Shown piece after piece: positions 1 through 64,000 of a stretch of DNA of 64,000 bases. Under the pieces are notes generated by a model. That model was given only the letters and a program-made list of their open reading frames with translations, was not told the DNA's origin and made no database searches. Source of the DNA: Thermosyntropha sp. (GTDB lineage: Bacteria > Bacillota > Syntrophomonadia > Syntrophomonadales > Syntrophomonadaceae); the NCBI RefSeq assembly GCF_017656155.1, contig NZ_JACDOH010000011.1:1-64000 (forward strand), in the 5' to 3' direction. A program made the translations under genes and the position numbers. Within the stretch, counting starts at the first letter, position 1; each line of letters begins with the position of its first letter.

Positions 1-58
1 CGACCCAATGCTTTTTATTTTCCTCCTACCCCAACATTTATTGTAGAACCTTTATAAA

Positions 59-1333
59 TTAGTCCTCAGAAGTTAAACCCGCTGCATCCAGCAAAGCAAA
101 ACATAAGCTTAAAATTATAGCTATAACTGTCGCAAGCCCCATGCCTTTCAAAGCAATCGCTCCCAACTTCACACTTATCCCGCTTATACCAATAATCAAC
201 ACAACAGAAGTTAATATTAGGTTGCGCGGTTTATTGTAATCAACATCAGCCTCAACCAGCATTCTTATTCCTGAAGCAGCAATAATACCAAAAAGTAAAA
301 GAGATACTCCTCCCATAACCGGACTTGGTATTACGCGAATAGCCATAGCCAGCTTTCCAACAAAAGAAAGTAAAATGGCAATAACAGCTGCCCCTCCGAT
401 CACCCAGGTGCTGTAAACCTTGCTTATAGCTAAAACGCCTATATTTTCGCCATAGGTGGTATTAGGAGTAGAACCAAAGAAACCGGAAAGCATGGTAGAT
501 AACCCATTGCCTATAATTGAACGATGCAAACCCGGATCTTCTATCATATCAGTGCCTACAATATTCTGAGTAACAAAAAGATGGCCGATATGTTCAGCTA
601 TTACAACAAGAGACGCAGGTAAAATTATTGCTATGGCAGCCGGATTAAATTCAGGCTTGTACAAAGTAGGCAAACTAAACCACGGGGCTTCTAAAATAGG
701 AGTTACATCTACCATTCCCATAAAAAATGAAAGGGCATAACCAGCCAGTATACCAACTAAAATAGGAATTATAGCCAAAAATCCCCGAAACAAGACTGTC
801 CCAAATACAGTAACTGCCAAAGTAAAAACAGAGACTATAATCATATTAGAATCAGGGCTCCAATTGGCAGGATCTACTCCGCCCGGAGGAATAAAGCCTG
901 CCATCTGTGCAGCTACGGGAGCCAATTCAAGTCCTATAACAGCTACAATAGCACCCATCGCGGCAGGAGGGAAAACTATATCAATCCATTTAGTTCCAAC
1001 TGCTTTTATTATAAGCCCTACCAAAACAAAAACTAGTCCTACAACAATAAAACCGCTTAATGCAGCGCCATATCCATATTGAGGTAAAACCATTAAAACT
1101 GGAGAGATAAAAGCAAAACTGGAACCAAGGTAAGCCGGAATCTTACCCTGACATATAAATATATAAATTAAAGTCCCTATCCCATTAAACAAAAGTATAG
1201 TAGCTGGATCTACTTCAAATATTATAGGAACTAAAACCGTAGCTCCAAACATCGCAAACAGATGTTGTAAGCTTAAAGGCAAAGTATGCAATAAAGGCAG
1301 CTTCTCCTTTACTCCTATTCCTCTTTTCGCCAC
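59..1333 (-). CDS. uraA: Uracil permease (NCS2 family)
   Basis: Inner-membrane uracil:proton symporter that imports uracil for salvage by the Upp enzyme encoded just upstream. The 424-residue protein is hydrophobic throughout (family usually about 14 transmembrane segments) and matches E. coli UraA closely, for example LSLQHLFAMFGATVLVP near the N-terminus, GKIPAYLGSSFAFISPVL, and FGSTPNTTYGENIGV in the substrate region. The open frame extends to a TTG at 1348. The GTG at 1333 is preferred because a GGAGGG Shine-Dalgarno lies 6-7 bases before it, inside the longer frame. It follows upp by 34 bases, so the two form a upp-uraA operon. The family is certain; uracil rather than xanthine specificity rests on the strong UraA resemblance and the upp linkage. 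Confidence 0.95.
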   Translation of the reverse strand: MAKRGIGVKEKLPLLHTLPLSLQHLFAMFGATVLVPIIFEVDPATILLFNGIGTLIYIFICQGKIPAYLGSSFAFISPVLMVLPQYGYGAALSGFIVVGLVFVLVGLIIKAVGTKWIDIVFPPAAMGAIVAVIGLELAPVAAQMAGFIPPGGVDPANWSPDSNMIIVSVFTLAVTVFGTVLFRGFLAIIPILVGILAGYALSFFMGMVDVTPILEAPWFSLPTLYKPEFNPAAIAIILPASLVVIAEHIGHLFVTQNIVGTDMIEDPGLHRSIIGNGLSTMLSGFFGSTPNTTYGENIGVLAISKVYSTWVIGGAAVIAILLSFVGKLAMAIRVIPSPVMGGVSLLLFGIIAASGIRMLVEADVDYNKPRNLILTSVVLIIGISGISVKLGAIALKGMGLATVIAIILSLCFALLDAAGLTSED

Positions 1334-1367
1334 TACAAATCCCTCCAAATTATAGATACATGCCTAT

Positions 1368-2006
1368 CTAATCTAAATACAAACGATCTCCCGCATCACC
1401 TAGACCCGGAACGATATAACCTTTTTCATTTAAAATTGGATCAATCACCGCTGTTACAATCTCAACTCCCGGAAACTTATTTTGAATCTGTTCGAGCCCC
1501 GGTCTGGCTGAAAAAGCACATACATATATTATTTGTTCCGGCATATACCCTTTTTCTACAATAAACTCCAGGGCCTTAACCCCGCTGTTGCCTGTTGCCA
1601 GCATAGGATCGAGGACTATAACCCGATCAATCCCTCCATTGTTGGCCGGGACATTATTAAGATAAGGTTTGGCTTCTAAAGTTTCATGGTCGCGGTACAT
1701 TCCTACATGGGCAACACGCGCTGAAGGCAAAAAAGTCAAAAAGCTATCCACCAGACCTAAACCTGCTCTAAGAACAGGCACTAAAAGAATCCGGCTGTCG
1801 TCTACATAGGTGCAAACTGCTTCTACTTCCAGGGGAGTTAATACCTTATCTTCTTTAGTCTCAAGTTTTTTGCAGGTTTCTACTGCTAAAAGATAGCCCA
1901 ATGTTCGCAAAGCCCTGCGAAAATCAGAAGTTTCAGTATTTTTATCACGCAAAGCTCTAATGCAATTACCGCCTATCGGGTTATCTAAAACTGTTACATT
2001 GTTCAT
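1368..2006 (-). CDS. upp: Uracil phosphoribosyltransferase
   Basis: Cytosolic enzyme that makes UMP from uracil and PRPP. Its 212 residues are close to the usual 208-210. The PRPP-binding loop VIVLDPMLATGNSG is intact, and the uracil-binding C-terminus (PGLGDAGDRLYLD) is typical. The ATG start has an AGGAAGGAGG ribosome site about 8 bases upstream. It is the first gene of the upp-uraA pair, and about 110 AT-rich bases separate it from the PBP gene end. No PyrR attenuator was recognised in that gap. Confidence 0.97.
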   Translation of the reverse strand: MNNVTVLDNPIGGNCIRALRDKNTETSDFRRALRTLGYLLAVETCKKLETKEDKVLTPLEVEAVCTYVDDSRILLVPVLRAGLGLVDSFLTFLPSARVAHVGMYRDHETLEAKPYLNNVPANNGGIDRVIVLDPMLATGNSGVKALEFIVEKGYMPEQIIYVCAFSARPGLEQIQNKFPGVEIVTAVIDPILNEKGYIVPGLGDAGDRLYLD

Positions 2007-2116
2007 GTTAAAATCCTCCTTCCTATTTCATACCCACAAACCTTGGTATAATTCGACAGTAAGTTCAAATTCCCTCTATATTTTTACTTTTTTCTTAAAT
2101 AAATACCTTAAAAAAT

Positions 2117-3820
2117 TCAAAAAAATTTAAGCATTGCTTCTGCTATCTCCTTAAATACCGGTGCAGCAGATACAGCCCCTGATTCTCCTTCCTCTACCAA
2201 AACTACAATCGCAAAGCGTGGATTATGAAGCGGAAAAAAACCCCCAAACCATGTGTTGACAATTTCTTCCCCATAATTTTTGTATCTTCCTGTTTGGCTG
2301 GTAGCTGTTTTTCCGGCCGCTTTTATAGTTATAGGCTCTGCGTTTTTACCAGTTCCTTTAGTTACTACCAACCTCATCATATGTCTGATCTCTTTCGCAG
2401 TTTCCTCCTTCATCACCCTCTTTTTTCCTTCAGAATAAACTAAATGTTTTATCCCCTTTTTATCTATCCAATACTTGACTAAAACTGGAGGTGCAAAATA
2501 GCCATCATCAGCTATTGTAGAAATAAGAGAAGCTATCTGGACAGGTGAAAGCATTACCCCCTGCTGTCCTAAAGCAGCATTGGCAACTGCCATATCTGCC
2601 CAATCTATTTTTATATAAGAATTATCTTCAGTTTTATAACCGATTATCCTTTCTTCCGGCAGATGTACCTGCTGGGCAAAATTTATAATTTTATCCCGTC
2701 CTAACTGCAGAGCAACTTCAATAAATGCAGAATTACACGAGTTTGCAAAAGCATCTGCGAATGATATTAATTTATGTCCTTCCTTTTTCCAGCAGGATAT
2801 ACTCTTACCCCCACTAAATCTGTATTCTCCACTGCAGTAAAATTTATCTTTGGCAGAAACCGTCTTATACTCTAATGCTGCCGCTGCAATCAATATCTTG
2901 AACATTGACCCGGGATGATAAGGAGCTAGAGCTCTGTTAATAAGAGGACTGTTTTCATTGTCATTTTTTATTTTTCCTATCTCATATGAATTGTACTTGG
3001 GGCGGCTTACCAGAGCTAATATCTCTTTGCTATTAACATCCATAACTACTACTGCACCTTTTTTTACCTTTTTATCTGCGATTTCTTCGGCTATCTGTTG
3101 AACCCTTTTATCGATTGTAAGAACAACCCCCGCTTTATTTTTATTTTCTTCTCTTTTAACCTTGAACATAAGCCCCTGTATAGCCTGTCCCCTGGCATCT
3201 AATACTGATACCAATTCTTCTGAAAAAGGGTAAGAGGTCAAAACATCATTATAAACGTACTCAATCCCGCTTAATCCTTTATTTTCAGACATACTGGCAA
3301 ACCCCAGCACATGACAGCAAAATCCGTCATCCCTGTACCTTTTTATTAAAGGAGCCACCACTATGCCTGAAGGTGCATACGAATTAATTCTCCTCATTTC
3401 TTCTTCCGATAAATCAGCAGCTATACATACAAAAGGAACTTTTTCTTTAAGTCCTCTATACAACTTTCCATATATTTCTTCATAGTCTTTATCCCTTATA
3501 TTACTGGCCAAAAAAGCAGCAATCTCCGAAATAGCTTCAGATTTATTTTCTGAAGGATAATTTTTTATTATCTCAGCAGGCAAACAGTATAATGCTTTAA
3601 CAGATTGAATACTGGTAAGAGGCAAAAAATTACGGTCAAATATCTCCCCTCTTTTATATTCCTTAAGCTCTATCTGCCTGCTGCGCATTGCATTAGCCTC
3701 TGCTGCAAGCTGATATCCTTTAAACAACTGACAATAAGCAATCCTAAAAAGCAACCCCATGAAAACAAACAAAAAAATACACATCAAAATAAAAATACGA
3801 TAAATCCGTGTTTTGCGCAC
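2117..3820 (-). CDS. Class B penicillin-binding protein (PBP2/PbpI-like transpeptidase)
   Basis: Membrane-anchored D,D-transpeptidase that cross-links peptidoglycan outside the cytoplasmic membrane. It has a single N-terminal anchor (about residues 9-30), a PBP dimerisation/pedestal region (about 50-220) and a transpeptidase domain (about 250-560). The catalytic SxxK is Ser305-Met-Phe-Lys and the SxN motif is SCN at 361-363. The third motif reads Lys504-Thr-Ala instead of the usual KTG. The start is GTG; its AAAGGGGGG ribosome site sits in the 3' arm of the hairpin described at 3821-3876. Position after mltG, U32 and DUF4911 genes matches the locus of B. subtilis pbpI (yrrR), so it is probably the equivalent protein. 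SpoVD/FtsI type is less likely because no PASTA domain is seen. Confidence 0.9.
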   Translation of the reverse strand: MRKTRIYRIFILMCIFLFVFMGLLFRIAYCQLFKGYQLAAEANAMRSRQIELKEYKRGEIFDRNFLPLTSIQSVKALYCLPAEIIKNYPSENKSEAISEIAAFLASNIRDKDYEEIYGKLYRGLKEKVPFVCIAADLSEEEMRRINSYAPSGIVVAPLIKRYRDDGFCCHVLGFASMSENKGLSGIEYVYNDVLTSYPFSEELVSVLDARGQAIQGLMFKVKREENKNKAGVVLTIDKRVQQIAEEIADKKVKKGAVVVMDVNSKEILALVSRPKYNSYEIGKIKNDNENSPLINRALAPYHPGSMFKILIAAAALEYKTVSAKDKFYCSGEYRFSGGKSISCWKKEGHKLISFADAFANSCNSAFIEVALQLGRDKIINFAQQVHLPEERIIGYKTEDNSYIKIDWADMAVANAALGQQGVMLSPVQIASLISTIADDGYFAPPVLVKYWIDKKGIKHLVYSEGKKRVMKEETAKEIRHMMRLVVTKGTGKNAEPITIKAAGKTATSQTGRYKNYGEEIVNTWFGGFFPLHNPRFAIVVLVEEGESGAVSAAPVFKEIAEAMLKFF

Positions 3821-3876
3821 AAAAACCCCCCTTTAAAGCTCCTAGGGTTATAGTTAGCTTTAAAAGGGGGTTTTTA
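3821..3876 (-). terminator. Terminator hairpin that also contains the PBP ribosome site
   Basis: On the minus strand a stem of about 15-20 bp (AAAAACCCCCTTTTAAAGCT against AGCTTTAAAGGGGGG) is followed by TTTTT and then directly by the GTG start of the PBP gene. The structure looks like a rho-independent terminator for the DUF4911 gene. The GGGGGG of its 3' arm is also the only plausible Shine-Dalgarno for the PBP. Confidence 0.8.
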
Positions 3877-3878
3877 TT

Positions 3879-4091
3879 CTATTTTTCATCCACAATTTCT
3901 AATGTAAAAGGCAGGTTTAAGAGTATTTCTTTTAAATCTTCACAGGTATCCGGAGTTCCTCTTATAACTATCAAACCGTTTTTTCTGTCAGCAGTAGAAA
4001 CAATACCTAAATTTTCATAAGCTTCAATAAGCCTCGTAATCTTATCAATATTTTCAGGGGCTATACGGGCATAAATATCTCCCTTAATCAT
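3879..4091 (-). CDS. DUF4911 family small protein
   Basis: Small cytosolic protein of about 70 residues and unknown function, with a ferredoxin-like alternating pattern (GDIYARIAPENIDKITRLIE, then NGLIVIRGTPDT). It resembles DUF4911, typically found beside U32 peptidase genes in Clostridia. The ATG at 4091 overlaps the end of the U32 gene by 8 bases, indicating translational coupling; an upstream in-frame TTG at 4100 is the alternative start. Its close linkage suggests a role connected with the U32 protein. That is inference. Confidence 0.8.
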   Translation of the reverse strand: MIKGDIYARIAPENIDKITRLIEAYENLGIVSTADRKNGLIVIRGTPDTCEDLKEILLNLPFTLEIVDEK

Positions 4092-5322
4092 CTTCCTCAA
4101 CCTTTCTCAAAATAGAATTAACCGGCACGACAAAATCAGTTTCAAAAAAGACTATTTGTTTAGCATGTCTGGCTCTTTCAATATTTTCCATATTTTCATC
4201 ATAAAGCGCATTCAGCTTTATAGAATATACTTTCCCATCCGGAAGCAATAACTCTAAATTATCCCCACATCCAAAATTTCCCCTTTGCTCAACTTTCACC
4301 AGATTATTTTCCTTATCATAGCCTACAACTATACCACAAAATGATGCCCGATTTTCTACCACCGTTTTATTAATATCCTGAAGCAAAGGAGATTCTCCTT
4401 CTATAAAACCGTTAGTAAACGGGCGGGTCGCTGTTTTACATAGCTCTTTCATCCACTCTTCAAGTTCTGCCTGGTCATATGCGGTTCCCGTTTCAAGATA
4501 CCTTTCGATAGCCTTCTTATAAACTGAGGCGACACTTGCTATATAAAGCGGACTCTTCATCCTGCCTTCTACCTTAAACGCATCTATCCCAATATCAATA
4601 AGCCTGGGAATATATTCCAAGAGACACAAATCACGTGAATTTAATATATATGTCCCTCTCTCATCTTCTTCAATGGGAAAATACTGTCCAGGCCTCTTTT
4701 CTTCCTCTAAAACATATTTATAACGGCAGGGATGGGCACACTCACCCCTGTTAGCACTTCTTCCTGTCATATAATAAGACAAAAGGCATCTGCCCGAATA
4801 TGAAACACACATGGCTCCATGGACAAAAATCTCGACTTCCACTTCTGCTTTATTTTTTATCTCCTCTATTTCTCTTAAATTAAGCTCTCTTGCCAAAACG
4901 ATCCGCTTCGCTCCTAATTCTTTATATAAAAGTGCAGACTCATAATTGGTAACATTAGCCTGAGTACTTATAGTTTTAGGAACAGAAGGCGCATACTTGT
5001 TGGCTATTCTCAATACCCCGAGATCAGAAATTATCATACCATCTACTTTAAGTTCAGCCAATTTTTCAAGATAAGCAGGCAACTCTTTGAGATCATCATT
5101 GTGAGCTAAGATATTTACCGTAACATAAACTTTTTTATTGTGAAAATGGGCAAAATCCAAACCTTCTTTAATTTCCGGCATGGCAAAATTCCCGGCATAA
5201 GCCCTTAAGCTGAAATTTTTGCCGCCTATATATATCGCATCTGCTCCAAAAATTACGGCAGTCTTTAATTTTTCCAGATCTCCAGCCGGAAGAACCAGTT
5301 CCGGTTTTTTCACTTTTAACAC
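4084..5322 (-). CDS. U32 family protein (collagenase-like peptidase / tRNA hydroxylation TrhP-like)
   Basis: Cytosolic protein of about 412 residues with a U32 TIM-barrel domain and a C-terminal beta domain (from about residue 330). The signature EIFVHGAMCVSYSGRCLLS is present with the following RGECAHPCRY, giving the cysteines thought to hold an iron-sulfur cluster. B. subtilis YrrN/YrrO and E. coli TrhP of this family are required for 5-hydroxyuridine in tRNA; direct protease activity is doubtful for most members. Placement after mltG matches the yrrN/yrrO locus. The open frame runs upstream into mltG (to 5421). GTG codons at 5322 or 5313 after AAGAGG are the likely starts because the protein then begins LKVKKPELVLPAGD. 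Confidence 0.88.
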   Translation of the reverse strand: MLKVKKPELVLPAGDLEKLKTAVIFGADAIYIGGKNFSLRAYAGNFAMPEIKEGLDFAHFHNKKVYVTVNILAHNDDLKELPAYLEKLAELKVDGMIISDLGVLRIANKYAPSVPKTISTQANVTNYESALLYKELGAKRIVLARELNLREIEEIKNKAEVEVEIFVHGAMCVSYSGRCLLSYYMTGRSANRGECAHPCRYKYVLEEEKRPGQYFPIEEDERGTYILNSRDLCLLEYIPRLIDIGIDAFKVEGRMKSPLYIASVASVYKKAIERYLETGTAYDQAELEEWMKELCKTATRPFTNGFIEGESPLLQDINKTVVENRASFCGIVVGYDKENNLVKVEQRGNFGCGDNLELLLPDGKVYSIKLNALYDENMENIERARHAKQIVFFETDFVVPVNSILRKVEEDD

Positions 5323-5344
5323 CAACCTCTTAACTATAATGCTT

Positions 5345-6385
5345 TCATGGTTTCTGATACCGCTTAATCGCCTGCAAATGCTCCTCATGGGTTTTTGAAA
5401 AATAGTGGCTGCCATCACCACGCGCTACATAATAAAGATAATCATGCTTTTCCGGATTCAAAGCCGCTCTTATAGCCTCTTTCCCGGGACAGGCAATAGG
5501 CCCGATCGGTAGCCCGCTTATTTTATAGGTATTGTATGGAGAGTCGATTTTTAAATCTTTGCGAGTCACCACTTCTTTATGCTTTCCTAAGGCATACAAA
5601 ACAGTAGCATCTACCTGCAAAGGCATACCTTTTTTCAGTCTATTGGCTATAACTCCAGAAATTCTTTTCCTTTCTTCCGGAATAGCTGCTTCCCTTTCAA
5701 TCATAGAAGCTATGGTAATTATTTCATATATACTGTGGTTTTCCAGCTCGGAAGCAAAATTCTCCCTGAAAACCTTATCAAAATTTGCAAGCATCAAATC
5801 AACAATTTTTTCCGCAGTTACATTTTCATCTACCTGATATGTATCAGGAAAAAGAAACCCTTCCAAAGGATTCTTCACTCCCTGCGGAACATCTTTTAAG
5901 AATTCATAATTATACTCTTTTCTTACTGCTTCATCCCAGTCTTCTTTTCTGCATATTCCCTTTTCAGCCAAAAGCTGACCAATCTGTTCCACCGTATAAC
6001 CTTCCGGAACGGTAAAGGAAATAAATACTGTCTTACCTTCTGCAATATCCTGAACAATTTCCTTCAAGGATTGACTGCGGCTAAACCTAAAATGACCTGC
6101 CTGAAGCTTTGCATCATATCCTGTCTTTTTGCAGTAATAAAGAAAAGCTTTTTCACTGCGTATAAGATTATTATCAGATAAAATCTTTGCTATATCACGC
6201 GCTGTACTGTTTTCAGGTATATAAATATCTATATATCTCTTGTCATTCAGATCAACAGGCATATACTGAAGTTTAAGCCAATAAAAGTAGCCTGAAATAC
6301 ACCCTGTCAACAAAACAGCTAAAATTAAAATCAAAGTTCCCTTTTTAGGACTTACTTGTTTCATCACTTTTGAAATTTCACTCAT
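5345..6385 (-). CDS. mltG: Endolytic transglycosylase MltG (YceG-like)
   Basis: Membrane-anchored lytic transglycosylase that cleaves nascent glycan strands during peptidoglycan synthesis. An N-terminal transmembrane helix (LILILAVLLTGCISGYFYWL) precedes a LysM-like region and the YceG domain. Conserved blocks include GFLFPDTYQ, ASMIEREA (containing the catalytic Glu) and PYNTYKISGLPIGPI. Length of about 346 residues is normal. The ATG at 6385 follows AGGTGAGAG; an in-frame GTG lies 9 bases upstream. It sits between the vanW-like and U32 genes, as in the Bacillus yrrL locus with vanW added. Confidence 0.95.
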   Translation of the reverse strand: MSEISKVMKQVSPKKGTLILILAVLLTGCISGYFYWLKLQYMPVDLNDKRYIDIYIPENSTARDIAKILSDNNLIRSEKAFLYYCKKTGYDAKLQAGHFRFSRSQSLKEIVQDIAEGKTVFISFTVPEGYTVEQIGQLLAEKGICRKEDWDEAVRKEYNYEFLKDVPQGVKNPLEGFLFPDTYQVDENVTAEKIVDLMLANFDKVFRENFASELENHSIYEIITIASMIEREAAIPEERKRISGVIANRLKKGMPLQVDATVLYALGKHKEVVTRKDLKIDSPYNTYKISGLPIGPIACPGKEAIRAALNPEKHDYLYYVARGDGSHYFSKTHEEHLQAIKRYQKP

Positions 6386-6407
6386 TTCTCTCACCTAGTC
6401 CAACTTT

Positions 6408-7946
6408 TTATATTTGAGAATTATCCAATGAAGGGGCATCAACTTCCTGTTCTTCCCCTCTGTTTGAAGAACCATTGTTATTTTCACTCTGATCAGGTAG
6501 GTTATTCCCAGGGGCGTCATCTTCTTGCCCAGGGATATCTTGTGATAAGACAGAAGAATCCATATCAGTTATAGTTTCTTTATCTTTTTCTCCAGGCGCA
6601 TTTATTTCCAATTCAGGTCCTACATAAATCAGACGATTAAGAGGCGCATATACATCTCTAGCCAGCATTTCTGTCTTAATAAGGGTGCCTTTGTCATCAT
6701 AAAAAGAACGAAAACTTCTTACAATATATCCGGGATTACCTTTGGTTTCAATTTTTTCTTCTCCCGGCCTTAATTCAGGTTTAAACTCTCTTATTTCTGA
6801 AAAATCCATAACTTTATCTATAACATGACTTGTTTTTACATGCTGACGGTAGTTTAAATTGCCGTATATACTAACAGTAAGTTTTCCCGCCCCTACTTCA
6901 GTTATGATATAGAGAGGACTGTCAGTATTATTTTTAAACTTAAAATCCTGCAATCCATAAGCTACTGTAGCATCAAAACCTAAAGGAACATAGGCTACCG
7001 CCAAAGTGTGGTTATGGCGCTCTACCACAGGAAGTCCTGCCAGCAAAACTGCATTATAAAGAGTTGAAGAAACCTGACAAATTCCTCCGCCTACCCCGGG
7101 AGTAAATTTTCCTCCTATAATTACTAATGCATCCCGGTAACCAGCAGCAAAAGTTCTTTCTCCCACTACACTATTAAATGAAAATACCTCTCCCGGTCTT
7201 ACTACACTGCCGTTTATCGCTTTAGCTGCCATAGAAAGATTATGACTTCTATCAATCAGAGATGAATCATACCAGGTCGTATAAGAGGCTAACTTTCCTA
7301 TATTTCTAAGGTCTTCTGCCTTTACTTCAGGTATCACCTTCTTAACTATCAGCGGAATACTTATATTATCTCTTACTCCCTCCAATGTTTTAGGAAGCTC
7401 TGCCAGGGTAGCTTCAGCATCAACTTTCAAGCCTTCTTTTTCAGGAATTATTATCAAACCTTTTCCCGCATTAAATTCTAACCTGGCATCCTGATATGGA
7501 ATACCTATATTTTTTTCCCATTCTTTCTCAAGCTCTTGTAAAATTAAGGTATTGTAAGGTATAGGTATCGGATAATTTATTTTTTTAGACCCATCCATAT
7601 TGAGTATTTTAGATTGAATACTGCGATTTTTTTCCTTCTCAAAAGCATTTTCTACAACTTCATGTATGTTAATCAAATTTGTAAGATCTGACAATTTACA
7701 AACATATGTATAATTATCATAAGTAAAGACCACATTCGTATTAAAAACATTTTTCAAATAATCATTCAGCTTCTCTTCCGCTTCCTCTGGAGTAAGTCCC
7801 GTCACAGAAAGATTTGCGATATGTACTCCTGGCAAAAATACATCACTGTGATAGAAAACATTATAAAAATATAAAACTGCCGCTGCTATTATTCCCGAAA
7901 TAGTTACCAGAACAAATAATGCTACCCTTTTTACTTTCCCCGTCAA
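6408..7946 (-). CDS. VanW family protein with peptidoglycan-binding-like and G5-like domains
   Basis: Predicted membrane-anchored extracytoplasmic wall protein of about 512 residues. It has one N-terminal transmembrane helix, a YoaR-type putative peptidoglycan-binding region (about residues 60-215), the VanW domain (about 230-400, with PGEVFSFNSVVGERT, GGGICQVSSTLYNAVLLAG and ERHNHTLAVAYVP), a G5-like beta region (about 400-460), and an acidic Asn/Asp/Gln-rich disordered tail. Biochemical function is unknown; the name comes from the vancomycin-resistance cluster and does not prove resistance. The start is uncertain between TTG at 7961 (no ribosome site) and TTG at 7946, which follows GGGGGAC by about 8 bases. 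A TATAAT at 7983-7988 lies just upstream. Confidence 0.85.
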   Translation of the reverse strand: MTGKVKRVALFVLVTISGIIAAAVLYFYNVFYHSDVFLPGVHIANLSVTGLTPEEAEEKLNDYLKNVFNTNVVFTYDNYTYVCKLSDLTNLINIHEVVENAFEKEKNRSIQSKILNMDGSKKINYPIPIPYNTLILQELEKEWEKNIGIPYQDARLEFNAGKGLIIIPEKEGLKVDAEATLAELPKTLEGVRDNISIPLIVKKVIPEVKAEDLRNIGKLASYTTWYDSSLIDRSHNLSMAAKAINGSVVRPGEVFSFNSVVGERTFAAGYRDALVIIGGKFTPGVGGGICQVSSTLYNAVLLAGLPVVERHNHTLAVAYVPLGFDATVAYGLQDFKFKNNTDSPLYIITEVGAGKLTVSIYGNLNYRQHVKTSHVIDKVMDFSEIREFKPELRPGEEKIETKGNPGYIVRSFRSFYDDKGTLIKTEMLARDVYAPLNRLIYVGPELEINAPGEKDKETITDMDSSVLSQDIPGQEDDAPGNNLPDQSENNNGSSNRGEEQEVDAPSLDNSQI

Positions 7947-8035
7947 CTTACAGTCCCCCAAGAAAATTTGGTAACAGTTTCATTATATAATATACTTGGT
8001 GCAAGTTATAAAAAAATTATTCCAAAAAATGAAGC

Positions 8036-8060
8036 AAAAACCCGGGAAAACCCCGGGCTT
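8036..8060 (-). terminator. Rho-independent terminator after the DUF1292 gene
   Basis: Minus strand reads CCCGGG-GTTTT-CCCGGG-TTTTTGC, a perfect 6 bp GC stem with a T-run, 5 bases beyond the DUF1292 stop codon. It separates the ruvX/DUF1292 genes from vanW-mltG. Confidence 0.85.
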
Positions 8061-8064
8061 CATG

Positions 8065-8355
8065 TTACAGTTCTTCGCTTTCTACCAACTCCTGCCAGGC
8101 ATCGGCAACTTTTTCCCATTCCTCATCATCTTCTATATCACTGAGGAATTCATTGCCTTCTTCATCATAAACCACCTTAAGTATTACTACCTCTACTTCC
8201 TCTGAATCTTCTTCCCCAAATAAAGGTATTAATACGCGGTAAGTTTCATCATCGATTTCAAGCTCAGCTAAAAGTTCAAATTCATGTTCTACTCCTTCTT
8301 CATCGACTAATACCAGCACAGGAAATTCTTCTTCAAAAAATTCTTCGTTACTCAT
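8065..8355 (-). CDS. DUF1292 family acidic protein (YrzB-like)
   Basis: Small, very acidic cytosolic protein (96 residues) with the DUF1292 core: PVLVLVDEEGVEHEFELLAELE, YRVLIPL and VVILKVVYDEEGNEFLSDI. Function unknown. It is a fixed neighbour of ruvX and ireB in Firmicutes, like B. subtilis yrzB. The ATG at 8355 has AGAGGTGAC at proper spacing; the open frame extends 18 bases further upstream without a better ribosome site. Confidence 0.92.
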   Translation of the reverse strand: MSNEEFFEEEFPVLVLVDEEGVEHEFELLAELEIDDETYRVLIPLFGEEDSEEVEVVILKVVYDEEGNEFLSDIEDDEEWEKVADAWQELVESEEL

Positions 8356-8437
8356 GAAGTCACCTCTTTTCAAAAACTAAAGTCATTGTATTATTTTACA
8401 TCTAATTTGTCAAACTTAAGCATTTAAATATCCGTCT

Positions 8438-8851
8438 CTACCTGTTAAGCCTGTCGAGATAATTCTGTAAAATATTTACTGCAGCCAGTTTATCTATCAC
8501 TTCTCTTCTTTTTCGGCGTGAAACATCTGCTTCTAGTAAAACCCGCTGGGCACTTACCGTAGAAAGCCGCTCATCCCAATGTTTTACTTTAATCTTGGTA
8601 TGTGCTTCCAGTTTTTCGCTAAACTCTCTAATTTCTTCAGCCTTAAAACCAAAGGTTCCATTCATATTCCTCGGTAAACCCACAACTATCTCTTCCACTT
8701 CATTTTCATCACATATCTCTTTTATTTTTTGCAAATCTTCAGATAAACTTTTTCTTTCAATTACTGAATGTCCCTGTGCCGTCCACTTCATCAAGTCACT
8801 CAAGGCAACCCCAATTCTCTTTTCTCCCACATCAAGTCCCATAATACGCAT
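8438..8851 (-). CDS. ruvX: Holliday junction resolvase-like / 16S pre-rRNA nuclease YqgF
   Basis: RNase H-fold nuclease of the YqgF/RuvX family, implicated in maturing the 5' end of 16S rRNA and possibly in recombination. Its 137 residues include the N-terminal strand with the metal-binding Asp (MGLDVGEKRIGVALSD), the central EIVVGLPRNMNGT and the C-terminal WDERLSTVSA with conserved acidic residues. The ATG at 8851 is preferred; an AAGGAG lies 11 bases upstream and abuts an alternative GTG at 8863. It lies between ireB and DUF1292, the conserved Firmicutes order. Confidence 0.95.
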   Translation of the reverse strand: MRIMGLDVGEKRIGVALSDLMKWTAQGHSVIERKSLSEDLQKIKEICDENEVEEIVVGLPRNMNGTFGFKAEEIREFSEKLEAHTKIKVKHWDERLSTVSAQRVLLEADVSRRKRREVIDKLAAVNILQNYLDRLNR

Positions 8852-8887
8852 TATTTTAAGCACTCCTTTTTATCTCTTTGGGGATAT

Positions 8888-8917
8888 AAAAACCTCATGC
8901 TTATAGCATGAGGTTTT
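8888..8917 (-). terminator. Terminator after ireB
   Basis: A near-perfect inverted repeat (AAAACCTCATGCTATAAGCATGAGGTTTT on the minus strand, 12-13 bp stem, T-rich ends) begins at the ireB stop codon. It is symmetrical enough to work in both directions. ruvX starts about 35 bases beyond it. Confidence 0.8.
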
Positions 8918-9170
8918 ATTTTTCCTGCAAATAATTTCGCAGAAGCACCTCCAATATTTCATCCCGCTCAATTTTGCATATAAGGCTACGGGCATTATTA
9001 TGACTGGTTATATATGCAGGATCACCTGATATCATATAGCCAATAAGCTGATTTATAGGATTGTAGCCCTTTTCCTCCAAGGCTTCATAAACTGCTTTTA
9101 ACACGGTCCTTACCTTATCTTCTCCATCTTTATGCAGCTTAAAGCTCACCGTTTCATCAAAGCGTCCCAT
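8916..9170 (-). CDS. ireB: IreB family regulatory phosphoprotein (UPF0297)
   Basis: Small cytosolic protein of 84 residues matching UPF0297 over its full length ([54 protein letters not shown]). In Enterococcus faecalis IreB is phosphorylated by the PASTA kinase IreK and limits cephalosporin resistance; the threonine-bearing N-terminus is conserved here. ATG start with a GGGGAGGTG ribosome site. It follows alaS by about 55 bases, as in other Firmicutes. Confidence 0.95.
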
Positions 9171-9226
9171 AGACTACACCTCCCCTTCCCCTGACACATT
9201 CGTCACCAATAACTAAAAACTTTATT

Positions 9227-11869
<2,643 letters not shown>

Positions 11870-11907
11870 TTAAGCCTCCCTCTTCAGCCTGAAAACTTTA
11901 CTTCTTT

Positions 11908-11936
11908 ATTTTCTTTTATATAAAGAATTGTGTCAA
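11908..11936 (-). promoter_or_regulatory. Possible sigma-A promoter for alaS
   Basis: Minus strand has TTGACA at 11936-11931 with an AT-rich -10 candidate (GAAAAT, 17-base spacer) ending near 11908, about 40 bases before the alaS start. The -35 is perfect but the -10 is weak. Confidence 0.4.
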
Positions 11937-11959
11937 CAAAACACCCGTAAACTATAAAC

Positions 11960-12979
11960 CTATTTTATGATTTTACCATAAAACCAGCCTGAAATTACAC
12001 GCAAAACTGCCGTAAAAGGAACTGCTACAAGCATACCCCATATCCCCCATAAACTTCCACCAGCTAAAAGTGCAAATACTACCACCAGAGGATGTAAACC
12101 TAGTCTGTTCCCTACAATGTTGGGAGTTATAAAATTGCTTTCCAACTGCTGAATAACAATTATGCTTAAGGCCATATATACACCCAGACGAAAAGAATCA
12201 GACAAAGCTACCAAAACAGCTGGTATTCCTCCTAAAAAAGCTCCAAAAAAAGGAATAAGGTTGGTGATTCCTGCCAAGATTCCCAGTAAAAGAGGAAATT
12301 TCACTCCCATAAAATAAGCAGCTGTTCCGGTTAATAATCCTACAATAAAGGCCACAATAAGATATCCTTTAATAAACTTTATTAAGACCTCGTCTATTTC
12401 CTGAAAAAGGCGGCTGATCTCTAACCGAACAGGAGGGGAAAAGAGACTTAAAAAATTATCCCTTATTTTTTCCCAATCCATCATAAGGTAAAATGCTAAA
12501 ATAGGAGAAAACACCAAAGCAAGTATACTGCCGAGCAAACTGTAAACACCATGTATTAAACCGTTTATTCCTCTGTATATAAAATCTTCTAACTGTTTTA
12601 CATTTTCCCAGAAGACCCGTTTTAGTTTATAAGGCATATCTATACTATCGATTTTTTGCACCAGCTCATGGGTTTCCTCTGCATATTTAGGCAAAATCTT
12701 TGTAAGATAAGTCAATTCTTTAACTATGCCGGGAACAGCAAAATAAAGGAATAAGGAAATTATAAAGATAAATACGATATATATAATTAAAATTGCCCAT
12801 ACCCTCTTTATTCCCCGGTTTTCAATAAACTGAACCGGACGAAAAAGAAGGTAAGCCAGTAAAGCTCCCAGGGCGAAACTTATCAATACATCTCTTACCA
12901 GATATAAAAAATAAATAGTGGCCAAAGCCACCATGATAAAAATTATATATCTTTGCCATATTTTAATATTGATTCTCAC
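11960..12979 (-). CDS. AI-2E family transporter (PerM-like permease)
   Basis: Polytopic inner-membrane protein of 339 residues in the AI-2E/PerM family. It shows the paired N-terminal helices, a soluble segment at about 90-150, and a C-terminal half with GILAGITNLIPFFGAFLGGIPAVLVAL and NFITPNIVGNRLGLHPLVV, both family hallmarks. Members export small molecules or ions in diverse organisms, so the substrate cannot be assigned. It is the last gene of a cluster with the PRC-barrel, zinc-ribbon and YtxH-like genes. Confidence 0.92.
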   Translation of the reverse strand: MRINIKIWQRYIIFIMVALATIYFLYLVRDVLISFALGALLAYLLFRPVQFIENRGIKRVWAILIIYIVFIFIISLFLYFAVPGIVKELTYLTKILPKYAEETHELVQKIDSIDMPYKLKRVFWENVKQLEDFIYRGINGLIHGVYSLLGSILALVFSPILAFYLMMDWEKIRDNFLSLFSPPVRLEISRLFQEIDEVLIKFIKGYLIVAFIVGLLTGTAAYFMGVKFPLLLGILAGITNLIPFFGAFLGGIPAVLVALSDSFRLGVYMALSIIVIQQLESNFITPNIVGNRLGLHPLVVVFALLAGGSLWGIWGMLVAVPFTAVLRVISGWFYGKIIK

Positions 12980-12993
12980 TCTTTTCCCTGCCT

Positions 12994-13140
12994 TTATATC
13001 AGGTTTAAAACCCTTCTTGTCCTTCTGGCTTTGCCTTTATATTCATTCAACATATCCCCGGTTTTACGTTCCTGTAAATATACAGCTGCAGCTGCACCCA
13101 AGATAGCCCCTAAAAGCACGCCGTTAAAATAACTTCTCAT
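12994..13140 (-). CDS. Small YtxH-like membrane protein (48 aa)
   Basis: Short gene read directly from the sequence: an N-terminal Ala/Gly-rich membrane helix (about residues 5-21, GVLLGAILGAAAAVYL) followed by a basic tail (KGKARRTRRVLNLI). This layout resembles truncated YtxH/gas-vesicle-like anchors. ATG start with AAGGGAGG 10 bases upstream, overlapping the preceding gene's stop codon. It lies 14 bases before the PerM gene. Function unknown. Confidence 0.7.
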   Translation of the reverse strand: MRSYFNGVLLGAILGAAAAVYLQERKTGDMLNEYKGKARRTRRVLNLI

Positions 13141-13156
13141 ATATAAAATGCCTCCC

Positions 13157-13330
13157 TTATAAAAGCTCAGTTTTTTCTATCTCCAAAAGGCTTCCATCCT
13201 CTTCCACCTGATAAAGATTAACCCTTCCCCTGTTATAATTAAACTCCAAAAAACAATTCCAGCAATAATACTGGTCACTCCCCACCTTGCCTACCTGTGT
13301 CCCTTTACACACCGGACACTTAACAACCAC
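13157..13330 (-). CDS. Small zinc-ribbon protein (57 aa)
   Basis: Short coding region with two CxxC knuckles, CPVC at residues 5-8 and CWNC at 24-27, predicting a structural zinc ribbon in a cytosolic protein. The GTG start overlaps the TAG stop of the PRC-barrel gene (TAGTG), and the ribosome site GAAGGGGGC lies within that gene, indicating translational coupling. Specific function unknown; DNA, RNA or protein binding are all possible. Confidence 0.78.
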   Translation of the reverse strand: MVVKCPVCKGTQVGKVGSDQYYCWNCFLEFNYNRGRVNLYQVEEDGSLLEIEKTELL

Positions 13331-13791
13331 TAATCTTTGCCCCCTTCCTTCACCATCATGCTCTTTTTGTTCTTAAAAACTACTTTACTAATAGGCAGTT
13401 TAAAACGCCCCTGCAAAAAATCAGACAAAATCCCGGCAGAAATCTCTACTTCCTGAACCTTGCCATTTTCGGGAGAAATTATAAAATCACTTACTACTCC
13501 TAGCTCCTTGCCTTCCTCGTCAAAAACTGCATCTCCTATTTTCTTGTCATATATAGATAATTCTTCCCCACAAATATAAGATTTAATACTTTTTAAGTTA
13601 TCAATCACCACTGCCTCTGAAGTTAATATAAAATCCCCTTTTTCTATCATATAGCGGTTTTTTTTATCAGTTTGTATTACTATATAAGAAACCTCATAAT
13701 TATCTCCAATAACTACCTTCTCTACAGTGCCTAAAATTTTAATTCCTTTTTTGTAAAAAACCGGCAATCCGCAGATTTCTTTAATTTTCAC
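13330..13791 (-). CDS. PRC-barrel domain protein
   Basis: Cytosolic protein of about 153 residues with one or two PRC-barrel folds. The second is clearest: KKIGDAVFDEEGKELGVVSDFIISPENGKVQEVEI, about residues 85-120. PRC-barrels occur in photosynthetic H subunits, RimM and YlmC-type proteins, often as protein or RNA interaction modules. The likely start is GTG at 13791, eight bases after GGAG; an upstream ATG at 13824 has no ribosome site. It leads a cluster continuing into the zinc-ribbon, YtxH-like and perM genes. A larger paralogue is at 19832-20554. Confidence 0.85.
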   Translation of the reverse strand: MKIKEICGLPVFYKKGIKILGTVEKVVIGDNYEVSYIVIQTDKKNRYMIEKGDFILTSEAVVIDNLKSIKSYICGEELSIYDKKIGDAVFDEEGKELGVVSDFIISPENGKVQEVEISAGILSDFLQGRFKLPISKVVFKNKKSMMVKEGGKD

Positions 13792-13847
13792 CTTACCTTC
13801 TCCTTTTTTGTTTATATTTCGCATTTTTTAAGAAAAAATGTATTCAA

Positions 13848-13876
13848 AACAAAAAACAGCCTGCTTTTACGCAAGC
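13848..13876 (-). terminator. Terminator after mnmA
   Basis: Minus strand CAGCTTGC-GTAAAA-GCAGGCTG-TTTTTTGTTTT makes an 8 bp stem (one G-U pair) plus T-run, overlapping the last codons of mnmA. Confidence 0.75.
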
Positions 13877-14898
13877 TGCATGACTTCGTCAATTATCCCT
13901 CCACCAACCACATATTCTCCCCGGTATAAAACTACCGATTGTCCTCTGGTAATCGCCCGCTGCGTCTCTTTAAACTCTACCTTCAACCTCTCACCCTCCA
14001 TGGATACTACTGCAGGTGCCAAAGCTGCCCGGTAACGAACTTTAGCCTCAACCTCCATATTTCCTTCAAGTTTGTCAAACATTATAAAATTAGGTTCTTT
14101 AGCATATAAACCTTTCTTGAAAAGATGCCTTTCCTCATCTACAACAATTCTGTTATCTTCAGAATCTATCTTCACCACATAAACCGGTTTCCCCATGCTT
14201 AAACCCAGACCTTTTCTTTGTCCTACCGTATAAAAAGGAATTCCTTTATGCTTTCCGATAACCCTGCCTTCCAAATCTACAAAATCCCCCGGCTTCAAGT
14301 CTACTCTGTCCGTTAAAAACTCCCGGTAATCACCCTCAATAAAACAAATTTCCTGGCTCTCTTTACTTTCTGCTACCGGTAAATTATATTCCCTGGCAAT
14401 CTCCCTTACCTTGCTTTTGGTTAAATTTCCTAAAGGAAATAAAATACGTTCAAGCTGCTTTTGTTTTAGTCCGTATAAAAAATAACTCTGATCTTTAGAT
14501 TTATCTTCTCCTTTGCGCAAAAGATACCTCTGCCTCTCAGGATTATATTCTATCCGGGCATAATGTCCAGTTGCTACCTTGTCACAACCTGATTCAAGTG
14601 CAATATCAAGGAGAGTTCCAAACTTTATATATTTGTTGCATTCAACACAGGGATTAGGAGTTTCGCCCATTTCATAAGAGCGACAAAAATAATCAACAAC
14701 TTTTTCCGCAAAGATTTTTTTCATATCTACTATTTTATGTTCAATGCCAATATATTCAGCAGCTTTTTTGGCTTTTTCCCCCACCGAAATATCCCAGTTG
14801 ACCATTGTAAGTCCCATAACTTCAAAGCCTTCATCTTTCAGCAGGCAGGCTGCAACCGTACTGTCAACCCCGCCGCTCATCAAAATTGCAACCTTCAT
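13867..14898 (-). CDS. mnmA: tRNA-specific 2-thiouridylase MnmA
   Basis: Cytosolic ATP-dependent enzyme that installs 2-thiouridine at the wobble position of tRNA-Lys/Glu/Gln. Its 343 residues show the P-loop-like SGGVDS near the N-terminus, the catalytic cysteines in NPCVECNKYIKFG and ESQEICFIEGDYR, and KSKDQSYFLYGL. The ATG at 14898 is chosen because GAGGGAG is 8 bases upstream; in-frame ATGs at 14904 and 14922 are less well placed. It is divergent from rarA across about 95 bases. No iscS-type partner is in the window. Confidence 0.95.
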   Translation of the reverse strand: MKVAILMSGGVDSTVAACLLKDEGFEVMGLTMVNWDISVGEKAKKAAEYIGIEHKIVDMKKIFAEKVVDYFCRSYEMGETPNPCVECNKYIKFGTLLDIALESGCDKVATGHYARIEYNPERQRYLLRKGEDKSKDQSYFLYGLKQKQLERILFPLGNLTKSKVREIAREYNLPVAESKESQEICFIEGDYREFLTDRVDLKPGDFVDLEGRVIGKHKGIPFYTVGQRKGLGLSMGKPVYVVKIDSEDNRIVVDEERHLFKKGLYAKEPNFIMFDKLEGNMEVEAKVRYRAALAPAVVSMEGERLKVEFKETQRAITRGQSVVLYRGEYVVGGGIIDEVMQLA

Positions 14899-14994
14899 AA
14901 TCATATCTCCCTCACTTATCAATAAAACTAGCTATTTATTCAAAATTATTTTATAATTACTCCAGTTTAATACACCCTTTAAGGGAGGAAAAAC

Positions 14995-16299
14995 ATGGAT
15001 CTCTTTTCTTTCAATCAGCAAAATAACCTTAAAAATGTTCCTCTGGCCTACCGCATGCGTCCGAAAACCTTGGACGAAATAATAGGCCAGAAGCATATAT
15101 TGGGAAAAAATTCGGTACTCAGGCAGGCCATAGAAAAAGATAACCTTCACTCTTTTGTCCTTTACGGACCGCCCGGCACCGGAAAAACTTCAATTGCCAG
15201 CATAATCGCAAAAATAACCAAGAGCCATTTTGAAAAGGTGCAGGCAGTAACTGCCGGGGTAAGTGATATAAAAAAAATTGCCTTTGATGCCAAAGATCGG
15301 CTTAAATACTATAACCAAAAAACTATTCTTTTTTTAGATGAAATCCATCGTTTTAACAAAAGTCAGCAGGATGTGCTCCTGCCCTTTATAGAAGATGGCA
15401 CCCTCATATTAATAGGTGCTACTACAGAAAACCCGCTTTATGAACTGAACAACGCGCTTTTATCGCGGCTCAAACTTTATATCCTTGAACCTTTAAACGA
15501 AGAAGAAATACACGCTATCATTATAAAAGCTCTTACCGATAAAAAAAAGGGTTTGGGCCATCTTAACATCACCATCGAAAAAGAAGCTTTAGCCCGGATA
15601 GTCCAAATAGCAAAAGGAGACGGACGCATGGCGCTTAACATCCTGGAAGCCGCAGTAAATTCCTATTTAAAGCCCGGAGAAACTTTAACCGAAAAAATAA
15701 TAAATAAAGTTACACCTGCTCCCTTTATAAAATACGATAAAACAGGAGATTACCATTATGATACCATCTCAGCATTTATTAAAAGCATACGCGGTTCAGA
15801 TCCGGATGCAGCTGTTTTCTGGCTGGCGGTTATGCTAGAAGGAGGAGAAGACCCTAAATTCATTGCGCGCCGCCTTATTATTCATGCAGCTGAAGATATC
15901 GGCCTTGCCGATCCACAAGCACTTGTCATAGCTGCAGCAGCTGCCAAAGCCGTAGAATTCGTTGGTATGCCAGAAGCCAGAATTCCCCTGGCCGAAGCTG
16001 CTATTTATCTGGCAACCGCCCCTAAAAGCAACCGCAGCTATCTCGCTATAAACGAAGCAATAAATACAGTAAAGAAAATGAAAAAAATAAAAGTGCCTTC
16101 CCATCTAGCTTCTGCTGATCACAGCAGAGCACGCGAACTTTTAGGAAAAGGGACAGGTTATAAGTATCCACATGACTACGGCGGATATGTTGAGCAGCAG
16201 TATCTGCCTGATGAGATAAAAGATCATCAATTTTACATCCCTTCTGAAAAAGGCTATGAAGCAAAAATTTTTTCTTTCCTATCCAAAATAAAAAGCTAA
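14995..16299 (+). CDS. rarA: Replication-associated recombination protein A (RarA/MgsA AAA+ ATPase)
   Basis: AAA+ ATPase of the clamp-loader clade that acts at stalled replication forks. Its 434 residues contain Walker A YGPPGTGKTS, Walker B LFLDEIHRFNKSQQD, sensor ATTENPLYELNNALLSR, and a C-terminal tetramerisation region with LPDEIKDHQFYIPSEKGYEAKI. ATG start with AGGGAGG 8 bases upstream. It is one of only a few plus-strand genes, ending convergently with trxA at a shared terminator. Confidence 0.95.
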   Translation: MDLFSFNQQNNLKNVPLAYRMRPKTLDEIIGQKHILGKNSVLRQAIEKDNLHSFVLYGPPGTGKTSIASIIAKITKSHFEKVQAVTAGVSDIKKIAFDAKDRLKYYNQKTILFLDEIHRFNKSQQDVLLPFIEDGTLILIGATTENPLYELNNALLSRLKLYILEPLNEEEIHAIIIKALTDKKKGLGHLNITIEKEALARIVQIAKGDGRMALNILEAAVNSYLKPGETLTEKIINKVTPAPFIKYDKTGDYHYDTISAFIKSIRGSDPDAAVFWLAVMLEGGEDPKFIARRLIIHAAEDIGLADPQALVIAAAAAKAVEFVGMPEARIPLAEAAIYLATAPKSNRSYLAINEAINTVKKMKKIKVPSHLASADHSRARELLGKGTGYKYPHDYGGYVEQQYLPDEIKDHQFYIPSEKGYEAKIFSFLSKIKS

Positions 16300-16337
16300 A
16301 AAGGGCATCTTCTCTCTTTTGAGAAAATGCCCTTTTT
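16298..16337. terminator. Bidirectional terminator between rarA and trxA
   Basis: AAAAAGGGCAT...ATGCCCTTTTTT forms an 11-12 bp stem with an internal TCTC/GAGA extension and T-runs on both strands, exactly between the convergent ends. Confidence 0.9.
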
Positions 16338-16340
16338 TAT

Positions 16341-16667
16341 TTAACCCACTACTTCATCAATTAACTTCTGTAGCTGCGCTTTGCTTTGAACCCCTACTAC
16401 CCTTTTTATCTCCTTCCCATCTTTAAAAAATATCAGCGTGGGAACACCTCTTATACCAAACTGAACAGCTAAATCCCGGTTTTCATCAACATTTACCTTT
16501 CCCACTACAATCCTTCCCTGATTTTCTTCAGCCACCGCATCTACAATAGGTCCAAGCATCTTGCAAGGTCCGCACCATGCAGCCCAGAAGTCCACTAAAA
16601 CAGGCACTTTAGCATTTAAAACTTCCTTTTCAAAGCTTGCCTTATCCAGATTTAATACAGCCGACAT
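16341..16667 (-). CDS. trxA: Thioredoxin
   Basis: Cytosolic dithiol-disulfide oxidoreductase of 108 residues with active site WCGPCK at about residues 31-36 and the cis-proline RGVPTLIFF. ATG start with AAGGAGGAG. It lies 12 bases downstream of csoR on the same strand, so it is probably under CsoR control. This suggests a link to metal-induced thiol stress (inference). Confidence 0.96.
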   Translation of the reverse strand: MSAVLNLDKASFEKEVLNAKVPVLVDFWAAWCGPCKMLGPIVDAVAEENQGRIVVGKVNVDENRDLAVQFGIRGVPTLIFFKDGKEIKRVVGVQSKAQLQKLIDEVVG

Positions 16668-16679
16668 ACTATCTCCTCC

Positions 16680-16943
16680 TTATTTTATTAATTTGCTTAA
16701 AAGCTTTATAACTTCTTTGAAACTATCTTCCTTATTTTCTTCCTGAACTGCCTGATAAATACACTCATGGGCATGATTTTCAAAAATCAATATACCTACA
16801 CTGCTTACGGCCGACTTTATAGCAGCTATCTGGTTCAATATCTCTCCACAGTCAGCTTCCTCTTCGATCATACGTTGAACCCCCCTTACCTGACCTTCAA
16901 TCTTTTTAAGACGTGTAATTAAATTCTGCCGCATTTCATCCAT
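16680..16943 (-). CDS. csoR: CsoR-type metal-sensing repressor
   Basis: All-helical cytosolic DUF156 repressor of 87 residues. The Cu(I) ligand set of CsoR is visible as Cys32 (ADCGEI), His57 and Cys61 (HAHEC). The Cys-His-Cys triad favours copper sensing over the persulfide sensor CstR, which lacks the histidine. The ATG at 16943 follows GGGGTGAG. The promoter at 16985-17014 and repeated TATAGGGGT in the leader indicate autoregulation. Unusually, trxA follows rather than copA/copZ. Confidence 0.9.
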   Translation of the reverse strand: MDEMRQNLITRLKKIEGQVRGVQRMIEEEADCGEILNQIAAIKSAVSSVGILIFENHAHECIYQAVQEENKEDSFKEVIKLLSKLIK

Positions 16944-16949
16944 AATCAG

Positions 16950-17014
16950 CTCACCCCTATACCCCTATACCGTATCTCATTTGTAGTATATACCCATAAT
17001 AATCCATTTGTCAA
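16950..17014 (-). promoter_or_regulatory. csoR-trxA promoter and probable CsoR operator
   Basis: Minus strand carries TTGACA (17014-17009), an 18-base spacer and TATACT (16990-16985). Between the expected start (about 16978) and the ribosome site lie overlapping TATAGGGGT repeats (GGTATAGGGGTATAGGGGTG, 16952-16971), G-tracts flanked by A/T like known CsoR operators. The promoter is well supported; the operator is inference. Confidence 0.65.
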
Positions 17015-17049
17015 ATATTTTTGTTCATATAAACAGGCAATCTCATAAA

Positions 17050-17083
17050 ACAAAAGGGGATAAGTTGCAACTTATCCCCTTTG
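17050..17083 (-). terminator. Terminator after the 35-aa gene
   Basis: AAAGGGGATAAGT-TGCA-ACTTATCCCCTTT is a perfect 13 bp stem with T-rich ends, about 9 bases beyond the stop codon of the 35-residue gene; nearly symmetrical. Confidence 0.85.
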
Positions 17084-17091
17084 TCAATCTT

Positions 17092-17199
17092 CTAAGCCAA
17101 AAACATATAATACACCAAAATTCCCGCACCGCAAGCAATCAAAAGCCATAATAAAGTGCGCATTATTTCATCTTTAACCTGTCTGAAAAGTTCTTCCAT
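17092..17199 (-). CDS. Small single-pass membrane protein (35 aa)
   Basis: Short gene with a strong ribosome site (GAGGAGGA, 5-6 bases before ATG) and its own terminator. The product has a charged amphipathic N-terminus (MEELFRQVKDEIMR) and one hydrophobic helix (TLLWLLIACGAGILVYYMFLA) reaching the C-terminus. No family recognised. It lies between the Sir2 gene (60 bases upstream) and the csoR promoter, probably co-transcribed with Sir2. Confidence 0.72.
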   Translation of the reverse strand: MEELFRQVKDEIMRTLLWLLIACGAGILVYYMFLA

Positions 17200-17258
17200 A
17201 GTTCTCCTCCTCAAGTCAAACTACAGTTTATTATAACATAAACCAGAAGACATCATAA

Positions 17259-18551
17259 TTAAAAATCTTTTAAGGCCAACTCTCTATTAATAGCTAACCC
17301 TCTAGCATAAGCAAATTTTTCCACAGCATCTACCATAGAAGATACACCATCTTTCCTTTTATCTTTAGCTAAATTCTTTAAATATTCGTATAATCCAGCC
17401 GTTCCCAAAAACTGCATAACCAGTTCTTCTAAAACTTTCTCACTGGCATTATGCTGTCTAGCATAGGCAAAAACTGCTTTATTCAAGCTCTCTAACAGTT
17501 TGTATAAATATTTTAAAAGATAGCTGTTGTCAGGTTTTAGAAACCTAAAATTCTTGCCTAATTCTTGCTTAATTTTTTCTATTTCACTCAAATAAGTTTC
17601 TACCAAATAATACTCTAATTCCTGCTGTCTTCCTTCTTTTATATAGAAGGAAAATAAATTTTCCAGAAGAGATATATCAAATTTTACTATTTTTTGATAT
17701 TCTCCTGTTTTAGCTGTCTTAAGGCTGTTGCGGTAAAATTCAGCTACAATATTAAAAAGTCTTCCCGGAATAAATCCAGCAGGCAATGGTTTCAGCTCCT
17801 GCCCCCCATTTAAACTTAAAATTTTTCTATGCATCTCAGACAAAACCTCACCGGTCAAACCATTAATTATAATATCCGCCTGTCTGTCGAGCATAGTAGG
17901 AGAATTATTTATAATACTAAACTTATCAAAAGATAAAGGCAAACTATTAATAGGCGATACCGCAAGGCTGGAACCTACTACAATAATCATTTGCGGCAAA
18001 GCACTATAAATGTCAGCCATCTTAACCGAATACATATAATCATAAGGCATGGCATCTCCGAAAAGTATTACATCAGGCTTTAACACCCCTCCGCAGGAAC
18101 AGAGAGGAACCTTTATCCCCTTTTCTAAATCCCTTATAATACTCTCCATATTTTTCGTTGTTTTATGACAGCGGCTGCAGGTAGCAGTCCTTACATGCCC
18201 ATGTACTTCATATACAAAAAAAGCCCCGCCCTTTTGATGCAGGTTATCTATATTCTGGGTAACTATCGGTCCTATAATCCGCTTTCTTTGCCATTCTCCC
18301 AGAACTTTGTGTCCTGCATTAGGCTGAGCCTTAAGTATAAAGCCAAAAACCTCCCGGGCATGCTGATACAACCTTTCCGGATGATCTTTAAAAGCCCAGG
18401 CAGAAAAGGTTTCCATAGGATCAACTTTTTCCCACAAACCACCGCTTCCTCTGAAATCGGGTATTCCGCTTTCCGTAGATATCCCTGCCCCAGTAAGAAC
18501 AAAAGGACGGGGATATAAAAAAATCTGCTCAATTAAATAATCAATATTCAC
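17259..18551 (-). CDS. Sir2 family NAD-dependent protein deacetylase with long C-terminal extension
   Basis: Residues 1-240 form a canonical sirtuin: GAGISTESGIPDFRG (NAD binding), TQNIDNLHQKGG, catalytic His117 in YEVHG, zinc cysteines 125, 128, 151 and 153, and VVGSSLAVSP. This predicts cytosolic NAD-dependent lysine deacylation. Residues about 245-430 form a mainly helical extension I do not recognise, absent from ordinary bacterial CobB (230-250 aa). The intact zinc site argues against the zinc-less NADase Sir2 domains of phage defence. It follows the VanW/G5-type gene by 20 bases, in the same orientation. The role of the extension is unknown. Confidence 0.88.
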   Translation of the reverse strand: MNIDYLIEQIFLYPRPFVLTGAGISTESGIPDFRGSGGLWEKVDPMETFSAWAFKDHPERLYQHAREVFGFILKAQPNAGHKVLGEWQRKRIIGPIVTQNIDNLHQKGGAFFVYEVHGHVRTATCSRCHKTTKNMESIIRDLEKGIKVPLCSCGGVLKPDVILFGDAMPYDYMYSVKMADIYSALPQMIIVVGSSLAVSPINSLPLSFDKFSIINNSPTMLDRQADIIINGLTGEVLSEMHRKILSLNGGQELKPLPAGFIPGRLFNIVAEFYRNSLKTAKTGEYQKIVKFDISLLENLFSFYIKEGRQQELEYYLVETYLSEIEKIKQELGKNFRFLKPDNSYLLKYLYKLLESLNKAVFAYARQHNASEKVLEELVMQFLGTAGLYEYLKNLAKDKRKDGVSSMVDAVEKFAYARGLAINRELALKDF

Positions 18552-18571
18552 CTTTATCCCCCCAGAGTTAA

Positions 18572-19801
18572 CTATTTAACAAAATCAGTCCCTGAACCAT
18601 AGTAGACCGTGGTAGGTTTAGCCTCCTTTACTACCTGCCACAAAAACTCTCTTGAAACAACCTTATCATCCACCACAACCTCTTTATAATAGGATATAAC
18701 TTCTCCTTCTTTCCCTGATTTTACCCTGCGTTCTCCGGGAGCAAGCTTTGAATCTACCTTCAACTTAACCTCTGGATTAACAATTTTTTTTTCCATCACT
18801 ACCGCCACTTTTTTTTTACTTTCAGCATTTATTCCCCATACTCTGGCCGCTAATATATTATCTCCTTCTATGTCTATCGTTATCCCAGCTGGATATTTTC
18901 CGTTATTTACCAGTTTGCTCCCTTTAGCCTCCATACCTGCTCCCTGCCAAGAGTTTACTATAACCTTTTTCAGTTCATCTTTATCACCAGGCAAAACATA
19001 CCTTGAAACCTTGACAGAAGATATTGCTTTTTCCACATCCCAGACATCTCCGGGCATAACAACCTTCCCATCCAACAGTTCCACAAGCTCACAAAAAGAA
19101 GAATATGTTCCTTCTCCTCTTGCAATTTCAATATTAAGCAGGTCACTGATTTTATTTATATCCTTCACCTTTACACCAGGCGGGATTTTCAGAACTTCTG
19201 CTTCAATTTCTTCAAGGCTTCCTTTTTCCAGGTTTTCTGTAATTTTTCGGCAGGTTGCTAAAGCATCCACTTTACAACCGCATTCTTCAGCTTTCAGTCT
19301 CAATTCTCCGTTTTTATCATAATCCAATCTTGCATCTGCCGGACTTTTCTGCCTGCATTCTTTTAAAACAAGCCTTATCACCTGTAGCTGTAATTTTTTT
19401 TTATCCCATTTAAAAACAGGAGTAACCTCCTGTTTGCTTCCTCTTATTTTTATGTGGTGTAAAAAATCCTCATCTTCATTTTGCACCAACCTATCTGCTT
19501 TGTTAAGGCTCAAAGGAACATTATATTCAATTCCCCAATCCTCCAAAGGAATTTTATAAACCCCTTCGGGAAACTTCAAAATTATGCTGTTTCCCCATAC
19601 TTTTTCTGCTCTATTAGCCCAAACCTTTTCGGCTTCCTCACGGCTAAGCCCGGATAAAGGAACTCCAGCTAAAACTAAACTAGATGGATATACCTTTTTA
19701 TCCCGGCATGATAAAAACACTTCAGTCAAATACAAATTTATTGAAACCATTAACAAAACTATAAAAGTTAAAATGGCTGCTTTTCTGGTATGCGGTTTCA
19801 T
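18572..19801 (-). CDS. VanW/YoaR-like membrane-anchored protein with C-terminal G5 domain
   Basis: Predicted extracytoplasmic wall-associated protein of about 409 residues. It has an N-terminal transmembrane helix (LTFIVLLMVSINLYLT), a YoaR-type region with LVLAGVPLSGLSREEAEKVW and ADARLDYDKNGELRL, a degenerate VanW-like segment (GDVWDVEKAISSVKVSRYV, lacking the GGGICQVSSTLYNA block of the homologue at 6408-7946), and a G5 domain (KKIVNPEVKLKVDSKLAPGE, then GEVISYYKEVVVDDKVVSRE). ATG at 19801 after GGGGAG; an in-frame TTG lies 18 bases upstream. Function unknown. Confidence 0.75.
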   Translation of the reverse strand: MKPHTRKAAILTFIVLLMVSINLYLTEVFLSCRDKKVYPSSLVLAGVPLSGLSREEAEKVWANRAEKVWGNSIILKFPEGVYKIPLEDWGIEYNVPLSLNKADRLVQNEDEDFLHHIKIRGSKQEVTPVFKWDKKKLQLQVIRLVLKECRQKSPADARLDYDKNGELRLKAEECGCKVDALATCRKITENLEKGSLEEIEAEVLKIPPGVKVKDINKISDLLNIEIARGEGTYSSFCELVELLDGKVVMPGDVWDVEKAISSVKVSRYVLPGDKDELKKVIVNSWQGAGMEAKGSKLVNNGKYPAGITIDIEGDNILAARVWGINAESKKKVAVVMEKKIVNPEVKLKVDSKLAPGERRVKSGKEGEVISYYKEVVVDDKVVSREFLWQVVKEAKPTTVYYGSGTDFVK

Positions 19802-19831
19802 TTCTTTTATTCTCCCCAAATCAAAATAGAA

Positions 19832-20554
19832 CTATTTTACGCATTGTGATAATTCTACAAATCTGTCGTTAGCTTCAGCTAAAGCTATAACTTCTTCAGT
19901 AACTACTGTTCCTTCAGGAATCAATACTTCTCCTTTGCCGTCTTTAATATCCTGAATTACCTTTTTCCCTAAAAGGAAAACCTTTTGCCTTTCTTTAAAA
20001 AATGCTGCCCCCTCACTGACAGTTTCCTGATCTTCATCACGGGATATATCTTCAGGCTGAACAACCTTCTTTGCATACTCAAAGCCTTTTTCCCTTACAA
20101 CCACTACTTCGCTGCCGTAAGTTAAAACATCCTCGGCCTCAATTACTTCTAACTTCATCTCATCCTGAGCTGTCTTATACTCCAGCCTGGCAAGTTTACC
20201 GGTATCGCCATCTACCTCAAACTCACTTATAACTCCAATAAGATTACCCTTATTAGTTAAAACCCGGGTGCCTTTGATTTGAATATTTCTGCTTAAAAGA
20301 TTTTTGGCATCCTCTGATTCATCTACTGATAAAAGCATAGATTGACTCTCAGTAGTAACTGCATGTTCACCTATTCCAACTACATCTTTAAAAGGTAAAA
20401 CCTTTGCCCCTTCATACCAGCTGCTGTTGCCTACCAGAATAAAATCAACCTTACCTTCTTCAGGATTAATTACCAGATCTTTTACCTGTCCGATCTTAGC
20501 GCCATCAATAATTGAAAAAACAGGCAGTCCAATAATTTCCTGGCTCTTTTTCAT
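19832..20554 (-). CDS. Tandem PRC-barrel domain protein
   Basis: Cytosolic protein of 240 residues with two PRC-barrels: GLPVFSIIDGAKIGQVKDLVI (about residues 8-85) and GTRVLTNKGNLIGVISEFEV (about 95-165). A C-terminal segment (EVLIPEGTVVTEEVIALAEAND) resembles the KOW/pyruvate-dehydrogenase-like tail seen in related clostridial proteins. Function unknown. It sits between a membrane protein and the VanW/G5 gene, all on one strand with short gaps, suggesting an envelope-related operon. Confidence 0.85.
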   Translation of the reverse strand: MKKSQEIIGLPVFSIIDGAKIGQVKDLVINPEEGKVDFILVGNSSWYEGAKVLPFKDVVGIGEHAVTTESQSMLLSVDESEDAKNLLSRNIQIKGTRVLTNKGNLIGVISEFEVDGDTGKLARLEYKTAQDEMKLEVIEAEDVLTYGSEVVVVREKGFEYAKKVVQPEDISRDEDQETVSEGAAFFKERQKVFLLGKKVIQDIKDGKGEVLIPEGTVVTEEVIALAEANDRFVELSQCVK

Positions 20555-20575
20555 TTCACTTGCTCCCTTCCTCTC

Positions 20576-21649
20576 TTATATATAAAGCCTTTCTTTTTTT
20601 TCTTCTACCTTTATCTTAAGCCATCTGGGCAGTTTAGAGAAAGGCATCTCTTCCAACTTCAGCCTTTGAATTTCCGACCTTATAAATCGTATAAGCACAA
20701 GCTTGCGCTCTGCTTCTTGTTTCATTAACTTATTAATATCTGAAACTTCATTAATAAATTCTACAAGGATTTCCTCAGCCCGGCTATATAAACCTAAAAT
20801 CTTTGCAGTTTCTGCCAGCTCCAGGGTAAGCATGTATTTTAATTCCAAATCTCCCGTTAAAAGCCAGGCGGTATAAAAATATTCAAAAGCCTGGTTAAGC
20901 TCATAGCTCGACTTAGCAACAAACCCTCTGTCAATCATTTCTAAAACCTTAATTTTTTCATCATCTGAAGGCAGCTCCGAATCTGCATCTTTTTCACTTT
21001 CAATGTCCATTTCTGATGCAGATAAAACATCCTTTTCCTCCAGGTTGGATTCTTCAATTGTTTCAACCTTCTCTTCACCTGAAAAAATCGATTCACCGCT
21101 TATGATTTCTTCTTCAAATTTATCAATCAAGGCCTCATCTTCATCAAAGAAAACAATTTTTTTTTCATTTCTATTCTCTTCCATGAAATCAGCCTTTATG
21201 TCATCTGAATCATCAATAGCTATGTTATCATTAATATCTGGATTACTTTCTAAAATTATTTCATCAAGTTCATCTTTCTCCAACCTGAAATTCTGTAACC
21301 AGGATTCTTCCGAAACAACAGCCGCCTCTGTTTCCTGTTTCAACTTTTCATTCCACACTGTTTCTAAACCAGTCGAATTAGAGCTAAATTTGTCTGCATT
21401 CAGAGAATAATCTAATTGTGAGTGCAAGATATAAAAACTTAATCCCATCAAAATCAAGCAATAAATTATCGCTGCCGCAATTGTCCCAATTCGCACAGCA
21501 CTTATAGGAAAAGTCACTATAACCAGAAATGCTATTGTTATAACCCCGATACTGGCTTTCAGTGGTAAACCATTTTTTTTCAAAATATAAAACATAACTG
21601 TCGAAATAGGTATAAAGACTAAAAATACTCCCAAAAAATATTCCAGCAT
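20576..21649 (-). CDS. Membrane protein with acidic linker and helical-repeat C-terminus
   Basis: Unrecognised protein of about 357 residues. Three hydrophobic helices lie in the first 90 residues (FLGVFLVFIPISTVMFYIL, IGVITIAFLVIVTFPISA, IGTIAAAIIYCLILMGLSFYIL). A strongly acidic, low-complexity stretch of about 150 residues follows, then a helical segment (about 250-340) with a TPR-like pattern (NQAFEYFYTAWLLTGD, KYMLTLELAETAKILGLYSRAEEILVEFI). Such designs often serve as membrane scaffolds. The ATG at 21649 has AAGGG upstream. It heads the run toward the PRC, VanW/G5 and Sir2 genes. Confidence 0.7.
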   Translation of the reverse strand: MLEYFLGVFLVFIPISTVMFYILKKNGLPLKASIGVITIAFLVIVTFPISAVRIGTIAAAIIYCLILMGLSFYILHSQLDYSLNADKFSSNSTGLETVWNEKLKQETEAAVVSEESWLQNFRLEKDELDEIILESNPDINDNIAIDDSDDIKADFMEENRNEKKIVFFDEDEALIDKFEEEIISGESIFSGEEKVETIEESNLEEKDVLSASEMDIESEKDADSELPSDDEKIKVLEMIDRGFVAKSSYELNQAFEYFYTAWLLTGDLELKYMLTLELAETAKILGLYSRAEEILVEFINEVSDINKLMKQEAERKLVLIRFIRSEIQRLKLEEMPFSKLPRWLKIKVEEKKERLYI

Positions 21650-21797
21650 AGCCAATCCCTTTCTTTAAATTACCATAATAACTTTCGACAGTTATTTGCT
21701 ATTTCCTGCATAAACAAGGGATTTAAAAGAAAAATAAATGCGTATATTTCTTATTTTATTTTAATTCGAGAAAATATTACATCAACAACAAATATAA

Positions 21798-21834
21798 AAA
21801 AACCAGGGAAATCTTTTTTATCCCTGGTTTTTAC
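21798..21834 (-). terminator. Terminator after the CofE-like gene
   Basis: Minus strand AAAAACCAGGGA...TCCCTGGTTTTTTT forms a 12 bp stem with a T-run immediately after the stop codon at 21841. Confidence 0.88.
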
Positions 21835-21840
21835 ATTAGT

Positions 21841-23016
21841 TTATCCTAAAAATCCTTTAATTAATATCAAAGGAGTCCCGGCATCTGCTGAACCGCTTAC
21901 CAAATCAGCCAAACTTGCCATCAAATCCTCTACTTTTCTAGGTGTAGTTCCTTCAGTCTCAAAAGAGTTCCTTTCATAAGTATCTTTTTTCATAGCATTA
22001 AGTTCTTCCTCTATCTTTTCTCTATCTACTCCTTCTTCGATCATTTTATCTACCAGATACTTATACTTGAGTCCCTCGCGATACTTACCGCGCAACCCTT
22101 TGGTCATACCAAAAGCAGGCTGAGGATCAGCAAGTTCATAGATTCCCGTAGATGGATCACGATAAGCCCCATCACCATAAATTATCACTTCTATATCTTT
22201 CCCCAGGTTCTGCCTTACCCATGCCTTAACCTCATCTGCGACTTTATCTGCTTCCCTGGGAGCAAGTTTCAATTTATCTCCGGAAGAAAGGTTGCTGCCC
22301 AAAAGGCCCCATTCTGACCAAGCTTCACCCTCATTGCATATATTCTGTAAAGTTATGCAATTATATCCCTTATCTTTAAATTTTTGCGCTGTGCGGTGGC
22401 GAACATGAATATTAGCCACTACAACACCATCTGGATTATACTTCATAACCGCCAATGGATCATTGCATAAAAATATAGTAGCTTTAGCCCCTTCTCCTGT
22501 TATAACCTTTTCATAAAGTTCGATGTAATCCACCTGGGTAATAGGATGTAAAAATCTATCATTTCCTATTTCCTCTAAAGTTATAATATCTCCTTCATGC
22601 TTTCCCAACTTCTCAGCAAAATCATAAGGTAATATCTGATTTCCCACCTCATCAGCCGGATAAGAAAGCTGAACAATTACCTCTCCCTTAGGAACTGCTG
22701 CTGCAATACCCTTTAAAATAAGAGAAAAACGATTACGGCTTAATATTGGAAATATTACTCCCACCTTGCTTTCCGGGGTAATATTAAGTTTTTCTCTCAC
22801 CTGAATGGCAATATCTTCAACTGTTACATAATTATTCTGTGCTCTAGCCACAACGGATTCAGTTATGCAGGCAGTATCTCCATCGTCCAATAAGCCATCA
22901 GCATCACATTTAGCTAATGCTTCACAAACCATGCCTGCAATATCACTTCCCGGTACAACAACCCCCATTTTAATACCAAAAGCTGAAACTCCTACATAAT
23001 CCGGTATTCTTCCCAC
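21841..23016 (-). CDS. Coenzyme F420-0:L-glutamate ligase-like protein (CofE/FbiB-N family)
   Basis: Cytosolic protein of 391 residues resembling CofE, which adds glutamate to F420-0 with GTP. Family-like segments are LLDDGDTACITESVVARAQNNYVTVEDI (compare the GD..V...K..S.AEGR block of CofE) and YGDGAYRDPSTGIYELADPQPAFG. It is about 140 residues longer than archaeal CofE, and no F420 gene (cofC, cofD, fbiC) is in the window. Such long homologues are widespread in Clostridia that are not known F420 producers, so the true substrate is uncertain. GTG start with GAGGGATGATAA. Monocistronic, with its own terminator. Confidence 0.72.
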   Translation of the reverse strand: MGRIPDYVGVSAFGIKMGVVVPGSDIAGMVCEALAKCDADGLLDDGDTACITESVVARAQNNYVTVEDIAIQVREKLNITPESKVGVIFPILSRNRFSLILKGIAAAVPKGEVIVQLSYPADEVGNQILPYDFAEKLGKHEGDIITLEEIGNDRFLHPITQVDYIELYEKVITGEGAKATIFLCNDPLAVMKYNPDGVVVANIHVRHRTAQKFKDKGYNCITLQNICNEGEAWSEWGLLGSNLSSGDKLKLAPREADKVADEVKAWVRQNLGKDIEVIIYGDGAYRDPSTGIYELADPQPAFGMTKGLRGKYREGLKYKYLVDKMIEEGVDREKIEEELNAMKKDTYERNSFETEGTTPRKVEDLMASLADLVSGSADAGTPLILIKGFLG

Positions 23017-23142
23017 TTATCATCCCTCTTTTTCCTTAATATTTATTGGGGATTAACAGGCTCCCTGCTAAAATATACTTTAAAAAAATCTTTTTCGCAA
23101 TATATCTGTTAATTTATACAAAAAGTATACAAAACTATAAAA

Positions 23143-24045
23143 CTACTTATCTGACAAAATCACCTTTAAATTATTATCATCTGTAAATATTCGGGCTTTT
23201 TTAGTATTGCAAAGATAAGAAAGATAAGCAGATATCGTCCCGGCGATAAGTATGTACTGGTTGCGGTTATCAGGCAGATTCATCTCCTTTATAACATGGC
23301 TTACTATCTCTTCCCGGCTTTTTTCTGTCTTTATGTAATCTTCTATTAAAGTCAAAATATGCTTTAACACCTTTCTGTTTTCAACTACTACATTCTTTAC
23401 ATCAGACATAAGCCCACCGTGGGAAAAAACGGTATAAGGATAATCAAAATCCTTTAATTTTTCTAAAGTCCTTATATGTTTCTCAACATCTGCCATATAT
23501 AAAAACGGAAATTTTTCTAGGTTGTGTAAAGATATTAAACTATCACCGCTGAAAAAAACTTCATCAGGGGTTACTATACCCACATGTTCCATAGAATGAC
23601 CTGGCAAATCTACTACTTCAAAAATCTCATCATTTATAAAGATTCTCCCCGGCTTAATTTTATGATTAATAACGCTCGCTTCAGGCATAAGAAATTTATT
23701 GCGCAACATATTTACCGGGCTTGCCGTCCATAAACAATACGGTCCTAAAAGCGAATTTTCCATAAAAGCAGCTTCAAAAGAGGTAGCATAAATATCACAA
23801 TTGGACTCCTTTTGGAAATAACTGTTTCCCCCGCTGTGGTCAGCATGGGCATGGGTATTAAATATAGCTACTACTTTCAGATTTTTGCTTCTTAAAAGTT
23901 TGTGAGCCTTACTGGCAAAGGCAGAGCTTGCCCCGCTGTCAATCAAAAGGCAAGTTTCATCCGGGAAAATATATACCCCAATTATGCTGGGAAAATTTAT
24001 ATAATAAGTGTTGCCCTTTACATGTTCAAGCTGCAATGTGGTCAT
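23143..24045 (-). CDS. Metallo-beta-lactamase-fold hydrolase
   Basis: Cytosolic MBL-fold protein of 300 residues. The dinuclear metal motif THAHADHSGG (about residues 64-73), VDLPGHSMEHVGI and FSGDSLI are intact. The C-terminal 70 residues resemble the winged-helix tail of glyoxalase-II-like MBL proteins. Substrate unknown. It starts 12 bases after lplA and is probably co-transcribed with it. Confidence 0.88.
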   Translation of the reverse strand: MTTLQLEHVKGNTYYINFPSIIGVYIFPDETCLLIDSGASSAFASKAHKLLRSKNLKVVAIFNTHAHADHSGGNSYFQKESNCDIYATSFEAAFMENSLLGPYCLWTASPVNMLRNKFLMPEASVINHKIKPGRIFINDEIFEVVDLPGHSMEHVGIVTPDEVFFSGDSLISLHNLEKFPFLYMADVEKHIRTLEKLKDFDYPYTVFSHGGLMSDVKNVVVENRKVLKHILTLIEDYIKTEKSREEIVSHVIKEMNLPDNRNQYILIAGTISAYLSYLCNTKKARIFTDDNNLKVILSDK

Positions 24046-24057
24046 CTCCCTTTAATG

Positions 24058-25044
24058 TTATTTAAAAAGCAGCTTCATAAAATCTTCTTCAGAACATCTC
24101 GGTATATAGTCGGTAATATTAATCCTATCAAGATACTCCTTAATATCTTCCTCCCGATACAAAATTCCGGTAAGGCTTTTCTCTAAATCTTCAATATCCC
24201 GGCTGGCAAAAAAATCGCCAAATATTTTGCAGCTCTTAATAGTCCCTTTATCTACATTAAGCCTTATGTCTATGCTGCCCCAGTCGAAACGCATTTTTTT
24301 CTGAACATTAAAGGCAGGTGAAAAGCCATAAACCCATTCCCAGGTTTTAAACTTATTATCTCTAAGCTCATTTATAGCCTTTAAATCCTTTTCCGTCAAA
24401 TTATATTCCTGGTTAAAATCCTCTTCTTCCAAGATAGTCTGAGTTAAAATCTCTTTAAATTCTTCTAAAGAAATAGGTGATTTTAAATGTTCACTGATAT
24501 TCGTTACCCGGCTTCTCACCGATTGGACTCCTTTAGAAATAATCTTGTCAGGGCTTACATTAAGCGCCGCTACCATATCTTCAATATTTACATCAAATAA
24601 AATCGTTCCATGATGCATAACCCGGTTTTTGTAGCGGAACTGGGCATTGCCGGAAAACTTTTTACCTTCGATAGTTATATCATTTCGACCGGTATGCTCA
24701 GCCTTTATACCTATTTTATCCAGAGCCTTTATCACAGGACGGGTAAACCTTGTAAAATCAAAACCTACGTCATCAGCAGCATCAGCCACAAAGGTAAAAT
24801 TTAAATTGCCAAAATCATGATAGACTGCCCCTCCCCCTGATATACGTCTCACCACTTCAATTCCTCTTTCTTTAACAAAGTCAAGATTGACTTCTTCAAA
24901 GGTGTTTTGATTTCTTCCCACTACAACGGTAGGACGGTTTTGATAAAAATAAAAAATGGTCTCCGAAGTAATGTTCTTAGTTACATACTCATCTAAAGCC
25001 ATATTGAAGTAAGGATCAGTTGAAGTGTTATTTATTTTTATCAT
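24058..25044 (-). CDS. lplA: Lipoate--protein ligase A
   Basis: Cytosolic enzyme that activates free lipoate with ATP and attaches it to lipoyl domains. Its 328 residues include RRISGGGAVYHDFGNLNFTF and GRNDITIEGKKFSGNAQF of the ligase fold and a C-terminal accessory domain. The natural acceptor here is GcvH, encoded about 5.5 kb upstream. A terminator separates it from glyA, so it is its own unit (lplA-MBL) rather than part of the gcv transcript unless readthrough occurs. Confidence 0.95.
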   Translation of the reverse strand: MIKINNTSTDPYFNMALDEYVTKNITSETIFYFYQNRPTVVVGRNQNTFEEVNLDFVKERGIEVVRRISGGGAVYHDFGNLNFTFVADAADDVGFDFTRFTRPVIKALDKIGIKAEHTGRNDITIEGKKFSGNAQFRYKNRVMHHGTILFDVNIEDMVAALNVSPDKIISKGVQSVRSRVTNISEHLKSPISLEEFKEILTQTILEEEDFNQEYNLTEKDLKAINELRDNKFKTWEWVYGFSPAFNVQKKMRFDWGSIDIRLNVDKGTIKSCKIFGDFFASRDIEDLEKSLTGILYREEDIKEYLDRINITDYIPRCSEEDFMKLLFK

Positions 25045-25067
25045 CTTACTCCTCCTTAAATTTAGTA

Positions 25068-25100
25068 AAAAAGACCAGTATATAAATACCGGTCTTTTGG
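25068..25100 (-). terminator. Terminator after glyA
   Basis: AAAAGACCGGTAT-TTA-TATACTGGTCTTTT on the minus strand (12-13 bp stem, T-run) follows the glyA stop by 25 bases and closes the glycine operon. Confidence 0.88.
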
Positions 25101-25125
25101 TTATAAACCTTATAATAAAATTAAA

Positions 25126-26340
25126 CTAAGCATATAAGGGGAACTTCTTGCACAAAACGTTTACCTGTTCTTTGATATAATCTACATGTTTTCCTTCTTC
25201 AAACAGTGTTTTATAGAAGAGGTCAGCAATAATAAGCATTTCTTCTTCTTTCATACCCCTTGTAGTAAGAGCCGGAGTACCTACCCTTATACCGCTGGTA
25301 ACAAAAGGACTGCGGGTTTCTCCAGGTATAGTATTCTTGTTTACAGTTATGCCTACTTCTTCTAACAGCTTTTCAGCTTTCTTACCAGTCATATCTTCGA
25401 TATTGGTCAGGTCAATAAGGAATAAGTGATTATCTGTTCCTCCGGAAACAATCTTAAATCCCTTTTCCATCAGGGCATTAGCTAAAACAGAAGCATTTTT
25501 AACCACCTGTTTTTGATATTCTACGAATGAAGGCTGCATTGCTTCATAGAAACATACTGCTTTAGCTGCAATAATATGTTCCAACGGACCGCCCTGGGTT
25601 CCCGGAAAAACAGCCTTGTTTATATCTTTGGCATATTTTTCTTTACAGAGAATAAGTCCGCCTCTAGGTCCTCTTAAAGTCTTGTGGGTAGTTGAAGTTA
25701 CAAAGTCGGCATATTCAACTGGAGAAGGATGCACTCCTGCTGCAACAAGTCCAGCAATATGAGCCATATCTACCATGAGATAAGCTCCTACTTTATCTGC
25801 AATCTCTCTAAATCTTTTGAAATCTATAGTTCTGGGATAAGCAGAAGAACCTGCCAGAATCATCTTAGGTTTATATTTTAAGGCCTTTTCTTCTACATCA
25901 TCATAATCAATAAAGCCTTCTTCATTTACTCCATATGATACAACATTGAAATACTTACCAGAAATATTAACCGGAGAACCATGGGTTAAATGTCCACCAT
26001 TGGTCAAATCCATACCTAAAAAAGTATCTCCAGGATTCATAATAGCTAAAAATACAGCCAGGTTGGCATTAGCTCCGCTATGAGGCTGAACGTTGGCATG
26101 TTCTGCCTTAAAAAGCTCTTTGGCACGGTCAATTGCCAGCTGCTCTATTTTATCAACGACAAAACAGCCTCCATAATACCTCTTTCCTGGATATCCTTCT
26201 GCATATTTGTTGGTAAGAATAGAACCCATAGTCTTGATTACTTCCATGCTGGCAAAATTCTCAGAAGCAATCATTTCCAGACCATTTCTCTGTCTTTCTA
26301 GTTCTTCTTCGATATACGCAGCAATAACCTTGTCCATCAT
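25126..26340 (-). CDS. glyA: Serine hydroxymethyltransferase
   Basis: PLP enzyme interconverting serine plus THF with glycine plus methylene-THF, in the cytosol. Full length at 404 residues, with the PLP lysine in [13 protein letters not shown] and [15 protein letters not shown] near the N-terminus. ATG start (MMDK) with GGGAGGAG upstream. It is the last gene of the glycine operon, 31 bases after lpdA, consistent with serine formation from two glycines. Confidence 0.98.
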
Positions 26341-26371
26341 ATGGATAACTCCTCCCTTAATATTTTATTGA

Positions 26372-27757
26372 TTATTTTTTACTTTTACGCGGAGCTAAAT
26401 GTATAGCTTCGCCGTTAATATCCAGAACTGCTTCCATTATGGCTTCGCCTAAAGTAGGATGAGGATGAATAGTTCCTATAACCTCTTTTACCTTCATTCT
26501 GTTCTTGACCATCATAGTCCCTTCTAAAATCAAATCACTGGCATGAGGCCCTATGATATGCAGACCAATAATAACATCATTTTCATCAGCAATAACCTTT
26601 ACTAACCCTTCTGCTTCGCCCATAGTCATAGCCTTGCCATTGGCGGCAAATTGGAATTTTCCTACTTTATATGATATACCCTGAGCAGCTGCTTCCTCTT
26701 CACTAATACCAACAGTAGCAATTTCAGGGAAAGTAAATATGCAGCCAGGCACAGCATGATAATGAACTGAAGCGTTTATTCCTACCATTTTCTCTACGGC
26801 AACAATTCCTTCTTCAGATGCCTTATGAGCTAGCATCTGACCGCCAATTACATCTCCTATGGCATATATGCCCTTAACGCTGGTTTGATAATTCTCATCA
26901 ACTTTTATAAAATCGCGTTCAGTCTCTATTCCTACTTTATCAAGATTAAGCCCTTCTGTGCAAGGTTTTCTTCCCGTAGACATTAAAACCATATCTGACT
27001 CTATTATTATATCACCTTTTTTACCCTGTACATAAACTAAAAGGTTTTTATCTTCTTTTTCTATTTTAGTTACTGCTGCATTTGTATAAACGTCGATATT
27101 TTGCTTTTTAAGAAATACCCCTGTCCGTTTGCTGATTTCCTTATCTAATGTGGGTAAAATATTCGGCATATATTCAATTACTGTAACTTTGCTCCCAAAA
27201 GCACTGAATATGCAGGCAAACTCAAGCCCTATAACTCCCCCGCCAATAATGGTAAACCTTGAGGGAATTTCAGTAAGTTCTAACGCTTCATCACTGGTGA
27301 TAACCCCCTCAAGGTCAGCCCCTTCAATATTAAGCCGGGCAGGAACAGAACCAGTTGCTATTAGTATATTTTTAGCCTTAATTTCTTCATCATTTACTAT
27401 AACCGTATCAGATGAAGAAAGGCTTGCTTCTCCTTTTATAAGTTCAACCTTATTAGCCTCTAAAAGCTGTTTAACCCCTGACACCAAATTCCTTACTATA
27501 CTATCTTTTCTCTCTTTAGCCTTTTGCATATTAAAAGAAAAACTGCCGACTTCAATATTAAAATCTTCTGCCTTTTTTATTGTCCAAACTGCCTTGGCAT
27601 TCTGAAAATATGCCTTGGTAGGTATACAGCCTCGATTTAAACAGGTGCCACCTACTTCATCTTTTTCCACTAAAGCTACATTCATGCCTAGCTGGGCAGC
27701 CCGGATGGCAGCTACATAGCCACCCGGACCCCCACCTATAACTACCAAGTCTCTCAT
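26372..27757 (-). CDS. lpdA: Dihydrolipoyl dehydrogenase (glycine cleavage L-protein)
   Basis: FAD-dependent oxidoreductase that reoxidises dihydrolipoyl-GcvH with NAD+. It contains the FAD motif VVIGGGPGGYVAAIRAAQLG, redox disulfide GGTCLNRGCIPTKAY, NAD motif TIIGGGVIGLEFACIF and the C-terminal His-Glu pair IGTIHPHPTLGEAIMEA. ATG at 27757 overlaps the gcvPB stop (ATGA) and has GGGAGG 7 bases upstream within gcvPB. Operon placement ties it to glycine cleavage rather than a 2-oxoacid dehydrogenase. Confidence 0.97.
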   Translation of the reverse strand: MRDLVVIGGGPGGYVAAIRAAQLGMNVALVEKDEVGGTCLNRGCIPTKAYFQNAKAVWTIKKAEDFNIEVGSFSFNMQKAKERKDSIVRNLVSGVKQLLEANKVELIKGEASLSSSDTVIVNDEEIKAKNILIATGSVPARLNIEGADLEGVITSDEALELTEIPSRFTIIGGGVIGLEFACIFSAFGSKVTVIEYMPNILPTLDKEISKRTGVFLKKQNIDVYTNAAVTKIEKEDKNLLVYVQGKKGDIIIESDMVLMSTGRKPCTEGLNLDKVGIETERDFIKVDENYQTSVKGIYAIGDVIGGQMLAHKASEEGIVAVEKMVGINASVHYHAVPGCIFTFPEIATVGISEEEAAAQGISYKVGKFQFAANGKAMTMGEAEGLVKVIADENDVIIGLHIIGPHASDLILEGTMMVKNRMKVKEVIGTIHPHPTLGEAIMEAVLDINGEAIHLAPRKSKK

Positions 27758-29199
27758 CACTCTTCCTCCCATTTAACTATCGGGTTACGCGCAGCCCCTA
27801 CTTCATCAATTCTTTTTACTACTGTAGTGTGAGGAGCATTTTTAACTTTTTCCGGTTCTTCTTCTGCTTCCCGGGCAATATCAGCCATAGCTTTAATAAA
27901 ATCATCAAGCCTTTCTTTAGTTTCAGTTTCTGTAGGTTCAATCATTATAGCCTCATGCACTATGAGCGGGAAATAAACTGTAGGAGGATGATAACCATAA
28001 TCTAAAAGCCGCTTTGCTATATCCATAGTAGTTATGCCGTTTTTATCATGCTGGAACTTAGAATTAGCTATAAACTCATGCTTACATAGGCGATTATAGG
28101 GGACATTATAATACTGGCTCAAATGGTGGCGCAAATAGTTGGCGTTAAGTACCGCATTATAAGCTACATCTTTCAAACCATCTCTGCCCAGCGATTTAAT
28201 ATAGGTATAAGCCTTGACCACCACTCCAAAATTACCATAGAAATTTTTTACTTTTCCAATTGATTCCGGGCGGTCATAATCTAATACATATTTATCCCCT
28301 TTTTTCTCTACAACAGGTACCGGTAAAAATTCAGCTAAGAAAGCCTTTACCCCTACCGGACCGGAACCCGGCCCTCCTCCTCCGTGAGGAGTTCCAAAAG
28401 TCTTATGCAAATTTAAGTGAACAATATCAAATCCCATATCTCCCGGACGACATACTCCCATTATCGCATTGAGGTTAGCTCCGTCATAGTAAAGCAATCC
28501 TCCGCCTTCATGAACAATAGAAGCTATTTTAACAATCTCTTCTTCAAATAAGCCCAAAGTATTAGGATTAGTAAGCATCAACCCAGCTACTTCATCGCTC
28601 ATTTTAGCCTTTAAATCCTCAATATCAACCAAACCGCGGTCATTTGATTTTACTTCTACTACATCATATCCAACCACATTGGCGGTCGCCGGGTTAGTTC
28701 CGTGAGCAGAGTCGGGCACTAAAATTTTAGTGCGTTTTTCATCACCGCGTTTTTTGTGGTAAGCCTTAATTATCATCACACCGGTCATTTCACCATGAGC
28801 ACCGGCAGCCGGCTGCAGGGTAAATCTGTCCATTCCGGCAATCTCACAGCACATTTTTTCCATTTCATACATGAGCTCCAACGCACCCTGAACCGTCTCC
28901 TCCGGCTGATAAGGATGAATATTGGCAAAGCCGGGGAGACGGGCAGCCCACTCGTCTATTTTAGGATTATATTTCATAGTACATGAACCTAAAGGATAAA
29001 AACCGCTGTCAACCCCATATGCCTTGCGGGATAATTCCGTGAAATGGCGGATTGTTTCTACTTCGCTTACTTCTGGCAAACTTAATTTTTCCTTACGCTG
29101 CAGCGCTTCAGGTATTTCCACTACTTCAGGTACTTCACAGGGGGGAAGGCTGAAAGAGTTGCTAAAAGGAACATGTTTTTCGAATATAAGTTTACTCAT
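27757..29199 (-). CDS. gcvPB: Glycine dehydrogenase (decarboxylating) subunit 2
   Basis: C-terminal half of the split P-protein, which decarboxylates glycine and passes the aminomethyl group to lipoyl-GcvH. The PLP lysine lies in [19 protein letters not shown]. Length of 480 residues is typical. Its ATG overlaps the gcvPA stop (TAATG) and its TGA overlaps the lpdA start, so all three are translationally coupled. The split form is normal in Firmicutes. Confidence 0.98.
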
Positions 29200-30512
29200 T
29201 ATTTTTCCCCTCCTAACACATTTACCAGCTTATCAATTTCTGCTCTGGTTCGCTTCTCAGTAAAGGCTAACATCATGGCATCATCGAGTTCAAAACCGCC
29301 TATAATCCCATTTTCTAGAAGTTTTTTATTCATTGTGGAGGGATTATCCATTTTTACTGCAAATTCCCGGAAAAATGGCTGTTTATATTTAAGAGTAAGC
29401 CCCTTTTTCTCGAGCTCATTTTTGGCATAGACTGCCATCTGATGTGACCGAAGGGCAATCTGTCTTAATCCTTCTGGTCCAATAAGACTCAAGTAAATAG
29501 CTGCCGCTAAGGCACATAAAGCCTGGTTGGAACATATATTAGAACTTGCCTTTTCTCTTCTGATATGCTGTTCTCTGGCCTGCAGGGTAAGGACAAATGC
29601 CTTTTTCCCTTCACTATCTACCGATTGCCCTACAATGCGTCCGGGAATCTTGCGCAAAAGCTTTTCACTGGCTGCAAAAAATCCTAAGTAAGGACCACCA
29701 AAGCTGAGATTATTTCCTAATACCTGCCCGTCCCCAACTGCAATATCAGCTCCATATTCGGCTGGAGATTTAAGAATGGCAAGGGAAATAGGATCAACAC
29801 TCATTATGAGAAGGCCTTTATTTTGGTGGACAGCCTCAGCCAATTCTTCAATCCCCTGTTCTATTATCCCATAGAAATTCGGCTGTTGGATAACAACTGC
29901 AGCTGTCCCCTTTCCGATAGCTTTTTTCATAGCTTCAATATCTATAATGCCATCTTTGCCCGGTATTACTTCTATTGCAAAACGCCCTGACAAAGCATAT
30001 GTTTTTAATATCCTTAAATTTTCGGGATGAATATTATCAGGAACAATAATCTTTTTGGCTTTGCTGGAAACTGCTACCTGACATGCTTCTGCTAAAGCTG
30101 TCCCCCCATCATACATAGAAGCATTTGAAACGTCGAGCCCGGTAAGTTTACATATCATCGTCTGGTATTCAAAGATAGACTGTAATATTCCCTGGCTGAT
30201 TTCCGGCTGGTAAGGGGTATAAGCCGTATAAAACTCAGATCTCAAAAGAATTTGATCAACTGCAGCCGGAACAAAATGGTCATAAGCACCTGCTCCCAAA
30301 AAGCAGGGATATTCATCTACCGTTATATTGCGGCGTGCTTTTTCTAAAAGATGTCGTTTTACTTCTATTTCGCTTAAACCTTCAGGCAGATCAAGTTCAC
30401 GATTTAATCTTACTTCTTGGGGAATATCCGCAAATAAATCTTCAAAGCTGTTTAATCCGATGCTCTTAAGCATCTCCTCTGCTACAGCAGGAGGATTAGG
30501 AGTATACCGCAT
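29199..30512 (-). CDS. gcvPA: Glycine dehydrogenase (decarboxylating) subunit 1
   Basis: N-terminal half of the split P-protein, partner of GcvPB. The 437-residue product shows [50 protein letters not shown] and [14 protein letters not shown]. The ATG at 30512 has AAAGGAGGAG just upstream; an upstream in-frame codon at 30533 gives a longer frame without ribosome site. Confidence 0.98.
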
Positions 30513-30539
30513 TATCTCTCCTCCTTTACTCAATACTGT

Positions 30540-30923
30540 TTATTCCTGTTCAGCGCAAAATGCTTCATATTCTTCTGCATTCATAAGTTCGTCAAGGCCG
30601 CTTTTATCGGTTATCTCAACAACAGCAATCCAGTTGGTATAGCAATCTTCGTTTAAAAGTTCCGGAGAACTTTCTAGTTCTTCATTTACTTCCACGATAG
30701 TGCAGCCTACCGGTGTATATACTGAAGAAACTGCTTTTACAGATTCAACTACAGCAATAGAATCTTCTGCATCAAATTCAGCATCTACTTCTGGAAGCTC
30801 AACAAAAACAATATCTCCTAAATGTTCTTGAGCATAATCGGTTATTCCAATATAAGCCTTATCTCCTTCTACCTTTAACCATTCATGATTTTGAGTATAG
30901 AGCAATCCGCTTTCTACCCGCAT
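30540..30923 (-). CDS. gcvH: Glycine cleavage system H protein
   Basis: Lipoyl carrier of 127 residues that shuttles the aminomethyl intermediate among P, T and L proteins. The lipoylated lysine is Lys63 in VVESVKAVSSVYTP. It lies between gcvT and gcvPA with gaps of 15 and 27 bases. Lipoylation probably depends on the LplA encoded at 24058-25044. Confidence 0.98.
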   Translation of the reverse strand: MRVESGLLYTQNHEWLKVEGDKAYIGITDYAQEHLGDIVFVELPEVDAEFDAEDSIAVVESVKAVSSVYTPVGCTIVEVNEELESSPELLNEDCYTNWIAVVEITDKSGLDELMNAEEYEAFCAEQE

Positions 30924-30938
30924 TATTTATCCCTCCAT

Positions 30939-32045
30939 TTATTTTTTATTTTTAGTCTGTTTTTTATAAAAAGAATTTTTCATTACTCTAGCTGTAACAG
31001 GCTTATTGCGAATCATTACTTCGATTTCCGTTCCTTCTTCACTGTACTCTTTTTTAATCAAAGCTAAACCAATCGCCTTATCTAAAGTAGGCGAATGGGC
31101 TCCGGTAGTAACATGACCTATCTTCTCACCATTTTTATAAACCTCATAGCCGTGGCGCGGTATGCCTTTGTCTACCATTTTAAACTCTACCAAAATGCGT
31201 TTTAATCCCTCTTCTTTCTGCTTTAATAAAGCCTTTTTACCAATAAAATCATCCTCTGATTTAAGCTTCACAAAATAACCTAAACCTGCTTCTAAAGGAG
31301 TAATATCTTTGTCTATTTCCTGTCCATAAAGCGGTAGCTTAGCTTCAAATCTTAAAGTATCCCTTGCCCCTAAACCAACCGGTACTACATCCTCACCTCC
31401 TGCCTTAATTATTTCTTCCCACACATGCACTGCCCCATTTGGTGATATATAAATTTCAAAACCATCTTCTCCGGTATAACCAGTACGGGAAACTAAACAA
31501 CTTACTCCTGCAACTTTTACATCAGGTTTAAACCAGAAAAACTCGATGGTGTCAAGGTCAGTATCAGTAAGCTTCTGCAAAATCTCCTGTGCTTTAGGTC
31601 CCTGTAGAGCCAATTGAGCATAATCATCTGAAACATTTTTTACTTCTACTCCTGGGAAAGCATGTTCCTTAATCCAGGTAAAATCTTTCTCCGTATTGGC
31701 AGCATTAACTACCAGGAAAAAGTGCTGAGGATTATACTTATAAACCAGGAGATCATCAACTATTCCCCCATCCTCGTAACACATAAGGGAATACATAACC
31801 TGTCCGTTATTAAGCTTTTTAGCATCATTTGTTACCAGATACTGCACAAAATCTTCAGCTTTTTCCCCTTTTACTTCAATCTCACCCATGTGGGAAACAT
31901 CAAAAAGCCCTGCTTTTTGTCTTACCATGTGATGTTCTTTTATAATTCCGCTAAACTGAACAGAAAGCTCCCACCCGCCAAAATCAACCAATTTTCCCCC
32001 ATACTTTTCGTGCATGGGAAAAAGCGGAGTTCGTTTAAGTGCCAT
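30939..32045 (-). CDS. gcvT: Aminomethyltransferase (glycine cleavage T protein)
   Basis: Releases ammonia from aminomethyl-GcvH and transfers the methylene group to THF. Its 368 residues include FDVSHMGEIEVKG, RTGYTGEDGFEIY and ARDTLRFEAKLPLYGQEID, all family signatures. It is second in the operon, 28 bases after folD. No sarcosine oxidase features. Confidence 0.98.
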   Translation of the reverse strand: MALKRTPLFPMHEKYGGKLVDFGGWELSVQFSGIIKEHHMVRQKAGLFDVSHMGEIEVKGEKAEDFVQYLVTNDAKKLNNGQVMYSLMCYEDGGIVDDLLVYKYNPQHFFLVVNAANTEKDFTWIKEHAFPGVEVKNVSDDYAQLALQGPKAQEILQKLTDTDLDTIEFFWFKPDVKVAGVSCLVSRTGYTGEDGFEIYISPNGAVHVWEEIIKAGGEDVVPVGLGARDTLRFEAKLPLYGQEIDKDITPLEAGLGYFVKLKSEDDFIGKKALLKQKEEGLKRILVEFKMVDKGIPRHGYEVYKNGEKIGHVTTGAHSPTLDKAIGLALIKKEYSEEGTEIEVMIRNKPVTARVMKNSFYKKQTKNKK

Positions 32046-32073
32046 AAATGTATACCTCCTTAATCATTTTATT

Positions 32074-32964
32074 TTAACCATGCCTAGCCTCTAGCTGCCT
32101 TTTAAGTGCAGTAACCGTGTTTTTCATAAGATAAGCTACGGTAACAGCTCCTACCCCTCCCGGAACAGGAGTAATATAGCTGGCTTTCTTTACTGCTCCT
32201 TCAAAATCAACATCACCTACTATATCTTTCCCTACCCGGTTTATACCAGCATCAATTACTACTGCACCTTCTCTTATCCAATCTCCCGGAATAAGGTTGG
32301 GAACTCCAGCTGCTACTACCAGAATCTCCGCATTACGCACATGATGTTCCAGCATTCCCCGCTGGGAAGTCGCATAGTGGCATATAGAAACAGTAGCTTC
32401 TTCCTTCAAAAGCATGGTCGCTACCGGCTTCCCTACAATCGAACTGCTGCCTACTACAGTTACTTCCTTTCCTTTAATCTCAACCCCTGTTGATCTTATG
32501 AGGGCCATTATAGCTTCAGCTGTACATGGGTAAAGTGCTTCTGCACCTAAAAAAAGCTTGCCCATGTTATAAGGGGTAACTCCCTCTACATCTTTCATGC
32601 TGTTTATACTCCACTGCACCTTGCGGGCATCAATATGTTCAGGCAGAGGCATATGAACCATAAGACCATTTATTACCGGATCGCGGTTTATCCTGTCTAT
32701 AGTTTTCAAAAGTCTTTCCTGGGAAGTATTTTTTGAAAGTTCGATTGTTTCGTAATTAATACCTATTTGAGAGGCCAGCTTTCGCTGTGATTCCTTGTAA
32801 ACTGCAGTTGCCGGATCATTTCCTACTTCAACAGTCATAAGGAAAGGGGAAACATTCTGCTCTTTAAGCTCACTTATTTCTTCAGAGACTTCCTTTAAAA
32901 TCTGATCCCTTATAGCCTTTCCATAAAGGATGTTAGCCTTTTGAACATTATATAATGCATTCAT
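32074..32964 (-). CDS. folD: Methylene-THF dehydrogenase / methenyl-THF cyclohydrolase
   Basis: Bifunctional cytosolic enzyme that oxidises methylene-THF and hydrolyses methenyl-THF to 10-formyl-THF. Signatures are YKESQRKLASQIGI with the catalytic Lys, GLMVHMPLPEHID, the NADP motif VVGSSSIVGKPVATML and PVPGGVGAVTVAYL. The frame is open to 33030; ATG at 32964 is preferred because AAGGGGGCAGG precedes it and the protein is then 296 residues, the usual size. As first gene behind the glycine riboswitch, it drains the C1 unit from glycine cleavage. Confidence 0.96.
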   Translation of the reverse strand: MNALYNVQKANILYGKAIRDQILKEVSEEISELKEQNVSPFLMTVEVGNDPATAVYKESQRKLASQIGINYETIELSKNTSQERLLKTIDRINRDPVINGLMVHMPLPEHIDARKVQWSINSMKDVEGVTPYNMGKLFLGAEALYPCTAEAIMALIRSTGVEIKGKEVTVVGSSSIVGKPVATMLLKEEATVSICHYATSQRGMLEHHVRNAEILVVAAGVPNLIPGDWIREGAVVIDAGINRVGKDIVGDVDFEGAVKKASYITPVPGGVGAVTVAYLMKNTVTALKRQLEARHG

Positions 32965-33049
32965 TTTTACTGCCTGCCCCCTTAAACACTTTATTTTAGC
33001 TTTCCCCTTTAAAAAACTGATATACAGCATAGCCTTCCGTCTGAAATAT

Positions 33050-33094
33050 ACCTAAAATAAAAACAGGGAAGAAAATGAGGCATTTTCTTCCCTG
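33050..33094 (-). terminator. Riboswitch-controlled terminator before folD
   Basis: A perfect 14 bp stem (CAGGGAAGAAAATG / CATTTTCTTCCCTG, loop CCT on the minus strand) is followed at once by TTTTTATTTT. It lies directly downstream of the glycine aptamer. An upstream ACCCTG (33109-33114) can pair with the CAGGG that opens the stem, giving an antiterminator option. Confidence 0.9.
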
Positions 33095-33225
33095 TCGAAA
33101 CACTTCTTCAGGGTTTCGTCAGGATATGATCCTTTTGCCTGAAAGTTACACCTTCGATTATGCCTATCAAAGGCTTGCCTCTTCGGCGATTTTGCTTGCG
33201 CAAAATCCTCTCTCATATCCTTCAT
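33095..33225 (-). ncRNA. Glycine riboswitch (single aptamer) controlling folD-gcvTHPAPB-lpdA-glyA
   Basis: Minus-strand leader RNA with the glycine aptamer consensus. P1 is GGATATG (33220-33214) pairing with CATATCC near 33121-33127, followed by GAGAGAGG, a hairpin ATTTTGCGCAAGCAAAAT, CGCCGAAGAGGCAA, and the hallmark CAGGCAAAAGGAT. One aptamer is seen rather than the common tandem pair, followed by a short GAAAC/GTTTC hairpin and the terminator at 33050-33094. Glycine riboswitches ahead of gcv genes are normally on-switches. Glycine binding should favour readthrough; the direction here is inferred from the antiterminator pairing. Confidence 0.92.
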
Positions 33226-33301
33226 CCGAAATATTTTCTTTTCAGGGAAAATATAAATAATAAACATTAAGCTTGACTTTCCCTTTACATCTTTTGGAGA
33301 G

Positions 33302-33331
33302 ATTATACAAAATTATTATAATACTTGACAA
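33302..33331 (-). promoter_or_regulatory. Sigma-A promoter of the glycine operon
   Basis: Minus strand TTGTCA (33331-33326), 18-base spacer, TATAAT (33307-33302). Transcription would begin near 33295, giving a leader of about 330 bases containing the glycine riboswitch. Confidence 0.75.
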
Positions 33332-33378
33332 GCCTTTGATAAGTTAAAATTTTCACAACATTATTTCTATTTTTTATA

Positions 33379-33888
33379 TTATAAATATAATAATTTTATT
33401 TTTAAATTATCACTCTCTTTATAAATTAACCCCCATGTGCCACAATTTTTATTTCTAGGTTTAGTCGGACTGCCGGGATTCAGAAACCAGATTTGGTTTA
33501 TCTCTTCACAGACCGGTATATGGGTATGTCCAAAAATTACCACATCTGCCTCTACTTCTAATGCGCGGTAATACAGGACATTAAGGTTTTCTTTAACCCG
33601 GTATTGATGACCGTGAACCATATAAACCTTTTTATCTCCTATAAGCAAAAACTCCTCTTCAGGAAACCCTATAGCACTTTGAAAAGCCAGGTCGCAGTTC
33701 CCTATAACCCCAGTAAATCCTATATTAAGCTTTTTTGACAGCTTCACTGCATCACTGTAATAATCGCCAGTAAACAGAAAATATTCTACCCCTTCTTCAA
33801 TGAAAACCTTTTCTGCTTTTTCTATATCACTATGTGTATCACCTAAAACAGCAATTTTAGTAAAATCAATCTTCTTAAACCTACTCAT
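33379..33888 (-). CDS. Metallophosphoesterase (YfcE/MJ0936 family)
   Basis: Cytosolic metal-dependent phosphodiesterase of 169 residues, similar to B. subtilis YsnB. Calcineurin-type motifs are AVLGDTHSD (D-x-H), FTGDYYSD, GVIGNCD and VHGHQ plus FGHTHIP. Physiological substrate unknown. ATG at 33888 overlaps the rdgB stop by 8 bases; the rph-rdgB-phosphodiesterase order equals B. subtilis rph-ysnA-ysnB. Confidence 0.9.
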   Translation of the reverse strand: MSRFKKIDFTKIAVLGDTHSDIEKAEKVFIEEGVEYFLFTGDYYSDAVKLSKKLNIGFTGVIGNCDLAFQSAIGFPEEEFLLIGDKKVYMVHGHQYRVKENLNVLYYRALEVEADVVIFGHTHIPVCEEINQIWFLNPGSPTKPRNKNCGTWGLIYKESDNLKIKLLYL

Positions 33889-34489
33889 ACCTACTCATCA
33901 ATCCTCTTATAACCGGAACTATTTCGCGCAGTGCTCGCCCGCGATGGCTTATTTTGTTTTTCACTTCTTCGGGAAGCTCAGCAAAAGTTAAATCAAATCC
34001 ATCTGGTATAAACAATGGATCGTAACCAAAACCCTTATCGCCCCTAGGTTCCAAGGCTATTTTCCCTTTACACTCACCCTTAACCGTCCGCACTTCTCCT
34101 CTCGGAGTGCAGATTGCTATAACACATACAAACTTGGCAGTTCTTTTTTCTTCTTCAATCCCCTGCATAAAAGTTAACAGCTTTTGATTGTTTTCCTCAT
34201 CAGTCGCCTTCTCCCCAGCAAAACGCGCTGAATAAACCCCCGGCTTTCCTTCCAAGGCATCTACCATCAGCCCTGAGTCATCAGCCAAACACACATATCC
34301 GGTAAAATCTGCGGTTACTCTAGCTTTTTTTATCGCATTTTCCTCAAAAGTCTCCCCGTCTTCTTCAATTTCCGGCACGTCAATATCTATTTCTTCTAAA
34401 GTAATAACCTTAATATCTAAATCAGTTAATATATTTTGAAGCTCACGCTTCTTCTTCTGATTTCTCGTCGCTATCAACAGGGTTTTCAT
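33881..34489 (-). CDS. rdgB: XTP/dITP diphosphatase (RdgB/HAM1)
   Basis: Cytosolic house-cleaning pyrophosphatase that removes dITP, dXTP and related nucleotides. Its 202 residues show the N-terminal [37 protein letters not shown], and [13 protein letters not shown] near the C-terminus. Its start lies 47 bases inside the end of rph, a common arrangement in Firmicutes. ATG start. Confidence 0.96.
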
Positions 34490-35213
34490 ATTTAATCTCT
34501 CCTACGATTTCTTTTTGTAAATCTATAAGCTGATAAATGCCTTTAGCCGCCAAATCTAAAAGAGAATCAAGCTCATTCCGGCTAAACGGACGTCCTTCGC
34601 CGGTTCCCTGAACTTCTACGAATTGGCCTGATCCAGTCATTACCACATTCATGTCCACTTCTGCATTAGAGTCTTCTACATATTCTAAATCTAAAATCGG
34701 CACACCTTCATAGAGCCCTACGCTTACAGCAGCAACATAATCCTTTAAAGGCATTTTTTCAATAACTCCATTTTCCTTAAGCTTCTGCAAGGCTAAAAAT
34801 AAAGCTACAAACCCCCCGGTTATTGAAGCAGTCCGGGTCCCTCCATCAGCCTGAATAACATCACAGTCAATCCATATAGTCCTTTCTCCCAAAAGATTAA
34901 GATCAACAATCCCCCTTAAAGCCCGGCCAATGAGCCTTTGAATCTCCGAAGTTCTTCCGCTTATTTTGCCTTTGCTTACCTCACGCGGAGTTCTGGTAAT
35001 GGTTGAAGCAGGCAAAAGAGAATATTCGGCGGTAACCCATCCGGTGCCGGTACCTTTTAAAAAAGGCGGAACCTTTTCTTCATGAAAAGCTGAACACAAA
35101 ACCCGGGTATCCCCTACTTCAATCAAAACCGACCCGTCAGGATGCTTCACATAACCCGGAATAATTTTTACTGGACGCATTTTATCTGCTGCACGATTGC
35201 TAGGCCTCTGCAT
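34443..35213 (-). CDS. rph: Ribonuclease PH
   Basis: Phosphorolytic 3'-5' exoribonuclease that trims tRNA 3' ends in the cytosol. Its 256 residues contain [46 protein letters not shown] and [22 protein letters not shown] start with GGTGGAGG. It overlaps rdgB by 47 bases. It follows the fumarase genes by 40 bases. Confidence 0.97.
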
Positions 35214-35252
35214 AAAAAAACCTCCACCTTTTATTTAGCAAATTAATATTTG

Positions 35253-35780
35253 CTATTTCCTTTCATAAATATTATTACCTTCAGCATCTATAGCTACAAT
35301 ACAGGGAAAATGTTCTACTTCAAACTTGCGCAAAGCCTCCGGCCCTAAATCATCATAGGCAACAGTTTCTACCCCCTTTATCTTATGAGCCAGATAAACT
35401 CCGGCTCCTCCAACTGCCGCCAGATAAACTGCCCCGTATTTTTTCATAGCTTCTACTACTTCTAAAGAGCGTTTTCCCTTGCCTATCATTACCTTCAGGC
35501 CTTTGCTTAAGAGAAGAGGAGTATAAGAATCCATCCTGCCGCTGGTAGTAGGCCCGGCAGAACCTATTATTTTGCCGGGCGGAGCTGGACACGGCCCTAC
35601 ATAATAAATAATCTGCCCTTCAGGATCAAATGGCAATTTCTCTCCTTTTTCCAGCGTTTCTTTCATTCTCTTATGGGCAGCATCCCGGGCTGCATAAACA
35701 GTCCCTTCCACCAGTACCTCTTCTCCTGCCTTAAGATTTTTTATATCCTCATCTGTCACCGGTGCTCTCAATACTTTCAA
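35253..35780 (-). CDS. Fe-S-dependent fumarate hydratase, beta subunit
   Basis: Beta (swivelling) domain of class I fumarase/tartrate dehydratase, 175 residues, partner of the alpha subunit encoded 12 bases upstream. Signatures are YYVGPCPAPPGKIIGSAGPTTSGRMD and GKGKRSLEVVEAMKKYGAVY. It interconverts fumarate and malate. L-tartrate dehydratase cannot be excluded by sequence alone, but fumarase is the default in Clostridia. Confidence 0.92.
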   Translation of the reverse strand: MKVLRAPVTDEDIKNLKAGEEVLVEGTVYAARDAAHKRMKETLEKGEKLPFDPEGQIIYYVGPCPAPPGKIIGSAGPTTSGRMDSYTPLLLSKGLKVMIGKGKRSLEVVEAMKKYGAVYLAAVGGAGVYLAHKIKGVETVAYDDLGPEALRKFEVEHFPCIVAIDAEGNNIYERK

Positions 35781-35792
35781 CTTTTTTCACTC

Positions 35793-36635
35793 CTAAAGTA
35801 TAATTTTCACCCTTCTGGTAGCATGACAGCCTAAATTAACTGCTACCGGCAGGCTAGCAATATGGGTAGGATAAACCTCTATGTTCACAGCCAATGCAGT
35901 AGTTTTCCCACCCAGCCCCTGAGGACCAATCCCCAAGGCGTTAATCATTTCCAGGAGTTCTTCTTCTAATTTTGCAATATCTTCCCGGCGATTTCTTTCA
36001 TCTAATGGACGCATCAAGGCTTTTTTGGCAAGATATGCTGCCTTTTCCATATTTCCGCCTATTCCCACTCCTACTATAACCGGAGGGCAGGGATTAGCCC
36101 CAGCCTCTTTGACCGTATTTAATACGAATTTTTTTACTCCTTCTATCCCATCAGACGGCTTAAGCATAGCAAGTCTTCCCATATTTTCACTTCCGGCACC
36201 TTTGGGAAATACATTTATTTCAACATTTTCCCCCGGAACCACTTCAATATGAACTATTCCCGGAGTATTATCCCCTGTATTTCTTCTGATCAGGGGATCA
36301 TATACTACCGAATTGCGGAAGTATCCTTTCCGGTATCCTTCCCTTATTCCTTCGTTTACGGCCTCTTCCAGGCTTTTGCCTGTTATATGCACATTTTGGC
36401 CAATTTTCAACTCAACTACTACCATACCGGTATCTTGGCACAAAGGCATCCTTTCACTTAAAGCCATATCAGCATTTTTAAGTATTATATCTAAAATCTT
36501 CTGTGCCCTCTTTTCAGTTTCATTCATTCTAGCCTTCTTTAAAGCCTCTTTTATATCTTCAGGCAGCCTTATATTTGCATTAATAACCGCTTCAGCTATA
36601 ATATCCCTGATTTCTTCCGCCTTAATCTCCCGCAT
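35793..36635 (-). CDS. Fe-S-dependent fumarate hydratase, alpha subunit
   Basis: Catalytic [4Fe-4S] subunit, 280 residues. Cluster cysteines are in PLCQDTGMVVVE, ANPCPPVIVGVGIGG and NLGCHATRR. Oxygen-sensitive, cytosolic. ATG start. It lies 15 bases after the MBL gene in the long murI-to-phosphodiesterase gene run. Confidence 0.93.
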   Translation of the reverse strand: MREIKAEEIRDIIAEAVINANIRLPEDIKEALKKARMNETEKRAQKILDIILKNADMALSERMPLCQDTGMVVVELKIGQNVHITGKSLEEAVNEGIREGYRKGYFRNSVVYDPLIRRNTGDNTPGIVHIEVVPGENVEINVFPKGAGSENMGRLAMLKPSDGIEGVKKFVLNTVKEAGANPCPPVIVGVGIGGNMEKAAYLAKKALMRPLDERNRREDIAKLEEELLEMINALGIGPQGLGGKTTALAVNIEVYPTHIASLPVAVNLGCHATRRVKIIL

Positions 36636-36650
36636 AGCCCCTCCTTAACA

Positions 36651-37391
36651 TTAAACCTTTATTTTTAATCCGGCCTTTGCCATAATCAGTTCTCCCTTAT
36701 GGACCTCCAGTATCTCAGCTCTGAGCCTATCTATATCATATCCCGGCCAGAAATGAGTAGCTACCAGTTTATCTGCTCTTAAAACCTCAGCCATCCGTCC
36801 TGCATCATGAGTTGTCATATGTCCTGCCCGTTTGGCATACATACCTTCATTCTTATAAAGGCAACACTCCGCCAATAAAAGCTGAACCTTTTCACCTTCT
36901 CTATAAAAATCCGTAAAAAACGCAGTATCTCCCGTATAAAAAAGTGCTTTTTCCTTAAATGAAACCTTTAAGCCATAAGATGGCAAAGCATGTTTCATTT
37001 CAACAAACTCAAGATTTATATCTTTTACTTCTACTTTCATTCTGTTTTTTATTTCTATAACTTCAAACTCAGGAGCTCCTTTAAAGTATTCATATTCTCT
37101 CTCCGGTTTTTCTGGAATAAAAAGTTTAAGCTTTTCTTCCCGCTTTTTCAGCATAAAAGCCCCTCTTAAAGCATGTCTTAAAGCATACAGATCAACATAA
37201 TGGTCAGGATGAAAATGGCTTATAAAAACTGCATCTAAGATATTATAATCTACATAATTTCCCAGACATGAAAAAACCCCATGTCCACAATCCAGTAAAA
37301 TGCGGGTTTCTTCAGTTTCCAACAAATAGCCCGAGGTGGCCTCACCTGTTTTAGGATAAGGTGCCCAGTGTCCTATAACTGTTAACCACAT
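36651..37391 (-). CDS. MBL-fold hydrolase (RNase Z-like)
   Basis: Cytosolic metallo-beta-lactamase-fold protein of 246 residues with FISHFHPDHYVD (HxHxDH), FYTGDTAFF, the RNase Z/CPSF-like AGHMTTHDAGRMA and ATHFWPGYD. Substrate unknown. It overlaps the activase gene by 10 bases, implying translational coupling with the HgdB/activase pair. Confidence 0.88.
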   Translation of the reverse strand: MWLTVIGHWAPYPKTGEATSGYLLETEETRILLDCGHGVFSCLGNYVDYNILDAVFISHFHPDHYVDLYALRHALRGAFMLKKREEKLKLFIPEKPEREYEYFKGAPEFEVIEIKNRMKVEVKDINLEFVEMKHALPSYGLKVSFKEKALFYTGDTAFFTDFYREGEKVQLLLAECCLYKNEGMYAKRAGHMTTHDAGRMAEVLRADKLVATHFWPGYDIDRLRAEILEVHKGELIMAKAGLKIKV

Positions 37392-38143
37392 GATTTTTCA
37401 TCTCCATATACACAGCAGCCGATAGCTCCATTAATTTGAGGATAAAAAAGCCTTTCCACATGAACCTTAGTTTCCCGTCTCACTATGTCAAGCAAAGCGG
37501 AATTGTAAGCCCCTCCTCCTGAAAAGACCAGGATATCGCTGCCTAACTTTTTCAAATAAGAAGCAAATCGCCGATAAAGTGCATAGTTAACCCCTGCGGC
37601 CAATTGAGCGGTAGAATAACCTTCTACAATTTTGCCTATAATCTCCGTTTCTCCAAAAATAGCACAGGTTGAGCTCAACTCAACTGGATTTTCACTGTAA
37701 GATGATAATTCCTCAAGGCTTATATCTAAAACCCATGCCATGTTTTCCATATATCTGCCCGAACTGGCGGCACAGCGGTCATTAGTCATAAAATCTACCG
37801 CCTTTTTATCCCGTATTTTTATAACCTTGGTATCCTGCCCTCCTATGTCAATAAGGGTAAAATCAGAAAATCCTGTTTGCCATATAGCTCCTTTGACATG
37901 AGCCTGAATTTCAGGAATATGTTCTGCACCATCAATCTGAATCGTCACTTTGCCATAGCCGGTTGCTATAATCTTATCTTCAACAAATCCCAATTCCTGA
38001 ACATCAACCTTAAGGTTTCTTTCACCTTTACCGGCATAACGCCGATAAAACTGAATAGTATCATAAACTTCACTTTTAATTATTTCATTATCCTTCATCT
38101 GCACAATTTTTACCGTTCTCGACCCTAAATCTATACCAATCAT
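37382..38143 (-). CDS. 2-hydroxyacyl-CoA dehydratase activase (BadF/HgdC family)
   Basis: ASKHA-fold ATPase of 253 residues that donates an electron, driven by ATP hydrolysis, to a partner dehydratase. Seen are GIDLGSRTVKIVQM and IDIGGQDTKVIKI (ATP-binding loops), plus NDRCAASSGRYME and STCAIFGETEIIGKI, whose cysteines bridge the [4Fe-4S] cluster at the dimer interface. Four bases separate it from the HgdB-type gene. The substrate is not predictable. Confidence 0.92.
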   Translation of the reverse strand: MIGIDLGSRTVKIVQMKDNEIIKSEVYDTIQFYRRYAGKGERNLKVDVQELGFVEDKIIATGYGKVTIQIDGAEHIPEIQAHVKGAIWQTGFSDFTLIDIGGQDTKVIKIRDKKAVDFMTNDRCAASSGRYMENMAWVLDISLEELSSYSENPVELSSTCAIFGETEIIGKIVEGYSTAQLAAGVNYALYRRFASYLKKLGSDILVFSGGGAYNSALLDIVRRETKVHVERLFYPQINGAIGCCVYGDEKSCG

Positions 38144-38147
38144 AACC

Positions 38148-39128
38148 TCACCTTTTAAGCATATTTATAAAAGCCTCTAAACGCATACGGCTGCGGGCAT
38201 CAAGTTTTCCAGGCTTGTCCCCTTCCAAAGTCAGAAATGGGATCTTAATCTTTTCGCGGTAAATCAAATCTTCAATCTGCCTGAAACAAAAAGTCTGAGT
38301 GTAATGAATAACCCCGTCTACCCTCCTTAAGGATATTTGTTCCAATATATCATCAAGCCTGGCAAAAGCCCCATAAGGATAAGTGTATTTAAGATACTGT
38401 TCAAATATATCTTCTGAAGAAAAAGGCATAGAAAACTGACGTTGGACTTCATTGTATACTACCCTGGCCCCCATCTCCTCTAATGCCTGATAAAAATCAG
38501 TAAATATGGGAGGAACTCCAATATAAGCCAAACGAAGCATTTTATCATCGTAAGGTTTTCTTTTTTTTGCCTCTTTAATAAACCTCTCCAAATCTTCCTG
38601 GTAGTTGGCCGGACTTCCGTTAAAATCGCTGGAAGAGACCAGATAATAGTGGTTTTCAAAACTGCTTACCAAATTATCCTTCCAGGTCATTTCATCAATC
38701 TTATGGCATAATTTCCGTATCTCATCTAATTCTTTTTTTACCCGCATAACCTCGGAATAGTTTACCTCAAAATAATCCATCAATCTTTCTATATTAAATT
38801 TGAGCATTTCCTTATCCCTTTCAAAAGGAAAGGCAAAAGGGATTATCTTAATCCCTTTAAGCTGCAAAGTCTCCATAAGTGCCTGCGTATTGCTGCAGTC
38901 GCCCTGCATCACAGCTACAACTGCTTCCAGATCATTTTCTTGAGATACGGCATAAAGCCCTTTTATCCAACCGCAAGTATTACGCGGGTATCCGGCTTCT
39001 TCAGCCAATTCTACCATTTTTCCAGCTTCTTTCGAAGTGATAAATATATTATTCAAATCTACCGGCTGTTTGCCGGCAGCTATAATAACTTCCACCGGTA
39101 TAGTTGTAGTAAAACCTATTTTCCCCAT
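38148..39128 (-). CDS. 2-hydroxyacyl-CoA dehydratase D-component family protein (HgdB-like)
   Basis: Single HgdB/FldC-type protein of 326 residues. Candidate cluster cysteines are in PRNTCGWIKGLY, MQGDCSNTQALME and YTQTFCFRQIEDL, followed by IPFLTLEGDKPG. Classical dehydratases need two related subunits (HgdA and HgdB); only one is encoded here, so it may act as a homodimer or be a reductase-like relative such as those paired with double-cubane proteins. It lies between murI and its activase. Confidence 0.85.
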   Translation of the reverse strand: MGKIGFTTTIPVEVIIAAGKQPVDLNNIFITSKEAGKMVELAEEAGYPRNTCGWIKGLYAVSQENDLEAVVAVMQGDCSNTQALMETLQLKGIKIIPFAFPFERDKEMLKFNIERLMDYFEVNYSEVMRVKKELDEIRKLCHKIDEMTWKDNLVSSFENHYYLVSSSDFNGSPANYQEDLERFIKEAKKRKPYDDKMLRLAYIGVPPIFTDFYQALEEMGARVVYNEVQRQFSMPFSSEDIFEQYLKYTYPYGAFARLDDILEQISLRRVDGVIHYTQTFCFRQIEDLIYREKIKIPFLTLEGDKPGKLDARSRMRLEAFINMLKR

Positions 39129-39138
39129 AATATCTACC

Positions 39139-39942
39139 TCAATCTAAATTTATTCTCTCTACTCTGTCAATTACATCTCCGATAAGCCTTTTCCCCACCT
39201 CATAAAAAGAACTGTCATCACCGCTCACATAAAACTTATGTTCAGGTAAAATCCCAGAATCACTCAAAAGATCCTGGCCTTTTAAAATATCTTTCATCTC
39301 TTCAACTGTTTCCCAGGCGGGATCAACTAAGATTATTTTATCACCTATAAACTCCCGTATAACAGGAGTCAAAAACGGGTAATGGGTACAGCCCAAAACT
39401 AAAGTATCAATATTTCTTCGAAGAAGAGGGCTTATATATTCTTCTACTGCTTTTCTTGTCTCCTCTCCTTCCAATCTACCTGCTTCGATTAAAGGCACAA
39501 AACGGGGACAAGCAACTTCATATATATCCAGATGACAGTTAATTTCTTTTATATTCTTAGTATAAGCTAAGCTGTTAACCGTCGCCTGCGTAGCAATAAC
39601 CCCTATTTTCCCATTGCGGGTTAATCTGGCAGCCGACTTTGCCCCCGCTTTAACCACTCCTAAAATAGGAAAATCATATTCCTCTGTTATGCTTGGTAAT
39701 GTTACTGCCGAATGAGTGCCACAGGCTACTATTATAGCTTTAACATGTTTTTTTCTCATAAAATCTATGATACTGTAAGCATAACCGAACAGCTGATCTC
39801 TAGTTTTATCCCCATAAGGCAAGTGAGCTGTGTCCCCAAAATAAATAAAACTCTCTTGCGGCAATTTCTCTATGAGGGTTTTTACTACGGTAAGTCCTCC
39901 AATTCCTGAATCAAAAATCCCTATGGGCTTTAATTTATCCAC
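39139..39942 (-). CDS. murI: Glutamate racemase
   Basis: Makes D-glutamate for peptidoglycan. Its 267 residues carry IGIFDSGIGGLTVVK, FGDTAHLPYGDKT, VACGTHSAVTLP (the first catalytic region, with the catalytic Cys) and LGCTHYPFL with the second Cys. The open frame extends to 40026, but GTG at 39942 after AAAGAGGTG gives the normal N-terminus. It begins a nine-gene same-strand run through the phosphodiesterase. Confidence 0.96.
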   Translation of the reverse strand: MDKLKPIGIFDSGIGGLTVVKTLIEKLPQESFIYFGDTAHLPYGDKTRDQLFGYAYSIIDFMRKKHVKAIIVACGTHSAVTLPSITEEYDFPILGVVKAGAKSAARLTRNGKIGVIATQATVNSLAYTKNIKEINCHLDIYEVACPRFVPLIEAGRLEGEETRKAVEEYISPLLRRNIDTLVLGCTHYPFLTPVIREFIGDKIILVDPAWETVEEMKDILKGQDLLSDSGILPEHKFYVSGDDSSFYEVGKRLIGDVIDRVERINLD

Positions 39943-40097
39943 CCAAAAAACACCTCTTTTATTTTTATAACACAAAAAATAAAAAACTACGGCAAAATTA
40001 TCTGCAGAAAAGTAAAAATAAACCAAAAAATAAGCAATTCAATAAATAATTTATCATTTTTGCTAAATATATTCTATATAAACTTATTCTTTTATAT

Positions 40098-40124
40098 ACA
40101 AAAATACTCCCATAAAGGGAGCAT
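40098..40124 (-). terminator. Terminator after the gerM-like gene
   Basis: Minus strand GCTCCC-TTTAT-GGGAGT-ATTTTTGTAT forms a 6 bp stem and T-rich tail 3 bases after the stop codon at 40127. Confidence 0.75.
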
Positions 40125-40126
40125 CC

Positions 40127-40759
40127 TTAAAAATCATAATCCGGTTTTATAAACTCCGGCCATTTAACATAGCCGGCAATAGTATCAGTTTCCTTTCCTT
40201 CTATCCTTATTTTAACTTTGTCAATAGTGGGAAATTGAGCTAAGGTATTAACCAATGCATACACCATAAGTTTTTCTTCTTTAGCACTTTTAACTCTGGC
40301 AACTTCTGAGTTTAAATCTACTATACAAATACCGTTTGGCTTTACATTTATATCTAAAAGCTGGCTTCCTTCCGGAAAAACTTTGACGTACTTCGGATTA
40401 TCCGGTCCTTTTATAAGCTCCCCTACGGTTAAACGTGCAATGCCTTCTCTTCTTTCTATATCACGCATCTCTGCTACCAAACCGCTGCCATCTTCTTTGC
40501 CAAAATAAAGCTCAACCTGTATGTATTCTTTATCTTTATCTTCAACCTCCTGACTCTTTTTTTCACCCTCATACTTAAGTTCATTATCTTCTGTTTTCTG
40601 TTTAAGCTTTTCTAAAATATCACCTTTATAATCTTTTGATGAGGTTTTTATAAGCTCCTGCAAAGTTTTTACACTTTCTTCTCCTTTATATGAACATCCC
40701 CCGCTTATAAGACATATAGCTAAAACAGCCAATCCTATTATAAATATAAATTTCCTCAT
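40127..40759 (-). CDS. GerMN-domain lipoprotein
   Basis: Predicted lipoprotein of 210 residues: signal peptide ending in lipobox ISGGC (Cys about residue 22), a charged linker, and a GerMN domain (about 80-195, with LTVGELIKGPDNPKYVKVFPEGSQLLDINVKPNGICIVDLN). GerM-type proteins act in sporulation and germination of Bacillus; single-domain versions occur across Clostridia. It precedes the murI-rph run, echoing B. subtilis racE-gerM-rph. A TTGAGA-TATATA promoter can be drawn just upstream, with AAAGGAGG before the ATG. Confidence 0.88.
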   Translation of the reverse strand: MRKFIFIIGLAVLAICLISGGCSYKGEESVKTLQELIKTSSKDYKGDILEKLKQKTEDNELKYEGEKKSQEVEDKDKEYIQVELYFGKEDGSGLVAEMRDIERREGIARLTVGELIKGPDNPKYVKVFPEGSQLLDINVKPNGICIVDLNSEVARVKSAKEEKLMVYALVNTLAQFPTIDKVKIRIEGKETDTIAGYVKWPEFIKPDYDF

Positions 40760-40828
40760 ATACTAAAATCCTCCTTTTATATTCCTTATATAAAAATACT
40801 AAAAGGATTCTCAAAATATTCCTGCCAA

Positions 40829-40920
40829 AATAAAAAAGAGGCACCGTACGGTGCCCTTCATGAAGGAGGAGTTATTAAAGCAAACTACAGGTTGTCTAAA
40901 CACACAACGTTATTTTATTA
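40829..40920 (-). ncRNA. Candidate small RNA with own promoter and terminator
   Basis: Between the VWA gene and the gerM-like gene. On the minus strand TTGACA (40956-40951), an 18-base spacer and TACAAT (40932-40927) predict a start near 40920. A perfect GC hairpin GGCACCGTACGGTGCC (40855-40840) with TCTTTTTTATTTT ends it about 90 bases later. The RNA would contain CTCCTCCTTCATGAAGG, an anti-Shine-Dalgarno-like stretch. The hairpin may also terminate the upstream ChlI/VWA operon. Confidence 0.5.
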
Positions 40921-41000
40921 TCGTATATTGTATACCCTTTTATTGAACTATGTCAATAGAAAAAACTTACAACAGACATTTATGATACACATTTAATTTA

Positions 41001-42770
41001 TCAGGCCATATTTTTTCCTGCTAAAATAGCCTTTTTTTCATGTCTGACTATATTTATCAAATTATCCCGGTTGAGATCATTTACAAAATACAATATCCCT
41101 TCTGCTTTTTCAGCCACTTTCTCTAAAAAATACCGGTTAGACTCTACCCCTATGCATACAAATCTTATATTCTTATCTGCTATCATAGCAGCAGCCCTTA
41201 AAGTATCTGCCTTGGCATCCATAGTCCACAAAGGCACATTAGGCAAACCATCAGTGATTAATACTAAAAGCGGGTTTTTAATCCGGCTTTCTTCTATAAG
41301 TTTCAAAGCCTTTATTATCCCATGCGCCATAGGGGTTAAACCAGCCGGATTAATCGTAAATAATCCTTTCTTAAGTTCACTTTCCTTGCGGGTAAACGGC
41401 ACCACTACCCGACTGCTTTTTTCCTGGAAAGCAACCACCGCAACCTTATCTTTTCCGGTCAAAAGCAAATGCTGAGCCAAATAACAGGCAGCCTGCCTTT
41501 TTTCTCCCGCCATACTCCCTGAACTGTCTAAAAGCAAACAGACATTTACGGGAATATAATTTCTTTTCTGATAATAATGCAAATCCTCTTTTTTTATGGT
41601 AAAATGTTCGTCGCCCCTTAAAAACCCGTTCTTTTTAGCCTGCACGATACTTTCCGGTACTGCCAAATCCCCTGACCAGTTTCTGATATTATTTATCGTT
41701 TTGTTTCGGTTAATATATTCAATACGATGACTTTTAAAGTCAGCACTGCCCAGCCTGATAAATCTTCCGCTGCCTCCAGAAGGCATTTTGCGGATGCTCC
41801 TCCTAATTTCCGTTTCCAGTTCACATTTGTGGTTAATAACATATTCTTTAAGCTCCTTCCCTTTACGGGTTAAAATCTTCCCCGCCGGAGTATCTTTTAA
41901 AATCCCCAACTCCTCCAGCTGTTCCACATAATGCTCTACATCGCCCCATTTTTTCTTTTGCTGGTCCATTCCTTTGCGTTTAAAAATATTAGTAGAATAT
42001 GATTCCATAAATTCTTCAATTTCCTCTACTCCGCCAAACTTCTCCGCCAGCTTTACTATAAGCTGATTCACATTTTCTTTTTCCGGTAAAGCAGAAGCAT
42101 TCTGCCCCTTCAATTTTTTCCAGGGCAGTTTTATATATCCGGAAAAACTGTCTTCTTTCTGCTTTTGGGTTCCATGAACTATGTTTCTTACCTTGGCCAG
42201 CTTAACCTCAGAGGCAATTATTACCTCTTCTACTGCTTCGGCTATGACATATACCAAATAATACTCATCCCGGTTAAATCTAGCCAGAATATGGACATGG
42301 TCATAACCTTCCTCTCCGACCATAAAAGGACTTATATTTTCCTGCAGGAGATCATACAAAAGCCCTTTTCCCTGATTAGTTACGATATATATCTTATGGT
42401 TATAAGCCGATACCATCCTGTAAAGCTCATCTTCCGCATATTTAAGCTGGGGATCCCGGGTCAAAAAGTAATTACATATGCCGTGGTAAATTGCCCGTGC
42501 AACATCATCAGGATAAATTTCCCCCGGCTTATGGTATACATCAATATGAACTACCTGGTCTTCATCTACAAAATCCAAATAAGTTTTTCCAGCATCCCGG
42601 TTAGTCAAAATTTTTATCTGTCCTTTAATCTTTTTTTCCGGCATACGGGCATGAGCCTTGCGGCTTACAACTACGCTTTCTCCCAGCCTTACTCCCTGAT
42701 TTTGTCCCAGATAAAGGCTTAAATAATTGCCGACAGAAGTAGCATTATCTATATGGACATTCTCCGGCAT
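41001..42770 (-). CDS. VWA-domain protein, magnesium-chelatase ChlD-like
   Basis: Cytosolic protein of 589 residues. The N-terminal half is unfamiliar (an alpha/beta region followed by charged helices) and the C-terminal 190 residues form a von Willebrand A domain. MIDAS residues are visible as DSSGSMAG, TPMAHG and ITDGLPN. It resembles the D subunit that works with a ChlI-type AAA+ ATPase, encoded 13 bases upstream. No porphyrin biosynthesis genes are near, so metal chelation is doubtful; a MoxR-VWA-like chaperone role is the alternative. Confidence 0.82.
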   Translation of the reverse strand: MPENVHIDNATSVGNYLSLYLGQNQGVRLGESVVVSRKAHARMPEKKIKGQIKILTNRDAGKTYLDFVDEDQVVHIDVYHKPGEIYPDDVARAIYHGICNYFLTRDPQLKYAEDELYRMVSAYNHKIYIVTNQGKGLLYDLLQENISPFMVGEEGYDHVHILARFNRDEYYLVYVIAEAVEEVIIASEVKLAKVRNIVHGTQKQKEDSFSGYIKLPWKKLKGQNASALPEKENVNQLIVKLAEKFGGVEEIEEFMESYSTNIFKRKGMDQQKKKWGDVEHYVEQLEELGILKDTPAGKILTRKGKELKEYVINHKCELETEIRRSIRKMPSGGSGRFIRLGSADFKSHRIEYINRNKTINNIRNWSGDLAVPESIVQAKKNGFLRGDEHFTIKKEDLHYYQKRNYIPVNVCLLLDSSGSMAGEKRQAACYLAQHLLLTGKDKVAVVAFQEKSSRVVVPFTRKESELKKGLFTINPAGLTPMAHGIIKALKLIEESRIKNPLLVLITDGLPNVPLWTMDAKADTLRAAAMIADKNIRFVCIGVESNRYFLEKVAEKAEGILYFVNDLNRDNLINIVRHEKKAILAGKNMA

Positions 42771-42783
42771 TCAAAGCCCCCCT

Positions 42784-44004
42784 TTAAAAATCGCTCGGGG
42801 TTAAGGTCTTTTCCGTATTTATAAGCTCACTTCGCTCCATATCCTTCAAAGGCCTGGCTGTATGCTGAAAGTAATCATTATCAATTTCTTCCGCCTTTTT
42901 CCGGTTTTTACGCCCTTTAAAATTCAGAATCCCATCTCGGACCCCCCGGGCATCAACCTCATTCATAAGCCTTACCAGGGCATCTCCATCAATCCGATGC
43001 TTGAGAACCAAAGGTATCATATAAGTAACATCATTTATAACCGGATTATTGCGGCCTTTTATAATACTGTGCAGAACAGCCCCCTGCTGCATAGCTTCAA
43101 TTGCGCGTATGCTTTCCAGATTATGTTTAATGTAAAGCCGGGCAATAAAATTGCGCAAAAAATCCGGTAAGTCGGTTTTCATGTATATTTCCGCCCACTT
43201 TATTATATTTTGCCTATATTTGTCATTCTGCACCGCATCAGAGTCAGCAACTTTTTGTTCTTTATTATTCTTTTTAAATCTTCCGCAATGTGAATTTTCC
43301 CTTAAAATATTAGCCAGTATATCAGCCGAATTCGGACGCCCCATATAGCAAACCATATCAAAGCGGTCAGAAAGCTGCCTTCTTATCTCTTCCAACGGTC
43401 CCGGTTCTTCATCAGGATTAGAAGCTGCCCATACGGAAACGCTTACCGGAATCTCCACAATCGGAAGCCCGGCTTCTTCTATCTGAATATGGCCCGGCTT
43501 ATTTCCCATAACATCCAGAAGTATATCCGTTATCTCCGGCGAAGTATCGGCAAGGCGGTTTATCTCATCAACAAAAATTATCCCGCGATGAGCCTGGGGA
43601 ATAAGTCCCGGTAAAAGCCGGGCTTCTGGATGAGCAGGATCAGTAAGCTGGCTTAAATCAATGCTTCCGGCAACCGTACCAACCTTGGCGGAATGAGAAA
43701 TTTCCAGAAAAGGCATAGGTATTTCTTCCGTCCCGATCGCAGCGATTTCTTCTTCTGACATATTTTTATGCTGGGGACAATGTGGATCTTGGGGATCACA
43801 ATTATAAATACATCCTTTAATACGAGTGATGTTGGGCAGTATATCCCTGGCTGCACGCATTATAGTGGTTTTCCCCGTTCCCCTGAGTCCCTCAGCATGA
43901 ATATGCAAGGGCACCCCGGCATAAGTTGAAACTATCGACATTAAAACCATGTCGAACAAAGCTTCATTCCCTTCATATCTTTCCAACCGGTAAAATGGTA
44001 TCAT
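42784..44004 (-). CDS. AAA+ ATPase, magnesium-chelatase ChlI-like
   Basis: AAA+ ATPase of 406 residues with Walker A GLRGTGKTTIM, Walker B GIIFVDEINRL and SVWAASNPDEE. The insertion CIYNCDPQDPHCPQH is typical of ChlI/BchI. C-terminal lid helices follow. It pairs with the VWA gene downstream. ATG start, GGGGGGAA upstream. Biological target unknown. The 430-base upstream region contains a 10 bp inverted repeat at 44037-44080 and may be the regulatory region. Confidence 0.86.
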   Translation of the reverse strand: MIPFYRLERYEGNEALFDMVLMSIVSTYAGVPLHIHAEGLRGTGKTTIMRAARDILPNITRIKGCIYNCDPQDPHCPQHKNMSEEEIAAIGTEEIPMPFLEISHSAKVGTVAGSIDLSQLTDPAHPEARLLPGLIPQAHRGIIFVDEINRLADTSPEITDILLDVMGNKPGHIQIEEAGLPIVEIPVSVSVWAASNPDEEPGPLEEIRRQLSDRFDMVCYMGRPNSADILANILRENSHCGRFKKNNKEQKVADSDAVQNDKYRQNIIKWAEIYMKTDLPDFLRNFIARLYIKHNLESIRAIEAMQQGAVLHSIIKGRNNPVINDVTYMIPLVLKHRIDGDALVRLMNEVDARGVRDGILNFKGRKNRKKAEEIDNDYFQHTARPLKDMERSELINTEKTLTPSDF

Positions 44005-44434
44005 CAGGCATTCCCCCCTCGAAGAGCTTCCAGTTCTTATAGGGTTGTAAGTTTTGTTCTATTTTAGCAAAACCCTATAATTTAAAACTAATCCAAGTCA
44101 ATATTATATTTTCCCTATCCTCCTTTAACCAACATCTTCCGCCCCTATTTTTCTTTTTTTACTATATAGCATTTTGTGATTTTTTTCTCTATTTTGGTAA
44201 TAATCGGTCGGCAATAAAGGATATTTTGCCCTACCTTGTTATTTTAGTAACAAAATTATGCCATAAGCTGCTGTAAAACAAAAAAGGGGGCATAAAAACC
44301 GCTGCTCCCTTCTATTCATAACAAAAACAATAACAAAAGAGCATCTTTTACTTTTTTTATATTTTCTGCCTGTTTAGCAGAAAATACAGTATAATTTGCA
44401 GGTTTAGCAGTATATTTATGACCATGTATACAAA
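44005..44434. other. Intergenic region upstream of the ChlI-like gene
   Basis: Holds no convincing gene. It contains an inverted repeat TTATAGGGTT (44037-44046) / AACCCTATAA (44071-44080) with inner TTTTG/CAAAA pairing, a weak terminator-like hairpin with T-run near 44282-44312 for the LytTR gene (minus strand), and two identical GTTTAGCAG elements 30 bases apart (44372-44380 and 44402-44410). A -35/-10-like TTGACT...TATAGG on the minus strand near 44075-44100 overlaps the inverted repeat. Confidence 0.5.
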
Positions 44435-45220
44435 TCATTGTATTCCCATCCTCTGCCTTAAAATTTTGGCCCTGGCCCGACTCAGTATAATATTTTTATC
44501 ACTGTCCTCCAGCTTTAATACATAAGATCCCTCGCCAAAACTAACAATTTCCTTAACATAATTCAGATTAACAATAAAAGCCTGATGAGCCCTAAAAAAA
44601 TAGGCACCGTCGAGTTTCTCCTCGAGTTCTCCTAAAGTATAATTACTCAAATAAGCTTGTTTTTTTGTAAATATATACGCCTTTCTACCCTGGCTCTCAC
44701 AGTAAATTATATCTCCTTGCGGTATAAGGGTTATTTTACCCTTTTCCCTTATAGGGAGCTTGTTGGCATAAACCTCATGATCTTTATACCTCTCCAGCAT
44801 AAAATCTATTCGTTCTTTCAATCTATTTCTAACCAGCTCGTTGATAACATCCTTATGGGCTATCTGGTATTTTGCGCGATCAATAGTCTTGCGAATTCGG
44901 TTTTGTTCAATAGGCTTTACTATATAATCCAGGGCTCCAAGCTCATAAGCCTCTACTGCCATTTCCCTCTTTGCCGTAACAAAAGCAAACAAAGGCGGAT
45001 CTTTTAAAGATTTAAGCTTAACGGCCGTTTCCATACCTCCCATTTCAGGCATAGTTATATCCAAAAAAACCAAATCTACTTTTTTTTCTTGACAAAGAAG
45101 CAAAGCCTCCAGGCCATGTACAGCTTCTCCAACTATTTCCACATCATTAAGCTGTTCCAAAACATACCTTAGAACTATGCGTTCACGCTGGTCATCATCT
45201 ACAATCAAGACTTTTATCAT
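44435..45220 (-). CDS. LytTR-family response regulator
   Basis: Two-domain cytosolic regulator of about 261 residues: a receiver domain with VLIVDDDQRE and phospho-acceptor Asp in LVFLDITMPEMGG, and a C-terminal LytTR DNA-binding domain (about 155-258: IIYCESQGRKAYIFT, FFRAHQAFIVNLNYVKEI). ATG at 45220 after AGGGG; an upstream codon gives a longer frame without support. No histidine kinase gene is adjacent, so its partner is elsewhere. LytTR proteins bind direct repeats; see 44372-44410. Confidence 0.92.
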   Translation of the reverse strand: MIKVLIVDDDQRERIVLRYVLEQLNDVEIVGEAVHGLEALLLCQEKKVDLVFLDITMPEMGGMETAVKLKSLKDPPLFAFVTAKREMAVEAYELGALDYIVKPIEQNRIRKTIDRAKYQIAHKDVINELVRNRLKERIDFMLERYKDHEVYANKLPIREKGKITLIPQGDIIYCESQGRKAYIFTKKQAYLSNYTLGELEEKLDGAYFFRAHQAFIVNLNYVKEIVSFGEGSYVLKLEDSDKNIILSRARAKILRQRMGIQ

Positions 45221-45293
45221 AAAAAAATAACCCCTGCATAAAATTCGCAATTTTTATTATATTTCGTCATATTGTTCTTTTTTTATTTTTTAA

Positions 45294-45304
45294 TATGATA
45301 TAAT
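45294..45304 (+). promoter_or_regulatory. Extended -10 promoter element for the radical SAM gene
   Basis: TATGATATAAT (TGnTATAAT type) on the plus strand, about 115 bases before the radical SAM start, within an AT-rich divergent region. The -35 is poor. Confidence 0.4.
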
Positions 45305-45418
45305 TTATTTCCAAGCAAAACAACTTTTTTACAACTATTTTTCTGATTATTTCACCGTAAAATCCCTTTAAACCTAAAAGCTCATCTGCTATCCTAACTT
45401 AAAAAGGAGGAATTTAAA

Positions 45419-46294
45419 ATGCGTTATGAAGGCACTGTTTATAGACCTCCCAGCGAAGCGGGCAGCCTTCTAATTCAGGCTACCATAGGCTGTCCTCACA
45501 ACAAATGTACTTTCTGTGCAATGTATAAAAACACTAAATTTCGGGTTCGACCGGTAGAAGAAATTAAAGAAGATCTGCTCTCCGCCCGTCAATATTATGG
45601 TGATATTGTAGAATCCATCTTTTTTCCTGACGGCAATACAATAGTAATGAAAACCGAACAATTAATTGAAATATTCAGCTATGCCCATGAATTATTTTCC
45701 CGTCTCAAACGCATAACCGTCTATGGTTCTGCCCGTTTTGTAGATAAAAAAAGCGAACAGGAGCTTAAGGCTTTACACCAGGCCGGTTTAACCCGAGTTC
45801 ACACCGGTATGGAAAGCGGAGACAATACTGTTTTAGAAAAAATACGCAAAGGAACTACATCCGAGCAGATTATAAGGGCAGGATTAAAACTTAAATCAGC
45901 CGGTATAGAAGTAAGCGAATATTATTTAGTCGGCATAGGGGGAAAAGATTTAAGCCATGAACATGCAGTAAACAGTGCTAAAACCTTAAATGCTTTCAGT
46001 CCCGAATTTATAAGGCTCCGCACCTATATTCCGGTGCCTTTTACCCCTCTTTATGATGATTACACAAAAGGCAAATTTAAACTCTTAAGCCCTCATGAAG
46101 CTTTGAGGGAGGTCTATCAATTCATTGAAAACTTAGAATGTAAGGGAAGCATGGTTTTAAGCGACCATGTCTCCAATTACTGGAATGTTCACGGCAAAAT
46201 TCCCGATAAAAAAGATAAAATGTTAAAAGAAATCGAATATGCTCTGACTATCGATGAAAGTAAATTTCGTCCACCTCATATAGGTAGGTTGTAG
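45419..46294 (+). CDS. Radical SAM protein
   Basis: Cytosolic protein of 291 residues with the cluster motif CPHNKCTFCAMYK (CxxxxCxxC spacing as written: C-PHNK-C-TF-C), TVYGSARFVDKKS, GMESGDNTVLEKIRKGTT and YYLVGIGG, which are radical SAM barrel features of the Elp3/B12-independent type. Note the first gap is four residues, not the canonical three. It is similar to uncharacterised oxidoreductases common in Clostridia. AAAAAGGAGG ribosome site. Substrate unknown. Convergent with degV, 5 bases between stops. Confidence 0.85.
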   Translation: MRYEGTVYRPPSEAGSLLIQATIGCPHNKCTFCAMYKNTKFRVRPVEEIKEDLLSARQYYGDIVESIFFPDGNTIVMKTEQLIEIFSYAHELFSRLKRITVYGSARFVDKKSEQELKALHQAGLTRVHTGMESGDNTVLEKIRKGTTSEQIIRAGLKLKSAGIEVSEYYLVGIGGKDLSHEHAVNSAKTLNAFSPEFIRLRTYIPVPFTPLYDDYTKGKFKLLSPHEALREVYQFIENLECKGSMVLSDHVSNYWNVHGKIPDKKDKMLKEIEYALTIDESKFRPPHIGRL

Positions 46295-46299
46295 AAGAG

Positions 46300-47142
46300 T
46301 TAAAAATTTATCATCAAACCGCCTTCTCCCGCATAAGTTCCCACTGTAGCGCTCATATCTGATATTATAATCTGTGCGGGATTAAAGCGGTTTTTTATTT
46401 CTGAAGCCAGCAGTTTAGCCTCTTCTAAACAATTGACATGGCTTATCCCCACTATTTTTTCACTCATTTTATTTCCTGCTATTTCTTCAGTCATATCAAC
46501 TATTCTCTTGATAGCCCTTTTTCTTCCCCTTACCTTTTCCACTATCTCGGGAACTCCTTTCTCATTTCCCCTTAAAATAGGCTTTATATGCAAAAAATCA
46601 GCCGCTAATCCTTCTAGTTTGCTAAGCCTGCCGCCTTTCACCACATTTTCCAGGGTATCAAGCGTAAAAATTACTTCTCTTTCCTTCCTTATTTCATTTA
46701 ACCTTTTTATTATCCCTTCCAAGCCTATGCCTTTAGCCGCCATCTGAGCTGCCTTAACTGCCATTATTCCAGTCCCTAAAGAAGCAGTTAAACTGTCAAA
46801 AATTTTTATTTTATTGCTGTCAATCATTTTTTTAGCAAGACAAGCAGTATGATAAGTGCTGCTAAGGCCTGAAGATATACTTACAAAAATTACTTCTCCT
46901 GCCTCCTTAAGTCCTTTTTCAAAATATTCCATCAAAGTCTTAGGGTCAGGTGCAGATGTTTTAGGAAGGGTTTTAAATTTTCGCATTTTTTCTACAAAAA
47001 CATCAGGAGAAAGTTCAAAACGGTCGAGATAGTTTTCCCCATTGGCAAAAGTTACTTTTAAAGGAACCATTTTTATGCCGTATTTCTTCAATTCCTCATC
47101 AGGCAAATCGCATGAAGTATCTGTAATTATCCTCAAAGCCAC
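46300..47142 (-). CDS. DegV family fatty-acid-binding protein
   Basis: Cytosolic DegV/FakB-type protein of 280 residues that binds a fatty acid, presumably for phosphorylation by a FakA kinase (not in window). Features are RIITDTSCDLPDEELKKYGI, KTSAPDPKTLMEYFEKGLK, SISSGLSSTYHTA, the C-terminal arginine-rich VRGRKRAIKRIV and SATVGTYAGEGGLMI. It is co-oriented with and 5 bases after the DUF1285-like gene. Confidence 0.93.
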   Translation of the reverse strand: MALRIITDTSCDLPDEELKKYGIKMVPLKVTFANGENYLDRFELSPDVFVEKMRKFKTLPKTSAPDPKTLMEYFEKGLKEAGEVIFVSISSGLSSTYHTACLAKKMIDSNKIKIFDSLTASLGTGIMAVKAAQMAAKGIGLEGIIKRLNEIRKEREVIFTLDTLENVVKGGRLSKLEGLAADFLHIKPILRGNEKGVPEIVEKVRGRKRAIKRIVDMTEEIAGNKMSEKIVGISHVNCLEEAKLLASEIKNRFNPAQIIISDMSATVGTYAGEGGLMINF

Positions 47143-47147
47143 TTTTT

Positions 47148-47576
47148 TTACCCCTCTTTCTGTTTTTTTATCCCTGGGGGAACTATATAAACTTCATCTC
47201 CCCTGAAATCAAAATAGTCGCTTAATTTCCAGTATACACCTCGGCTCAAGCGGGTATCCCCTTCCCACTTGAAACTTATATAAGGGACATCTCCTTTAAA
47301 GCTGATTTTCATTTCTTTATCCAAAATCATCTCCTGCAGATCATGAAAAATCAGTTTAAACCTACCATTCTCATCTTCGGTTATTCCTACCGCATAAAAA
47401 GGAACATCTTCCACTATTAGCGGATTTCTTTCCTGTCCCATTTCTATATAGTAATTTCCCTCTTCATCTCTCTTTATATGGCTGGCTAAAATATTTAATA
47501 TATTGCGTCTGAACATCTCTGCTTGCCCAAAATACCACTTGCCATCCTTACGAATAGTTATAGTCTGTAATTCCAT
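47148..47576 (-). CDS. DUF1285-like protein
   Basis: Cytosolic protein of 142 residues: IRKDGKWYFGQAEMFRRNILNILASHI, then YYIEMGQERNPLIVEDVPFYAVGI. This pattern matches DUF1285 (Ile-x-Asp-Gly-x-Trp start and VED.PF..V block). Function of the family is unknown. It precedes degV by 5 bases, so a shared transcript is likely. Confidence 0.65.
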   Translation of the reverse strand: MELQTITIRKDGKWYFGQAEMFRRNILNILASHIKRDEEGNYYIEMGQERNPLIVEDVPFYAVGITEDENGRFKLIFHDLQEMILDKEMKISFKGDVPYISFKWEGDTRLSRGVYWKLSDYFDFRGDEVYIVPPGIKKQKEG

Positions 47577-47633
47577 CCTTCTACCCCCTGTTATAATCTT
47601 TTCCCATTTTTTTTATAGCTTACATCACCATCA

Positions 47634-47672
47634 AAAAAAGGTAAAGCCTGTTTAAGACTTTACCTTTTTCTC
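47634..47672 (-). terminator. Terminator after the aminotransferase-reductase gene
   Basis: Minus strand AAAAAGGTAAAG...CTTTACCTTTTT, a 12 bp stem with T-run, 12 bases past the stop codon at 47684. It makes the fusion gene monocistronic. Confidence 0.88.
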
Positions 47673-47683
47673 AGTTTTCACGG

Positions 47684-50362
47684 TTAAATACTATAGGCCT
47701 TTTTCATGCGCAGCGAATTTCGATAAATTTCTTCTATATCTTCATCTGTTATTTCTTTTCCCCCCATAACCAGCCCGGCCAGTTTAAAACCGTGCTTTTC
47801 GCCTAAATGGCGTAGATAAGCTACAGTATCCAAAGAAAGTTTAGTTCCGATGCTGTAATCATTATAGTCACCTTCTAAAGCAAGTAAAACCGTTTCAGAG
47901 AGGCAAGCCAAACTTACTCCGTCCCGGTATCCAAAATTAGGACCGAATACTACCGGTTCAGGATATTCCACAAGTCCGCCCTCTAAAATCAAAACATCAT
48001 TTCTTTCTTCTAAAACTTCGGGAGCAACATCAGCCGGCCTTGCCACATCACATACCACCGCCCCCGGCTTTAAGTGGTGTGAATAAACAAGATATTCCGG
48101 AGAATTGCTGGCCGCTACAATCAGATCGCATTTCGGCAAAGTTGATTCTGCATCCAAACTGGTTGTCACAGGCAAACTGACTCCCAGATAAACACACAAT
48201 TCATTCAACACTTCTATATTTACTTCTTCATTCTCTATTCTCGTTTTTAACCATTTTGCCCTTTCATCGCCTTTTCTTTCTAAAATCTCCATTATTTCAT
48301 CAAGCCATGCGCTGAGTCCTTTTATCTCTCCTCTGTTTCTTCTTTCCCAGGCATAACTGAACATATCTTCTATAAGAGAGTTAAGCCGGTTTTTGCTGCT
48401 GGTAGGATGCTGTGGATTGCCCAGCAAAGTTATATATCTCATTTCTTCTGACATAATAAGGGCACAAGCCCTGCCTATCGAACCGGTTGCTCCTACCACT
48501 GCTCCATGTGCTCTAGAAACATCAATATGCATCTTTTTAGCCCCTGAAAATAACGCTTCTAAAGCCATTATGGTAGTAAAGCTATTCCCACTGGTAATTG
48601 CCACTCCCCGGCCCTGAACTGACCTTCCTCCCCGGGTTACTACCGAAGATAAAGCTCCTAATCCTACAATTTTAGCACCTAAATCCCTTCCTAAATCAAC
48701 CGCCTTTTGCACCGCCTTAACCGTAACCTCACGCGGCAAGCTCATAATCTGTCTTCCGCCATAAGGTATTCCAATAAGCCACCCTTCTGCAATTTTTCCG
48801 GTTTTTGATCTTATAGCGGGCATATAACAAACTATCCCAGGTTCATCATCAAAAGTCTGCCAATCCATAAACTTCATAATTTCATCCCGGCTGAATGTCT
48901 TAAATGAAGGATTATTGATTACCACATCTTCCGGCCCGGGATAATGGATTACAAAAGCAAATTTCTCTGTCGGCTTTTCTCCTTCCTTAAGTGCCGAACC
49001 CCTTATCTTTCGGCTTACCGAACGATAATCATCTATTACTCCAGGCTTTGAATAGTCTCCCAACAAGTAACGATAAAGCTTAGCATAATCTTTTTTGCTC
49101 AATATTTCGCAGACAATCTCCAAAGCTTCCATAACATAATCTATTTCCTCATAAGTTATAGTTAAAGGCGGTTCTAGCCTCAAAGTCATAGGATTATTCA
49201 AAAACGGCGCCAATCTTATATTATATACATTAAGAAGAAAACCGGCCAAAAGTGCGGTAAACCCCTTAACATCAGTAAGATATGCCATATCAAAAGAACC
49301 GCAATCGTTTAACTCATAAAACTCTATACCTACCATAAGCCCTTTTCCGCGCACTTCTTTTATAATATCAGAATAGCGGTTTCCCAAATCATGAGCTCTT
49401 TTCAGGAGATAATCGCCTTTTTCCTTTACTTCGCGAATAAATTTTCGGTCATCTTTTATAAGCTCATCTAATACCGCACTTCCCACCGCACAGGTAAGGT
49501 TGTTATTGGCAAAAGTAGAACTGTGCAGAGAGCCAAAATCGTCATTATATACCCTAGGCGAGCTCAAGCATACTCCTAAAGGAACTAAACCTCCTCCCAA
49601 AGCTTTAGCCAAAAGCATAACATCAGGTTCAATACCTTCCTCTTCACAAGCAAAAAGGCTACCGGTGCGTCCCAATCCGGTTTGAATCTCATCTACAATA
49701 AAAACTATACCATATTTGCGGCAAAGCTCCTGTGCCTTTTTCAAATACCCCGGCCGGGCAGGAACCATTCCTCCTTCTCCCTGAACAGGCTCTACAATAA
49801 AACCGGCTATATCACCTTCATGCTTGATAAACATCTCTTCTAAAGCTTCAATATCGTTATATGGCACATGCATAAAGCCTGGGATCGGCGCTCCGAAAGG
49901 TGTCTGATAAACTTCCCGTCCGGTAGCTGAAAGGGCTCCTAAAGTCTTACCGTGAAAGCTCTTTATAGTAGAAACTATTATCTTTTTGCCGGTAGCCGAA
50001 CGTGCCAGCTTTATAGCTGCTTCTACCGCTTCTGCTCCACTCTGGCAAAAGGTCGAGTAGGTCAAATCTCCAGGGGACAATTCCATAAGCTTTTTAGCCA
50101 GCATTAATGCTTCTCCAGGCAAAGAAGGCTGGGTAAGGCTTGGTATTTTATTTTTTCTCACCCTTTCCAACGCTTCCCATACAAAATCAGGATTATATCC
50201 AAAAGGCACAGCTCCATACTGGGCAATAAAATCTAAATATTTTCTGCCTTCTCTATCAGCAAGATAATTGCCTTCTCCATGAACATAATCTTTATCCAAC
50301 TTAAAAGCCTTAAGTATTTTAGCTAAAGTTGGATTAAGCAGTTCATCATGTTTAACCGTCAT
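47684..50362 (-). CDS. Class III aminotransferase fused to acyl-ACP reductase (AAR)-like domain
   Basis: Predicted cytosolic bifunctional enzyme of 892 residues. Residues 1-425 are a fold-type I class III PLP aminotransferase (TYSTFCQSGAEAVEAAIKLA, DEIQTGLGRTG, PLP Lys253 in LLAKALGGG). Residues about 465-860 resemble long-chain acyl-ACP reductase: LGAKIVGLGALSSVVTRGG, the nucleotide-binding GAVVGATGSIGRA (620-632), KPGAVVCDVARPADV (Cys771) and LACLSETVLLALEGDYNDYSIG. AAR reduces acyl-ACP to aldehyde with NADPH, so the pair could turn an acyl thioester into an amine (inference). Start: ATG at 50362 (or 50365) after AAGGAGG; the frame is open 45 bases further. Promoter and operator at 50382-50443; own terminator. 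Confidence 0.85.
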   Translation of the reverse strand: MTVKHDELLNPTLAKILKAFKLDKDYVHGEGNYLADREGRKYLDFIAQYGAVPFGYNPDFVWEALERVRKNKIPSLTQPSLPGEALMLAKKLMELSPGDLTYSTFCQSGAEAVEAAIKLARSATGKKIIVSTIKSFHGKTLGALSATGREVYQTPFGAPIPGFMHVPYNDIEALEEMFIKHEGDIAGFIVEPVQGEGGMVPARPGYLKKAQELCRKYGIVFIVDEIQTGLGRTGSLFACEEEGIEPDVMLLAKALGGGLVPLGVCLSSPRVYNDDFGSLHSSTFANNNLTCAVGSAVLDELIKDDRKFIREVKEKGDYLLKRAHDLGNRYSDIIKEVRGKGLMVGIEFYELNDCGSFDMAYLTDVKGFTALLAGFLLNVYNIRLAPFLNNPMTLRLEPPLTITYEEIDYVMEALEIVCEILSKKDYAKLYRYLLGDYSKPGVIDDYRSVSRKIRGSALKEGEKPTEKFAFVIHYPGPEDVVINNPSFKTFSRDEIMKFMDWQTFDDEPGIVCYMPAIRSKTGKIAEGWLIGIPYGGRQIMSLPREVTVKAVQKAVDLGRDLGAKIVGLGALSSVVTRGGRSVQGRGVAITSGNSFTTIMALEALFSGAKKMHIDVSRAHGAVVGATGSIGRACALIMSEEMRYITLLGNPQHPTSSKNRLNSLIEDMFSYAWERRNRGEIKGLSAWLDEIMEILERKGDERAKWLKTRIENEEVNIEVLNELCVYLGVSLPVTTSLDAESTLPKCDLIVAASNSPEYLVYSHHLKPGAVVCDVARPADVAPEVLEERNDVLILEGGLVEYPEPVVFGPNFGYRDGVSLACLSETVLLALEGDYNDYSIGTKLSLDTVAYLRHLGEKHGFKLAGLVMGGKEITDEDIEEIYRNSLRMKKAYSI

Positions 50363-50381
50363 CATGCTCCTCCTTTGTGTG

Positions 50382-50443
50382 TGCACATTATTGTGCATAT
50401 TAAACAACTACCTATATTGTAAGGATTTAAATATAATTGTCAA
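50382..50443 (-). promoter_or_regulatory. Promoter and palindromic operator of the aminotransferase-AAR gene
   Basis: Minus strand TTGACA (50443-50438), 16-base spacer, TACAAT (50421-50416); predicted start near 50409. A perfect palindrome TGCACA-ATAA-TGTGCA (50397-50382) lies at about +12 to +27, between start site and ribosome site, a typical repressor position. The bound regulator is unknown. Confidence 0.65.
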
Positions 50444-50533
50444 ACTTTTTTAATTTATACATAAAACCAGACTTTCTGGAAATAGTAATAACAGGTAAGT
50501 AAATACTGATATGTAAAAAAAGGAGGGTTTCCT

Positions 50534-50698
50534 GTGAACGGTGAAAACAATAATGACAACATAAAGTTTGACAAAACTGAAACCGGATATGATCTGGGAA
50601 CTTTCAACTTCCTGCGTGCCGGCTGGTGGATATGGCATATCATAGCTATAATCGGAATTTTTTATTTGGGTTGGGTTTTTGGCGGTTCCATTTTTTAA
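50534..50698 (+). CDS. Small single-pass membrane protein (54 aa)
   Basis: Short plus-strand gene: GTG start six bases after AGGAGGG, ending TAA before a strong terminator. The hydrophilic N-terminus (NGENNNDNIKFDKTETGYD) is followed by one Trp-rich hydrophobic helix (RAGWWIWHIIAIIGIFYLGW) and VFGGSIF. No family recognised. It is divergent from the aminotransferase-AAR gene and convergent with floxA, so it is a separate transcript. A membrane-anchoring role for a neighbour is only a guess. Confidence 0.75.
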   Translation: MNGENNNDNIKFDKTETGYDLGTFNFLRAGWWIWHIIAIIGIFYLGWVFGGSIF

Positions 50699-50714
50699 AA
50701 TTAGAAGCATTTCT

Positions 50715-50752
50715 AAAATAAAAAAAGAGGACAAATGTCCCCTTTTTTTTTA
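50715..50752. terminator. Bidirectional terminator between the 54-aa gene and floxA
   Basis: AAAAAAAGAGGAC-AAAT-GTCCCCTTTTTTTTT: about 12 bp stem with a T-run on the plus strand and an A/T-rich flank giving a T-run on the minus strand, exactly between the convergent stops. Confidence 0.85.
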
Positions 50753-50756
50753 TTTT

Positions 50757-51593
50757 TTACCACTCGGGAGGAAGCTGTTTTAGCTGGGCTAAAGTAAATA
50801 CCGGCCCATCAAGACAGATATATTCACTTCCTATATTACACCGTCCGCATTTACCAATACCGCATTTCATTCGCATCTCTAAGGTAGTTATAACCTGGTC
50901 ATCGGTATAGCCCATTTTTTCAAGAACTTCCAAAACAAATTTTATCATTACTGGCGGACCGCAGGTTACAGCAATAGTATTCTCAGGACTTATATTTAAT
51001 TCTTCCAGATACGAAGGAACAAAACCTACATGTCCATCCCAGCCTTCTTCAGGCTTATCAATGGTTACATAAACTTCAGTCTCTTTCTCTTTCGGCCATT
51101 TGTCAAAAAGCTCATCCTTAAAACATAAATCAGCATAACTGCGGCTGCCGTAGATTATAGTTATTTTCCCATAGTCCTCACGATGTTTAAAGCAATACTT
51201 AATAAATGAGCGCAGAGGTGCAAGCCCTATTCCTCCCCCTATAAAAAGCATGTTTTTGCCTTTACATGCTTCTACCGGAAAACCATTGCCATAAGGCCCT
51301 CTGACTCCCAGCTTCTGTCCTACTTCAATACGGTGCAGCTCATCAGTCATCAAACCTACTCTTTTTATGGCAAACTGAAGATGATCATTGTCTTCCTGCC
51401 AGGAAACTGAAAACATACCTTCACCTACCGGCACCAGCGAAACCATCGCCAATTGTCCCGGCATAACATCAAAAGGCACCCCGCCACCTATTTTACTTAC
51501 CTTGAAAGTCTTCACATCGGGAGTTTCATCAATTATATCAATTACTTCAACAATTTCCGGAACTAAAGGATTTTCACAATTACACTTATGCAC
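50757..51593 (-). CDS. floxA: FloxA: FAD/NAD(P)-binding oxidoreductase subunit
   Basis: Cytosolic flavoprotein of 278 residues in the ferredoxin-reductase/PyrK/AsrB class. It has an FAD-binding barrel (RGPYGNGFPVE), an NAD(P) domain (MLFIGGGIGLAPLRSFIKY) and a C-terminal cysteine cluster C-GIGK-C-GR-C-NIGSEYI-C for a [2Fe-2S] centre. In HdrABC-FloxABCD complexes FloxA is the NADH entry point. It is last in the hdrCBA-floxDCBA operon, 3 bases after floxB. Closest alternatives (sulfite reductase B, hydrogenase gamma) are excluded by the operon. Confidence 0.88.
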   Translation of the reverse strand: MHKCNCENPLVPEIVEVIDIIDETPDVKTFKVSKIGGGVPFDVMPGQLAMVSLVPVGEGMFSVSWQEDNDHLQFAIKRVGLMTDELHRIEVGQKLGVRGPYGNGFPVEACKGKNMLFIGGGIGLAPLRSFIKYCFKHREDYGKITIIYGSRSYADLCFKDELFDKWPKEKETEVYVTIDKPEEGWDGHVGFVPSYLEELNISPENTIAVTCGPPVMIKFVLEVLEKMGYTDDQVITTLEMRMKCGIGKCGRCNIGSEYICLDGPVFTLAQLKQLPPEW

Positions 51594-51596
51594 ATT

Positions 51597-52604
51597 CTAT
51601 GCCCCCTTAATCTCCTCAATAATTTTTACAATACTTACCCCCGATGGACAAACAAAGACACATCTGCCGCATCCGGTGCAAAGCGGCTTACCGTAGCGCT
51701 CATAAAAAAACTCAAGTTTATGCAGAAAACGGTTTCTAAACCTTTCTTTAGCTGTTTCACGCGGATTATGCCCTCCTGCCATCTGGGTATATTCCCTATA
51801 CATGCAGGAATCCCAGCAGCGGAAACGATAACCTTCATCACCCCAGGCCTTAACTTGAATATCAAAGCAATGGCAGGTCGGACAAATATAAGTGCATATA
51901 CCACATGTCTGACACGGCTCAGAAAGTCTATCCCACATGGGATGCTCAAATAAACCTTTAAGTTTCTCAGCTACTCCATCATAGTCTACCTTAATCACAA
52001 ACTTCTTCAATTCAGGAAGCTGAACTTCTTTATCTTCCAGCAAATCACTTATCAGCCTGGTAATATTTTCGCCTTTTTCAGTCTTTACTTCCCATACATA
52101 ACCTTCATCACTATATTCGCGTAAAACTATATCAGCTAATTCTGGCTCAACAGGATTTACACCCATCGATTCACAAAAACAGTTTTTTCCCGGAGTATAA
52201 CAGGCATTAGCGATAAAAACCGTATTTTCCCGTCTTTTTTTGTAAAAAGCATCTTCATAACCACAGGTCAAGAAAACCTCATCTAAATATTCAATAGCCT
52301 TTAAATCACACGCCCTTATACCAAAAATAATACGCGGATTTTCATCCTCATAGACTTTATCAATTATTACATCCTGTCCCTCCTGCTTAAAGCTGTACAT
52401 CTTTTCTGTTTGCGGAAAAACTACTTCTTTAGGAGGTCTAAGAACATTTAAAGCCTCCAAAACCAGTTCATCAAAGTCCGGGTTATAAGTTTTGTAATCA
52501 AAAAATCCCGATTGGGCACCGCGCATCATAGGTACATAAACTTCAGCCGACTCAGATAACTTATCCAAAATTTTTTCCAACCTGCCTTTTTTAAAAACCT
52601 TCAT
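51597..52604 (-). CDS. floxB: FloxB: iron-sulfur subunit (AsrA-like)
   Basis: Iron-sulfur protein of 335 residues. The C-terminal half holds two ferredoxin-type motifs, CQTCGICTYICPTCHCFD and CTGCGRCVFVCPSGV; extra cysteines (CYTPGKNCFC) lie near residue 120. Similar to anaerobic sulfite reductase subunit A and hydrogenase beta-type proteins, but position between floxC and floxA identifies it. ATG at 52604 with AAGGAG 9 bases upstream. It relays electrons between the FloxA flavin and the Hdr module (family knowledge). Confidence 0.87.
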   Translation of the reverse strand: MKVFKKGRLEKILDKLSESAEVYVPMMRGAQSGFFDYKTYNPDFDELVLEALNVLRPPKEVVFPQTEKMYSFKQEGQDVIIDKVYEDENPRIIFGIRACDLKAIEYLDEVFLTCGYEDAFYKKRRENTVFIANACYTPGKNCFCESMGVNPVEPELADIVLREYSDEGYVWEVKTEKGENITRLISDLLEDKEVQLPELKKFVIKVDYDGVAEKLKGLFEHPMWDRLSEPCQTCGICTYICPTCHCFDIQVKAWGDEGYRFRCWDSCMYREYTQMAGGHNPRETAKERFRNRFLHKLEFFYERYGKPLCTGCGRCVFVCPSGVSIVKIIEEIKGA

Positions 52605-52616
52605 CCCGATCACTCC

Positions 52617-53525
52617 TTATATAAAATCATCCGGATCATCTTCTTTGTACATGCTGAGCGGCGGTTTAGCACCCTCTTCATATACAATTCCTGCTTCATA
52701 AGGCCCGAAAAATTCAGCTACATCTTTTATAAGCTTGCGGTTAATAAGCATAAGCGGAATATCAACCGGACATACCCTCTCACATTCTCCGCATTCTATG
52801 CACCTTCCCGCCATATGGGAAGCTCGCACAACGTGATACATCATATTATCACTTACGTTAGTTTCCCTGCCTACCCACTGCGGCTTGGTTTCATCAAAGA
52901 TACAGGTGCGGCAGTTACAGGCAACACAAACCTGTCTGCATGCATAACAGCGAATACAGGTAGATAAAACCTTTTCAAAAAAAGCATATCTTTCATCATA
53001 AGATTTAGCCTCTAATTCCTTTATTTCTTTAAATCTTTCCCCTTTAAGCAAAGGGGGTTTTTCTTCGCCAATAAGTTCATCATATATAACCGGATTAGGC
53101 TGAATGCAGTGGCGGCATTTTTCAGCCATTTCAGAATCAGCCGGCTTCTTTACCGCAAAACCAGAATCCTCATACATCCGCTTAAGAGGATCCTTCATGC
53201 CAGGGCAGGGGACACCCACTATATACAAACGATCCCTTTTAAACTGGTTATCCTGCAAAAGGCGAACAATACCTCTAGAATCACAGCCCTTCACTACGAT
53301 GCCTATTTTTTCATGACCATCCCGAAATTTTAAGAGATAGTTGCTTAAATTATGAATAGAATACTCATCAAAAACCAGATTTTTTGCCTCTTCAACATTA
53401 TGGGCAAAAAACGGTTTAGTATTATATTCAAATTCACCCTTCTGCCATCCAATAAAGATATCTACCTGACCGCTTTCAAGGAGCCGGGCTGCAGTTTCTT
53501 GAATCTTGGCAGTTATTTCCTTCAT
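52617..53525 (-). CDS. floxC: FloxC: iron-sulfur subunit
   Basis: Cytosolic iron-sulfur protein of 302 residues with many cysteines: KCRHCIQPNP (about residue 140), CIRCYACRQVCVACNCRTC (about 190-208) and CIECGECERVCPVDIPL (about 240-255). ATG overlaps the floxD stop (ATGA). It is the electron-wire subunit of the Flox module; resembles the FrhB/AsrA-like proteins. Followed by floxB after 12 bases. Confidence 0.86.
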   Translation of the reverse strand: MKEITAKIQETAARLLESGQVDIFIGWQKGEFEYNTKPFFAHNVEEAKNLVFDEYSIHNLSNYLLKFRDGHEKIGIVVKGCDSRGIVRLLQDNQFKRDRLYIVGVPCPGMKDPLKRMYEDSGFAVKKPADSEMAEKCRHCIQPNPVIYDELIGEEKPPLLKGERFKEIKELEAKSYDERYAFFEKVLSTCIRCYACRQVCVACNCRTCIFDETKPQWVGRETNVSDNMMYHVVRASHMAGRCIECGECERVCPVDIPLMLINRKLIKDVAEFFGPYEAGIVYEEGAKPPLSMYKEDDPDDFI

Positions 53526-53953
53526 CTTACATCCCTCAGCTTTCTGTTAGGTCCTAATTTTAAAACATCATTAACCAGCTTTTCCATGGTATCCCTAAAT
53601 TTAATCCCTTCTGCTCCCGAAATCCACGCTGTCTGATATCTTTCCGGTTCTATCCCGAAATACTCCATGAGGCTTTTCATCACCGTATGCCGGCGACGAT
53701 TATAATAATTGCCACTACCATAGTGGCATTCGCCCGGGTGTCATCCGGAGAGAAGCACTCCATCTGCTCCCCGGTTAAAAGCTCTTAAAACCAGCATAGG
53801 ATCCATGCGTCCTGAACATGGTGTTCTTATAATCCGGATCTGCGCCGGATATTCCAGGTGATTAAGCCCAGCCAGGTCGGCCGCCGCATAGGTGCACCAG
53901 TTGCAGGCAAAAACTATTATTTTCGGTTCCCAGCTATTATTATCTATAGACAC
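53522..53953 (-). CDS. floxD: FloxD (MvhD family) selenoprotein, TGA-encoded Sec71
   Basis: Iron-sulfur protein of 143 residues that joins the Flox module to HdrA, like MvhD/VhuD. An in-frame TGA at 53743-53741 encodes selenocysteine: LLSG-Sec-HPGECHYGSG aligns with the SGCHPGDCHY of MvhD, and the frame stays open to TGA at 53524-53522 with family sequence (FGIEPERYQTAWISGAEG). Other ligands are Cys17, Cys20 (CNWC) and Cys46. A perfect 8 bp hairpin TGCCACTA-TGG-TAGTGGCA starts 13 bases after the TGA, a bacterial SECIS with GG in the loop. GTG start, overlapping hdrA's end by 10 bases. Automatic callers would truncate it at residue 70. Confidence 0.93.
53710..53728 (-). promoter_or_regulatory. 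SECIS element of floxD
   Basis: Minus-strand RNA hairpin with perfect 8 bp stem and UGG loop inside the coding sequence, loop 21-23 bases after the UGA. This matches the spacing and loop G pair recognised by bacterial SelB. No SelB/SelC gene is in the window. Confidence 0.82.
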
Positions 53954-55929
53954 AGCGCATCCACCTCCGCTACTAATTGCTCATCAGTAAACCCTTTCAA
54001 ATTAAGTGCAGCCGTTCGACATGCAGGTACACAGGCTCCACATCCCTGACACAGGCTTCCGTTCACCTGGGCTACCTGTCTTTTTACTGGTCCGTGATGT
54101 CCTCTTTCAGTTATCTCTACCAGAGAAATAGCCTTATACGGACAAATCGGAACACAGAATCCGCAGCCCGAACACTTGCTTATATCGACTTCTGAAACCA
54201 TAGGTTCAGTAGCCAGCATATCATGGGCAAAGAGTCCGCATACCTTTGCTGCCGCACCGCTGGCCTGGGCTACTGTATCCGGTATATCTTTAGGACCCTG
54301 ACAGGCACCTGCCAAATATACCCCGGCAGCAAAAGTTTCTACAGGTTGCAATTTAGGATGAGCTTCCTGATAAAAACCGTCTTTATCTACTGAAAAACCT
54401 ATTATCTTGGCCAATTCCTGAGCTCCTTCAGAAGGAACCATAGCAGTAGCCAAAACTACCAAATCAACTTCAACTTCAATAGGACGTCCTAAAAGCGAGT
54501 CTTCTGCCTTTAAGACCAAGCTTTCACCACGCTGATAAATCTTGCTTACCCTTCCGCGTATATATTTAGCTCCTGCATTTAGCGAACGCTGATAAAATTC
54601 TTCATAATTTTTACCAGCCGTCCGCACATCCATATAGAAAACATAAGCTTCACTGTCCGGAATCTTGTCCTTTACCTGATAAGCATGTTTAGCAGTATAC
54701 ATACAGCAGGCACGCGAACAATATCCTTTACCTTTTGTATCATCCCTGGAGCCTACACACTTGATGAAAGCTACCCGCTTTGGTTCCTTACCATCCGAAG
54801 GACGTTTTATCTTACCTCCGGTCGGTCCTCCTGCGCTGGACAAACGTTCAAACTGCAGGCTTGTTATTACATCTGGATACTTGCCATAGCCATATTCTCC
54901 GTAAACTTCTTCCCATTTGAAAAGATCATATCCGGTAGCCATTACAATAGCTCCAACATCAACAGTAATATATTCTTCTTTATCATCAAATCGGATAGCT
55001 TTAGTAGGACAAATCTTTTCACATACTCCGCATTTATCTTCCTTAAGTTTCCGACAGTGCTCTGCATCAATAAAAACCTTGCCCGGCACTGCCTGAGGAT
55101 AAACCTTGCGAATGGCAGTAGTTAAACCTAAACCCAATTCAAAGGGATCAGGAACTTTTTTAGTCGGGCATTTTTCTATACAGGTGCCACATCCGGTGCA
55201 TAAATCCCAATCTACATACTTAGGCTTCTTTTTAATCGTTACCTTAAAATTGCCGATATACCCTGCAACATCGGTTACTTCCGCATAAGTAATAATTTCA
55301 ATATTAGGGTGCTGTGCCACAGCAACCATCTTCGGAGTAGCTATTCAGGCTGCACAGTCCATAGTCGGGAAAGTCTTGTCAAGCTGAGTCATTTTACCGC
55401 CGATAGTAGCTTCCTTTTCCACCAAAACAACCGGATAACCTGCCTCGGCTATGTCTAAAGCAGCCTGCATTCCGGCAATTCCTCCACCTATTACCAAGGC
55501 TTTTTTAGTTATGGGTATATGGGAAATATTAAGAGGTTTATTGCGCAAAACCTTGCTTACCGCCATTCTTACCAAGTCTTTAGCTTTTTTGGTGGCTTCT
55601 TTGCGATCGTGATGAACCCAGGAATCCTGTTCCCGAATATTAACCATTTCAAAAAGGTATCCATTTATTCCGCCCTGTTCTACCGCTTTGCGAAAGGTCT
55701 TTTCATGCATACGCGGGGAACAGGATGCAACCACTACCTGCTCCAGGCCATGTTCCTTTATAGCCTTCTTGACCATTTCCTGCCCGGGGTCAGAACACAT
55801 ATACTTATAAGTAGTTGAAAAGACTACCCCTGGCAAATCTGCCGCATATTTGGCAACCTCTTCAGTATCAACTACTGAGGCAATGTTAGTCCCACAGTCG
55901 CAAACAAAAACCCCAACCCTTTTTTTCAT
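53944..55929 (-). CDS. hdrA: HdrA selenoprotein, TGA-encoded Sec195
   Basis: Electron-bifurcating flavoprotein subunit of heterodisulfide reductase-type complexes, 661 residues. FAD motif [16 protein letters not shown] (about 148-163); four-cysteine clusters at [44 protein letters not shown] and [16 protein letters not shown]. In-frame TGA at 55347-55345 gives TFPTMDCAA-Sec-IATPKMV, the place of the second cysteine in the usual TFPT.DC..C..TPKMV motif. The frame continues without break. SECIS-like hairpin at 55310-55324. ATG after AAGGAGGGAAAAGGAG. Routine calling would split it into 194-aa and 461-aa pieces. Confidence 0.94.
55310..55324 (-). promoter_or_regulatory. SECIS element of hdrA
   Basis: Minus-strand RNA TGCTGT-GGC-ACAGCA: perfect 6 bp stem with GGC loop, loop 27-29 bases after the start of the UGA codon, within the range used by bacterial SelB. 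Confidence 0.75.
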
Positions 55930-55963
55930 TCTCCTTTTCCCTCCTTAAGACAAGCTATCGCTT

Positions 55964-57157
55964 CTAATTCGATGATTTCTCCCGCTTTTTCATCTCTCCG
56001 ACTATTAAAGCTTCTGCTACCTTGATGGCTTTTTCTTTATCCTGAGCCATTACCTCAGCCAGCTTAACCCGTTTCTTTTCATCATTTTTTATTACATCTG
56101 CCAGAATATTAACTTTCTCTCCATCTTCTATCAGTTTAGATACTACTTTTTCCGGATTTTTCTCCAATCCTTTCAGGATAGCATCGATTTTTTTCTGTAT
56201 GTCTTCTGAATTATCAGATGGTTTTTCCCCTTCAGCTCTTTTAGTTTTAGCAGCAGGTTTAGCTTTGGCCTCTTCTTCTTCCATAGCCTTTGCTTTAGCT
56301 GGTAATCCTTTAAGATAGGAAACAGCTTCTACAAAATGTTTATGGATGCCTACCGTTTTGGGGTCATCTCCACAGGCAACCGCAACAAGCTCAGTCACAT
56401 AATAAACCGGTATATTAAACCCTTGGCTAAACCTTTTTTCCACCTGCCCCTGCCTCATATCCAGATTCATCATGCACAAAGGACAGGCAGTAACTATACA
56501 TTCTGCTCCCGCCTCTTTAACATTCTGCAAAATTTCATATATCATTTTCCCGCCTATCTCCGGACGGGAAGTAGCCAAAGCAGCCCCACAACATTCCGTT
56601 TTATAAGCCCAATCGACCGTTTCAGCTCCTAATGCTTTTATTATTTCATCCATACTCTGTGGATTTTCCGGATCATCAAACCCGGTATGGCTTGACGGAC
56701 GCACCAGCAAACATCCATAATAACAGGCAGCCTTCATTCCTTTTAAAGAATTGGTAACTTTAGCTTTGAGGTTATCTATTCCCAGCCTTTTAATCCATTC
56801 CAAAACCGAAATCGTATTGTTGCTTGCACTGTAAGACATATCGATAATATATTCTATCCTGGCTTTTAATCCTGCATCTTCCCTCACCGCATGTTCAGTT
56901 GCTTTAAACCGGTTATAACAGGCAGCACATGGAGCTAAAACATCGAGTCCTTCTTTTTCAGCCAAAGCCAAGTTCCTTGCCGGCAAAGCCAAGGACAAAA
57001 GCTTGTCCGTATTATGTCCGGCAGTAGCTCCACAGCAGTTCCAGTCATCTATCTCCTTCAGTTCAACCCCTAATATTCGGGCAACCCTTTCGGTAGAAAG
57101 TCCATATTCAACTGCACTACCATCCAATGAACATCCCGGATAATATGCGAGCTTCAT
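55964..57157 (-). CDS. hdrB: HdrB with C-terminal extension
   Basis: Catalytic subunit of the Hdr module, 397 residues. Two CCG cysteine-rich domains (SLDGSAVEYGL, DDWNCCGATAGH, CAACYNRF; then KTECCGAALATSRPE and TACPLCMMNLDMRQ) bind the noncubane [4Fe-4S] clusters that reduce the disulfide substrate. Residues about 286-397 are an extra Lys/Glu/Ala-rich helical tail not found in standard HdrB (about 290 aa). ATG start; 3 bases after hdrC. The substrate in bacteria lacking coenzyme B/M is probably a DsrC-like or other thiol carrier (family inference). Confidence 0.9.
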   Translation of the reverse strand: MKLAYYPGCSLDGSAVEYGLSTERVARILGVELKEIDDWNCCGATAGHNTDKLLSLALPARNLALAEKEGLDVLAPCAACYNRFKATEHAVREDAGLKARIEYIIDMSYSASNNTISVLEWIKRLGIDNLKAKVTNSLKGMKAACYYGCLLVRPSSHTGFDDPENPQSMDEIIKALGAETVDWAYKTECCGAALATSRPEIGGKMIYEILQNVKEAGAECIVTACPLCMMNLDMRQGQVEKRFSQGFNIPVYYVTELVAVACGDDPKTVGIHKHFVEAVSYLKGLPAKAKAMEEEEAKAKPAAKTKRAEGEKPSDNSEDIQKKIDAILKGLEKNPEKVVSKLIEDGEKVNILADVIKNDEKKRVKLAEVMAQDKEKAIKVAEALIVGEMKKREKSSN

Positions 57158-57160
57158 CTT

Positions 57161-57730
57161 TTATTCCCTCCCTGCCTCTAAAGCCCTGGCAAAAATTTTG
57201 GCCATTTCATCCCTTCCTTTAATCTTTTCTGGAAAAGGACTTGCTTTACCACGCTTCATCATGGGTAAACCGAGTTCAGCATCTTTAAAAAATTGCCGGG
57301 TAGAAAGGTTATGATAAAGTAAAATTCCAGCCTCATAAGACCGTCCATATTTCTTCACTGTATTTAAAAAGGCTTTATTAAATAAAGCTACCTTCTTATC
57401 TGCAACTTTTCCACGTCTTAAAGCTTCCCTGCGCAGTGTATCCATTAAAGATGCTATATCTACTCCTCGCGGGCACCGCTCCGAACAGGTCTCGCAAGTA
57501 GCACATATCCATATGCTCTCTGCACCTAAAGCCTCATCAATCAGTCCTAGCTGTAAAAGCCTTATTACCTGCCGGGGAGTGTAGTCCATTGCAAAGCTGA
57601 CCGGACAACCTGCAGAACACTTGCCGCACTGATAACAAAGATTAATATCAGTGCCTGCTTCCTTTTCCAGCTTTTCAATTAACCTGCGGTCATCTTCAGT
57701 AAGTGGGCCAATCCTCGTAACTGCTTCCAT
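57161..57730 (-). CDS. hdrC: HdrC iron-sulfur subunit
   Basis: Cytosolic [4Fe-4S] protein of 189 residues that passes electrons from HdrA to HdrB. Two motifs, NLCYQCGKCSAGCPVS (about 31-46) and WICATCETCSERCPRGVD (about 75-92), are in the normal spacing. ATG with AAGGAAGGAGAG upstream. It is the first gene of hdrCBA-floxDCBA; seven genes run with overlaps or gaps of at most 34 bases, strongly indicating one operon. Confidence 0.94.
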   Translation of the reverse strand: MEAVTRIGPLTEDDRRLIEKLEKEAGTDINLCYQCGKCSAGCPVSFAMDYTPRQVIRLLQLGLIDEALGAESIWICATCETCSERCPRGVDIASLMDTLRREALRRGKVADKKVALFNKAFLNTVKKYGRSYEAGILLYHNLSTRQFFKDAELGLPMMKRGKASPFPEKIKGRDEMAKIFARALEAGRE

Positions 57731-58199
57731 GAAATACTCTCCTTCCTTTTACAAATTCAGCGTCGTTTTTGTTAAACCTATCTCTATTGTAAACCTTTTA
57801 ATAAAATACAAAATCAAAAATTGTCTCGCTACATTTCAATGACTAAAATTTTTAATAAAAAAATTCCCTTTTTGTTATTATACAGGTTTTTTTGTAACTA
57901 ATTATAATACATTAACAAATTTTATTAATGTTAAAATTATGTTAATAATTCGACTTATAAAATAAATAAACCTTAAATTCTTAAACATCCCTTTTACAGC
58001 TCTAAATAAACACAAGCCAGCCCCTGAAAAAACCTTTCAGGAGCTGGCTTATTAAAGCTGAAATCTCATTCTCTTTAATATTGGCCAGCAATTTTTAACT
58101 TTTCGCCATGATATTTTTTATTTTAACTCAATTTTAAATAAAACCTTCTTAACTTACAAGTCAAATCTCCTTTTTGTTTTTTTTTTGGGTTCTTTCTTT
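57731..58199. other. Intergenic region upstream of hdrC
   Basis: No gene seen. AT-rich part carries TTAACA (57912-57917) and two TGTTAA elements (57929-57934, 57940-57945); the first two form an inverted repeat and the last two are 11 bases apart. Near hdrC the minus strand has TACAAT at about 57786-57791 as a possible -10. A strong hairpin AAGCCAGC(C)CCTGAAA / TTTCAGG(A)GCTGGCTT lies at 58013-58052, probably the terminator of the HAD operon. Confidence 0.5.
58013..58052 (-). terminator. Hairpin terminator beyond the HAD gene
   Basis: 16-17 bp stem (one mismatch) of AAGCCAGC..CTGAAA with its complement, loop AAACC. T-tail is weak on both strands; placed between the HAD gene end (58200) and the hdr promoter region. 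Confidence 0.55.
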
Positions 58200-58673
58200 T
58201 CAGGATCTCAATGTAGCAACTATGCGAACCGGATTTATCAAAAGATCCAAAGCGTCATTTATATTATTGACAGCTATATCCGCATTAAGCAAAACTTCTA
58301 CTGCACAACCTTCCCCCTCTATAACAGCGATAGAAAGAGCGGCCTCTTTAAGCATCAAAACATCATTATATCCATTTCCTATTGCTGCTGTCTTATCGCT
58401 TCCTAAGGACTTCAAAAAGTCGAGCTTGTCCTGTCTTCCGCCTATTTCTCCCACTTTAAATACTTCAATTCCCAGCTCTTCAGCTACTCTTTTTCCACTG
58501 CCAAAGGTATCTGCGGTAAGCAAATATATGGAAATTTTGCTTTTAAGGGCATCTATCCTTTCTTTAACCCCTGGAATTAAAACCCCGTTTACAGCTAAAG
58601 TACCATTCAAATCTAACAACAAATTCTTAATTTCTAAAGTTTTATCTCTTCCCGGTAAAGAAATCTGCAGCAT
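58200..58673 (-). CDS. HAD-superfamily hydrolase-like protein
   Basis: Cytosolic protein of 157 residues with a HAD core similar to the P-type ATPase phosphorylation domain: LLLDLNGTLAVNG (motif I), YLLTADTFGSG (motif II), and GNGYNDVLMLKEAALSIAV (motif IV). Motif I has Asn where phosphatases have the second Asp (DLNGT), as in the soluble KdpB/P-ATPase-like HAD family; activity unclear. It lies 10 bases after the enoate-reductase-type gene, same operon. Confidence 0.85.
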   Translation of the reverse strand: MLQISLPGRDKTLEIKNLLLDLNGTLAVNGVLIPGVKERIDALKSKISIYLLTADTFGSGKRVAEELGIEVFKVGEIGGRQDKLDFLKSLGSDKTAAIGNGYNDVLMLKEAALSIAVIEGEGCAVEVLLNADIAVNNINDALDLLINPVRIVATLRS

Positions 58674-58683
58674 ATCTACACTC

Positions 58684-60621
58684 CTATTCCCAGTTCTCTT
58701 TATTTACATAGCTATATAAATCATATACCAAAAAATCGGCTTCATAAAGAGCTGAAGCTATATCTCTTGGTTTTTTAGCATCACCTATAACATAAATTTT
58801 AAGGAGTTCATCAACTTCATTCTCAATAATATTACCAGGCTTATAACCACAAGCAAATATCACCCGGCTTACTCCTTCTATTCTCTCTCCTGATTTTAAA
58901 ACTGCCTTGTCTCCATCTATAACTTCAATCTCGCTGTTTTTAACCATCTTTACCTTTTTCCGTTTCAACCTGAGCAAAAGTTCCAGCCTGGTCATATTCT
59001 CCAAACCCCTGGCCAGCTCTTTATCCTTTTCTACAATAATAACCTCATTATCATATTCAGCCAGATAATCGGCCAGTTCACACCCGCTGCTTCCGCCCCC
59101 TATAATCAAAACCTTTTCGCCTTTAATGGTTACCTTTTCGGACAAAACTTCCTCCATGCTGACATAATCAATAGTATTTAATCCGGGGATATAAGGTAGG
59201 AACTCTTCTGCTCCAGCTGCCCATATTATAACATCAGGGTTTATCTCTTTTTTTATTGATTCACTATATTCAGTATTAAAACGGACTTCGACCCCTGCAT
59301 TTAAAATTTTTTGTTCCAAATAGCAAACTAAGCGGTTAATTTTATCTTTATGAGGCGGTTTTGAGGCTATATTAAGCCTGCCCCCCAGCTTTTCTTCTTT
59401 TTCCAGCAAAATTACCTGACAACCTGCCTGCTTCAAATTGACAGCAGTCTTCATTCCGGCCGGGCCTCCACCCACCACCAAGACTTTTATTCCATTAAGC
59501 TTCACATTTTTTTCAAATCGTGCTTCTCTGCCGGTTTGCGGATTCACCGCACATCTTATATGTAAACCATTATTAATGCTGTTTATACAGGTATTGCATG
59601 ATATACACGGCCTTATATTTTCTTTCTGCCCTCTTAAAGCCTTATGAGCCCAAAAAGGATCAGCCAACATTCCTCTTCCGACCCAAATTAGATCCGCATA
59701 CCCTTCTTTTACAAAGCAATCTGCCATATGAGGATCCCTGATATTTCCCCCTCCTAAAACTAGAACTCCTGTATTTTCTTTGACCTTTTTTACCATCTTC
59801 ATACGCCACCCCTCACTAAAAGAGGCAGTCTCTATCGACGTTTGTCCGGATTCATATATTCCGCAGGAAACATTTAATATATCTGCTCCCGCTTTTTCCA
59901 AAACTTTAGCAATCTCTATCCCTTCTTCCACTTCCAATCCTCCGGGAACAAAATCAGCTATATTAAAACGCACCGAAACTAAAAGTTCAGGAACAATTCT
60001 TTTTATGTCCTTAATAATATCGCTTACTATCTTGGTACGTCCTGCCAAACTGCCTCCATATTCATCCTCTCTTTTATTGGTATATGGAGACAAAAATTGA
60101 CTCAAAAGATAGCCGTGGGCAGCATGTAGTTCTACTCCGTCAAAACCTGCCTTAGCTGCATAAACAGCTGCTGTTACAAACTTGCGCTTAATTCTTTCTA
60201 TGCCTTCTCTATCAAGCTCAGCCGGTTCTGTTCTCATAAACTTGCAGGGAATAGGAGAAGGGGCTACCGGCTTCCTTCCTCCAGTAACCGCAAGGTTAGT
60301 TTGCCTTCCTGCATGGTGCAGCTGGATAAAAGCCCGGCAGTCATACGATTTGATAACCTCACTTAATTCCTTAAGTCCTGCAATATATCTGGGTTTATCA
60401 ATACAAAGCTGGGTTAAACTGGCTCTTCCTGTCGGATCATCTACACAGGCAATCTCCACAATTATGGCTCCTGCTCCACCTTGAGCCCTTTTTTCATAGT
60501 ATTTTATCATCTGTTCAGTTACTTCTCCGTTTACACTGGCCAGTCCAGTTCCCATCGGCGGCATTACAATCCGATTTTTAAAATAAGTCTTTCCGATTAT
60601 CAGTTTTCTTCCTAATTCCAT
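58684..60621 (-). CDS. NADH:flavin oxidoreductase / enoate reductase family protein
   Basis: Three-domain flavoenzyme of 645 residues. An FMN TIM barrel of the old yellow enzyme type (1-340: FIQLHHAGRQ, ELHAAHGYLLSQFLSPYTN, KREDEYGG), an iron-sulfur site (CISCNTCINSINNGLHIRCAVNP, four Cys), and FAD/NAD domains (VLVVGGGPAGMKTAVNL, VLIIGGGSSGCELADYL). It resembles clostridial enoate reductase, BaiCD/BaiH and 2,4-dienoyl-CoA reductase: reduction of an activated C=C with NADH. Substrate unknown. The Cys spacing C-x2-C-x2-C-x11-C is slightly tighter than usual. ATG start; followed by the HAD gene. Confidence 0.88.
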   Translation of the reverse strand: MELGRKLIIGKTYFKNRIVMPPMGTGLASVNGEVTEQMIKYYEKRAQGGAGAIIVEIACVDDPTGRASLTQLCIDKPRYIAGLKELSEVIKSYDCRAFIQLHHAGRQTNLAVTGGRKPVAPSPIPCKFMRTEPAELDREGIERIKRKFVTAAVYAAKAGFDGVELHAAHGYLLSQFLSPYTNKREDEYGGSLAGRTKIVSDIIKDIKRIVPELLVSVRFNIADFVPGGLEVEEGIEIAKVLEKAGADILNVSCGIYESGQTSIETASFSEGWRMKMVKKVKENTGVLVLGGGNIRDPHMADCFVKEGYADLIWVGRGMLADPFWAHKALRGQKENIRPCISCNTCINSINNGLHIRCAVNPQTGREARFEKNVKLNGIKVLVVGGGPAGMKTAVNLKQAGCQVILLEKEEKLGGRLNIASKPPHKDKINRLVCYLEQKILNAGVEVRFNTEYSESIKKEINPDVIIWAAGAEEFLPYIPGLNTIDYVSMEEVLSEKVTIKGEKVLIIGGGSSGCELADYLAEYDNEVIIVEKDKELARGLENMTRLELLLRLKRKKVKMVKNSEIEVIDGDKAVLKSGERIEGVSRVIFACGYKPGNIIENEVDELLKIYVIGDAKKPRDIASALYEADFLVYDLYSYVNKENWE

Positions 60622-60750
60622 CTACATATCCCCCTATTTTTAAATTATAGTTACAATATACCACAAGCCTTTAAAATAAAAAGCCAATCGCTGTTTTCTT
60701 ATTTTTAATTTTTGTGTATACTCTCGTTTCAAATGGACATAATAAGACTA

Positions 60751-60817
60751 GAAAACAGCACCAGCTTAATAAGTCCTGATTTAAGGGTAAACTTATTAAT
60801 AACTGGTTGTTGTTTTC
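60751..60817. repeat. Long imperfect inverted repeat (hairpin 1)
   Basis: GAAAACA-GC-ACCAG-C-TTAATAAGT (60751-60774) pairs with ACTTATTAA-TAA-CTGGT-TG-TTGTTTTC (60791-60817); about 21 paired positions. It stands between divergent genes and is followed after 5 bases by a second hairpin. Strand of any transcript is not determined. Confidence 0.6.
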
Positions 60818-60822
60818 ACTCA

Positions 60823-60899
60823 AAAATCCGCCGGAGGAACTTCAAACATTGTTGTTAGCTCAAGCTGATGCACAATGTCTTACTCCTCCGGCGGATTTT
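60823..60899. repeat. Structured element with 16 bp perfect GC-rich stem (hairpin 2)
   Basis: AAAATCCGCCGGAGGA (60823-60838) and TCCTCCGGCGGATTTT (60884-60899) are perfect complements. Inside, ACATTGT (60846-60852) pairs with ACAATGT (60872-60878), then a 19-base loop with AGCT repeats. It could end a small RNA or hide a GGAGG. No gene ends here, since both flanking genes point away. Confidence 0.65.
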
Positions 60900-61061
60900 A
60901 TTTGTCTATCCTCTAACAAAGATACTGTACCACTATTTTATCCCGCCTTTATCCCTCCTATCAGCCTGTTAACTCAGTTATCAACCTAATTATAAAGCCT
61001 GTAAGATTAATCCAGTAACCTGTCCATCAAAAATTCATAAAGTATTATCAGGAGGGATAAA

Positions 61062-61259
61062 ATGCAGATAAAAAAAACAAATAAGATGCTGGAAGATTAC
61101 TATAATCTGCTGGCAAACTATACAGAAGGCAAAAAAATAAAAAAAGTATTGGGCTTAAGTGAAACACATGTAACTCTGCTTATGGAAGATGATGTAATAA
61201 TTCAGTTTATGCTTTTAGAAGATGAAATAATTTTTGATATAAAACCTCCCAAAAAATAA
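61062..61259 (+). CDS. Small hypothetical protein (65 aa)
   Basis: Unrecognised small protein. Basic N-terminal helix (IKKTNKMLEDYYNLLANYTEGKKIKKVL) followed by beta-like LGLSETHVTLLMEDDVIIQFMLLEDEIIFDI. Strong AGGAGGG ribosome site nine bases before ATG. Convergent with the MerR gene, 6 bases between stops; the AT-only palindrome AAAATAAAA/TTTTATTTT spanning the stops may terminate both. The hairpin pair at 60751-60899 lies in its upstream region. Confidence 0.7.
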   Translation: MQIKKTNKMLEDYYNLLANYTEGKKIKKVLGLSETHVTLLMEDDVIIQFMLLEDEIIFDIKPPKK

Positions 61260-61265
61260 AACTTT

Positions 61266-61760
61266 TTATTTTCCTACCAAACGGGACAACCATGATTTTC
61301 CTTTTCCTTCCTGTTCTGCTTTCCAGAGGCGCAAAAACTCATCAATTTTTTTCTCCCTCTCTTCATTACGTGCTTCAATTTTTTTTTCTAACTGTTCAAT
61401 CCTTTTCTCCAACTCCTTATTCATGCGAATGAGCTCATCATTCTGTTCTACAATTTTCTGGGCCAAAGAGACAATTTCAACGGGAAGATTATTGCTTGTA
61501 TTCTGCCCTGGAGCTAAATCAGTAACTTCACTTTCCGAAAGATTTTGTAAAGCCATCTTTATAGCAGTAGTATTAAGCCCCTTTTCTTTAAGCTGCATAA
61601 TAAGCCGCAGAGTATCAATATCAGCTTCTGTATAAAGCCTTTCCCCCTTGTCATTCCGTTTTATCTTAAGCTGTAGGGTGCTTTCCAAATACCGAAGAGT
61701 ATACTGTTCAATCCCTAACATCTCAGATACTTCTCCTATCTTGTAATATCTTTCCTTCAT
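61266..61760 (-). CDS. MerR-type HTH protein with C-terminal coiled coil
   Basis: Cytosolic DNA-binding protein of 164 residues. N-terminal winged helix (YYKIGEVSEMLGIEQYTLRYLES, ERLYTEADIDTLRLIMQLKEKGLN) and a long charged coiled coil (about 98-150: KIVEQNDELIRMNKELEKRIEQLEKKIEARNEEREKK broken here into heptads). There are no effector-binding cysteines, so a metal or drug sensor is unlikely. The layout recalls RacA/YfmP-like proteins; role unknown. ATG start. Confidence 0.85.
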   Translation of the reverse strand: MKERYYKIGEVSEMLGIEQYTLRYLESTLQLKIKRNDKGERLYTEADIDTLRLIMQLKEKGLNTTAIKMALQNLSESEVTDLAPGQNTSNNLPVEIVSLAQKIVEQNDELIRMNKELEKRIEQLEKKIEARNEEREKKIDEFLRLWKAEQEGKGKSWLSRLVGK

Positions 61761-61794
61761 TCAGTCACCTTTTCCCCCTTTACTTCATAGATTA

Positions 61795-61980
61795 TTATCA
61801 GGTTAGGCAATAAGGTTAAAAAAGGCTTCTAGAACTTCACAAATCCTTGTTAATTTGCCTTTATCCCGTCTTCACATCTTAAATTAACAATAAACTTCAT
61901 AATTAACCTTATTGTAAACCTGTACTTTCCCTTCCTTAATTATCAAAATTGCCGTTCACCAGAACGGCTTCTTTTTTTCT
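61795..61980 (+). ncRNA. Candidate structured small RNA with terminator
   Basis: An outer stem AGGTTAGGCAATAAGGTTAA (61800-61819) pairs with TTAACCTTATTGTAAACCT (61903-61921). An inner perfect 10 bp stem is TTGTTAATTT (61848-61857) with AAATTAACAA (61881-61890). A rho-independent terminator follows on the plus strand: GCCGTTC-ACCA-GAACGGC-TTCTTTTTTT (61951-61979). No plus-strand gene precedes that terminator. It may also read as the MerR leader on the minus strand. No known family recognised. Confidence 0.5.
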
Positions 61981-62138
61981 AATAAATTGTATGGCATATT
62001 GTCTGAATAGTACACTTAATTGTAAGGGTAATTCTAAAATGAGAAAAATTTTTTAAAGTATTTCATAACACCTGCAAAAAACGTTAATAATCCTCTAAAA
62101 CTAAAAACCAGCTTATAAAGCAAAAATCTCTTTACCCA

Positions 62139-62181
62139 AAATAAATGGAGATAAGCTCTTAAAAGAACCTATCTCCATTTT
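62139..62181 (-). terminator. Terminator after the methyltransferase gene
   Basis: AAATGGAGATA...TATCTCCATTT, 11 bp stem, ending 9 bases beyond the stop codon at 62190. T-tail is modest. Confidence 0.7.
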
Positions 62182-62189
62182 ATCCCTTT

Positions 62190-63086
62190 CTACATTAAAT
62201 CTACTGCAAACGGCATACTCCGCTTTATCCTATGCTTTAATTCCCATTCTTTACCTTTGTATTTATCATTGGGAGTTAAAATAAAACTAAAAGCCCAAAA
62301 TAGACCAAAATAAGGCATTATTTTGGTTAAATAAGACTCTCCTGCCGGATAACGAATATGAGCCAAAGCATTTAATCCACTTTCTTCCAAGTCTTTGCGC
62401 AGCTTTAAATCATCTATCCCGTAATATGCCTGATATTCAGCGACATCAAAAATATCCGGCTTGTCTTTCCCTTTAAATCCGTTTTTCAAAAGATTTTTTA
62501 TTATCGTTTTCTTATTCGTCTTATCCGTAGCTAAAAACTCAAAAAACTTATACCTTCGGGTTGATTTAAGTCGATTAGGATCGGCAATGGTTATTATCAC
62601 TCCTCGAGGCGAAAGAGACCTTGCCGCTGTTTCCAAAAGTTTTACTGGATCTTTAAAATGGTGCACCGCTGAAGAAAAAATTATAATATCATATTCCTTA
62701 TTTCCATTTAAAAAAGTGTAAGCATCGCTTAAAACCATTTTTATATCATTAAAACCTTCCTTAGCCGCTCTTTTACGCGCAACACCCAGCATTTTTTCAG
62801 ATAAATCCACCAAAGTTATTTCAGCCTTCGGGCAGCATTTCTTGATAGTAAATGCGCCTTTCCCCGCTCCCCCACATATATCAACTGCCCTTAAAGATCC
62901 AGAAAGATGCGGCATAAGCATATCAACCACTGCTGAGAATACCACATCATATTCCCTATAACTATACTTAGATTCTTCAAAATCCTCATAAAACTGCACT
63001 ATGGCTTCATTCCCATATTTAAGCTTATTAGCCTCTAAAACCTCTTCTTCCGAATAATGTTCCCATGCTTTAGGCTCCACTACCAT
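62190..63086 (-). CDS. SAM-dependent methyltransferase
   Basis: Cytosolic class I methyltransferase of 298 residues. SAM motif AVDICGGAGKGAFTIKK (motif I), EITLVDLSEKMLGVARKRA, and YDIIIFSSAVHHFKDPVKLLETAARSLSPRG (motifs III-IV with post-motif) resemble methyltransferase 11/ubiE-like enzymes. The C-terminal 110 residues are less typical. Substrate unknown. It is 41 bases after plsY with own terminator. Confidence 0.88.
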   Translation of the reverse strand: MVVEPKAWEHYSEEEVLEANKLKYGNEAIVQFYEDFEESKYSYREYDVVFSAVVDMLMPHLSGSLRAVDICGGAGKGAFTIKKCCPKAEITLVDLSEKMLGVARKRAAKEGFNDIKMVLSDAYTFLNGNKEYDIIIFSSAVHHFKDPVKLLETAARSLSPRGVIITIADPNRLKSTRRYKFFEFLATDKTNKKTIIKNLLKNGFKGKDKPDIFDVAEYQAYYGIDDLKLRKDLEESGLNALAHIRYPAGESYLTKIMPYFGLFWAFSFILTPNDKYKGKEWELKHRIKRSMPFAVDLM

Positions 63087-63127
63087 TTTCTCCCTCCACC
63101 CCTCTAACTCTGTTATTCGACAAAAAA

Positions 63128-63673
63128 TTATCTTTTCCTTTTGTCTTCAGCAAAAACCGGATTTAAAATAGATCGGACATGGCTTAAAACAAGCAATCCG
63201 CTCATAAATACCAGCCACCAAAACTGATAAAAAGAAAAGAAAACAAGGGTAATCCCCAGTACAGCCAGAGCTCCGGTAAGGTTTGCCAGATCACTGTGCT
63301 TCAATCTCCAATAAACTATACCCCAACCTAATCCAAAAACAGGCAGGGGCCAAAAAACTCCTCCTGCCAAAATGCAGCCTAAGGCTGTAGCCAATCCTTT
63401 ACCTCCTCTGCCTTTCAGCCATAGGGGAAAAATGTGTCCCGCAACTGCTGATACTACAGCTATTCCCGTATCTATCCCAACATAGCGGGCCAAAACAACT
63501 GCCACAACTCCTTTGCCTGTATCCATAATAAAAACTATAACTGCTTCCTTCCAGCCTAAAATCCGCGCAGTATTCATAGTTCCGACATTTCCGCTGCCAT
63601 GTTTGCGGACATCTATTCCCCGCAGCCTTCCTAAAATATATGCCGTGGGAATGCTTCCCAAAAAATAGCCCAT
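63128..63673 (-). CDS. plsY: Acyl-phosphate glycerol-3-phosphate acyltransferase PlsY
   Basis: Polytopic membrane enzyme that acylates glycerol-3-phosphate with acyl phosphate, the first step of phospholipid synthesis. Motifs are GSIPTAYILGRLRGID, RKHGSGNVGTMNTARILG and GRGGKGLATALG. The called ATG (63673) leaves a short first helix. In-frame codons upstream, back to the preceding stop, encode hydrophobic ILILSGIL, and a GAAGAGGAG ribosome site points to AUU at 63697 as a possible non-standard start. Same frame as, and 35 bases after, the macro-domain gene. Confidence 0.93.
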   Translation of the reverse strand: MGYFLGSIPTAYILGRLRGIDVRKHGSGNVGTMNTARILGWKEAVIVFIMDTGKGVVAVVLARYVGIDTGIAVVSAVAGHIFPLWLKGRGGKGLATALGCILAGGVFWPLPVFGLGWGIVYWRLKHSDLANLTGALAVLGITLVFFSFYQFWWLVFMSGLLVLSHVRSILNPVFAEDKRKR

Positions 63674-63715
63674 CAATATTCCTGATAAAATAAGAATATT
63701 TACCAGCTCCTCTTC

Positions 63716-64000
63716 TTATATCAAGTCCTGCAAAACCTTTTTATGCACTTCAAAGGCTTTTTTATCAAAAAGAACAAAGCGAATCAACTTAACCTTTTTC
63801 AAACCAGGAACAGTTTCTTTTACAGTCTTTAAGGCTACCCTGGCCGCTTTTTCCAATGGATAGCCAAAAACCCCTGTGGAAATAGCAGGAAAAGCAATGG
63901 AAACTATTTCATTTTCTTCTGCCAGTTTTAATGCATTGCGATAACAAAGAGCCAAGAGCTCATCTGCTGGCTCATCTATGCCATAGATTGGGCCTAAACA
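63716..64000 (-). CDS. Macro-domain protein (5' end outside window)
   Basis: Partial gene: the last 94 codons lie in the window and the start lies beyond base 64000. The visible part has PIYGIDEPADELLALCYRNALKLAEE and FPAISTGVFGYPLEKAA, the ADP-ribose-binding loop of macro domains (compare AISTG.YG.P). Such proteins hydrolyse O-acetyl-ADP-ribose or remove ADP-ribose. A Sir2 deacetylase whose product is O-acetyl-ADP-ribose is encoded at 17259-18551, but not adjacent. Followed by plsY. Confidence 0.9.
   Translation of the reverse strand, partial: CLGPIYGIDEPADELLALCYRNALKLAEENEIVSIAFPAISTGVFGYPLEKAARVALKTVKETVPGLKKVKLIRFVLFDKKAFEVHKKVLQDLI

Follow-up and report, generated by a model that had tools for sequence, protein, structure and literature searches.

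A fused class III transaminase and acyl-ACP reductase-like protein is near-core in Syntrophomonadaceae and replaces two separate genes of related anaerobes

The window analyzed here, a stretch of 64,000 nucleotides of Thermosyntropha sp. DNA, encodes on its minus strand a protein of 892 residues whose reading frame starts with an ATG at position 50362 and ends with a stop codon at 47684–47686 (Table 1); the same open frame is readable from an upstream TTG, which would give 907 residues. Because the frame is long and uninterrupted, has 56 to 82% identity to proteins in other family members and gives a dN/dS of 0.12/2.88 against a genome of the same genus (with dS saturated), a chance open reading frame is excluded. 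Pfam recognizes one confident domain in the protein, PF00202, and finds only sub-threshold Rossmann matches in the C-terminal half. Residues ~515 to 879 align with PigE (4PPM), in its N-terminal half, and with cyanobacterial acyl-ACP reductase (AAR; 6JZQ, E 4.4e-12). The three AAR motifs quoted in an earlier note on this DNA, GLGALSSVV at residue 567, GATGSIG at 624 and ACLSETV around Cys820, lie where that note had placed them, as does Lys253, and domain searches, motifs and alignment confirm its proposal that a complete PLP aminotransferase and an AAR-like module are joined in one protein. An AlphaFold2 model of the full fusion, built from five sequences, had a pLDDT of 48.8 and was set aside.

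Table 1 Positions of the fusion, its parts and neighbor, and of genes in other loci mentioned in the text
Feature	Sequence	Coordinates	Strand	Basis
Fusion CDS, 892 aa: class III aminotransferase (N), acyl-ACP reductase-like (C)	window	47684..50362	-	
Class III PLP aminotransferase domain, aa 25-415	window	49118..50290	-	PF00202, E 2.9e-90; genome search
Lys253, PLP Schiff-base lysine (AKALGGG)	window	49604..49606	-	Invariant in fusion alignment and in standalone relatives
Acyl-ACP reductase-like domain, aa 465-892	window	47687..48970	-	phmmer to 4PPM/6JZQ; HMM boundaries
GATGSIG nucleotide-binding motif, aa 624-630	window	48473..48493	-	G624, G627 and G630 conserved
Mostly helical insertion in the Rossmann part, about aa 650-730	window	48173..48415	-	Alignment; motif spacing
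Cys820, predicted acyl-thioester nucleophile	window	47903..47905	-	Cys in 57/58 AAR domains, the exception being a diverged paralogue; S. elongatus AAR C294 in alignment to 6JZQ
DUF1285-family protein, 142 aa, directly downstream of fusion	window	47148..47576	-	PF06938, 29.9 bits (cutoff 29.3)
301-344 aa protein at AAR position	L113 (G000:C10)	5139-6041		
301-344 aa protein at AAR position	L114	6442-7344		
301-344 aa protein at AAR position	L115	6476-7507		
VPLPA-CTERM (exosortase substrate) gene	L024	8508-9242		Annotation
VPLPA-CTERM (exosortase substrate) gene	L025	12754-13464		Annotation
VPLPA-CTERM (exosortase substrate) gene	L118	11782-12471		C-terminal motif

Lys253, the three motif glycines and Cys820 are invariant in an alignment of 28 fusion sequences, and nearly all of 58 AAR domains keep Cys820 and the glycine motif together with E823 and D772. 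Loss of the AAR catalytic residues had been named in the earlier note as the result that would speak against its reading; in our alignment these residues are intact. The cysteine equivalent to C294 has also been mapped for Bacillota fusion relatives in a published study (PMC10829540).

That study described transaminase–AAR fusions of Bacillota in 2024, so the enzyme class and its presence in the phylum are already known. In it, TmFusion (Thermaerobacter marianensis Tmar_2123), a fusion of T. subterraneus and TfFusion (Thermincola ferriacetica Tfer_2018) were expressed and had transaminase activity on linear aldehydes; the Bacillota fusions take varied linear and aromatic aldehydes and accept amino donors that include L-Glu, L-Gln and L-Ala, transamination being the only activity measured and reductase activity being deduced from structure (PMC10829540). 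A literature search for a reductase assay of any Bacillota member found none. TfFusion and TmFusion have the same domain order, catalytic residues and clade as the query and likewise come from Bacillota hosts. In our set, L094, a 902-residue fusion with its cysteine at 824, matches TfFusion and is 53% identical to the query over 865 residues, and L108, with its cysteine at 909 counted from an internal Met, matches TmFusion and is 38% identical, in both cases across almost the whole protein. Unlike the query, however, these two proteins come from thermophiles and have other gene neighbors, with no adjoining DUF1285 gene, and the available part of the study makes no link between them and separate AAR and aminotransferase genes of Bacillota (PMC10829540).

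Beyond the phylum, PtTamH of Pseudoalteromonas tunicata, from the tambjamine YP1 pathway, resembles the query in having an N-terminal class III transaminase and a C-terminal AAR-like domain with GxxGxxG and a catalytic cysteine. Using NADH and L-Glu, it turns C12-ACP, with TamA as the carrier, into the C12 amine but refuses C12-CoA, and the C12 aldehyde becomes detectable when the amino donor is left out (PMC9594044). The gene for PtTamH is part of a pigment cluster that supplies a dedicated adenylation-ACP partner, TamA, whereas the query lies outside such a cluster. KecF (Pseudomonas koreensis, koreenceine) and PP_2782 (P. putida) similarly combine an N-terminal aminotransferase with a C-terminal COG5322/AAR-like domain (PMC6498172 and PMC10829540), although the predicted substrate of KecF is a polyketide-ACP and its gene belongs to a type II FAS/PKS cluster, unlike the context of the query. 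PigE of prodigiosin biosynthesis reduces a thioester and then transaminates (PMC8341465); both of its domains are homologous to those of the query, but their order is reversed, the protein belongs to a separate clade and the Rossmann insertion is missing. Cyanobacterial AAR (6JZQ/6JZU) is of the same AAR sequence family and shares GATGxIG and the catalytic cysteine with the query, yet it is a single domain that feeds alkane synthesis, has no transaminase and shows shorter motif spacing. With PF00202 and Lys253 at the N terminus, an AAR-like C terminus, the transaminase first and membership of the one clade, the query is a transaminase–AAR fusion; against the PigE family NF053554 of NCBIfam it scores 540.5 bits, below the cutoff of 850, with the domain order also reversed.

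On this basis the query is probably a TamH-type bifunctional enzyme that turns an acyl thioester into an amine in a conserved cellular role, and represents the fused form of a two-gene AAR and aminotransferase system. In the C-terminal domain, Cys820 would accept an acyl group delivered by acyl carrier protein or by CoA, and the resulting thioester would be reduced to the aldehyde by NAD(P)H that binds to GATGSIG. The N-terminal PLP domain would then use Lys253 to transfer an amino group to the aldehyde from an amino acid, probably glutamate, yielding a primary alkyl amine. Both precedent and the conserved residues lend good support to this chemistry. Catalysis of both steps by the query itself is inferred, as are the chain that it takes, the cofactor that it prefers and its end product; in relatives, transaminase activity (Thermincola and Thermaerobacter; PMC10829540) and the complete conversion of acyl-ACP to amine (PtTamH; PMC9594044) have been shown. 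The route from thioester through aldehyde to primary amine had been proposed in the earlier note and gains support from the intact residues, PtTamH and PigE; a hand-over of the aldehyde without its release, also suggested there, is a conjecture. The novelty implied in the note does not hold, since the Bacillota fusions had already been described (PMC10829540). Its remark that no such product was known from Clostridia still stands.

A more conventional function was weighed as well, in which the protein is an omega-amino-acid or polyamine transaminase that carries at its C terminus either an amino-acid dehydrogenase or a structural appendage, with no thioester reductase activity. The aminotransferase domain does resemble putrescine aminotransferase (324 bits), and the AAR domain by itself scores 64.2 bits against the long-chain acyl-ACP reductase family TIGR04058, far under the cutoff of 449.7, so that its substrate range may differ from that of cyanobacterial AAR. 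However, the query stays below both putrescine aminotransferase cutoffs (280.3 against 658.65 bits for TIGR03372, and 323.6 against 612 bits for PRK11522), and a structural relic would not require the cysteine, the glycine motif, E823 and D772 that nearly all AAR domains keep. Since PtTamH, with the same domain order, reduces acyl-ACP and some relatives carry ACP or AMP-binding domains, we consider this conventional function very unlikely.

In a maximum-likelihood tree of the 58 AAR domains, in which TamH and KecF are not included, all 38 transaminase-first fusions fall on one side of a branch with a support of 94/100. They come from Bacillota, including TfFusion and TmFusion, from Rhodobacterales and from Paraburkholderia, and their placement is consistent with a single origin of this domain order. 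PigE-type reversed fusions form another group (100/100), which includes one Bacillota protein, L109. The spacing between the nucleotide-binding motif and DVARP is 127 to 160 residues in the transaminase-first fusions measured and 83 to 86 residues in standalone AARs and the PigE-type L028; the Rossmann insertion marks the transaminase-first clade and is absent from standalone AARs and the PigE type. L109 (3081–5612, in G151) is an AAR-first fusion whose genome also has a standalone AAR, and within 10 kb it has no obvious pigment genes.

Two relatives of the query carry additional domains, namely an N-terminal phosphopantetheine domain (PF00550) in Paraburkholderia phymatum and a C-terminal AMP-binding domain in Leisingera. 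These carrier-protein and AMP-binding domains, which would be expected where an activated acid reaches the enzyme on a carrier, support an acyl-ACP or other acyl-thioester substrate and give no indication of chain length in Syntrophomonadaceae. The Leisingera protein, encoded on a plasmid of Leisingera sp. NJS204 (L026 7959–12146), comprises 1395 residues in the order transaminase, AAR, AMP-binding, and is possibly a self-contained acid-to-amine enzyme; an MMPL transporter gene adjoins it and pabB is near. On all three Rhodobacterales plasmids with a full-length fusion (39 to 41% identity), a gene for a VPLPA-CTERM protein adjoins the fusion (Table 1), and in Rhodovulum the exosortase gene XrtD is also close to it. 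A link of the amine to protein or polysaccharide anchoring is possible.

Syntrophomonadaceae are bacteria of the methane food chain. A full-length match to the fusion is present in 32 of 37 genomes of the family, the window's own included; the gene is split or truncated in two others (G026 and G036) and absent from three, which have completeness values of 76 to 81%. The full-length matches, together with the two split or truncated genes, make the fusion near-core in the family. The named relatives at 65 to 69% identity are metagenome-assembled genomes of Syntrophomonadaceae. Directly downstream of the fusion lies a DUF1285 gene in all 24 loci compared (the window and 23 others from the family and a sister family), on the same strand in 23 and mostly at a distance of 35 to 320 bp. 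For DUF1285, a crystal-structure paper suggests a nucleotide-type ligand and a signaling role (PMC2954208). In the neighborhood comparison called for in the earlier note, the DUF1285 gene is thus a conserved neighbor; nothing near the fusion identifies an acyl substrate or an amine-using enzyme.

Other neighbors, common to many loci but not all, are a Flox-Hdr cluster, DegV, a radical SAM protein, a LytTR regulator, an AAA protein and VWA proteins. In the window, a cluster of HdrABC and flavin oxidoreductase type lies directly upstream of the fusion (50757–57730, minus strand); as part of the fusion system it was rejected because the adjacency is frequent but not constant in the family. DegV, which has a fatty-acid-binding fold, adjoins the fusion in some loci only and was not retained as a functional partner. 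G056 and G210, which belong to a single other family, have an AAA ATPase gene directly upstream of the fusion together with two or three VWA genes in tandem (L056 1170–8340; L107), and the same AAA and VWA pair is found a few kilobases downstream of it in Syntrophomonadaceae (window 41001–44004).

These surroundings bear on a rival reading in which the enzyme, like TamH, KecF and PigE, works in an alkaloid or prodiginine-like route of secondary metabolism. Every characterized relative of known product serves such a pathway (PMC9594044, PMC6498172, PMC8341465), and prodiginine-type antiSMASH clusters occur in genomes of thermophilic relatives according to PMC10829540. In the window and 24 family loci, by contrast, no PKS, ketosynthase, ACP, bipyrrole or pigment gene is seen, the neighbors being HdrABC/oxidoreductase, DUF1285, DegV, radical SAM, AAA and VWA genes. 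Near-universal presence in the family and the replacement of separate genes are also unlike sporadic secondary metabolism, which leaves a secondary-metabolite role unlikely. The Syntrophomonadaceae fusion would rather serve a conserved cellular role, and its setting, as a near-core gene outside pigment and alkaloid clusters, is what is new.

In other families of the phylum the AAR-like domain is encoded by a standalone gene of about 360 to 375 codons within a housekeeping neighborhood (coaX, dusB, an HTH gene, a ~300-residue protein, AAR, greA, lysS), and a standalone aminotransferase of 460 to 530 residues, 44 to 47% identical to the fused domain, is encoded away from it. The distribution of these genes was compared across 249 genomes of the phylum with a completeness of at least 90%, in which AAR, free or fused, occurs in 158 and the fusion in 38. 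Among the 211 genomes without a fusion, 83 have both separate genes, 37 AAR only, 1 the aminotransferase only and 90 neither (Fisher p 6e-28), counts that were transcribed by hand from the search output with score cutoffs set after the data had been viewed, that include seven genomes whose AAR was classed as standalone although the output gave no frame length for it, and that are not phylogenetically independent because the genomes are related by descent. At the family level, counted by hand, both separate genes occur in 37 families and the aminotransferase alone in none. Some 20 of the 37 genomes with AAR only contain a related, mostly shorter aminotransferase of weaker score. Where the fusion is present, the standalone aminotransferase is missing from 36 of the 38 genomes and the standalone AAR from 37; the fusion takes the place of two genes that related anaerobes carry separately. 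In G115 the separate genes are adjacent on one strand, 41 bp apart, and another genome of that family, G147, carries the fusion; five further genomes (G050, G092, G123, G128 and G153) have both within 10 kb. In G236 and G113 the fusion directly follows the ~300-residue protein, the usual position of AAR, and in G233 it lies inside a coaX–lysS-type housekeeping cluster. The Syntrophomonadaceae fusion may accordingly be viewed, from gene content and position, as the joined form of a two-gene system spread through anaerobic Bacillota.

The ~300-residue protein next to AAR (L071 6880–7779 and homologues) belongs to a conserved family with the motifs VDGSGLKNTLERR and RSFGTNVMEA and has no match in Pfam, NCBIfam or the PDB. 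It adjoins the standalone AAR in 13 of the 14 loci read, usually with the HTH gene before it. As a third pathway component it was dropped because it occurs in 187 of the 249 genomes, some of them lacking AAR. In Syntrophomonadaceae and a Syntrophothermus-like genome, the AAR position between the ~300-residue protein and greA/lysS is held by a protein of 301 to 344 residues (Table 1) with no Pfam match, glycine motif, catalytic cysteine or AAR HMM match. A weak colinear hhalign profile match to AAR (E 0.0011, probability 21%) suggests that it is possibly a decayed AAR.

The hosts of the fusion are related to syntrophic fatty-acid oxidizers with large short-chain acyl-CoA pools. The same chemistry might be applied to a short or functionalized acyl thioester, such as one derived from butyrate oxidation or from a dicarboxylic acid, in which case the product would be a small amine or an amino acid instead of a fatty amine; this reading is one form of the preferred explanation and not mutually exclusive with it. 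The breadth of linear and aromatic aldehydes taken by the Bacillota relatives (PMC10829540) would suit such a substrate, but the nearest single-domain reductase of solved structure acts on long chains, and the occurrence of the system in dozens of other Bacillota families argues that it is not tied to butyrate oxidation. We regard a short-acyl substrate as possible but doubtful.

Enzymes of the fusion type have so far been studied in pigment and alkaloid pathways or as biocatalysts. The novelty that remains here is biological: a predicted amine-forming enzyme is near-core in syntrophic bacteria, and it is connected with a pair of genes that are widespread and mostly unlinked, of which Pfam recognizes the AAR only as shikimate-dehydrogenase-like and the partner resembles putrescine aminotransferase. 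Replacement of this pair by the fusion across anaerobes points to an amine yet to be recognized, and the near-core presence in syntrophic bacteria, with the fusion standing in for a gene pair across dozens of families, predicts that this amine is common; we found no description of such an amine of Syntrophomonadaceae or anaerobic Bacillota in the literature. The chances are about even that a large part of the anaerobic Bacillota makes an unrecognized primary amine, possibly an amino-lipid, by means of conserved AAR and class III aminotransferase, and that the fusion reveals two mostly unlinked genes to act together. If true, this would provide a function for a widespread AAR-like gene and its putrescine-aminotransferase-like partner.
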